From Chthoniobacterales bacterium (lineage in GTDB: Bacteria; Verrucomicrobiota; Verrucomicrobiia; Chthoniobacterales; UBA6821), in assembly GCA_026461395.1 (NCBI GenBank), contig JAPJNA010000038.1, positions 1 through 32,663 of the forward strand: a DNA stretch of 32,663 nt, read 5' to 3'. Numbering within the stretch: the first letter of the stretch is position 1; the number at the start of each line of letters is the position of its first letter. Shown piece by piece: positions 1-32,663 of this stretch. The translations under genes were made by a program, and so were the position numbers. The notes beneath the pieces were generated by a model, which ran no database searches, was not told the DNA's origin, and saw only the letters and a list, made by a program, of their open reading frames with translations.

Positions 1-329
1 CCTGAGAGCTTCTTTTCGGGAAAAAGATGATCGCCGAGCCAGCTCTTCATTCCGGAGACGAATCCCTTAGTTTCGTAGGAGCGCGAGCCATATTCGCGTG
101 AACCGGAATAATCCTTAATCGCGAAGGCCTTGTCATAGGGGCTACCCTTCGCGTTGAACACCTTCCCCTGAAAGGTGCTTTGCCTGCTACGGTCAGGATG
201 CATCATGCGGTCCAGCATCCCCTGCTCCTTGGGCACTTCATCGGGGACGGCGCTTACGGTTGCGGAAGAAAAAACTATCAAAACGCTCCCGGCGATCAGA
301 AGTGTGACCAGACGAGATAGGGAAAACAT
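1..329 (-). CDS. Secreted protein of unknown function, 5' part only
   Basis: The first 109 codons of a minus-strand gene read open from an ATG at 329 to the window edge; the rest lies outside. Residues 1-27 look like a Sec signal peptide: a short basic start (MFSLSR), a hydrophobic core (LVTLLIAGSVLIVF) and a small-residue cleavage site near ATVSA. The mature start is polar, with several Lys, Arg, Asp and Gly, and no motif I recognise. The gene is downstream of the ribosomal-run terminator, in the place where rpoA would usually follow rpsD, so it probably has its own promoter in 330-430. The protein is likely exported to the periplasm or beyond. Function is unknown. Confidence 0.7.
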   Translation of the reverse strand, partial: MFSLSRLVTLLIAGSVLIVFSSATVSAVPDEVPKEQGMLDRMMHPDRSRQSTFQGKVFNAKGSPYDKAFAIKDYSGSREYGSRSYETKGFVSGMKSWLGDHLFPEKKLS

Positions 330-427
330 CGTGTAATCGTAGGAGCGGAGCACAAAGCTTGCAAGATGGCTTGAAGAATCGCTGATAAGCACCGCGCAGA
401 GAGTAACCGAAAGGACGCCCACAATAA

Positions 428-468
428 AAAAAAGCCGCCACGGATTGCTCCGGGCGGCTTTTTTATAA
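428..468 (-). terminator. Intrinsic terminator closing the ribosomal-protein run
   Basis: A GC-rich stem GCCGCC (434-439) pairs with GGCGGC (453-458). It is extended inside by CGGA/TCCG with one bulged A and outside by an A-run facing a T-run. Because both sides carry A/T runs it could work in both directions. It lies about 40 bases past the rpsD stop, and no other hairpin this strong was seen in the run above, so it probably ends the long minus-strand transcript. Confidence 0.85.
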
Positions 469-507
469 GGACTAATGAATTATTAGTGGGACTACAACAC
501 CTCGCGT

Positions 508-1119
508 TTAGCGAGAGTACAACTCAACGACGAGCTGCTCGTTCACAACAGGATTGATCTCCTCGCGGGTCGGGATACGGACCATCTTGCCGCTCAGGGC
601 TTCCTTGTCGACAAGCAGCCAATCCGGCGGCTCGACGATCTGGGTCTGCTCTAGGCCGCGCAGGGCGAGGCGCTTAGAACCATCCTTGGGACGTACGGAA
701 ATAGCATCACCGATCTTGATAGTGGCGGATGAAATGTCGCACTTACGGCCATTCACGGCAACGTGGCCGTGAGAAACCATCTGGCGTGCTGCCGAACGGG
801 TCTTAGCGAAGCCCATGCGGTAGACGATATTGTCGAGGCGCCTCTCGAGGAGCTGGAGGAGGATAAGGCCGGTGATGCCACGGGTCTTCAGAGCGGTCTC
901 AAAGTAGCGGCGAAACTGGCGCTCAAGCACACCATACTGGAAGCGGAGTTTCTGCTTCTCGGCGAGTGCGGTGCCGTACTCGGAAATCTTGCGGCGTGAG
1001 CCCTTCGGGCCGTGCATGCCGGGAGGATAGGGCTTGTGCTCGAAAGCACGAGCGGATCCGGCTAGAAGAACGCCGTAACGGCGACTGACTTTGGTTTTGG
1101 GTCCAGTGTAACGGGCCAT
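508..1119 (-). CDS. rpsD: 30S ribosomal protein S4
   Basis: Primary 16S rRNA-binding protein that nucleates assembly of the small-subunit body. It has 203 residues, the usual S4 length. The start MARYTGPK, the PPGMHGPKG segment, the central four-helix region and the S4 RNA-binding fold (LERRLDNIVYRMGF, then HGHVAVNGR) are all clear. The N-terminal zinc-cysteine cluster found in some S4 proteins is absent, so this is the cysteine-free type. It is the last gene of the ribosomal run; rpoA and rplQ, its usual downstream neighbours, are missing and a terminator follows. Known S4 proteins can autoregulate the alpha operon; no pseudoknot could be confirmed here. No Shine-Dalgarno is visible before the ATG. 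Confidence 0.97.
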   Translation of the reverse strand: MARYTGPKTKVSRRYGVLLAGSARAFEHKPYPPGMHGPKGSRRKISEYGTALAEKQKLRFQYGVLERQFRRYFETALKTRGITGLILLQLLERRLDNIVYRMGFAKTRSAARQMVSHGHVAVNGRKCDISSATIKIGDAISVRPKDGSKRLALRGLEQTQIVEPPDWLLVDKEALSGKMVRIPTREEINPVVNEQLVVELYSR

Positions 1120-1132
1120 GGTATTTTAAAAA

Positions 1133-1174
1133 GCTGAAGGCTAAGGGCTAAATGCTGAGGGCTGAGGGCTGAAG
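1133..1174. repeat. Heptameric tandem repeat between rpsK and rpsD
   Basis: Six head-to-tail 7-base units of the form GCTRARG (for example GCTGAGG, GCTGAAG, GCTAAGG) fill most of the 60-base rpsK-rpsD gap. The period is exact although the units vary. It resembles the other 7-base arrays in this window in design but not in unit sequence. Confidence 0.8.
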
Positions 1175-1179
1175 GAATA

Positions 1180-1821
1180 TTAAACGCGGCGCTGTTTCGG
1201 AGGACGGCATCCGTTATGAGGAACAGGTGTCACGTCCTGGATGATGGAGATCTCAAGTCCGATAGCCTGCATGGCGCGGACTGCCGATTCACGACCGGAG
1301 CCAGGCCCCTTGACGCGAACCTCGACCTCCTTGAGGCCGTGGCCCATAGCCTGACGACAGGCGTCCTGAGCGACCATCTGGGCGGCATAAGCTGTGCTCT
1401 TGCGGGATCCCTTGAAGCCCATCTTGCCGGCGCTGGACCATCCGAGAACGGCACCGCGCATGTCGGTGACGCTGACGATGGTATTGTTGAAAGTAGCCTG
1501 AACGTGGGCGATCCCATGGGTGATGTTCTTGCTACCCTTGGCCTTGACGATCTTGGGCGGCTCGATCGGGTCATCGAGATTGAAACTGATGGCTGCGGCC
1601 GGAGCGGCTTCCTCAACTTTCTTCTCCTTGCTCTTCTTTACCTTAGGCTTCTCGGCCTTGGCGGGAGCAGCAGTCTCGGCGGTAGCTACTGGAGTTGAAG
1701 CCTCAACGGCAATCTCAACGGCAGTCTCTGGAGCGGACTCGGAAGGATGATGGGCTTTGGTCTCTTCGCTACGGGCAGCGTCTTGGGAGAGGCCTTCGGA
1801 TTCTTTGTTTTCTTCGGACAT
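1180..1821 (-). CDS. rpsK: 30S ribosomal protein S11 with long N-terminal extension
   Basis: S11 lines the mRNA exit cleft on the 30S platform. The conserved core starts near residue 92 ([20 protein letters not shown]) and ends with the typical [13 protein letters not shown]. Usual S11 is about 130 residues; this one is 213. Its first 85-90 residues are a low-complexity tail rich in Glu, Ala, Lys, Thr and Pro ([20 protein letters not shown]). No Met lies between residue 1 and the core, so the extension is probably translated unless a non-ATG start is used. It sits 41 bases after rpsM in the alpha part of the run. The core is certain; the extension length depends on the start. Confidence 0.95.
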
Positions 1822-1862
1822 GAAATTGTTGACGTACTAGTAAGTGCTATGGGTGTGACGGA

Positions 1863-2240
1863 TTATTCCTTAGCCCGGGAGACGCCGACGGTCTTGCGGG
1901 GCCCCTTGCGTGTGCGGGCATTGGTCTGGGTGCGCTGACCGCGGACAGGAAGTCCGCGACGATGGCGGACACCACGGTAGCAGTTGATCGCTTGTAGGCG
2001 CTTGAGGTTACCCTGAATCTCTCGGCGAAGATCGCCCTCGATGACAACCCCTTGGCCGGAAATTGCGGAAATGATACCTCCAATCTGCTCGGGAGAAAGC
2101 TCCTTGGCGCGGATGTCAGGATTGATGTTGGCCTGTTCGAGGATGCGCTTGGCAGTCTTAGGCCCGATGCCGTAAATGTAAACGAGCGAGGCTTCGACGC
2201 GCTTGTCGCCGGGGATTTCTACGCCGAGGAGTCTTGGCAT
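1863..2240 (-). CDS. rpsM: 30S ribosomal protein S13
   Basis: S13 sits in the 30S head and makes the bridges to the 50S central protuberance and the P-site tRNA. At 125 residues it matches the family. It starts [19 protein letters not shown], has the helix-two-turn-helix [13 protein letters not shown], and ends with the basic motif [24 protein letters not shown]. It follows rpmJ by 55 bases and precedes rpsK, the normal alpha-operon order. The ATG is preceded by AATACC with no Shine-Dalgarno. Confidence 0.97.
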
Positions 2241-2295
2241 GGTATTGGTCTATTGAGTTGGGTGCAGGGAATGAGTGATGTCTGAACGTCTCGCG

Positions 2296-2409
2296 TCAGC
2301 CCTGGCGCTGCTTGTGACGGGGATTCTTGCAAACCACGCGCACCACGTTGTTGCGGCGGACGATCTTGCAGGTTTCGCAAAGGCGTTTGATGGAAGCTCG
2401 GACTTTCAT
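2296..2409 (-). CDS. rpmJ: 50S ribosomal protein L36
   Basis: A 37-residue reading frame starts [20 protein letters not shown] and ends NPRHKQRQG, the complete L36 signature. It is the zinc-binding type: Cys at 11 and 14, a third Cys at 27 and a His at 32 form the CCCH site. L36 contacts 23S rRNA near the peptidyl transferase region. It lies between infA and rpsM, its standard position, with gaps of 40 and 55 bases. Confidence 0.95.
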
Positions 2410-2449
2410 GCTTGAAAACAGCGACGCGGTTGGCGTCGGTTGTGTCGGT

Positions 2450-2692
2450 TTATTGGCTTAGGCTGGGTGATGACTGCGGGAGTCGCTGGATGATTGTTCC
2501 CTGATTCAGATCGTAGGGGGAAACGCTGATCACTACATGGTGCCCGAGAGCGATGCGCGTGAACTTCAAACGCAACCGACCGGATACCGTAGCTACCATT
2601 CTCCTGCCCCCGGCTAACTCCACTCGGAAGCGTGCCATGGACAGTCTCTCTACGACTAGGGCCTGGTGTTTTAAGCTATCAGGGGTAGGCAT
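2450..2692 (-). CDS. infA: Translation initiation factor IF-1
   Basis: IF-1 binds the 30S A site during initiation. The 80-residue protein has the OB-fold of the family: [13 protein letters not shown], then [28 protein letters not shown], which matches the typical ISGKMR...RI..GD.V...SPYDL pattern. The start overlaps the 3' end of map by 22 bases in a different frame, so translation is probably coupled to map. The internal Met at residue 19 is too late, because the conserved first strand comes before it. The sequence is more divergent than usual: GRLRLKF replaces GKMRKNY. Confidence 0.93.
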
Positions 2693-3432
2693 GTCAACAC
2701 TTCAGGTTCATTTTCTGTCACTAATACAGTATGCTCGAAATGGGAGGAGGGCTTGCCATCGGAGGTCACCACGGTCCATCCGTCATCCAGAATACGCACG
2801 CCCTCGGCCCCGAGATTGATCATGGGTTCTATGGCAAGGGTCATGCCGGGTTTGAGTTTCGGACCAGAGCCTTTTTTGCCGTAGTTCGGGATCTGCGGTT
2901 CCTCGTGCAGCTTGCGGCCGACGCCATGTCCCACAAATTCCCTGACAACGCCGAACCCTTGCCTGAGAGCCTCTGTCTCGATGTAGTTCGAGAGATCGCC
3001 CAACCTGCGACCAGCCACGGCGAAGGGAATCGCCCCCTCAAGAATGCGCTTGGTAGCGGTGACGAGTCGCTCGGTTTCCGGATCGATAGCGCCGCACGCA
3101 ACAGTCGTTGCGGTGTCACCGATCCAGCCGTCCAGAACGACTCCGGTATCGATTTTTACAATATCACCGTAGGCAAGGCGTCGCTCACCTCCAATACCGT
3201 GCACTACTTCCTCGTTGATCGAGATGCAGGTCTGGCCAGGAAATTTGCGGTAGCCGAGGAAAGCGCTGCGGCCTCCAAGTTCCGCCATGTATTCCCCCGC
3301 CTTCCTGTCGATCTCGCCGGTAGTCATACCGGGCGCGACAAGTTTTGCAAGGCGGTCCAGCACGATCGCAGCCACACGGCCTGCAGCGCGCATCTTGTCA
3401 ATCTCGGCCGGTGTCTTGATGGGAATGGGCAT
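2671..3432 (-). CDS. map: Methionine aminopeptidase, type I
   Basis: Cytoplasmic dimetal enzyme that removes the N-terminal Met from new proteins. The 253-residue protein has the pita-bread fold signatures. The conserved His is in EEVVHGIGG, metal ligands are the Asp residues in KIDTG and IGDTATT, the His of FVGHGVGRKLHEEP, the Glu of TLAIEPM and the Glu of HFEHTVLVTE. There is no N-terminal SH3/zinc extension. It follows adk after 113 bases of repeat-containing spacer and overlaps infA by 22 bases. Confidence 0.96.
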   Translation of the reverse strand: MPIPIKTPAEIDKMRAAGRVAAIVLDRLAKLVAPGMTTGEIDRKAGEYMAELGGRSAFLGYRKFPGQTCISINEEVVHGIGGERRLAYGDIVKIDTGVVLDGWIGDTATTVACGAIDPETERLVTATKRILEGAIPFAVAGRRLGDLSNYIETEALRQGFGVVREFVGHGVGRKLHEEPQIPNYGKKGSGPKLKPGMTLAIEPMINLGAEGVRILDDGWTVVTSDGKPSSHFEHTVLVTENEPEVLTCLPLIA

Positions 3433-3444
3433 GGGAGAGAAGGG

Positions 3445-3472
3445 ATGAATTAGGAATGATGAATGATGAAAG
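3445..3472 (+). repeat. Heptameric ATGARNN repeat, map-adk spacer, left arm
   Basis: Four consecutive 7-base units (ATGAATT, AGGAATG, ATGAATG, ATGAAAG) lie just upstream of the map start. A facing array of the same family is at 3536-3556, so the spacer between map and adk is bounded by an inverted pair. Confidence 0.75.
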
Positions 3473-3535
3473 CGGAGAGAAGGGAGAGCGCCGCATCGCG
3501 GATCAACGCCCCGTCAGCTGGAATTCTTTTTTGAT

Positions 3536-3556
3536 ACCTCATACTTCAACCCTCAT
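3536..3556 (-). repeat. Heptameric ATGARNN repeat overlapping the adk stop codon
   Basis: Read on the minus strand there are three 7-base units (ATGAGGG, TTGAAGT, ATGAGGT). The adk stop TGA at 3546-3548 is inside the second unit, so the repeat supplies the last codons and stop of adk. Confidence 0.7.
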
Positions 3557-4220
3557 CCTTTTGATCGACTACCAGCGCCGATAGTCTTGCGAAGATCTCA
3601 TCACTCCCCTCCCCTGCATCAATGCGGTGTAGGAGATTGGGTGATGTCTTTTCGTAGTATCCGACAACGGGTAGCGTGAGATCACGATAAACTTCCAGGC
3701 GCTGATCGAGGGCTGCCTCCGTATCGTCATTTCGGCGAACAAGCAAAGCGCCGCAACGAGGACATGGCGAGCCCTCTTGGTTGCCGTGCAGCGACATGCT
3801 GAATGTGGCGCCGCATTTCAGACAGGAAATCCGCTCCAGAATCCGACGCCGGATCAACTCGTCCGGCAATTCCAGCAACACGATGAGATCTAGTCCGGCT
3901 CTAAGTTCAGCAAGTGAGGAGTCGAGATATTCCGCCTGTCCCACGGTACGGGGAAAACCATCGAAGATAAACCTAGGGCCATTCTCCTTCATCCATGCTG
4001 TCACGATCCGGACCGCAAGCTCATCTGGAACAAGCAGTCCCTTGCTAGTCCATCCGTCGGCTTCCTGCCCGAGAGGAGTGCCTCGTGAGCACTCTGACCG
4101 GAGTAGCGCTCCCGTAGAAACATGGGGAATGAGAAAACAATCGGCAAGCCGGTCTGCCTGGGTCCCCTTCCCCGATGCTGGCGGACCGAGCAGCACGATC
4201 CGATGGTTCACCGGATTCAC
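3546..4220 (-). CDS. adk: Adenylate kinase with zinc-type lid
   Basis: Converts ATP + AMP to 2 ADP. The P-loop GPPASGKGT is at 12-20, the AMP-binding motif FDGFPRT near 86-92, and the lid domain at about 130-165 carries two CxxC pairs (Cys133/136 and Cys153/156), the four-cysteine zinc lid. The length of 224 is typical of long-lid adenylate kinases. The start codon is GTG at 4220; a second GTG three codons later is also possible. It begins 10 bases after secY, the classic secY-adk-map-infA order. The C-terminal residues QKDEG and the stop codon fall in a heptameric repeat. Confidence 0.95.
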   Translation of the reverse strand: MNPVNHRIVLLGPPASGKGTQADRLADCFLIPHVSTGALLRSECSRGTPLGQEADGWTSKGLLVPDELAVRIVTAWMKENGPRFIFDGFPRTVGQAEYLDSSLAELRAGLDLIVLLELPDELIRRRILERISCLKCGATFSMSLHGNQEGSPCPRCGALLVRRNDDTEAALDQRLEVYRDLTLPVVGYYEKTSPNLLHRIDAGEGSDEIFARLSALVVDQKDEG

Positions 4221-4230
4221 CGAAACAGGG

Positions 4231-5733
4231 TTAACGGTAGGTGGTGAGATAGGCGGCTAGTCCGGCAATCACGAACAAGCCGATGGCAGCGATGATCTTG
4301 ACCACGGTAGAGTCGCTAATGGCAGATCCGCTCACCGAAGGACGCGGAGCGCTTCGACCACGGATCTTTCCCTTGCGGAGAAACCCGTCGTAATGACGCT
4401 GCAGCAGGAATGTCTCGACCTGCCTCATGGTATCCAGTGTGACACCGACAATAATGAGCAGTCCTGTGCCTCCGAAGAACTGAGCTGCCATGTAGGGGAC
4501 ATTGAGGGCACGACTGAGGAGTTGTGGAAGGATGGCAACTACCACTAGGAAGAGAGCTCCGGCAAAGGTCAGGCGACTCATCGTGTAGTCCAGGAAGTCG
4601 GCTGTCGGCTTGCCGGGACGGACTCCCGGAATGAATCCACCATATTTCTTCAGGTCGTCAGCGATCTGGGCTGGCTGGAACTGCGTAGCAACCCAGAAAT
4701 AGCTGAAGCTGAAAATCAGGACGGCGTAGAGGAGGTAGTGAAGCCACCCGTTGGTCAGAAGATTCGCTATCTCAACGGCCCAAGGCCTGTTGCCAAAGGC
4801 CATGGTCATGATGGTCGAGGGGAACATCAGGATCGCCTGGGCAAAGATGATGGGCATCACGCCGGCATAGTTGACCTTGAGAGGCATGTACTGGGTCTGG
4901 CCGCCATAGACTTTCCTTCCTACAACGCGCTTGGCGTACTGAACGCTGATGCGCCTGGTCGCCTGAGTAATCGCAATGACAGAGGCGATCACGAGGAAAA
5001 GGAATGCGCAGAGGATCACAAGCACAACAGGACTCACTTGACTTGCCTCACCACCACTCGGCACAAAGGTTCTCCAAGCCTGCACCAGACCGGCTGGCAA
5101 CTGGGCTAGGATACCGATTGTGATGATCACAGAGATGCCGTTGCCGATACCACGTTCGGTAATCTGGTCTCCAATCCACATCAGGAAGAGAGTTCCAGCG
5201 GTCATGATCAGCACCGTCAGCAGACGGAACAGAATGCCGGGATCCGATACAAGGGGGACGCCCAGGCGTGCAATTGTCTCCGAGATACCGGGCAAGAAGG
5301 GATTCGACTGGGGGCTCTCAAAGGAAAGGGCGAGGAGATAACCTTGGAAAATACAAAGAGCGATGGTCGCATACCGAGTGTACTGGGCAATCTTCTGACG
5401 CCCCCCATCCTCACGGGCCAGACGGCCGAGCTTCGGAATCACTGCCCCAAGCAGCTGGAGCATGATCGAGGCGCTGATGTAGGGCATGATCCCGAGTGAG
5501 AAAATCGCGCAGTTCCCGAGAGCGCCTCCGGAGAAAAGATTAAAGAGTGCTGCTGCACCGCCGCCAGCGCTGTGATCGGCTACATTCTGAAACCACTCAC
5601 GCAGGACCTGGGCATTGACGCCTGGGGTCGTGATCGCGGCACCGACACGCATGATGACGATCATCCCAAGCGTGAAGAGGACACGCTGTCTCAGCTCGGG
5701 AATCTTGAAGATATTAGCGAACGCGGAGATCAT
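4231..5733 (-). CDS. secY: Protein translocase subunit SecY with extra C-terminal segment
   Basis: Central channel of the Sec translocon in the inner membrane. The N-terminal helix (FANIFKIPELRQRVLFTLG), the plug/TM2 region (FSLGIMPYISASIMLQLL), ERGIGNGIS, and the cytosolic loops with RRISVQYAKR and YGGFIPGVRPG are all standard. Known SecY proteins usually end soon after the motif seen here as GFLRKGKIRGR (about residue 455). This one continues for some 45 residues: a Ser/Pro-rich linker and then a hydrophobic stretch, KIIAAIGLFVIAGLAAYL, near 479-496. That predicts an eleventh membrane segment. Total length is 500, against about 440 for the family. Confidence 0.96.
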   Translation of the reverse strand: MISAFANIFKIPELRQRVLFTLGMIVIMRVGAAITTPGVNAQVLREWFQNVADHSAGGGAAALFNLFSGGALGNCAIFSLGIMPYISASIMLQLLGAVIPKLGRLAREDGGRQKIAQYTRYATIALCIFQGYLLALSFESPQSNPFLPGISETIARLGVPLVSDPGILFRLLTVLIMTAGTLFLMWIGDQITERGIGNGISVIITIGILAQLPAGLVQAWRTFVPSGGEASQVSPVVLVILCAFLFLVIASVIAITQATRRISVQYAKRVVGRKVYGGQTQYMPLKVNYAGVMPIIFAQAILMFPSTIMTMAFGNRPWAVEIANLLTNGWLHYLLYAVLIFSFSYFWVATQFQPAQIADDLKKYGGFIPGVRPGKPTADFLDYTMSRLTFAGALFLVVVAILPQLLSRALNVPYMAAQFFGGTGLLIIVGVTLDTMRQVETFLLQRHYDGFLRKGKIRGRSAPRPSVSGSAISDSTVVKIIAAIGLFVIAGLAAYLTTYR

Positions 5734-5801
5734 ACTTGCACTCGGTGGTTAACGGCCTTTGTTACTTCACTGTAACGTTAGCGCGCCCTATAGATTATTA
5801 A

Positions 5802-6326
5802 TCAGGAAGCCTTGACTGCTTTTCTCGGAGCCGCCTTCAGGATAGCCCTGCTGGCGATCTTGGTCTGACGCTCACGGATAACAAGCGAACCTCCGGCAGC
5901 CTCAAGCTTCTCTTTGGCGGCTGCACTTGATTTGTCCACCTCAACGGTGAACTTCTTGGTGATTGTTCCGCGGGCAAGCAACTTGATACCGTCATTACTT
6001 CCATGAACGAGTCGAAGGGAGCGGAGTGCTGCCTCGTCGATCTTAGCGCCGGACTCAAAACGCTCTTCGAGAGTATCGAGGTTCACGACGGCATAAACGG
6101 GCTTGAAATCAAAGTTGTTGAAACCGCGCTTGGGCAGTCGACGGATGAGGGGCATCTGGCCACCCTCGAATCCGAGACGGACGCTGCCGCCAGAACGGGC
6201 TTTCTGGCCCTTGTGGCCGCGACCAGAGGTCTTTCCGTGACCGGAGCTTTCGCCGATACCGAGACGCTTCTTGCGGTGCTTGGCACCTGGGCGGGGAGCG
6301 AGATTATGAAGTCGCATGGTTGTCAT
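5802..6326 (-). CDS. rplO: 50S ribosomal protein L15
   Basis: Late-assembly 50S protein. It has the glycine/basic N-terminal region (KKRLGIGESSGHGKTSGRGH, then KGQKARSGG) and the motif RRLPKRGFNN, both diagnostic. It has 174 residues, longer than the usual 145-150 because of a basic/Ala-rich tail (AILKAAPRKAVKAS). Two in-frame ATGs (6326 and 6317) are equally plausible. It follows rpsE directly; rpmD (L30), which often lies between them, cannot fit in the 75-base gap. Confidence 0.95.
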   Translation of the reverse strand: MTTMRLHNLAPRPGAKHRKKRLGIGESSGHGKTSGRGHKGQKARSGGSVRLGFEGGQMPLIRRLPKRGFNNFDFKPVYAVVNLDTLEERFESGAKIDEAALRSLRLVHGSNDGIKLLARGTITKKFTVEVDKSSAAAKEKLEAAGGSLVIRERQTKIASRAILKAAPRKAVKAS

Positions 6327-6401
6327 TCGAGAATAATGGTTGGGCTTGGGGCTTGAGTTAGGCTTGAGCTGCTATGATTACCTGTTTTCCCACTGCTTGC
6401 C

Positions 6402-6956
6402 TTAAGCAGCAACTGGAACCGCTGCTTCCGGTGTGTGCACCTTCTTACCACGCAGTTTCATGATTTCGCTGCGGGGACGTAGGCTGGTAAGGGCGGCAAG
6501 GGTTGCCTTGACCACGTTGGAGTGATTGCTCGATCCGAGTGACTTGGCAAGGACATCGCGGACACCAACTGCCTCAAGGACGGCGCGCACACCACCTCCG
6601 GCGATGACACCAGTACCGGGGGATGCAGGTTTGAGAAGGACGCGACCACCTCCGAACTCACCGAATGTTTCGTGAGGAATCGTCGTTCCCTGGATAGAAA
6701 CGGGAACCATGGCTTTGCGGGCGGCGTCGGATCCTTTGCGGATGGCTTCACTGACCTCATTAGCCTTGCCGAATCCAATACCGACTCGACCCTTCATATC
6801 ACCAGTGACAATGAGAGCACTGAAACTAAAACGGCGACCACCCTTGACGACTTTAGCGCAACGGTTGATGAAAACGACCTTCTCGATCGTGTCCTTGGGT
6901 GTGTCGTCTGCGGGCTTGTCGCGGCGTGGTCCGCGTTTGGGGCGTTTGTCATCCAT
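6402..6956 (-). CDS. rpsE: 30S ribosomal protein S5
   Basis: S5 helps fidelity and mRNA unwinding at the entry tunnel. The double-stranded RNA-binding domain ([20 protein letters not shown], then [18 protein letters not shown]) and the C-terminal domain ([37 protein letters not shown]) are clear. I chose the ATG at 6956 over a GTG at 6986 because the GTG would overlap rplR. The N-terminus ([19 protein letters not shown]) is a charged extension and the C-terminus ends [10 protein letters not shown], fitting the tail pattern of this operon. Confidence 0.96.
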
Positions 6957-6963
6957 AGAAATA

Positions 6964-7320
6964 TTAGAACTGGAGTCCACCCTCACGGGCTGCCTCGGCG
7001 AGGGCCTTCACCTTGCCATGATACATGAAACCACCGCGGTCGAAGACGACCTTCTCAATCTTCTTGGCAAGACCGCGCTCGGCGATAAGTTTTCCAACCT
7101 TGATGGCGGTCGCCACATTGGCGCGGGATGAGGCATCCTTGGTGAAGGATTCCTCAGTGGTGTTGACGCTGGCCAGTGTATTCCCCGCGAGATCGTCGAT
7201 GACCTGAGCGGTGATATGTTGGCCGGAGAAGTGAATCGCAAGGCGGGGCCTCTCGGCGGTGCCGGAGACTTTCTTGCGGAGGCGTACGTGACGCAGTTTG
7301 CGGGAATTTGTGGCGGACAT
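6964..7320 (-). CDS. rplR: 50S ribosomal protein L18
   Basis: Binds 5S rRNA in the central protuberance with L5. At 118 residues it has the family pattern: basic start [20 protein letters not shown], then [17 protein letters not shown], and the end [25 protein letters not shown]. It lies between rplF (18-base gap) and rpsE (7-base gap). Nothing unusual is seen in the protein. Confidence 0.96.
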
Positions 7321-7338
7321 GGAATAATGATCCTTGGA

Positions 7339-7878
7339 TTACTGAACAGTCTTGCCTTCTTTACGGCGGACAACTTCGTCGGAATAACGAATGCCTTTGC
7401 CCTTATAGGGCTCAGGAGGATAGTACGCACGGATATCGGCAGCCACTTGGCCGACGAGATGCTTGTCGATTCCCTCGATGGAAATCTTGGTGTTGTCAGT
7501 AACAGCAATCTTGATTTCGTTGGGGATCTGGAAGAGGACGGGATGGGAGTAGCCGATCGAGAGATCCAGCTTGTCTCCCTTGACGGCGGCACGAAATCCG
7601 ACACCCTGAATCTCCAGATCGCGACGGAAGCCACTGCTGACGCCGCTAACCATGTTATTGATGAGAGCGCGGGAAAGTCCATGCAGGGCACGAACCTCAC
7701 GATGCTCATTGGCGCGAGAGACGGTGATCACGGATCCCTCGGTTGAAATGGTGATGCCCTTGGGAAGCTCCCAGGAGAGCTTGCCTTTGGGACCCTCGAC
7801 GGTGACCTGGTTTCCGTCTGCAACGGAGACCATGACTTTGTCAGGGAGAGTGATGGGTGTTTTACCGATACGGGACAT
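7339..7878 (-). CDS. rplF: 50S ribosomal protein L6
   Basis: Binds helix 97 of 23S rRNA near the sarcin-ricin loop. At 179 residues it shows the two L6 domains: MSRIGKTPITLPDKV with GPKGKLSWELP, and the second domain with GYSHPVLFQIP. The conserved C-terminal motif YYPPEPYKGKGIRYSDEVVR is present. It lies between rpsH and rplR in the standard spc order. Confidence 0.97.
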   Translation of the reverse strand: MSRIGKTPITLPDKVMVSVADGNQVTVEGPKGKLSWELPKGITISTEGSVITVSRANEHREVRALHGLSRALINNMVSGVSSGFRRDLEIQGVGFRAAVKGDKLDLSIGYSHPVLFQIPNEIKIAVTDNTKISIEGIDKHLVGQVAADIRAYYPPEPYKGKGIRYSDEVVRRKEGKTVQ

Positions 7879-7899
7879 GGCAGGAAATAGGTTACCGGG

Positions 7900-8298
7900 T
7901 TACCAGATGTAGGCGAGAAGTTCTCCACCGACTTTCTGCTTGCGGGCCTCATGACCCGAGATGACTCCGCGTGATGTGGAGATAATGGAAATGCCGAGAC
8001 CTCCGAGCACGCGGGGGATGTCCTCACTTCCGACATAACGACGGAGTCCTGGTCGACTGATACGGCGAAGTCCAGCGATCGCAGGGGTCTTGCCCACATA
8101 ACGGGGGCGGATCCTGATGCGGGGATGAGTCTCTTTATTGTCGAGTTCGTACTCCTCGATATAACCCTCGTGCTTGAGGATGGCGACGATGTCGCTCTTA
8201 ATCTTGGAATAAGGAACGAAAAACTCAGCCTTCTGCACGCTTACGGCGTTGCGGACACGGGTGAGAAGATCGGCGATGGGATCGGTCAGTGCACTCAT
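7900..8298 (-). CDS. rpsH: 30S ribosomal protein S8
   Basis: Binds the central domain of 16S rRNA; in well-studied bacteria it also represses the spc operon through mRNA mimicry. At 132 residues it has the start DPIADLLTRVRNA, the middle PYSKIKSDIVAILKHEGYI and the C-terminal STSRGVISGHEARKQKVGGE. The usual upstream neighbour rpsN is missing: only 6 bases separate rplE and rpsH. No S8-binding mRNA structure could be confirmed. Confidence 0.97.
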   Translation of the reverse strand: MSALTDPIADLLTRVRNAVSVQKAEFFVPYSKIKSDIVAILKHEGYIEEYELDNKETHPRIRIRPRYVGKTPAIAGLRRISRPGLRRYVGSEDIPRVLGGLGISIISTSRGVISGHEARKQKVGGELLAYIW

Positions 8299-8304
8299 TG
8301 ATAA

Positions 8305-8928
8305 TTAGGCGGAAGCGGTTTCAGGAGCCGTCTCTGCGGATGCAGTCTCGGACTTTTCGACCTTCTTGGTGGAATTGCGGCCGGCAAACGGCATACCCAT
8401 CTCGCCAAGAAGAGCCTTAGCCTCGTCGTTGCTTGTCGCGGACGTGACGATGGTGATGTCGAAGCCGATGTTGCGTTTGATCTTGTCTAGCTCGACCTCC
8501 GGGAAGATGGACTGATCTGCGACGCCGAGCGTGTAGTTGCCGTTACCATCGAAAGCACGGTTGGAGACACCACGAAAATCACGTATACGAGGAAGAGCTG
8601 TCTTGATGAGGCGCTCGAGGAACTCATACATGAGGCGACCACGCAGGGTCACCTTGGCGCCGATGGGCTGACCGGCGCGTAGTTTGAAGTTGGAGATAGC
8701 CTTCTTGGCGATCGTCTCGACGGGCTTCTGCCCGGTGATGAGCTGAAGCTCATCTTTAGCGATTTCCAAGGCGGCCTTAACGTCAGGCGCTGAAGCGATG
8801 GAAGTATTGATAACAACCTTCACAAGACGTGGAACCTGATGGACGTTTTTATATCCACGCTTCTCCTTGAGGGCCGGGATGATGCGGGTGGTGTACTCGT
8901 TCTGAAGTTCGGCAATGGGCAGTGACAT
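8305..8928 (-). CDS. rplE: 50S ribosomal protein L5
   Basis: 5S rRNA-binding protein of the central protuberance. The family landmarks are NVHQVPRLVKVVINTSI, the segment TGQKPVETIAKKAISNFKLR and FPEVELDKIKRNIGFDITIV. The length of 207 exceeds the usual 180 because the C-terminus carries a Thr/Ala/Glu-rich tail of about 20 residues (KSETASAETAPETASA) beyond the usual end MGMPF. It is followed directly by rpsH. Confidence 0.96.
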   Translation of the reverse strand: MSLPIAELQNEYTTRIIPALKEKRGYKNVHQVPRLVKVVINTSIASAPDVKAALEIAKDELQLITGQKPVETIAKKAISNFKLRAGQPIGAKVTLRGRLMYEFLERLIKTALPRIRDFRGVSNRAFDGNGNYTLGVADQSIFPEVELDKIKRNIGFDITIVTSATSNDEAKALLGEMGMPFAGRNSTKKVEKSETASAETAPETASA

Positions 8929-8965
8929 GTCTCTGTATCCTTTTAGTAGTTGGCCTTAGTTCAGG

Positions 8966-9328
8966 TTATTCGGCCTTGGGGGCTTTCGATGCTTTAGGAG
9001 CCTTCTCGACCTTGGCTTTGGCAACCTTTTTTGCTGCAGGAGCTTTCTCGTTCTTTGCCTTAGAAGAAGCAACGTTCTTCACAGCCTTCTCGAGAAGCTT
9101 GACGTTCGAAATATTGATAGGGCCTTCGCGTTCAATGATGGCGCCATTCGGCTGCTCCTGAGAGCGCTTCACGTGCTTCTTGATCATGCGGACACCTTCG
9201 ATCACAACCTGATGTTTGGTACGGTTGACCTGGAGGATCTTACCCTCGGAGCCACGGTGATTCCCGGAGATGACCTTCACGAGATCACCTGCATGGACAT
9301 GGGTTTTAATAAGCGGGATTGCAGGCAT
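8966..9328 (-). CDS. rplX: 50S ribosomal protein L24
   Basis: Assembly-initiator protein for the 50S subunit. The KOW domain HAGDLVKVISGNHRGSEGKI is followed by VNRTKHQVVIEGVRMIKKHV and by REGPINISNVKLL. After residue 85 comes a Lys/Ala/Pro-rich tail (KAKNEKAPAAKKVAKAKVEK and more), making 120 residues against about 105. It sits between rplN and rplE. Confidence 0.96.
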   Translation of the reverse strand: MPAIPLIKTHVHAGDLVKVISGNHRGSEGKILQVNRTKHQVVIEGVRMIKKHVKRSQEQPNGAIIEREGPINISNVKLLEKAVKNVASSKAKNEKAPAAKKVAKAKVEKAPKASKAPKAE

Positions 9329-9339
9329 TGTCTTGGAAA

Positions 9340-9705
9340 TTAGAGGACCTCGGGGGCTAGGGAGACGATCTTCATGAAATTCTTTTCACGAAGTTCGCGG
9401 GCAACCGGTCCAAAGATGCGGGTACCACGAGGGTTCTTGTCCTTATCAATGATGACGATTGCGTTGCTGTCAAAACGGAGGTAGGAACCATCCTCACGGC
9501 GAACGGGTTGGCGAGTACGGACGACAACGGCACGCACCACATCGCCCTTCTTCACGGCTCCACCAGTGGAGGCCTCCTTGACGTTGGCGGTAATGATATC
9601 GCCGATGCGGGCAACGAGTGTCCTCTTGCCGATGACACCAATCATGGTGGCCATACGGGCGCCGGTGTTATCGGCGACATCGAGACGGGAGCGAAGTTGG
9701 ATCAT
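9340..9705 (-). CDS. rplN: 50S ribosomal protein L14
   Basis: Forms intersubunit bridges with 16S rRNA. At 121 residues it is standard length. It starts [17 protein letters not shown], contains [20 protein letters not shown] and the signature [20 protein letters not shown], and ends [10 protein letters not shown] weak AGGA lies 9-12 bases before the ATG, one of the few near-Shine-Dalgarno sites in this run. Confidence 0.97.
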
Positions 9706-9743
9706 GGTACTGGTTCCTGAAAGTGAGTGATTCTAGCGGACAA

Positions 9744-10037
9744 TTAGTGACGGATCACCTCAACCAAGCGCCAGCGTTTGAGGCGACTGAGAGGGCGTGT
9801 CTCCATGATGGAGACACGGTCCCCGATCTTGGCTTCGTTCTTTTCGTCATGGACGTGGAACTTCTTTACCTGCTTGATGATTTTGCCAAAAAGCGGGTGT
9901 GGAACACGAGTGATCGTCTTGACCACAATGGTCTTGTCCATCTTGTCGGAGATGACTTCCCCGACACGCGTCTTGCGGAGTGAGCGGGACTCGTCAGCGG
10001 GTGACGTGGAAGTAGGTATGGTAGCTGTTTCGTTCAT
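9744..10037 (-). CDS. rpsQ: 30S ribosomal protein S17
   Basis: OB-fold 16S rRNA-binding protein. The core [19 protein letters not shown] and [20 protein letters not shown] is diagnostic, ending [13 protein letters not shown]. At 97 residues it is slightly long. The first 18-20 residues are a Thr/Ser/Pro/Ala-rich extension ([18 protein letters not shown]). The order rpmC-rpsQ-rplN is standard. Confidence 0.96.
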
Positions 10038-10058
10038 CGGAGCGGTGGCCTGTTGTGC

Positions 10059-10262
10059 TTAGAGCGCCTTGGTTGCCTTTGTTTTTGCGGTGAGCACGGT
10101 TTCAACTCGTGCTATCTCGCGGCGCATTGTGGTCAAGAGATGGGGCTTTTCCAGCTGACCGGCTTGCTGCTGCAAGCGTAGATGGAAGATCTCCTGTCGC
10201 AGTTCCTTTTTACGGGAAGAAAGTTCAGTAGGCGTCAATTCGCGGATTTCGTCAAGAGTCAT
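10059..10262 (-). CDS. rpmC: 50S ribosomal protein L29
   Basis: Small two-helix protein near the polypeptide exit tunnel, a contact for trigger factor and SRP in known ribosomes. Its 67 residues include the start MTLDEIRELTPTELSSRKKE, then LFHLR-like IFHLRLQQQAGQLEKPHLL and RREIARVETVL. It lies between rplP and rpsQ. An AGGA-like site is seen 9-12 bases before the ATG. Confidence 0.95.
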   Translation of the reverse strand: MTLDEIRELTPTELSSRKKELRQEIFHLRLQQQAGQLEKPHLLTTMRREIARVETVLTAKTKATKAL

Positions 10263-10291
10263 ATTCGGTTCCTGTAATCGTTTGCCTGAAA

Positions 10292-10711
10292 TTAGGCGGC
10301 GTGGTGACGGGTTATGAACTTCGTCCGGATCGGGAGCTTATTAGCGGCTAGGCGAAGGGATTCGCGAGCAACAGTCTCCGATACACCGTCAAGCTCAAAC
10401 AAGATATTGCCTGGACGCACTGTTGCGACCCAATATTCAGGCTGTCCTTTTCCCTTACCCATTCGGGTCTCAGGTGGACGGGCAGTAACAGATTTGTCAG
10501 GAAAGATACGAATCCACAGCTTGCCCTTGCGCTTCATATTGCGGGTGAGCGCAACACGTGCGGCTTCAATTTGTGTGTTGGTGATCCAGGCACGATCCAG
10601 GGTCTGGAGGCCGAATTCACCGAAATCAATATTGATATTACGTGAGGCTGTTCCCTTGCGGCTTCCCCGCTGGGTCTTGCGATACTTGACTCTTTTTGGC
10701 AGTAAGGGCAT
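10292..10711 (-). CDS. rplP: 50S ribosomal protein L16
   Basis: L16 organises the A-site tRNA and the L25/5S region. At 139 residues it begins [17 protein letters not shown], contains [20 protein letters not shown], the motif [20 protein letters not shown] and [20 protein letters not shown]. The loop Arg around the RMGKGKG motif is present. It sits between rpsC and rpmC as normal. Confidence 0.97.
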
Positions 10712-10744
10712 GGCTTCTCTTCTTTAAAAAATTCCTGTGATAGT

Positions 10745-11443
10745 TTAGGCAACCGCTTCTGCTGCCGTGGGTGAGGAAACGGCCGACGAGGGGGTAGCAG
10801 GGCGCGGCTCTGCCAGTTTCTCGGGCTTTTTGCAGATCCAGCATTTCACGCCTACTTTTCCAGCAAGTGTGTCAGCTTCGGCAAAGCCGTAGTCGATGGT
10901 TTTGCGGAGAGTGTGAAGAGGAATAGTTCCGGCACGAACAACTTCGGTGCGCGCAATTTCGGCGCCGCCGAGACGTCCACTTGCGCGGATCTTGATACCA
11001 TCAGCTCCCATGTCCATGGCGATCTGCATCGACTTCTTCATGGCGCGGCGGAACCCGATGCGGCGCTCAAGCTGACCGGCAACACTTTCGGCAACGAGTT
11101 GCGCGTCAATCTCGGGCTGCTTGATCTCGATGATGTCAATTTTGGCCTGCTTGCCACCTGCCAAATCAGAAACCTTCTTGGTCATCGTCTCGATCTCAGA
11201 ACCTTTACGGCCGATCACGATGCCGGGACGGGCGGTGAAGATGGTTACACGGACGCTGTTCCAGGCACGCTCGATAACGATGCGGGAAACAGCTGCGGTC
11301 TTGAGCTTTTTCTTGAGCCAGCCTCGGATCAATTGATCAGCGTAGAGGAAATCGGCGAATTCTTTTTCCGTCGCGTACCAGCGCGAGGTCCAGTCCCGCG
11401 TGATTGGAAGGCGGAAGCCGATGGGGTTGACTTTTTGTCCCAT
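10745..11443 (-). CDS. rpsC: 30S ribosomal protein S3
   Basis: Part of the mRNA entry-tunnel helicase with S4 and S5. The start MGQKVNPIGFRLPITRDW, the KH domain with PGIVIGRKGSEIE, and the C-terminal domain RRAMKKSMQIAMDMGADGIK, GRLGGAEIARTE are all present. At 232 residues it ends in a Pro/Ser/Thr/Ala tail of about 20 residues (RPATPSSAVSSPTAAEAVA). The gene follows rplV and precedes rplP. Confidence 0.97.
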   Translation of the reverse strand: MGQKVNPIGFRLPITRDWTSRWYATEKEFADFLYADQLIRGWLKKKLKTAAVSRIVIERAWNSVRVTIFTARPGIVIGRKGSEIETMTKKVSDLAGGKQAKIDIIEIKQPEIDAQLVAESVAGQLERRIGFRRAMKKSMQIAMDMGADGIKIRASGRLGGAEIARTEVVRAGTIPLHTLRKTIDYGFAEADTLAGKVGVKCWICKKPEKLAEPRPATPSSAVSSPTAAEAVA

Positions 11444-11479
11444 AGTAAGTGTGCGTTATAAGGTGATTGGCTTCTCTGC

Positions 11480-11950
11480 TTAGTCTTTGATTTCGACCGT
11501 CTCAGTTACCACCTCAACTGCCGGAGCAGAAGATGCGGCTTCGTTCATGACTTTTGGTTTGTCTGAGGACTTGGAGGACCGAGAAGACTTAGGTTTGTCA
11601 GCACGGCGAACGATCGGCACCTCATCAGTCAAAACGATACGGATGTGGCTATTACGCTTACGAACCGGACCTGAACTGCCACGAGCCTTCGGACGCATGC
11701 GCTTGATGGTCGGAGCCTCGCCGATGACAGCCTCCTTGATCACAAGTAGCTCGGGACGAATATTGTTGTTGTGCTCGGCGTTGGCGATCGCACTCTTAAG
11801 AGTCTTGGCGATCAGAGGCGCTGCTTTCTTCGGAATGAATGCAAGTTGCTGAAGGGCATCAATGGCTGGAAGACCCTGGATTTCTCGGGTGACCTCGCGG
11901 GCCTTGAAGGCTGATATTTTCGCGTAGCGGTGGGTGGCGATGACTTGCAT
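11480..11950 (-). CDS. rplV: 50S ribosomal protein L22
   Basis: L22 lines the peptide exit tunnel. The core matches: KISAFKAREVTREIQGLPAI, AAPLIAKTLKSAIANAEHNN, and the tunnel hairpin KRMRPKARGSSGPVRKRNSH, followed by VLTDE. The length of 156 against about 110 results from a tail of about 40 residues that is Ser/Lys-rich then Ala/Val/Glu-rich (VEVVTETVEIKD at the end). Its start is only 6 bases after the embedded unknown gene, so both are on one transcript. Confidence 0.96.
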   Translation of the reverse strand: MQVIATHRYAKISAFKAREVTREIQGLPAIDALQQLAFIPKKAAPLIAKTLKSAIANAEHNNNIRPELLVIKEAVIGEAPTIKRMRPKARGSSGPVRKRNSHIRIVLTDEVPIVRRADKPKSSRSSKSSDKPKVMNEAASSAPAVEVVTETVEIKD

Positions 11951-11956
11951 GAGTAA

Positions 11957-12709
11957 TTAGCGTGTGGTGTCGATGCGGAGTGTGTCGCCTGACCTCACGG
12001 ACTCGGCGGGATTGACAATATTCTGAACAATGGCGCCGCTGATCGCATCGCGGACATCCACGACTCGGACGGAGGCGACCTGGCGGGTACCACGCCATAC
12101 TTGGAAAGGCATACCAGTCTTGACTCCCTGGCGGGAACCCAGATTTGCAACGACCAGAGAAAGATCGGGTTTCACATCCACAACAGTCCCGCTGGTAAGA
12201 TCAGCTCCTGATGTAGCTATAAGATCTTTCTGGCGGTTTAGGAAGGCGGAGCTGGATCGCAGCACTTCCTCGACCTTCAGGCGGGCCTTTGGGTCAATGC
12301 CCTCGGAGCTCTTGAGTAGTTCCATAACCGATTCGGTCATGGCGCTTAACTGGTCCCGCGAAGCATCATTCTTCTTTTGGAGAAGGCGCATGTCGCGGAC
12401 TGCGGCCAGAAGGCGAGTGCGAAGGTTTTCTAACTCCTTGTCGGCAGGAGCTATTCCCAGAGCCTCAATGCGCTCGTTTAACTCTTCGGACCTCCGCTTA
12501 AAGAGTTCGGACTCTCCATTGGCAATCGCCAGACTCTCCGTCAGCCCCTTGATCGAAGCCTCGGAAAGGATGAGCTTCTCGCGAAGCGCATCGGAAGATC
12601 CACCGCTGCTCGCGTTCACATTCTGCGCAATCACGGCGGCAACCGGAAGCCCGAGAAGGGCAACGGCTGTCACGGCGGACAACTGGCAGGTATGGTGAAT
12701 GGCGGACAT
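11957..12709 (-). CDS. Exported coiled-coil protein of unknown function inserted in the S10 operon
   Basis: The 250-residue protein sits between rpsS (22 bases upstream) and rplV (6 bases downstream), a place normally without a gene. Residues 1-29 look like a signal peptide or anchor: MSAIHHTCQLS then a hydrophobic AVTAVALLGLPVAAVIA. About 35-160 are charged, Leu-rich and probably coiled coil. About 165-250 form a predicted beta domain with SLVVANLGSRQGVKTGMPFQ, then RGTRQVASVRVVDVRD and VRSGDTLRI. That ending recalls the beta domains of MreC/FlgT-like envelope proteins, but I cannot assign a family. I chose the ATG at 12709 because upstream codons run back into rpsS. Tight spacing suggests co-translation with ribosomal proteins; the role is unknown. 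Confidence 0.85.
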   Translation of the reverse strand: MSAIHHTCQLSAVTAVALLGLPVAAVIAQNVNASSGGSSDALREKLILSEASIKGLTESLAIANGESELFKRRSEELNERIEALGIAPADKELENLRTRLLAAVRDMRLLQKKNDASRDQLSAMTESVMELLKSSEGIDPKARLKVEEVLRSSSAFLNRQKDLIATSGADLTSGTVVDVKPDLSLVVANLGSRQGVKTGMPFQVWRGTRQVASVRVVDVRDAISGAIVQNIVNPAESVRSGDTLRIDTTR

Positions 12710-12731
12710 CGGGTGGATAGAAATAAAATTG

Positions 12732-13010
12732 CTACTTGGTGACCTTGGCAGTGTGTGAGCCGTGCTTCTTGAAGATGCGGGTCGGAGAGAACTCACCGAG
12801 CTTGTGACCGACCATGTTCTCAGTAACAAAAACCGGTATGAAGGAACGTCCGTTGTGAACGTTGAAAGTATGTCCGACAAAATCGGGAGTCACCGTGGAA
12901 CGGCGAGACCAGGTCTTGATCGGCTTTTTGACATTTCCTTCGTTGAGTTTGTCGATCTTCTCGAGGAGTTTCCACTCCACGAACGGGCCTTTTTTGAGTG
13001 AGCGTGACAT
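12732..13010 (-). CDS. rpsS: 30S ribosomal protein S19
   Basis: Binds the 30S head with S13. At 92 residues it matches the family exactly: [20 protein letters not shown], then [40 protein letters not shown] and the end [13 protein letters not shown]. It follows rplB by only 6 bases. It is the last normal gene before the inserted unknown gene. Confidence 0.97.
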
Positions 13011-13016
13011 AGGAGA

Positions 13017-13856
13017 TTATTTCTTTTTGCGGCGCTGGACGATAAAGGTGTCGCTCTGCTTGTGTTTGTTGCGGGTCTTGAATCCCTTGGAAAGTTGTCC
13101 CCATGGGCTCATTGGATGATGGCGTCCGCCACCACCCTTGCTCTTGCCCTGACCGCCACCCATCGGGTGATCGACCGGGTTCATTGCCATACCGCGTGTC
13201 TGCGGGCGAATACCAAGCCAGCGGGAGCGTCCGGCCTTACCACTGACAACATTCATATGCTCGATATTACCGACCTGACCGATAGTGGCGTAACACTCTT
13301 CGTTGATCCGGCGAAGTTCTCCGGAGGCCATCTTAATGAGTGCGTATCCACCCTCACGGTTGCTTAGGATAGCTTGGGAACCGGCGCTGCGAACGATTTG
13401 TCCACCCTTGCCTGGAATCAGTTCCACATTGTGGATGGCGAGACCGAGAGGGATAGCCTTGAGAGGAAGGGCATTGCCGACATTGGGCTCGGCATTGACT
13501 CCTGCTGAAACCTTGGAACCCACCACAAGTCCCGCCGGATGGAGGATATAAGCCTTCTCACCGTCGGGATACTGGATCAGGGCGAGACGGGCTGTACGGT
13601 TCGGATCGTATTCTACGGCCATCACTTCGGCAATCACGTCGCGGCGAAGGCGCTTGAAGTCGATGATACGGATCCTGCGCTTATGCCCACCGCCACGATG
13701 ACGGGCGGTCTTGCGACCGTTGTTATTACGGCCGCCGGTGCGTTTCTTGCTCTCGGTGAGAGATTTTTCAGGCTTGCTCTTGGTGATCTCCTCGAAGGAA
13801 GGCAATGCCATGAAGCGTTGCGAAGGAGTCAGTGGGCGGAAAGTTTTCAGTGCCAT
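13017..13856 (-). CDS. rplB: 50S ribosomal protein L2
   Basis: Core 50S protein needed for subunit joining and peptidyl transferase structure. At 279 residues it has the L2 landmarks: [20 protein letters not shown], the SH3-like domain, and the C-terminal [18 protein letters not shown] with the conserved His near the peptidyl transferase center. It lies between rplW (34-base gap) and rpsS. Confidence 0.98.
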
Positions 13857-13890
13857 GGTCGTATGAAGTGATGTGGGCTACGGCTATCGG

Positions 13891-14175
13891 TTACGCGATG
13901 TCGATCTTCTCGCCCTCAGCAAGAGTGACGACAGCCTTTTTCCAATGGGCACGACGGCCGAAATCAGCTCTACGCTCGCGCTTCTTCTTTCCCTCGACTT
14001 GAGCGGTGTTCACCGAGCGGACCTTCTTCTTGAAGAGTGTCTCGATCGCGTGCTTAATTTCGATTTTGTTCGCTGCGGGAGTAACGCGGAAAACGTACTT
14101 GTTAAGCTTCTCGGAAAGAAGGCTGGCCTTCTCCGTCACAAGGATGCTCTTGATGATGTCGTGTGCTTCTTTCAT
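13891..14175 (-). CDS. rplW: 50S ribosomal protein L23
   Basis: Exit-tunnel protein, the docking site for trigger factor and SRP. The 94 residues start MKEAHDIIKSILVTEKASLL, continue with KYVFRVTPAANKIEIKHAIE and contain KKVRSVNTAQVEGKKKR. I chose the ATG at 14175, 4 bases after the rplD stop. An upstream start at 14211 would overlap rplD and add an unconserved N-terminus. An AAGG lies before this ATG inside the rplD end. Confidence 0.95.
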   Translation of the reverse strand: MKEAHDIIKSILVTEKASLLSEKLNKYVFRVTPAANKIEIKHAIETLFKKKVRSVNTAQVEGKKKRERRADFGRRAHWKKAVVTLAEGEKIDIA

Positions 14176-14179
14176 GACG

Positions 14180-14818
14180 TTAGCCTTGGAGGCGGTTTCC
14201 AAGGGCCTCAAGGGCGTCCTTGGTAATGATGATCTTGTCGAAGGCGAGGATGTTCTCCGTGTTGACCTCGGCAGCAGTCATCAAAAGGTCTTTGGCGACA
14301 TTACGACCGGCTAGGAAGGTCATGTCGTTGAAGGAAACCGCAATGACGAGTGTCCGGCGGACATCGCCAGCTAGCCCCTTGATCACGCTGACAAACGTCT
14401 TGGTCTTGGGCTCCTTGACTTCGAAGGAATCAACCACGAGAACATCACCGGAAAGAATACGGGAGCTAAGGGCCTTGCGGAAGGCCAGCTTCTTGACGCC
14501 CTTCGGGGTCTTCTTTGCATAGCGATTGACAAAAACACCATTTACAAAAAGCGGCTCAGGCCCATGGACAACACCGCCGCCGACCCAGACGGGCGAACTG
14601 GCATAACCGGCACGGGCTCGGCCGGTACCTTTCTGCTTCCAAGGCTTCTTGCCGGAGAGATTAACGGTGGCTTTGGTCTTGACGGAAGCTGTACCACTGC
14701 GGCGATTAGCGCGCATGGCGACGACCACATCGTGGACGGCCTGGGTTCCCTTACCATCAGTAATGATCTCGATCTTGGCCTGCTTGGCCGCGTCGGCTGT
14801 GAGGATAGTAGCGCTCAT
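14180..14818 (-). CDS. rplD: 50S ribosomal protein L4
   Basis: Tunnel-lining protein; in E. coli it also autoregulates the S10 operon. At 212 residues it contains the tunnel loop region KTKATVNLSGKKPWKQKGTG, followed by RARAGYASSPVWVGGGVVHG. The C-terminal domain with NVAKDLLMTAAEVNTENILA is standard. The gap to rplC is 3 bases. Confidence 0.97.
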   Translation of the reverse strand: MSATILTADAAKQAKIEIITDGKGTQAVHDVVVAMRANRRSGTASVKTKATVNLSGKKPWKQKGTGRARAGYASSPVWVGGGVVHGPEPLFVNGVFVNRYAKKTPKGVKKLAFRKALSSRILSGDVLVVDSFEVKEPKTKTFVSVIKGLAGDVRRTLVIAVSFNDMTFLAGRNVAKDLLMTAAEVNTENILAFDKIIITKDALEALGNRLQG

Positions 14819-14821
14819 GGA

Positions 14822-15472
14822 TTACTCTGCTGCTTTTGAGGATTTCTTCTTCTTAGATGGGCGAACCACGACATAAGTTCCCTTGGCACCTGGAATGCAT
14901 CCACTGACAAGAATAACACCATCCGCTTCACGCACCTGGACGATCTCGAGATTCTGCATGGTGACGCGCTCATCACCCATATGACCAGGCATGCCCATAT
15001 TCTTCCAGACACGACCCGGAGTGAGACGGTTACCAATGGCTCCGTTACGGCGATGCATCATGGAGCCGTGGGTCTCGGGCTGTCCTGCGAATCTAAAACG
15101 CCTGACAACACCCTGAAAGCCCTTGCCCTTGGAGGTGCTGATGACATCCACATACTGGCCGTCTTTGAAAGTCGTGACGGGAAGATCGACGGATTCTGGA
15201 AGAGCCTCACCGTCCTTGACCCGGAACTCACGGATGAAGCGCTTGGGCGTCGAGGAGGTTTTTGCAAAATGCCCTTTCTGAGCCTTAGGAACACGCTGTT
15301 CCTTCTGGTCACCATAACCGACCTGGACGGAGGAATAACCGTCCTTCTCCTTGCTCTTTACTTGGAGGATACGGTTGCCACCGGCCTCGATAACCGTGAC
15401 GGGGCGGATGCGACCCTTGGTGTCATAGACACGGGTCATGCCGATTTTTTTGCCGAGAACGCCGATGCTCAT
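14822..15472 (-). CDS. rplC: 50S ribosomal protein L3
   Basis: One of the first 50S assembly proteins, reaching the peptidyl transferase center. At 216 residues it begins MSIGVLGKKIGMTRVYDTKG. It contains VISTSKGKGFQGVVRRFRFA, the motif THGSMMHRRNGAIGNRLTPG and VWKNMGMPGHMGDERVTMQN. The Gln of the last conserved region, a known target of PrmB methylation in other bacteria, could not be placed with certainty. It follows rpsJ by 29 bases. Confidence 0.97.
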   Translation of the reverse strand: MSIGVLGKKIGMTRVYDTKGRIRPVTVIEAGGNRILQVKSKEKDGYSSVQVGYGDQKEQRVPKAQKGHFAKTSSTPKRFIREFRVKDGEALPESVDLPVTTFKDGQYVDVISTSKGKGFQGVVRRFRFAGQPETHGSMMHRRNGAIGNRLTPGRVWKNMGMPGHMGDERVTMQNLEIVQVREADGVILVSGCIPGAKGTYVVVRPSKKKKSSKAAE

Positions 15473-15501
15473 TGTGCGGATGGTTAAGTTTGGAAAGAGG
15501 G

Positions 15502-15813
15502 TCAGATCTTGATAGTGATGTCGACACCAGCAGGAAGATTGAGCTTGCGAAGCTCATCGACTGTCTTGGCGGTCGGTTCGAGGATGTCGAGAAGGCGCTT
15601 GTGGGTGCGAATCTCGAACTGATCCATCGACTTCTTATCGACGTGCGGAGAACGGTTCACTGTAAACTTCTCGATTCGAGTCGGAAGTGGGATTGGACCC
15701 GTCACCTTCGATCCCGTGCGCTTGGCAGTCTCGACAATCTCGAGTGCCGAGATGTCTAGAAGGCGGAAATCGAAGCCTTTGAGTCTGATTCGGATGCGTT
15801 GTCCTGCGGCCAT
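15502..15813 (-). CDS. rpsJ: 30S ribosomal protein S10
   Basis: Ribosomal head protein that also serves as NusE in transcription antitermination. At 103 residues it has [35 protein letters not shown] and [16 protein letters not shown]. In most bacteria it begins the S10 operon, often after tuf. Here it lies 12 bases after the fusA stop, so tuf is absent and the str and S10 operons appear joined. Confidence 0.97.
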
Positions 15814-15825
15814 AGTCTTGGTTGG

Positions 15826-17976
15826 TTAGTTTTTCTGGTCGAGAACCGCGGCCAATACTTGGGCCGGGACCTGTTCGAAGTGTGATGGCTCCATGGAGTA
15901 GGAAGCGCGTCCCTTGGAGAGTGAGCGGATGGAAGTTGCGTACCCGAACATTTCGGACAGTGGAACCTCTGCGTTGACGCTGGTGACGATCGTCTTAGTC
16001 TCGATCGACATGATCTTTCCGCGGCGACGGTTGAGATCGCCCATGATGTCGCCCTGATACTCCTCAGGAGTTACTGCCTCGACCTTCATGATCGGCTCGA
16101 GCAGGATTGACTTTGCATTCTTGAGACCATCCTTGAGCGCGAAGATAGCCGCCATCTTGAAGGCCATTTCGTTGGAATCCACGTCATGGTACGATCCGTC
16201 CACAATCTCAACATGGATATCGATCACAGGGTAGCCTCCGACAATACCGTTCAGCGCGGCCTCGTTAAGACCCTTGATGACTGCGGGGATGAAATCTTTC
16301 GGAATGGAACCACCGACGGTCTTGTTCTCGATCGTCACGCCCTTGCCCTTTTCATTCGGGGCGATTTTGATGACCACATGGCCGTATTGACCGCGTCCAC
16401 CTGACTGCTTTACCAGTTTACCCTCGCCGCCTGCCGAGTTGAGAATCGTCTCTTTATAGGCGATTTGAGGCTTGCCTGAGTTGGCCTCAACCTTGAACTC
16501 ACGCAGCATGCGGTCACGGATGATCTCAAGATGCAACTCACCCATACCAGCAATGATGGTCTGACCGGTCTCCTCATCAGTGAAGACGCGGAAGGTCGGA
16601 TCCTCTTCGGAGAGACGTTGAAGCGCAGTGCCCATCTTCTCCTGGTCGGCCTTGGTCTTAGGCTCGATGGACATTGAAATAACGGGATCAGGGAAAGAAG
16701 GAGGCTCGAGGGCAATCGGTTCATCCTCGGTGCACAGAGTGTCACCTGTCGTGATATTACGGATACCGACAATGGCGGCGATATCACCCGAGTAGCAGGT
16801 GTCAATATCTTCGCGCTTATCAGCCTGGATCTGGATGAGTCGGCTAATACGCTCGCGCTTACCGGTGCGTGGGTTCAAAACCGTGTCGCCTTTGCTTAAT
16901 TTGCCTGAGTAGACACGGAAGAAAACGAGCTTTCCAACGAATGGATCACTCCAAAGCTTAAAGGCGAGTGAGCAGAAAGGGGCGTTGTCATCAGTGACAG
17001 CAAACTTGTCCTTGCCATTATCAGGATCCATTCCCTTGGCGGGAGGGATGTCGATCGGACTCGGAAGATAATCGACAACGGCATCGAGAAGGTACTGGAC
17101 ACCCTTGTTCTTGAAGGCCGATCCCCCGGCAACAGGCACAAATCGGTTGGCCGTCGTCTGGCGACGAATAGCCCTCTTCAGTATCTCCTTTGTGACGGGT
17201 TTCTCTTCAAGGAAAAGCGTTCCGACTTCCTCGTCAAGGTCGGTCATCTGGGAAACCAGGTCCTCGTAGGCAGACTCGGCGAGATCCTTCAGTTCTGCAG
17301 GGATCTCGGCGATCGTGTAATTAGAACCCATGCTAGCGTCATCTGCGTAGATGACGGCTTTTTGGTTCACCACGTCTATCTGGCCCTGAAGATGATCCTC
17401 GGCACCGATCGGAATAAGGATCGGCCAGGCATTGGCACCCAGTTTGTTGCGCATGTCGTTGACGGCATTCGCAAAATTTGCCCCCGTGCGGTCCATCTTG
17501 TTGACGAAAGCGATGCGAGGAACGTTGTACTTGTTGGCTTGGCGCCAGACAGTCTCGGACTGTGGCTGAACACCGGCAACTCCGCAGAACACGGCGATGG
17601 CACCGTCAAGCACACGCAACGAACGCTCCACCTCAGCCGTGAAATCCACGTGGCCTGGCGTGTCGATGATATTAACGCGCATCTTGATGTCGTCGAACAG
17701 CTTCACAACACCTTCCTGCTTGATCTGGTTCCAGCTGCAAGTCGTGGCTGCGGAGGTAATTGTAATACCGCGCTCGCGCTCCTGCTCCATCCAATCGGTA
17801 GCAGTGGTCCCCTCGTGCACTTCGCCGATCTTGTGAATCATGCCGGTGTAGAAGAGAACGCGCTCGGTCAATGTCGTCTTGCCGGCATCGATGTGCGCGC
17901 AGATTCCGATATTGCGGGTGCGCTCCAGCGGGAAGGCGCGATCCGGTGAGTTCGGATTGGCTGTTTCGGTACTCAT
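15826..17976 (-). CDS. fusA: Elongation factor G
   Basis: GTPase that drives ribosomal translocation. At 716 residues it is full length. The G domain shows [10 protein letters not shown] (27-36), the effector [16 protein letters not shown] (105-112) and NKMD (159-162). The later domains contain the expected motifs, including the tip region of domain IV and the domain V end [20 protein letters not shown]. The ATG at 17976 is preferred; the reading frame runs further upstream into rpsG but that part has no family similarity. It starts 34 bases after rpsG. No Shine-Dalgarno is visible before it. Confidence 0.97.
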
Positions 17977-18010
17977 TGAAGTGATTGGATAAAGAACAAT
18001 AGGACTGGGA

Positions 18011-18484
18011 CTACCAGCGGAAGTGGGCGAAGGCGCGGTTGGCCTGTGCCATTTTGTGAAGATCGTCCCGTTTTTTAATAGCGGCACCCTGATTGGCGGC
18101 GGCTTCCTTGAGTTCAGAGGCAAGGGCCTTCGACATCGGGACGCTCTTGCGTTTGCTTGCAAAACCAACGATCCAGCGCATCGCAAGTGCAAGTTGACGA
18201 TCGGCTGGAACTTCCATCGGAACTTGGTAAGTGGCTCCGCCTACGCGGCGGCTCTTAACCTCAAGACGGGGGCGAGCGTTGTCCATGGCCTTCTGAAGAA
18301 CATCAAGCGGATCAACCGCCTCGGTGCCATCACGGGTGCTCTCAATAGCTGTGTAAACAATACGTTCCGCAAGGGAACGTTTGCCTCCGCGCATGACGGT
18401 GGTGATAAGGCGGGCAACCAGCGGACTGGCGTAACGGAGATCACGCTTGACCTCTTTTGTGATGACGCGTTTGCGGCGGGACAT
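18011..18484 (-). CDS. rpsG: 30S ribosomal protein S7
   Basis: Organises the 30S head; in E. coli it represses the str operon. At 157 residues it contains [20 protein letters not shown], then [19 protein letters not shown], the motif [20 protein letters not shown] and [11 protein letters not shown]. It ends [12 protein letters not shown], the typical C-terminus. It lies 30 bases after rpsL. Confidence 0.97.
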
Positions 18485-18514
18485 GGTAAAGAAAAGTTGG
18501 AGTGTTGTTCGAGA

Positions 18515-18922
18515 TTACTTCTTTTTCTTGCCGGTCTTGGCTTCTTCACCTGGCTTGGGGCGCTTGGCTCCGTACTTGGAGCGTCCACGACGGCGACCGT
18601 CTACGCCAAGGCAATCGAGACTGCCGCGAACGATATGATACCGAACTCCGGGGAGATCCTTCACACGGCCTCCGCGTACGAGCACGATTGAGTGCTCCTG
18701 AAGATTATGTCCCTCACCGCCGATGTAGGCGATCACTTCCTGGCCATTGGTGAGGCGAACCTTGGCAACCTTACGAAGGGCTGAGTTCGGCTTCTTGGGG
18801 GTTCGGGTCATCACCTGCACGCAGACGCCACGACGCTGGGGACAATTCACGAGGGCAGGTGATTTGGATTTCACCTTGACCTGTTCGCGGCCCTTACGGA
18901 CGAGTTGGTTGATGGTTGGCAT
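18515..18922 (-). CDS. rpsL: 30S ribosomal protein S12
   Basis: Decoding-center protein. The 135 residues begin [20 protein letters not shown]. The decoding motif [15 protein letters not shown] and the loop [14 protein letters not shown] carry lysines at the two positions whose mutation gives streptomycin resistance in other bacteria, so this is the sensitive-type sequence. The C-terminus is basic ([18 protein letters not shown]). I chose the ATG at 18922; upstream codons to 19012 are not conserved. It is the first gene of the run. Confidence 0.97.
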
Positions 18923-19299
18923 TGTTAAAAAATGAGTGATCCCAATGCTTCTTCGATTGCCGTTCAGCAAAACCATCCTCGTGTTTGTAAAGGAACTGGT
19001 CCGCGTCACCACAGAGTCTTTAAGAACTCCGAAGAAGTCGGGAGGTGGGAAAGTAGGGAAACCACGTGAATCTGCAAGAAGATTTTATCATTTCGTCACA
19101 GATATTTTCATCGGGAGCAATGAGCCAAAGGATTAGCTCACCCCAACTGCGATCCCTTGGTGTAGAATTTTCCGCCTGTTTTCATTCCTCACACCAGTAT
19201 TAGGTGCAGGGCGCAGAAGGCATCTGAGATCAGCGTTCAGGCCGCTGAAGGCTTATAATATCTATGCGGAATAGAGATGAAAGTCAGTGTATTGCACTG
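18923..19299 (-). promoter_or_regulatory. Leader and promoter region of the ribosomal run; no gene seen
   Basis: The 377-base gap between rpsL and the DCC-family gene holds no convincing gene. On the minus strand a candidate promoter has TTGCAG (19077-19072) and TACTTT 16 bases downstream. A small hairpin with CTCC/GGAG arms is at 19027-19044, in the probable 5' leader. A CAGCG/CGCTG inverted repeat is at 19231-19247, and a CAGTG/CACTG hairpin at 19285-19299 directly follows the DCC-family stop. These are visual matches only. Confidence 0.4.
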
Positions 19300-19695
19300 T
19301 CATTTATAGCGCTCATGCGGTAGTCGGCATATCATTTTCGAGAGCGCCGCCCGACGTTCCGCCACCCGCTGGTAGCCCCAGTCGCTGAGGATGCGAAAAA
19401 GTGACACCCGTTGATAGATGCTCCACGCCACGTTGCCCGGGAAATTACCGCAGAGTGCCATCATTCTGAAGACAGCATCGGCTCCCCGCCTGATCCGCCC
19501 ATCCACCTCAATCAGGTGAACTGCACCCATCGGTCGGTCTGAGGGAAATCCATAAGCCTCCCCCGCTCCGTCCTGCACAGGTGAAAACTCCAGACGGCCA
19601 TTCCCTGCAATTATCCAACGACGCATCGAGGAGGTACAAAAACCGCACTCTCCATCATAGAGAACCAGAGGCAGGGGGCGTGGCGGTATACTCAT
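19300..19695 (-). CDS. DCC-family thiol-disulfide oxidoreductase-like protein (DUF393)
   Basis: The 131-residue protein begins with a basic/proline-rich start and then VLYDGECGFCTSSMRRWI. The motif DGxCxxC (here Cys17 and Cys20) is the hallmark of the DCC family (DUF393), small thioredoxin-like proteins of uncertain substrate. After it come a short strand with FSPVQD and GAVHLIEVDGRIRRGADAVF. The C-terminal half is typical of the family. No signal peptide is seen, so it is probably cytoplasmic or membrane-associated. It is divergent from ilvD and separated by 136 bases. The function is not known. Confidence 0.85.
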   Translation of the reverse strand: MSIPPRPLPLVLYDGECGFCTSSMRRWIIAGNGRLEFSPVQDGAGEAYGFPSDRPMGAVHLIEVDGRIRRGADAVFRMMALCGNFPGNVAWSIYQRVSLFRILSDWGYQRVAERRAALSKMICRLPHERYK

Positions 19696-19831
19696 GGGAA
19701 TATCTTATCGTGACCCCAAAGAATCTCCGGTCAAATAGCATTGAAGCCATTGCCAAAAGAAATTTCCTCTTCTTCCAACCCTCATCGATGTTTTCTTTCT
19801 TCCCATCGTCTGCCTCTGCTAGCTTGCCATA
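19696..19831. promoter_or_regulatory. Divergent promoter region, DCC-family gene / ilvD
   Basis: This 136-base gap separates two genes that read away from each other, so it must hold a promoter for each. For the minus gene a TTGACC and a CGATAA about 18 bases apart lie just before its start. For ilvD no clear -35/-10 pair was found. No attenuator or leader peptide rich in branched-chain amino-acid codons is visible. Confidence 0.35.
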
Positions 19832-21583
19832 ATGAGTTCTAACTCCCGTAAAAAATCCCCCAACGCATCCAATACATCTGCCAAGGCCGCGAAAAAGATT
19901 ACCTCCCTGGAGCGAGCCCATTCATCCCTCCTTCTCGACGGACCGAGTCGTGCCGCAAGCCGCGCCATGCTCTATCCGGTAGGATTCAGTGACAAAGATT
20001 TTGCCAAGTCGATCGTCGGTATCGCCTCGACCTGGAGCATGGTCACTCCGTGTAACATGCACATCGACGCACTCGCGCGCGAGTCCTCACTCGGCGTCGA
20101 CAAGGCTGGAGGGAAAGCAATTATCTTCAATACCATCACGATCTCAGACGGCATCTCCATGGGCACCGAGGGGATGAAATACTCCCTTGTCTCCCGCGAG
20201 GTCATCGCCGACTCGATCGAGACCGTGGCCGGCTGCCAAGGCTTCGACGGTCTTGTGGCCATCGGCGGCTGTGACAAGAACATGCCCGCCTGCATCATGG
20301 CCATCGCCCGACTCAATCGTCCGGCTGTCTTTGTCTATGGCGGCACCATCCTGCCCGGCTGCCTGAACGGCAAACTAGTGGATGTGGTCTCGGTCTTCGA
20401 AGCGGTCGGACAGGAAGCTGCTGGCGTGATCTCAGTCAAGGAGCGTAAGGCCGTCGAGTCGTGCGCAATTCCGGGGCCAGGTTCCTGCGGTGGCATGTAC
20501 ACGGCCAATACCATGGCATCTGCCATCGAGGCGATCGGCATGAGCCTCCCGAACAGTTCCGCCCAGGCGGCCGTCTCCTCACACAAGGTGCAGGATTGCC
20601 GCGACGCCGGAGCCGCTGTCCTCAACCTTCTCAAGAAAGGCATCCGCCCCCTTGACATCATGACCCGTGAGGCGTTTGAGAACGCCATTACCGTCGTGAT
20701 CGCCCTTGGCGGATCGACCAATGCGGTCCTCCACCTCCTCGCCATCGCCCACACGGCCGGCGTGAAGCTGACCATCGACGATTTCACCAAGATCGGCAAA
20801 CGGGTTCCCGTTCTCGCCGACCTCAAGCCGAGCGGCAAATACCTAATGTCCCAGCTCATTGAGATTGGCGGCATCGTCCCCTTGATGAAGGATCTACTGG
20901 CCGCGGGGCTCCTCCACGGCGACTGCATGACCGTCACCGGAAAGACACTCCGAGAGAACCTGGCCGCCTTCAAGCCCTACCCCAAGGGACAGCAGATCAT
21001 CCGCCCCATCTCCGACCCGATCAAAAAGGAGAGCCATCTCGTCATTCTCAAGGGAAACCTAGCCCCCGGTGGTGGCGTTGCCAAGATCTCAGGCAAGGAA
21101 GGTCTGCGCTTTGAAGGCAAAGCCCGAGTCTTCGACTCCGAGGAGAAAGCTCTCCAGGCCATTCTCGCCAAGAAGATCAGGAAAGGTGATGTCATCGTCA
21201 TCCGCTACGAGGGACCCAAGGGGGGGCCCGGCATGCGCGAGATGCTTTCCCCGACCAGTGCCGTGATGGGACTTGGACTCGGCAAGGATGTCGCCCTGAT
21301 CACAGACGGACGCTTCTCGGGAGGCACGCATGGATTTGTTGTCGGCCACATCACCCCAGAAGCCATCTCCGGCGGACCGATCGCCCTCGTCAAGGAGGGG
21401 GACATCATCACCATTGATGCCAGCAAGCGAACCCTCTCGAGCGACGTCACCGCCGCCGAACTCGCCAGGAGGAAGAAGACCTGGAAACAGCCGCCACCGC
21501 GCTACCGCCGTGGCGTTCTTGCCAAATACGCCGCCCATGTCACCGACGCTTCCCACGGAGCCGTGACCGATGACGGACTCTAA
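19832..21583 (+). CDS. ilvD: Dihydroxy-acid dehydratase
   Basis: Dehydrates 2,3-dihydroxy-isovalerate and its methyl homologue in valine, leucine and isoleucine synthesis; also feeds pantothenate. The iron-sulfur cysteines are Cys74 (in TPCNMH), Cys147 ([10 protein letters not shown]) and Cys219 ([13 protein letters not shown]), all present. The substrate/Mg region [15 protein letters not shown] is also intact. At 583 residues it has a short unconserved basic N-terminus and is otherwise family-length. It stands alone, not in an ilv operon. It converges on ppk2 with a 6-base gap. Confidence 0.97.
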
Positions 21584-21589
21584 AACAGA

Positions 21590-22333
21590 CTAAACCCCGA
21601 GTTTCGCCTCGGGGAACTCCTTGGCGACCGACTCGAAGACGGTCTTGGCAAACTGGACCCGAGCATACCACTTGTAGTCTCCGGCTATGAGCGTCCAGGG
21701 AGCAAACTTCGTCGAGGTTTTCTGAAACATGATTTCGGCCGCCTCGTTGTGCTGCCTCCACTTGCGGCGGTTGCGCCAGTCCTCATCGTTGATTTTCCAG
21801 TGCTTGTAGGGATCGGCCTGACGCTCCTTGAAACGTTTGAGTTGCTCTGCCTTCGAGACCTGAAGGAAGAGTTTGATCATGATCGCCCCACCCTCGACTA
21901 GGGTCTGCTCAAAATCGTTGATCTCGCGATAAGCCCTCGACCATTCATCCTTGGATGCGAACCCCTCAACTCTTTCCACCAGTACACGCCCGTACCAAGA
22001 TCGATCAAACACGACCAATTCTCCGACCGGAGGAGTCTTATTCCAAAAGCGCCACATATAATGGTGACGATACTCCTCGGCTGTCGGTTTCTGGGTGGAG
22101 TAAACACGCACAAGACGCGGATCAAGACGCTCCAGCGTGCGCTTGATAGCACCACCCTTCCCGGCGGCATCAGGTCCCTCAAGCACAATGATGACTGTGC
22201 GTTTGCTCTCCTTGAGTCGCAGCTGGAGATTCAGCAATCCAAGTTGATACTTTTTGAGATCGCGCGCGTATGACTCCTTAGTGATCTGCTTGTTCTGGTC
22301 AAGTTGATCGAGTTTGAGGGTCTTGAAGTTCAT
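21590..22333 (-). CDS. ppk2: Polyphosphate kinase 2 family protein
   Basis: PPK2 enzymes transfer phosphate between polyphosphate and nucleoside di- or monophosphates. The 247-residue single-domain protein has Walker A GPDAAGKGG at 53-61, the lid segment with RRNRRKWRQ-like basic residues (RNRRKWRQHNEA) and VVFDRSWYGRVLVERVEG near 107. All are family hallmarks. The subclass (ADP- or AMP-directed) cannot be set from sequence alone. It is the last gene of the minus cluster, 81 bases after the DsbD-like gene. Confidence 0.9.
   Translation of the reverse strand: MNFKTLKLDQLDQNKQITKESYARDLKKYQLGLLNLQLRLKESKRTVIIVLEGPDAAGKGGAIKRTLERLDPRLVRVYSTQKPTAEEYRHHYMWRFWNKTPPVGELVVFDRSWYGRVLVERVEGFASKDEWSRAYREINDFEQTLVEGGAIMIKLFLQVSKAEQLKRFKERQADPYKHWKINDEDWRNRRKWRQHNEAAEIMFQKTSTKFAPWTLIAGDYKWYARVQFAKTVFESVAKEFPEAKLGV
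21595..21614. other. Hairpin between ilvD and ppk2 3' ends
   Basis: CCCCGAG (21595-21601) pairs with CTCGGGG (21608-21614) over a 6-base loop. It is inside the last codons of ppk2 and just after the ilvD stop. There is no T-run on the ilvD side, so it is a weak candidate terminator or a coincidence of coding. Confidence 0.35.
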
Positions 22334-22414
22334 GAAAAATGGATGTGGGAATATGGAATTGCTTGCCTACTCAATGATTCGCATCAGGAACTCAGGAAAA
22401 GAAAGACAGAAAGA

Positions 22415-24496
22415 TCATTTTATCAATGTATCGATGAGAATCTTCTCCCTGAGCAGTTCCGGAAGAACCATCGGTTCGCTTCCTTTTCCAGCAGGATAGA
22501 AAACCACGAGGGGAACTCCGACGCGATCGAATGACTTGAGCGCCGCCGTGATTGCCGGGTCTGCATTTGTCCAGTCTCCTTTCATTGCTATGATACCCTT
22601 CTCCTTGATGAGCTGCCTGACAGCAGGGACATTGATCGCTGCGCGTTCATTGAACTGGCAAGTCAGACACCAAGAGGCTGTGAAATCGAGAAACACAGGC
22701 TTTCCCTCGGCTCGGAGAGCAGTGAGGGCTTCCGGCGTGTAAGGAACCCATGCAATTCCATCTACGGCGCCGCTTGTCTTGAGCGTCGCGGGTTGTGTAA
22801 CCCTGATCCGTTGGGCGGTGAAAGCAATGGCGGCAAGGGCTAGAAGACCAATCAGCGAGAGATAGACTACACGGGCCCGCGAGCCCCCGACAGAAAGAAT
22901 CCCGAAGAGCCAAGCGCAGAATCCCAGGATTAGAAAGAGAGCCAACAGAATGAGAGCGGCTTCATTCCCACGCTGATTTTGCAGGACCCAGAGCAGCCAG
23001 AGATTGGTGGCAAGCAGAGGAAAACCCATGAACTGTTTCAAGCGTTCCATCCATACTCCCGGCTTGGGAATCCATTTTCTCCATCCCGGTTGTGCCGAGA
23101 GCAGTAGGTAGGGAAGAGACATGCCTAGTGCCACGGAGGCGAACATTGCCAGGATCACAAAGGAGCTCTGTCCAAAGGCAAAACCCAGCGCACTGCCGAG
23201 AAAGGGAGCCGTGCAGGGAGTCGCTAGAAGCGTGGCAAATAATCCCTGAAAGAAAGATCCTCCATATCCTTCACGACGCGCGGTATGATCCAGGGAAGTG
23301 GTGGCGCTGCCCGGGAGTGTAATCTCGAAGAGACCGAAGAGATTGAGAGCAAAGAGGAAGACAAGAACGCTGAGCCCAACGACAAAGAGAGGATTCTGAA
23401 ACTGGAAAGCTCCCCAGGTTACTTGAGATCCGCCAGCCTTTAGGGCGATTATCAACAGACCCAGTCCCAGGAACCAGATGAAGATCCCCGCGGCGAATGC
23501 AAGTCCATGGCGGAAGATACGCTTTGGAGACTCACCGGCCTGGGCTATGAAGCTAAAGATCTTCAGCGAGATAACCGGCAAGACACACGGCATCAGATTC
23601 AGGATCAACCCCCCGAGAAAGCCGGAGAAAAGAGCCGCAAGGAGTACAAAGAGCGATGCTTTATCCGCGTTTCCATCAGTGACTTGAAAATCATTATTAA
23701 GCATCCACCATCCCTTCCTTTGCCCGCCGTTCTGCTCCACAAGAAGCCCACGGAACGGAGCCGGCCCCTCCCAAGGAATCGAGAAGACCACAGCCGGCCC
23801 CTTGGCACCTTGGGAAGAAATCCGGGTCACATGCCCGACCGTCGTTCCTTCGGCAGGATCGGGATAGAATTCGTAGATTGCACCTACCTGACCTGTGAAG
23901 GAAACCAGCTTGGTGCCGTTCTTACCGGAAATGGAAACGGGGAAAGGGGGCTTTCCTGATAGGGGCCAATCACCCTTGGGAACAGAAGTTGATGCCCAAT
24001 CCAGATCGGTTGCCCATGTCGGTCCGGGCACTTGCAGAGCCACATCAGCCGATCCGGGAACGCAGAGTTCCTTGCAGGCAAGCCAGGAGAGCGATGCCTT
24101 CAGTTTAAAGATCTTATCTTTTGGGAGATCCTTTGGTGGAGTGATCGTTGCTCGCAGAAGCTGCTGCTTCTCGTAGCCGTACACAATCATGTCACCCGAT
24201 TCGGAGAACTGATGCGGAATCGCGAACTCGATGGGACCGGCCTTCCATCCCTCGGGGAGATACCATGTGACCTTGGGGGCAAGACCAGAGTCTCCCGGAT
24301 ACTGCCAGTAGGTGTGAAAACCGGGCTGAAGATCGAGCACTACCGTCGCCGTGAACGGCTTGCCTGCTTGAATCGGCACCGTCGCATCCGTCGCGATCCA
24401 CGCCTTCACCCCCTCGCCCGTACCGGCGAACAGGGTGTAGTGAGGAAGGAAAAACCCCGCCAGAACAAGACATAGAAACCTCTTCATGCCCTTCAT
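22415..24496 (-). CDS. dsbD: DsbD-like thiol:disulfide interchange protein
   Basis: Moves electrons from cytoplasmic thioredoxin to periplasmic proteins. At 693 residues it has an N-terminal signal peptide (about 1-25), a periplasmic beta domain (about 28-270) with the cysteine pair ACKELC (Cys141, Cys145), a membrane core of about eight helices (about 280-565) with MPCVLP (Cys304) and TPCTAP (Cys428), and a C-terminal thioredoxin-like domain with CLTC (Cys610, Cys613). All six redox cysteines are present. Its ATG overlaps the ABC gene stop by four bases (ATGA), so translation is coupled. It may serve cytochrome c or periplasmic disulfide handling; no substrate gene is next to it. Confidence 0.92.
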   Translation of the reverse strand: MKGMKRFLCLVLAGFFLPHYTLFAGTGEGVKAWIATDATVPIQAGKPFTATVVLDLQPGFHTYWQYPGDSGLAPKVTWYLPEGWKAGPIEFAIPHQFSESGDMIVYGYEKQQLLRATITPPKDLPKDKIFKLKASLSWLACKELCVPGSADVALQVPGPTWATDLDWASTSVPKGDWPLSGKPPFPVSISGKNGTKLVSFTGQVGAIYEFYPDPAEGTTVGHVTRISSQGAKGPAVVFSIPWEGPAPFRGLLVEQNGGQRKGWWMLNNDFQVTDGNADKASLFVLLAALFSGFLGGLILNLMPCVLPVISLKIFSFIAQAGESPKRIFRHGLAFAAGIFIWFLGLGLLIIALKAGGSQVTWGAFQFQNPLFVVGLSVLVFLFALNLFGLFEITLPGSATTSLDHTARREGYGGSFFQGLFATLLATPCTAPFLGSALGFAFGQSSFVILAMFASVALGMSLPYLLLSAQPGWRKWIPKPGVWMERLKQFMGFPLLATNLWLLWVLQNQRGNEAALILLALFLILGFCAWLFGILSVGGSRARVVYLSLIGLLALAAIAFTAQRIRVTQPATLKTSGAVDGIAWVPYTPEALTALRAEGKPVFLDFTASWCLTCQFNERAAINVPAVRQLIKEKGIIAMKGDWTNADPAITAALKSFDRVGVPLVVFYPAGKGSEPMVLPELLREKILIDTLIK

Positions 24497-25503
24497 GATA
24501 ATGACTCTAATCGATGTTCCTCCTGCTGTCTCCCAAAGACCCTTCGGATGACCTCCTCGATTGGCACCTCCTGCACCGAGAGGTCGATCACCTGACCACC
24601 CGAAAGAAGCGTCGTGCAGGCCTTCGGAACTTCGGCGCGGGGAACCTCCACCCTGATCGAAAGTGGATTTTGCTCAAGGACAACGCCCGGCGGCCTGAAT
24701 CCTTTGGGCAATGGAACACTGAAATCGGCCTCGATGATCTTGGTCGTGGTGAACCGACCGGCCACTTCCTCCAGCGATCCATCAAAGAAAATCCTACCAT
24801 GATCGATCAGGATCACCCGTTCGCAGAGCTCCTCGATATCCTGCATGTAATGGCTGGTGAGCAGTGTGACGACTTTGTTGCGACGGTTATACTCACGGAG
24901 AAACTCCCTAACCTTTTTCTGACTCATCACATCTAGACCGATCGTCGGCTCATCGAGGAAAAGGACTTTTGGGCGGTGCAGCAGGGCAGCTATTAACTCC
25001 ATCTTCATCCGCTCCCCGAGGCTCAGTTCCCTTACCATCACGCCCATCTTGTCGCGGACATCGAGTAGTTCGATTAGCTCCCCGACCGTCGAGTTGAATT
25101 CCTCTCGATCGATCCCGTAGATCGCTCGGTTTAGCTCCAGCGATTCACGTGCCGGAAGATCCCACCAGAGGGCATTCTTCTGACCCATCAGCAGAGCGAA
25201 CTGACGCTTGAGTTCGACGGGACGCTTGGAAGGGTTAAATCCGAGCACCGAGGCGCTTCCCGAGGTGGGCTGGAGCAGTCCCGAGAGCATCTTGAGTACC
25301 GTGGTTTTGCCGGCACCGTTAGGTCCGAGGAAGCCGACGAACTCACCTTCCCCAACGGAAAAGCTGACCCTGTCAGCGGCCTTTGTCTCGGTGTAGGTAC
25401 GGTGAAAGAGCCCACGCACAGCCCCCATCAGTCCCTCCTCTTTCCTATAGGTACGGAAGGCCTTCGTGAGATCTTTGACTTCAATGACAGGAGGATTATT
25501 CAT
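24493..25503 (-). CDS. ABC transporter ATP-binding protein, no adjacent permease
   Basis: The 336-residue ATPase has Walker A GPNGAGKTT (60-68), the Q-loop region with MGQKNALWWDLP, the signature LSLGERMKMEL and Walker B VLFLDEPTIGLD. The longer N-terminus and C-terminal extension match the COG4586-type exporter ATPases, which normally pair with two ABC-2-type permeases. No permease is in this window. The gene is between trmL and the DsbD-like gene with ATGA overlaps on both sides. The transported substrate is unknown; the permease may be encoded elsewhere. Confidence 0.9.
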   Translation of the reverse strand: MNNPPVIEVKDLTKAFRTYRKEEGLMGAVRGLFHRTYTETKAADRVSFSVGEGEFVGFLGPNGAGKTTVLKMLSGLLQPTSGSASVLGFNPSKRPVELKRQFALLMGQKNALWWDLPARESLELNRAIYGIDREEFNSTVGELIELLDVRDKMGVMVRELSLGERMKMELIAALLHRPKVLFLDEPTIGLDVMSQKKVREFLREYNRRNKVVTLLTSHYMQDIEELCERVILIDHGRIFFDGSLEEVAGRFTTTKIIEADFSVPLPKGFRPPGVVLEQNPLSIRVEVPRAEVPKACTTLLSGGQVIDLSVQEVPIEEVIRRVFGRQQEEHRLESLS

Positions 25504-25967
25504 TTCAGTCGTGCTCCGTTAAGATGCAGTTGACGTAGTGCTTCGTACAGGACGATCCCAGTAGACGTTGAGAGATTGATGCTGCGGGTCCCTTCCGTCA
25601 TCGGAATTGTGACTGACGATTCCGGATTGGCAGCTAGCAGGGAGGCTGGAAGGCCTTTGGATTCCCTACCGAAGACAAGACAATCCCCATCCTGGAACTC
25701 CACATCCCAGTAGGCACGCTCCACCTTGCTACTGAGATACCAGAACCGGGATTCAGGCATGGAAGACTGCAAATCCTCCAGACGATCCCAGCTCTTGAAA
25801 TCGAGACGATCCCAGTAATCAAGTCCGGAACGACGAATATACTTTTCATCGAGGGAGAATCCCAACGGCCCAACCAAATGGAGCCGCACACCAGCCGCCA
25901 CGCAAAGACGGCCAATATTGCCGGTATTCTGTGGGATCTCTGGCTCGATCAGGACAATATGCAGCAT
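25500..25967 (-). CDS. trmL: tRNA (cytidine/uridine(34)-2'-O)-methyltransferase
   Basis: SPOUT-family enzyme that methylates the wobble base of leucine tRNAs. With the ATG at 25967 it has 155 residues, the family length, and begins MLHIVLIEPEIPQNTGNIGR. The knot motifs PQNTGN, FGRESKGLP (about 100-108) and RSINLSTSTGIVLYEALRQ (near the end) are intact. An upstream start at 26039 would add unconserved residues. Its stop overlaps the next gene's start (ATGA). It leads the trmL-ABC-dsbD cluster. Confidence 0.93.
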   Translation of the reverse strand: MLHIVLIEPEIPQNTGNIGRLCVAAGVRLHLVGPLGFSLDEKYIRRSGLDYWDRLDFKSWDRLEDLQSSMPESRFWYLSSKVERAYWDVEFQDGDCLVFGRESKGLPASLLAANPESSVTIPMTEGTRSINLSTSTGIVLYEALRQLHLNGARLK

Positions 25968-26041
25968 GGATGTTTCAGGATTGAATCTGGAAATCAGGAA
26001 CTCATGAAGCTGAATTCCATGGACCCATAGAGGGTTCAATT

Positions 26042-26062
26042 CTCTCGACTCTCGACTCTGGG
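26042..26062. repeat. Heptameric repeat in trmL / membrane-protein gap
   Basis: Three 7-base units (CTCTCGA twice, then CTCTGGG) lie in the 119-base gap between two divergent genes. Unit sequence differs from ATGARNN but the 7-base period is the same. The gap must also hold a promoter for each side; none was clear. Confidence 0.6.
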
Positions 26063-26086
26063 CCTACGGCTTGGCATCTTTGCCTT

Positions 26087-26482
26087 ATGAACTCAATGTC
26101 AGCAATCAGCATCATTTTCGGAATCCTTCTCAATGTGGTTGGCCTTGTCGGTTTCTTCGGAACCGGAGCAGCCCATCCTACGTCCCTTATTCCTTGCGGA
26201 CTCGGCCTCCTGCTGGTGGTCTGCGGCTTGCTGGCACGCATCGAGAAGATCCGCATGCATGTGATGCATGTGGCAGTCCTAGTCGGCCTGCTTGGATTCG
26301 GAGCCACCGTTTCGGCTTACGGAATGCTTCTTGCTGTGCTGAAGCAGACGGCAGGAGACAAGACCAACTCCTCCATCGCGAAGATGGCCACAGCCCTTAT
26401 CTGCGGACTCTACGTGGCCCGCTGCGTCCAGTCCTTTATTCAGGCTCGTCTACTCAAGAAGCAGGGCAAGAAAGCTTACTGA
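26087..26482 (+). CDS. Small four-helix membrane protein of unknown function
   Basis: The 131-residue protein is mostly hydrophobic with four likely membrane segments: about 6-28 (ISIIFGILLNVVGLVGFFG), 32-50 (LIPCGLGLLLVVCGLLA), 58-82 (HVMHVAVLVGLLGFGATVSA) and 95-118. It ends with a basic tail, QARLLKKQGKKAY, probably in the cytoplasm. There is no family motif I can name. An alternative start is Met4. It stands alone between the trmL cluster and the converging esterase-like gene. Confidence 0.75.
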   Translation: MNSMSAISIIFGILLNVVGLVGFFGTGAAHPTSLIPCGLGLLLVVCGLLARIEKIRMHVMHVAVLVGLLGFGATVSAYGMLLAVLKQTAGDKTNSSIAKMATALICGLYVARCVQSFIQARLLKKQGKKAY

Positions 26483-26579
26483 ATCGGGTGAAAAAGACCC
26501 GCTTGGGGCATCTTTGTTTCAGAGGAAGCCTAATCTCAAAAGGATTGCTTCGCGTGGGGCACATGAAGAGATTCACAGT

Positions 26580-28124
26580 TTACTCCGGTTGATCGGTGTC
26601 AGTGCGGAAGGGAGCAGCGGGAAGCCCTTCCTTGTTATAGAGTGTGCCCTTGGGGAAACCTCTCCATCCATACCGGACGGCCATGGGATGGGGAACGGCA
26701 TCACTCCAGAGCAGAACCGTGTCGCCCTCGATGCGGCCTTGCGCCGGGAACCACTTACGATCACTGCCCGCAAGCGCGAATCCCTTGAGAGAAGTGACAA
26801 GAGATGGAGAATCTCCCTCTGCCTTCCAAGGAGAGACACCCAGCACTAGACCGCTACCCACGGAATCAAAATCCACTCGAACTTTATCAATATCCCTATC
26901 CTTACCCTTCTCCATGTTCATTTTGTGATAAATAGGGCCTGAATCCACAATCTCCTCTCCATAGACACGGTGGCGGGCCAGCAGGGCAAGACGTCTCCCC
27001 ACGTCGAGTTTGTCCGGAGGGATCCTTTCGTCGGCGACACCGAGATCACTGGCCTCTGCCATCCCAGTGAATGGCAGAGAGAGTGCTGAGGCAATTCCTT
27101 CCCTGAGCCAGGGCAGCCCGCGGCCTGGGGCCAGGTTGCCAGCCTGAGCATGATAGCTCTGAACGGCTGAACCCTCCTCATCTCCAAATCCGGCTTGTGA
27201 AACACAATAAAAGGGGAAGGGTCCCTCCCCCCATTTCTCTCTCCAGTCACGGATCATGCGGGGAAGAATGCGTCGGTACTGCAGGGCCGCAGCACCCTCA
27301 TCAGACTCCCCTTGATACCAGATGATTCCTGTGATGGCGTAGGGAATAAGGGGATGGACCAGTTGCTCAAAACACGAGCCGGGTTCGGGATTTCGTGTCT
27401 CTCGATCCGGAGATGAGGAGATAGAGGGTGGCTTGGAAAGTGCACTCTGACTGATCCAGGAGAGGATGGGCGAGTCCTCACGTGTGCACTGGATCATACC
27501 AATCGGGAGGTGCTGGGAAGTTCTCAGGTCCCTTGCAAAGAAATATCCTACGGCGGAGAAAGCGGGAGCACTATCGGTGGAGCAGACAACCCATCGCCCT
27601 TTTCTTGGACCGGCCTTAGTCCCGAATTGAGTTCCATCTTTGTCCAAGGAGTGGTCGTACTGGAAGAAACGTAGCTTCTCATCGGCGATTTTCTCATCCG
27701 ATTCCTTGCCGATAGGAGCATCGGAAAGCGGCAACGCCATATTTGCTTCGCCAGCACAGACCCAGACATCGCCCACAATGACATCATGAAGTTCCAGGCG
27801 GTTGTTGCCATTGATCACCATGACCAATGGGTCGGGTGATGATGGCAATGGGCGTAAGGTAATCCTCCATTTCCCAAAGGCATCGGCCACAGTCTCCTCG
27901 GAGAGATTGCCGATTGAGAGGGAGACATGTTCGCCAGGCGAGGCTGAACCCCACACCGGAAGAGTCACTCCCTGCTGAAGCACCATGTGATCGCCAAAAA
28001 CCGGCGGAACCGAGACATCCGCGTGAAGACCTATTCCAGAGAGACAGAGAAATACAAAAAACTCGCGCAGTGGCGCAGAGGCGCGGAGGGATTTAAAACG
28101 GATCCCCTTCATATTTTCCCCCAA
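26580..28124 (-). CDS. Sialate O-acetylesterase-like protein with altered active site
   Basis: The 514-residue protein has the layout of the SASA/sialate O-acetylesterase family: signal peptide (about 1-35), a strand DVSVPPVFGDHMVLQQGV, and the blocks GDVWVCAGEANM (118-129), IIWYQGESDEG and DVGRRLALLA. In known members the first block reads GQSNM, with the Ser as nucleophile; here it is GEANM, with Ala127. The family's later IHP has become IPP (about 368-370), so the His is also lost. It is therefore probably inactive as an esterase, or uses other residues; binding of acetylated sugars may remain. The reading frame is intact with no frameshift. The signal-peptide n-region is encoded by an 8-base repeat (28062-28088). 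Met5 (28112) is an alternative start. Confidence 0.85.
   Translation of the reverse strand: MGENMKGIRFKSLRASAPLREFFVFLCLSGIGLHADVSVPPVFGDHMVLQQGVTLPVWGSASPGEHVSLSIGNLSEETVADAFGKWRITLRPLPSSPDPLVMVINGNNRLELHDVIVGDVWVCAGEANMALPLSDAPIGKESDEKIADEKLRFFQYDHSLDKDGTQFGTKAGPRKGRWVVCSTDSAPAFSAVGYFFARDLRTSQHLPIGMIQCTREDSPILSWISQSALSKPPSISSSPDRETRNPEPGSCFEQLVHPLIPYAITGIIWYQGESDEGAAALQYRRILPRMIRDWREKWGEGPFPFYCVSQAGFGDEEGSAVQSYHAQAGNLAPGRGLPWLREGIASALSLPFTGMAEASDLGVADERIPPDKLDVGRRLALLARHRVYGEEIVDSGPIYHKMNMEKGKDRDIDKVRVDFDSVGSGLVLGVSPWKAEGDSPSLVTSLKGFALAGSDRKWFPAQGRIEGDTVLLWSDAVPHPMAVRYGWRGFPKGTLYNKEGLPAAPFRTDTDQPE
28062..28088 (-). repeat. Octameric repeat, arm inside the esterase-like gene
   Basis: A 27-base arm, built on an 8-base unit GCGCCTCT read on the minus strand, encodes SLRASAPLRE-like residues in the esterase-like signal peptide. 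It is the reverse complement of the arm at 28225-28251 with one mismatch. Confidence 0.75.
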
Positions 28125-28224
28125 GCTCTTGAGTTGGCATCTGTGGCCGTTTCTTCACGTGCCTGATTCTTCTGATTTGCTTGCTTGGCCGTTGCTATGC
28201 ATCCGTTGCATCCAGATTAAAAAT

Positions 28225-28251
28225 CTCCGCGCCTCTGCGCCTCTGCGCGAG
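28225..28251 (+). repeat. Octameric repeat, intergenic arm
   Basis: This is the partner of 28062-28088, facing it across 136 bases between the helicase stop and the esterase-like gene. Both arms are flanked by A/T-rich AAAAT-type sequence. Such GC-rich inverted pairs can fold in RNA or DNA and resemble dispersed palindromic elements. Confidence 0.75.
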
Positions 28252-28262
28252 ACATGGGTTCA

Positions 28263-29858
28263 CTATCTGGAACCCCGATCCTTCTTGAATCCCTTGGCGA
28301 ATTTGCTTGGCTTTCCTTTCTCAAAGGGAGCCTTGAAAGCAGGCTTAAATGAAGGCTTCACCGCAGGTTTGAATCCCGGCTTCGCACCTCCTCCCTGGGA
28401 ACCCTGAGAGGCATAGGGCGGTACAATACCTGGCTCACGCGGCTGGAAGTTCCCTTTTTTGAAACCCTTAGAGCCCTTTGGCTGAGCGAATCCCTCATGG
28501 TCCGGCAACTCATTAGGGAACTCACTCTTGCCAGAAACCTTTGGAGCTGAGAAGGACTCCTCTCCGCCGCTCTGACCAAGCAGAAGTGAGAAGAGCGCGG
28601 AGCAGACCTCCGTTGCCTGGAATCCTTCTTCCATCAACCGGTCGGTGAACTGGGTCTGGTCGGTGTAGTTCCGCGAGGCCAAAAGGGCCTGTACCTTCCC
28701 AAACATCTGCTCGGAACGTTTTCCCTCCACCTCGGAAGATGTAGGGATATTTGCCCTGCGGATGCGGGAATGGGTGAACTTCTCGAGATACTGGATCTTG
28801 TAGATGTCACGACCGGTCACGAACGTGGCGGCCATTCCCTTACGGCCCGCGCGGCCCGTGCGGCCGATGCGATGGACATAGTCTTCGGGATCATGCGGAA
28901 GGTCGTAGTTGATCACTACCTCCAGGGCATCAACGTCGATACCACGAGCGGCGACATCGGTGGCCACCAGGAACTCGAACTCGGAGTTCTTGAACTTGTT
29001 CATGACACGAGTGCGCTGGGCCTGGGTAATGCCGCCGTGGAGTCGGTCTGCCGAGAATCCCTGAGCTAGCAAGGCATCGGCAAGCTCGTCCACCATGCGT
29101 TGGGTATTGCAGAAAATAATACCGAGTCGAAAGGCGTGAAAGTCCACCAGACGAATCAGGGCCTGGGTCTTGCCGCGCGGCGGGATCTCGTAGAAGAACT
29201 GCTCGATGTCAGGAGCCGCAACATCCTTTCGCTCGATGGCAACCGTCTTGGCATCGCGGGAATAGCGGCTGATAAGCTGCTTAATCGGACCTGAGAGTGT
29301 GGCGGAGAAGAAGACCGTCTGACGCTCATCGGGCGTCGCATCCAGGATCTTCTGAATGTCATCGCGGAAACCCATATCGAGCATCCGGTCGGCCTCGTCC
29401 AAGATCGCGACCTTGAGCTGATCCAGCTTCAGAGTACCGCGCTCAAGATGGTCGATGATGCGTCCGGGAGTACCGATAACGATCTGGACACCTTTCTTGA
29501 GCTCAAAAAGCTGACGATCATAAGATGCGCCACCATAGATGGGCACCGAGTGGATAGAGCGCTTGAAGGCAGTCAATCGGTGCACCTCGTCGGCGACCTG
29601 CTCCGCAAGCTCGCGGGTGGGGCAAAGGATCAGGACCTGAACGGCCTTGCTGGCGGGGTCAACTTTTTCGATAGCAGGAATTGCAAAAGCGGCCGTCTTT
29701 CCGGAACCCGTCTGGGACTGTCCAACCAGATCTCCTCCTTCCATCAGGACCGGAATAGCGGCTGACTGAATCGGCGTGGCCTCCTCAAAGCCAAGCTGGG
29801 CGACTGCCTTGAGGATTTCAGGTGAGAGCCCAAGGCTGTCGAAGCGGTGTTTTTCCAT
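28263..29858 (-). CDS. rhlE: DEAD-box RNA helicase, RhlE type
   Basis: ATP-dependent RNA unwinding enzyme. The 531-residue protein has the Q motif (FDSLGLSPEILKAV, ATPIQ), motif I QTGSGKT (49-55), PTREL, GTPGR, DEAD (154-157), SAT (185-187) and the C-terminal HRIGRTGRAGRKG. After about residue 380 comes a long Gly/Lys/Phe/Pro-rich tail with repeated FKP units near the end, a likely flexible RNA-binding region. The sequence upstream contains a heptameric inverted pair, so its promoter region is shared with the flavoprotein gene. Confidence 0.93.
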   Translation of the reverse strand: MEKHRFDSLGLSPEILKAVAQLGFEEATPIQSAAIPVLMEGGDLVGQSQTGSGKTAAFAIPAIEKVDPASKAVQVLILCPTRELAEQVADEVHRLTAFKRSIHSVPIYGGASYDRQLFELKKGVQIVIGTPGRIIDHLERGTLKLDQLKVAILDEADRMLDMGFRDDIQKILDATPDERQTVFFSATLSGPIKQLISRYSRDAKTVAIERKDVAAPDIEQFFYEIPPRGKTQALIRLVDFHAFRLGIIFCNTQRMVDELADALLAQGFSADRLHGGITQAQRTRVMNKFKNSEFEFLVATDVAARGIDVDALEVVINYDLPHDPEDYVHRIGRTGRAGRKGMAATFVTGRDIYKIQYLEKFTHSRIRRANIPTSSEVEGKRSEQMFGKVQALLASRNYTDQTQFTDRLMEEGFQATEVCSALFSLLLGQSGGEESFSAPKVSGKSEFPNELPDHEGFAQPKGSKGFKKGNFQPREPGIVPPYASQGSQGGGAKPGFKPAVKPSFKPAFKAPFEKGKPSKFAKGFKKDRGSR

Positions 29859-29919
29859 AAGGCAGGGACTCTACGCACTAAAGAAGCCCGCGTCACCAAG
29901 GAACGGACGGGAGAGAAGG

Positions 29920-29947
29920 ATGAATTATGAGTGATGAAGTATGAAGG
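29920..29947 (+). repeat. Heptameric ATGARNN repeat, left arm
   Basis: Four 7-base units (ATGAATT, ATGAGTG, ATGAAGT, ATGAAGG) lie between the divergent helicase and flavoprotein genes. It faces the array at 29977-30004 across 29 bases, so transcripts could fold into a long hairpin. Confidence 0.8.
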
Positions 29948-29976
29948 TCCCGGCAATCACGCCTTTTTCACTCACC

Positions 29977-30004
29977 AATTCATCCCTCATACTTCATCAT
30001 TCAT
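29977..30004 (-). repeat. Heptameric ATGARNN repeat, right arm
   Basis: Read on the minus strand there are four 7-base units (ATGAATG, ATGAAGT, ATGAGGG, ATGAATT). It pairs with 29920-29947 and lies about 45 bases before the chosen start of the flavoprotein gene. Confidence 0.8.
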
Positions 30005-30050
30005 ACTTTCCCTTGTTCCACACGCAGCCCCCCTCTGTCATGACTATCTG

Positions 30051-31235
30051 GTGAGCACGGAGATTTCTGAACAGTATGATGTCATTGTTATTGGTGGTGG
30101 TGGTGGCGGCATGTTTTGCGCCTTCACAGCGGCGAATCGTGGAAAGAGGGTCCTGCTTCTGGAACACAACGAACGGCTTGGAAAGAAGATCGAGATTTCC
30201 GGAGGGGGGCGTTGTAATTTTACCAATATCAACGCCTCCTCAGAGAACTACCTCTCCGGGAACCCTGACTTCTGCAAATCGGCACTGGCCCGCTACACTC
30301 CATGGGACTTCATTGGGCTCGTAGAAAAACATGGCATCGCCTACCACGAAAAGAAGCTGGGACAGCAGTTCTGCGACGGCAGTTCGCGTCAGATCATCGG
30401 AATGCTGGAGAGCGAGTGCCGCGAAGCCGGAGTCAGACTCCTCTCCCACTGCGATGTCCGTGAGGTAGAAAAGAGAAATAAGTTCGTTATTCACACCTCT
30501 CGAGGAACTTTTCAATCCGATGCCCTAGTTATGGCTACGGGTGGGCTCTCTTTTACGAAGCTGGGCGCCAGTGATCTCGGCTATCGGATCGCCCGGAAGT
30601 TTGGAATCGGAGTGACGGAACTCCGTCCTGGCCTCGTTCCTCTCACCTTCCAATCCTCGGAAAAAAGCTTTTACGAACCACTTGCCGGAGTGGCTCTTCC
30701 GGTACGAATCACTGCCGGAAGCCGTCGCTTCGAGGAGGCCATGCTCTTCACCCATCGGGGACTCAGCGGCCCGGCAGCCCTCCAGATCTCCTCTTTTTGG
30801 GATGGAACTTCCCCTCTCGCGATCGACCTTCTACCCGACAAGACAGACTCGGAAGCCTTCGCAGCAGCAACCCGCAGTGGCACAACGGCATTACAGAATC
30901 TCTCCAAGATCTGGCCCCGGCGCTTTGCCGAGTCATGGTGTGCTAGGAATGCACCCGAGAAGCCACTTGCACGTTGCAGTAAGGAGGAGATTGAGAGACT
31001 CGATGCGTCGCTTCATGAATGGAAGCAGTCCTTCGCCGGGACGGAGGGATACCCAAAGGCGGAGGTGACTTGCGGAGGGATCGATACCAGTGAGCTCTCC
31101 TCCAAGACCATGGAGTCGAGGAAGGTTCCAGGCCTTTATTTCATTGGTGAAGTTGTGGATGTTACAGGCTGGCTAGGCGGCTATAATTTCCAATGGGCCT
31201 GGGCCAGTGCCAGTGCCTGCGGAACAGCAGTGTGA
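30051..31235 (+). CDS. BaiN/HI0933-type FAD-dependent oxidoreductase
   Basis: The 394-residue flavoprotein has an FAD-binding start QYDVIVIGGGGGGMFCAFTA, then LEHNERLGKKIEISGGGRCN, characteristic of the HI0933/YhiN/BaiN family, and a C-terminal block FIGEVVDVTGWLGGYNFQWA. The reaction is not known for most members. I chose a GTG at 30051. The frame is open further upstream to ATG 29931, but that ATG is inside the heptameric repeat and the added residues are unconserved. The next in-frame Met falls inside the FAD motif, too late. Confidence 0.87.
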   Translation: MSTEISEQYDVIVIGGGGGGMFCAFTAANRGKRVLLLEHNERLGKKIEISGGGRCNFTNINASSENYLSGNPDFCKSALARYTPWDFIGLVEKHGIAYHEKKLGQQFCDGSSRQIIGMLESECREAGVRLLSHCDVREVEKRNKFVIHTSRGTFQSDALVMATGGLSFTKLGASDLGYRIARKFGIGVTELRPGLVPLTFQSSEKSFYEPLAGVALPVRITAGSRRFEEAMLFTHRGLSGPAALQISSFWDGTSPLAIDLLPDKTDSEAFAAATRSGTTALQNLSKIWPRRFAESWCARNAPEKPLARCSKEEIERLDASLHEWKQSFAGTEGYPKAEVTCGGIDTSELSSKTMESRKVPGLYFIGEVVDVTGWLGGYNFQWAWASASACGTAV

Positions 31236-31242
31236 AGAAAGG

Positions 31243-31270
31243 ATGAATTAAGAATTATGAAGGATGAAAC
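31243..31270 (+). repeat. Heptameric ATGARNN repeat, upstream of the four-helix-bundle gene
   Basis: Four 7-base units (ATGAATT, AAGAATT, ATGAAGG, ATGAAAC) start 8 bases after the flavoprotein stop. A two-unit copy follows at 31359-31372, and its first ATG is the start codon chosen for the next gene. The facing array is at 31724-31751. Confidence 0.8.
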
Positions 31271-31358
31271 AAGCCACTCGGGAGCGTCGTGTAAGACTGC
31301 AACTCAGGAGCAGCCAGTTAGGGCGGTACAGCTTTGCGGGGGCAAAGTGCAGTCAATT

Positions 31359-31739
31359 ATGAGGGATGAAAAGAAACCTGCTATCGACCTCTCCGTGAGG
31401 ACGAAGTCATTCGCTCTTAGAGTGATTAGGCTCTACAGCGCCCTTCCAAAAAGCACCGTCGCCCAAACTCTGGGAAAACAAGTTCTGAGATCCGGTACGT
31501 CCGTGGGTGCGAATTACCGCGAAGCCAACAGATCACGTTCCAGAAACGAGTTCGTTGCCAAGATCGGGGATTCCCTCAAAGAACTGGACGAAACCGCATA
31601 CTGGTTCGACTTATTGGTTGAATCAGGAGTTCTCTCGCTTCCTAAAGTCAGAGAACTCTGCGGCGAGTGTGATGAACTGACTGCTATCCTCACGACAATT
31701 TCAAAGAGGAGCAAGGCCTCCCCTCTTCATCATTCATAA
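31359..31739 (+). CDS. Four-helix-bundle protein (S23/IVS-like)
   Basis: The 126-residue protein starts MRDEKKPAIDLSVRTKSFAL and carries the family core IRLYSALPKSTVAQTLGKQV, RSGTSVGANYREANRSRS and DSLKELDETAYWFDLLVESG. This matches the four-helix-bundle family named from 23S rRNA intervening-sequence proteins and related to the Avd proteins of diversity-generating retroelements. Its molecular role is not settled. The start codon and the stop codon (TAA at 31737-31739) both lie inside heptameric repeats, and the last residues LHHS are repeat-encoded. A longer start at 31257 also begins in a repeat. No reverse transcriptase or rRNA gene is near. Confidence 0.9.
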   Translation: MRDEKKPAIDLSVRTKSFALRVIRLYSALPKSTVAQTLGKQVLRSGTSVGANYREANRSRSRNEFVAKIGDSLKELDETAYWFDLLVESGVLSLPKVRELCGECDELTAILTTISKRSKASPLHHS

Positions 31740-31751
31740 TTCATCCTTCAT
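31724..31751 (-). repeat. Heptameric ATGARNN repeat, at the end of the four-helix-bundle gene
   Basis: Read on the minus strand there are four 7-base units (ATGAAGG, ATGAATT, ATGAATG, ATGAAGA). It is in inverse orientation to the 31243-31270 array, so the pair brackets the gene like terminal inverted repeats. The gene's stop codon spans two units. Confidence 0.8.
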
Positions 31752-31766
31752 AATTTCTTCTTTTCC

Positions 31767-32237
31767 GTGCGTAAACGTAATCCCCACAAGACTTCCGATC
31801 CTCGGCGCGACACCGAGGAGGCTATTGCCGGTGTCCGTCAGATCTATGCAGAGCTTAAGGCCAACCCTCCAGAGAGGAACTGCACCCTGCTTACCGAGTG
31901 CTGCCGCTTTCAACTCACAGGAGCAACTCCCGTCCTGACCAAGGGAGAGGCACTCACTGCGGCGAAGGCTGTCCGCGCAGCAGGCAGAAAGGAACTGCCG
32001 AAGCGCGAGGATGGGGCCTGCCCACTACTTCACCCCTACACATCACGCTGCATGATCTACGAGGGACGACCTTTCGGATGCCGTACCCATTTCTGCGAAG
32101 CCGCAGGAGGTCCCTACACAAGAAAGGAAGTCACCGAGTGGATCCACCGCCTCGAGGAGATCGACGCGCGAATCGGGGGGGATGGGGGTCGCGACATCAC
32201 TGTGGCCATCCGGGATGCCCTAGAGGACTTGAAGTAA
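31767..32237 (+). CDS. YkgJ-family cysteine-cluster protein
   Basis: The 156-residue cytoplasmic protein has cysteines at about 39, 45, 46, 85, 95, 105 and 110, in NCTLLTECCRF and in CPLLHPYTSRCMIYEGRPFG followed by CRTHFC. This is the pattern of the YkgJ family (also called UPF0153), thought to bind zinc or an iron-sulfur cluster. The function is unknown. The start codon is GTG at 31767. It follows the four-helix-bundle gene's flanking repeat by about 15 bases. Confidence 0.85.
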   Translation: MRKRNPHKTSDPRRDTEEAIAGVRQIYAELKANPPERNCTLLTECCRFQLTGATPVLTKGEALTAAKAVRAAGRKELPKREDGACPLLHPYTSRCMIYEGRPFGCRTHFCEAAGGPYTRKEVTEWIHRLEEIDARIGGDGGRDITVAIRDALEDLK

Positions 32238-32261
32238 AGGTTCGAAAGTTGGGGAGTTCGG
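32238..32261. repeat. Decayed octameric repeat after ykgJ-type gene
   Basis: Three 8-base units resembling RRGTTSGR (AGGTTCGA, AAGTTGGG, GAGTTCGG) run directly from the gene's stop. The pattern is weaker than the other arrays. Confidence 0.45.
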
Positions 32262-32307
32262 GATTGATTCCCTTGCTCCTTTCTCCCTGACAATTATTCT
32301 CACAGAA

Positions 32308-32663
32308 ATGGAGAAGCGCCCCGGAACAACACTCGTGATCGTCGGTCACGGATCGACGACCAATCCCGATTCCAGCGAGCCAAATCACCGACTAGCTGAT
32401 GCTATCCGTGAGCGGGGCATTTTCAACCAGGTCCTCTGCTGCTTCTGGAAAGAGGAACCCTCCATGAGAGAGATCTTGCACTCGGTTTCTTCCCCGGATG
32501 TCTACATCGTGCCGAACTTTATCAGTGAGGGATACTTCACCCAGACCGTGATCCCAAGAGAACTGGAACTCGAAGGCCCCCTCACCCAACGCAACGGAAT
32601 GACCATTCGCTACTGCGAACCTGTCGGCAACCATCCCTCGATGACCGAAGTGCTGCTCAAGCG
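32308..32663 (+). CDS. CbiX/sirohydrochlorin-chelatase-like protein, 5' part
   Basis: A plus-strand frame opens at an ATG at 32308 and runs off the window after 118 codons. The start MEKRPGTTLVIVGHGS, with the active-site-type His14, and the later block VYIVPNFISEGYFTQTVIPR match the CbiX/SirB class of metal chelatases, which insert cobalt, nickel or iron into tetrapyrroles. The substrate cannot be told from this part. It follows the ykgJ-type gene by 70 bases and may share its transcript. Confidence 0.75.
   Translation, partial: MEKRPGTTLVIVGHGSTTNPDSSEPNHRLADAIRERGIFNQVLCCFWKEEPSMREILHSVSSPDVYIVPNFISEGYFTQTVIPRELELEGPLTQRNGMTIRYCEPVGNHPSMTEVLLK

What the first reader, a model, noticed from the sequence alone, without database searches (positions are those of the whole stretch)
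31243..31751. Four-helix-bundle gene bracketed by inverted 7-base repeats that supply its start and stop codons
The S23/IVS-like four-helix-bundle gene has an ATGARNN array on its left (31243-31270, plus a two-unit copy at 31359-31372) and an inverted array on its right (31724-31751). The ATG and the TAA are within these arrays. A gene whose borders coincide with a repeat family that is dispersed elsewhere in the window suggests the gene and repeats move or spread together, in the way REP sequences are linked to RAYT proteins. This is an inference from one locus.
Basis: partly seen in the sequence, partly recalled or inferred. Interest (0 to 1): 0.72.

Follow-up and report, generated by a model that had tools for sequence, protein, structure and literature searches.

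The report
Genes bracketed by inverted heptamer arrays
A small gene of unknown function (the 'four-helix bundle' S23 family) sits, in very diverse bacteria, between two mirror-image runs of a 7-base repeat whose letters match that gene's subfamily, so gene and repeats appear to be one selfish, spreading unit that may also explain why 7-base repeats are so common in bacterial genomes.

Summary
The window gene (PF05635/TIGR02436; 126 aa, conserved start 31359, not 31257) lies between inverted ATGARNN heptamer arrays. All five S23 genes of this genome, and 58 of 72 in the order, have inverted arrays on both sides; random positions score so in 0.6% and other small ORFs in 2.2%. The same holds for homologues in at least eight other groups, including cyanobacterial, Riemerella and Azospirillum plasmids. 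Arrays have many sequences but period 7. Which sequence is present tracks the protein subfamily, not the genome. Whole units are present or absent at orthologous sites, and one site can hold S23 genes of different subfamilies with different arrays. Gene-less inverted pairs of the same classes are dispersed; none was found in samples of two S23-free genomes. Unexpectedly, a second, unrelated family, GxxExxY (PDDEXK), is bracketed likewise (26/30) with period 8-9. The genome has no RAYT/IS200 transposase and no reverse transcriptase. I read these as array-ended selfish elements, like RAYT/REPIN in organisation and like the S23-bearing 23S rRNA intervening sequences in anatomy, but members of neither. 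Movement and protein-array binding are inferred, not shown. 'Arrays supply start and stop' holds mainly for the ATGARNN class.

The parts
31243..31270 (+). Left (5') heptamer array, outer part: ATGAATT AAGAATT ATGAAGG ATGAAAC
   Evidence: Read directly; matches the reverse complement of the right array with score 18 over 31239-31262 / 31725-31748
31271..31356 (+). 86-nt dispersed repeat inserted between array units; a later insertion, not part of the core element
   Evidence: Same place in G004 at 91% identity, partial copies elsewhere in the genus; absent from the orthologous S23 units of G001, G005 and G007
31359..31372 (+). Left array, inner two units ATGAGGG ATGAAAA; contains the conserved start codon 31359-31361
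   Evidence: homologous MRDE start in L004
31359..31739 (+). S23/IVP four-helix-bundle gene (PF05635, TIGR02436), 126 aa, stop TAA 31737-31739
   Evidence: Pfam 70.6 bits, NCBIfam 88.1 bits, AF2 pLDDT 93.7 with best PDB hits 2rld, 2gsc, then Avd 4dwl; dN/dS 0.11-0.14 against orthologues
31726..31755 (-). Right (3') inverted heptamer array TTCATCA TTCATAA TTCATCC TTCATAA TT
   Evidence: pairs with the left array in the predicted RNA fold, z = -4.2
29915..30010 (.). Gene-less inverted pair (hairpin) of the same ATGARNN class, directly upstream of the HI0933-like gene
   Evidence: 29926-29944 / 29987-30005, score 16; arm matches the S23 element L059 of G009 at 0.88
3443..3560 (.). Possible second gene-less ATGARNN pair: array 3443-3472 with a weaker inverted partner about 3538-3560
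   Evidence: left arm matches S23 element L064 at 0.88; right partner below the detector threshold
28062..28251 (.). Gene-less inverted pair of the octamer class GCGCAGAGG (28062-28088 / 28225-28251), the class that brackets GxxExxY genes in this genus
   Evidence: Score 24; arm matches GxxExxY element L335 of G007 at 0.96

Best explanation
The thing is a short selfish genetic element of about 0.5 kb: an S23 four-helix-bundle gene plus two inverted arrays of its cognate heptamer, which are its ends. Shown here: the arrays flank S23 genes nearly everywhere; their sequence tracks the protein subfamily across phyla; whole units are present or absent at orthologous sites; gene-less inverted pairs of the same classes are dispersed; the protein is under purifying selection; the gene almost always points with the operon it sits in. 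Inferred: (1) the S23 protein, a pentameric Avd-like ring in its solved relatives, binds single-stranded nucleic acid (DNA, or the hairpin RNA read from the host operon) at its own heptamer array; (2) this lets the array-ended unit be copied or inserted near gene ends, in trans for gene-less copies, with catalysis by host replication/repair or another cellular enzyme, since S23 has no known catalytic site and this genome has neither a RAYT nor a reverse transcriptase; (3) the arrays, able to pair in several registers, fold the insertion into a hairpin that lets it sit in an operon at little cost, as the S23-bearing intervening sequences do in 23S rRNA. GxxExxY proteins would run a parallel system with 8-9-nt arrays.
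For: Flanking inverted arrays: 58/72 S23 loci reach score 12, against 0.6% of random positions and 2.2% of small ORFs; 59/77 homologues from other phyla; 22/29 further loci; 7 of 8 plasmid loci reach 14. Unit length 7 in 106 of 127. Array similarity follows protein identity over 8414 pairs from different clades (Spearman 0.44; 0 of 500 permutations reach it): arrays alike in 48-53% of pairs at 60% protein identity or more, 1-3% below 40%, and 0-4% for same-genome pairs below 50%. Presence/absence at orthologous sites. 27 of 28 gene-less arms match the arm of a gene-bearing element of the genus; shuffled arms 0.2%. No inverted array pair in 400 kb of two genomes without S23 and GxxExxY genes, 1.0-5.6 per 100 kb in five genomes with them. 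dN/dS 0.04-0.14. Gene codirectional with both neighbours 43, opposed to both 3. Fold: Avd and the DGR RT complex among PDB hits. No Y1_Tnp or RVT_1 in the genome.
Against: No movement was observed; no precise target-site duplication could be defined. Interiors of gene-less pairs are unrelated to one another, unlike REPINs or MITEs, so some may be decayed or formed in another way. G003, with no S23 found (93% complete), still has 30 ATGARNN x3 sites, so arrays outlast the gene or the gene lies outside the assembly. S23 has no catalytic residues known to me, and binding to heptamers is untested. The subfamily-array correlation could reflect joint descent of linked DNA without recognition. All genomes of the order are drafts or MAGs.
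Confidence: 0.62

Rival explanations
1. RNA-processing cassette: the arrays are stems of a transcript hairpin cut by RNase III, so that the S23 gene and its spacer are removed from the host mRNA, as with 23S rRNA intervening sequences. The S23 protein binds or stabilises that RNA, and spread happens by ordinary recombination.
For: The terminal arrays pair in the predicted RNA fold (z -4.2). S23 genes lie inside operons in the sense direction (43 against 3). The Coxiella intervening sequence is a stem-bounded S23 ORF cut by RNase III (PMC4990558).
Against: Does not explain subfamily-specific unit sequences or many gene-less dispersed pairs and solo arrays. Compatible with the main explanation as the way the element is tolerated.
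Confidence: 0.18
2. Heptamer arrays arise on their own by replication slippage in intergenic DNA, and S23 (and GxxExxY) genes are passengers that land in them or are kept between them by recombination.
For: Heptamers are reported as the most abundant unit length among 5-11-nt repeats in most genomes, with polymerase slippage proposed as the cause (passage in PMC4679880). Arrays outlast the gene in G003.
Against: Arrays are inverted pairs, not random arrays. Their class tracks protein subfamily across phyla and not the genome. Period differs with the gene family: 7 for S23, 8-9 for GxxExxY. No pairs in samples of two genomes lacking both genes.
Confidence: 0.08
3. The unit is a small defence or addiction module (S23 and GxxExxY as effector or antidote), and the inverted arrays are a cassette boundary used by some recombinase, in the manner of gene cassettes.
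For: On cyanobacterial plasmids S23 genes lie between cas6 and cas4 or between cas10 and cmr3. The PDDEXK fold of GxxExxY suggests a nuclease. Strong purifying selection.
Against: Flanking genes are of all kinds (HI0933-like, cysH/cysD, ABC permeases, bioD, ribonucleotide reductase), and single genes are bracketed rather than gene clusters. No recombinase was found to be associated. The arrays have no fixed recombination site.
Confidence: 0.07

Closest known systems
S23p-encoding intervening sequences (IVS) of 23S rRNA (Leptospira, Coxiella; PMC4990558)
   Same: Same protein family (PF05635). An ORF of similar size enclosed by terminal inverted repeats that form a stem; sporadic distribution; called a selfish element in the literature; lies in a transcribed unit.
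   Different: Here the units sit between protein-coding genes, not in rRNA helices. The ends are tandem heptamer arrays of many subfamily-specific sequences. Several unlike copies occur per genome, with dispersed gene-less copies.
RAYT (TnpA-REP) and REPIN/BIME (PMC3116915, PMC2817692, PMC8266576)
   Same: Organisation: a gene flanked by inverted copies of a short repeat, dispersed gene-less inverted doublets of the same class, several classes each with its own gene, mostly intergenic, nested copies.
   Different: No HUH/Y1 tyrosine transposase: none in this genome. Repeats are 7-nt tandem arrays, not palindromic REPs. Interiors of gene-less pairs are not conserved. Also present on plasmids and in several unlike copies per genome.
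Avd, the accessory protein of diversity-generating retroelements (PDB 4DWL, 8UB7)
   Same: Same fold and detectable sequence relationship: DivGenRetAVD at E 7e-6 for L001; Avd chains among the PDB fold hits. Homology noted earlier in PMC10053308.
   Different: No reverse transcriptase, template repeat or variable repeat; RVT_1 absent from this genome.
Short tandemly repeated repetitive (STRR) heptamers of cyanobacteria and the abundance of heptamers among bacterial simple repeats
   Same: 7-nt tandem units, intergenic, many sequences. On Nostoc, Pseudanabaena and Anabaena plasmids they flank S23 genes as inverted arrays.
   Different: The papers I could read do not connect the repeats with S23 genes or with inverted pairing. 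The STRR comparison itself rests on my own knowledge of the older literature.
MITEs and IS elements
   Same: Inverted ends, with gene-bearing and gene-less forms.
   Different: No transposase, no defined target-site duplication, ends are repeat arrays of variable length.

Membership tests
PF05635 / TIGR02436 (S23, 23S rRNA IVP, four-helix bundle) | Profile match above the curated cut-off and four-helix fold | tested here: met
   70.6 bits against cut-off 33.8, 88.1 against 24; model with four helices, TM 0.77-0.80 to 2rld
S23-bearing intervening sequence (IVS) | Located inside a 23S rRNA gene | tested here: not met
   Window unit lies between an HI0933-like gene and a CxxCxxCC gene; the orthologous sites examined are protein-gene junctions
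S23-bearing intervening sequence (IVS) | Terminal inverted repeats able to form a stem around the ORF | tested here: met
S23-bearing intervening sequence (IVS) | Excision of the RNA by RNase III | not testable with these tools
   Needs RNA
RAYT/REPIN system | HUH tyrosine transposase (Y1_Tnp) gene associated with the repeats | tested here: not met
   No PF01797 match in G000; 5 of 21 genomes of the family have one; the bracketed gene is PF05635
RAYT/REPIN system | Palindromic extragenic REP sequence, found as inverted doublets | tested here: not met
   Units are non-palindromic 7-nt tandem repeats; inverted doublets do occur
RAYT/REPIN system | Each repeat class is linked to its own gene and dispersed in gene-less form | tested here: met
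   (works alike; not membership)
Diversity-generating retroelement | Reverse transcriptase with TR/VR pair | tested here: not met
   No PF00078 match in the genome; TR/VR not searched for
Classical IS/MITE | Target-site duplication and fixed terminal repeats | tested here: inconclusive
   Empty sites exist (G005, G008, G009, G011, G012, G013 at cysD) but are too diverged to define a duplication; ends are variable-length arrays

The most novel reading that the evidence does not exclude
A general class of bacterial mobile element with tandem-array ends, in which a small nucleic-acid-binding protein dictates both the sequence and the period of its ends: S23 pentamers with heptamers, usually about four units per arm; PDDEXK GxxExxY proteins with octa- or nonamers. 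The protein may wrap single-stranded DNA or RNA of the array unit by unit around its ring, as TRAP does with its RNA repeats, and guide copying into operons. If so, much of the heptamer repeat content of bacterial genomes is the footprint of these elements and not of polymerase slippage.
Probability: 0.35. Interest if true: 0.95.

Novelty: categorically new. Interest (0 to 1): 0.87.

Why it matters
Four-helix-bundle (S23) and GxxExxY proteins are widespread, multi-copy and without known function; short heptamer repeats are a long-noted feature of bacterial genomes that has been put down to polymerase slippage. Linking them gives both a shared, directly testable explanation, ties the rRNA intervening sequences and the Avd protein of diversity-generating retroelements to a larger group of selfish elements, and provides paired natural data sets (protein subfamily with array sequence) from which a recognition code could be read.

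Tried and rejected
RAYT or RT as the hidden mover: tested and absent in this genome. Gene-less pairs as conserved MITE copies: interiors are unrelated. One four-helix gene with one repeat family: rejected, many classes. Start codon at 31257: rejected in favour of 31359. ATGARNN as a marker of S23 in all relatives: rejected, other clades use other units. Literature searches for S23 or GxxExxY together with tandem or inverted repeats found no paper on the link in the held library; subscription journals are not covered.

Full report
WHAT IS THERE. The window is the whole of contig C12 of a 2.03-Mb draft genome. Its nearest named relatives in public records are Spartobacteria / Verrucomicrobiota. 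Between an HI0933-like oxidoreductase (29931-31235) and a CxxCxxCC gene (31767-32237) lies a PF05635 gene with heptamer arrays on both sides in inverse orientation: 31243-31270 and 31359-31372 on the left, 31726-31755 on the right. The start codon conserved among orthologues is 31359. The longer frame from 31257 runs through an 86-nt repeat (31271-31356) that is inserted between array units here and in G004, and has partial copies elsewhere in the genus. The orthologous units of G001, G005 and G007 lack it. The stop codon is inside the right array.

IS IT CHANCE. I scored the best inverted match between 200 bases upstream and 250 bases downstream of each S23 domain. 58 of 72 loci from this genome and its relatives reach 12 or more, against 0.6% of 6000 positions with the same geometry in 306 kb of this genome; medians are 14.5 and 8. 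In a gene-centred control, 4 of 183 other small ORFs of the genome reach 12. All five S23 genes of this genome have arrays by eye: TTAGACTG type (L001, L002), GGGTAAT type (L003), ATGARNN type (L004, and L005 = window). Several loci below the threshold also show arrays by eye (for example L052, whose orthologue L003 scores 14), so 58 of 72 is a lower bound.

HOW GENERAL. A scan of public genomes with the alignment of the window's subfamily gave 77 usable homologues in Verrucomicrobiota, Chloroflexi, Geobacter and other Deltaproteobacteria, Lamprocystis, Nitrospirae, Planctomycetes, Spirochaetes, Sumerlaeia, Holophagales and Bacteroidetes. 59 reach 12, against 1.1% of positions elsewhere in the same loci. 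The other S23 genes of 23 of these genomes: 22 of 29. Plasmid S23 genes of Nostoc, Calothrix, Pseudanabaena, Anabaena, Picosynechococcus, Riemerella and Azospirillum: 7 of 8 reach 14. Units differ widely in sequence (ATGAAGG, TCGAGGG, TTAGACTG, GGGTAAT, AGACCGT, GGGGTTA, TAGGGAG, AAAGCTA, AGGTGAC and others), but the period is 7 in 106 of 127 loci and 8 in 19. The left arm is purine-rich on the gene strand in 123 of 136. The commonest array length is about four units.

ARRAY CLASS FOLLOWS THE PROTEIN. Over 8414 pairs of loci from different clades, array similarity rises with protein identity (Spearman 0.44; none of 500 label permutations reaches it). Arrays are alike (0.6 or more) in 1-3% of pairs below 40% identity and in 48-53% of pairs at 60% or more. 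Pairs of S23 genes in one genome with less than 50% identity have unlike arrays (0-4% alike). The pairs are not independent, so the permutation count is the test to trust, and it does not by itself separate joint inheritance from recognition.

SITES WITH AND WITHOUT. At the window junction: S23 with ATGARNN arrays in G000, G001, G004, G005 and, truncated, G007; a gene-less pair of another unit (GGAACTCA) in G002, G006 and G012; a gene-less ATGARNN pair in G003; solo right arrays in G010 and G013; another array type with other contents in G014; no array in G015. Upstream of cysD: S23 of one subfamily with GGGTAAT arrays in G000, G004 and G010; S23 of a different subfamily with GGTTAAAGCG arrays in G001, G002, G007 and G014; a solo array in G003; short empty junctions in G005, G008, G009, G011, G012 and G013. 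In the filled alleles the last codons of the upstream gene are replaced and the element supplies a new end. Upstream of bioD: S23 with TTAGACTG arrays in G000, G004 and G012; gene-less pairs of the same class in G002, G006 and G014; a solo array in G010. These are presence/absence patterns expected of gain and loss of whole units. The empty sites are too diverged to define a target duplication.

GENE-LESS COPIES AND A SECOND GENE FAMILY. An unbiased search for inverted array pairs gave 3.0 per 100 kb in this genome (19 in 628 kb), 4.0 in G004, 5.0 in G007, 5.6 in G064, 1.0 in G056, and none in 200 kb each of G016 and G023, two relatives without S23 or GxxExxY genes. A slightly narrower version of the search gave none in shuffled sequence. 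Further S23-free genomes could not be sampled. Many gene-less pairs had units such as GCGCAGAGG that no S23 gene of the genus carries. Recalling that GxxExxY (PF13366, PDDEXK fold) genes have such neighbours, I tested them: 26 of 30 in the order are bracketed by inverted arrays, median score 20, with period 8 (12) or 9 (12 of 26). 27 of 28 gene-less arms match an arm of a gene-bearing S23 or GxxExxY element of the genus; shuffled arms do so in 0.2%. The interiors of gene-less pairs are unrelated to each other, and some pairs are nested in others. That differs from REPINs, and I do not explain it.

THE PROTEIN. AlphaFold2 gives a four-helix bundle (pLDDT 93.7). The best solved matches are 2rld and 2gsc (S23 family), followed by Avd of a diversity-generating retroelement (4dwl) and the Avd subunit of its reverse-transcriptase complex (8ub7). 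The Avd relation has been noted before (PMC10053308). XCC0516 (2gsc) is a ring of five such bundles according to the literature (quoted in PMC4990558). Orthologues in the genus show dN/dS of 0.04-0.14, so the protein is made and matters, to the element or to the host. The gene points the same way as both neighbours in 43 of 56 loci and against both in 3, so it is probably transcribed with the operon it sits in. In the folded transcript of the window unit the two arrays pair with each other. Neither a Y1 (RAYT/IS200) transposase nor a reverse transcriptase was detected in this 95%-complete genome, and most relatives with S23 genes lack both.

MECHANISM. Best supported: array-ended selfish elements whose own protein recognises its array in single-stranded DNA or in the transcript. 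Catalysis of movement is unknown and would have to come from the host. The bracketing, class matching, presence/absence and selection are shown; recognition, movement and tolerance through hairpin formation are inferred. The RNA-processing rival, suggested by the RNase III-excised S23 intervening sequences, may describe how the insertion is tolerated rather than compete.

KNOWN OR NEW. S23-bearing intervening sequences share the protein and the stem, but lie in 23S rRNA. RAYT/REPIN shares the organisation, but not the protein or the palindromes. DGRs share only the fold. The literature I could search contains no report of the link between S23 or GxxExxY genes and inverted tandem arrays. Heptamer repeats themselves are known, and polymerase slippage has been proposed as their cause (PMC4679880). 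I rate the class as categorically new in architecture, with the caution that subscription literature was not searched and that movement has not been seen.

Noticed in passing
Relatives of the order, loci L323-L352; own genome C20:24169 (L331): GxxExxY (PF13366, PDDEXK_3) genes are bracketed by inverted arrays of 8-9-nt units in 26 of 30 loci; this second family explains most gene-less pairs of the window's genome.
   Followed up: partly
window 31271-31356: An 86-nt dispersed repeat with stem-forming segments sits between units of the left array; a full-length 77% copy occurs in G014, and L068 shows a similar stretch between other repeats.
   Followed up: partly
window 28062-28088 and ORF 26580-28124 (-): The GCGCAGAGG array is read into the predicted N-terminus of the neighbouring gene (SLRASAPLRE...), so such arrays create false or altered protein ends in annotation.
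   Followed up: no
L317 (Pseudanabaena), L320 (Anabaena 90), L322 (Picosynechococcus) plasmids: S23 genes with heptamer arrays lie inside CRISPR-Cas gene sets, between cas6 and cas4 or cas10 and cmr3; their presence there may be insertion rather than function.
   Followed up: no
L090 3638-4318; bioD site of G006 (L229): Nested array pairs: a GGAACTCA pair inside a GCGCAGAGG pair, and a CACAAGA-type pair inside a TTAGACTG pair.
   Followed up: no
Genomes G017, G018, G020, G035 (control columns): The reversed control pattern (AGTANNRAGTANNRAGTA) is itself abundant in these genomes, so another heptamer class is expanded there.
   Followed up: no
G003: No S23 gene found in a 93% complete assembly, yet 30 ATGARNN x3 sites: arrays without their gene.
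   Followed up: no
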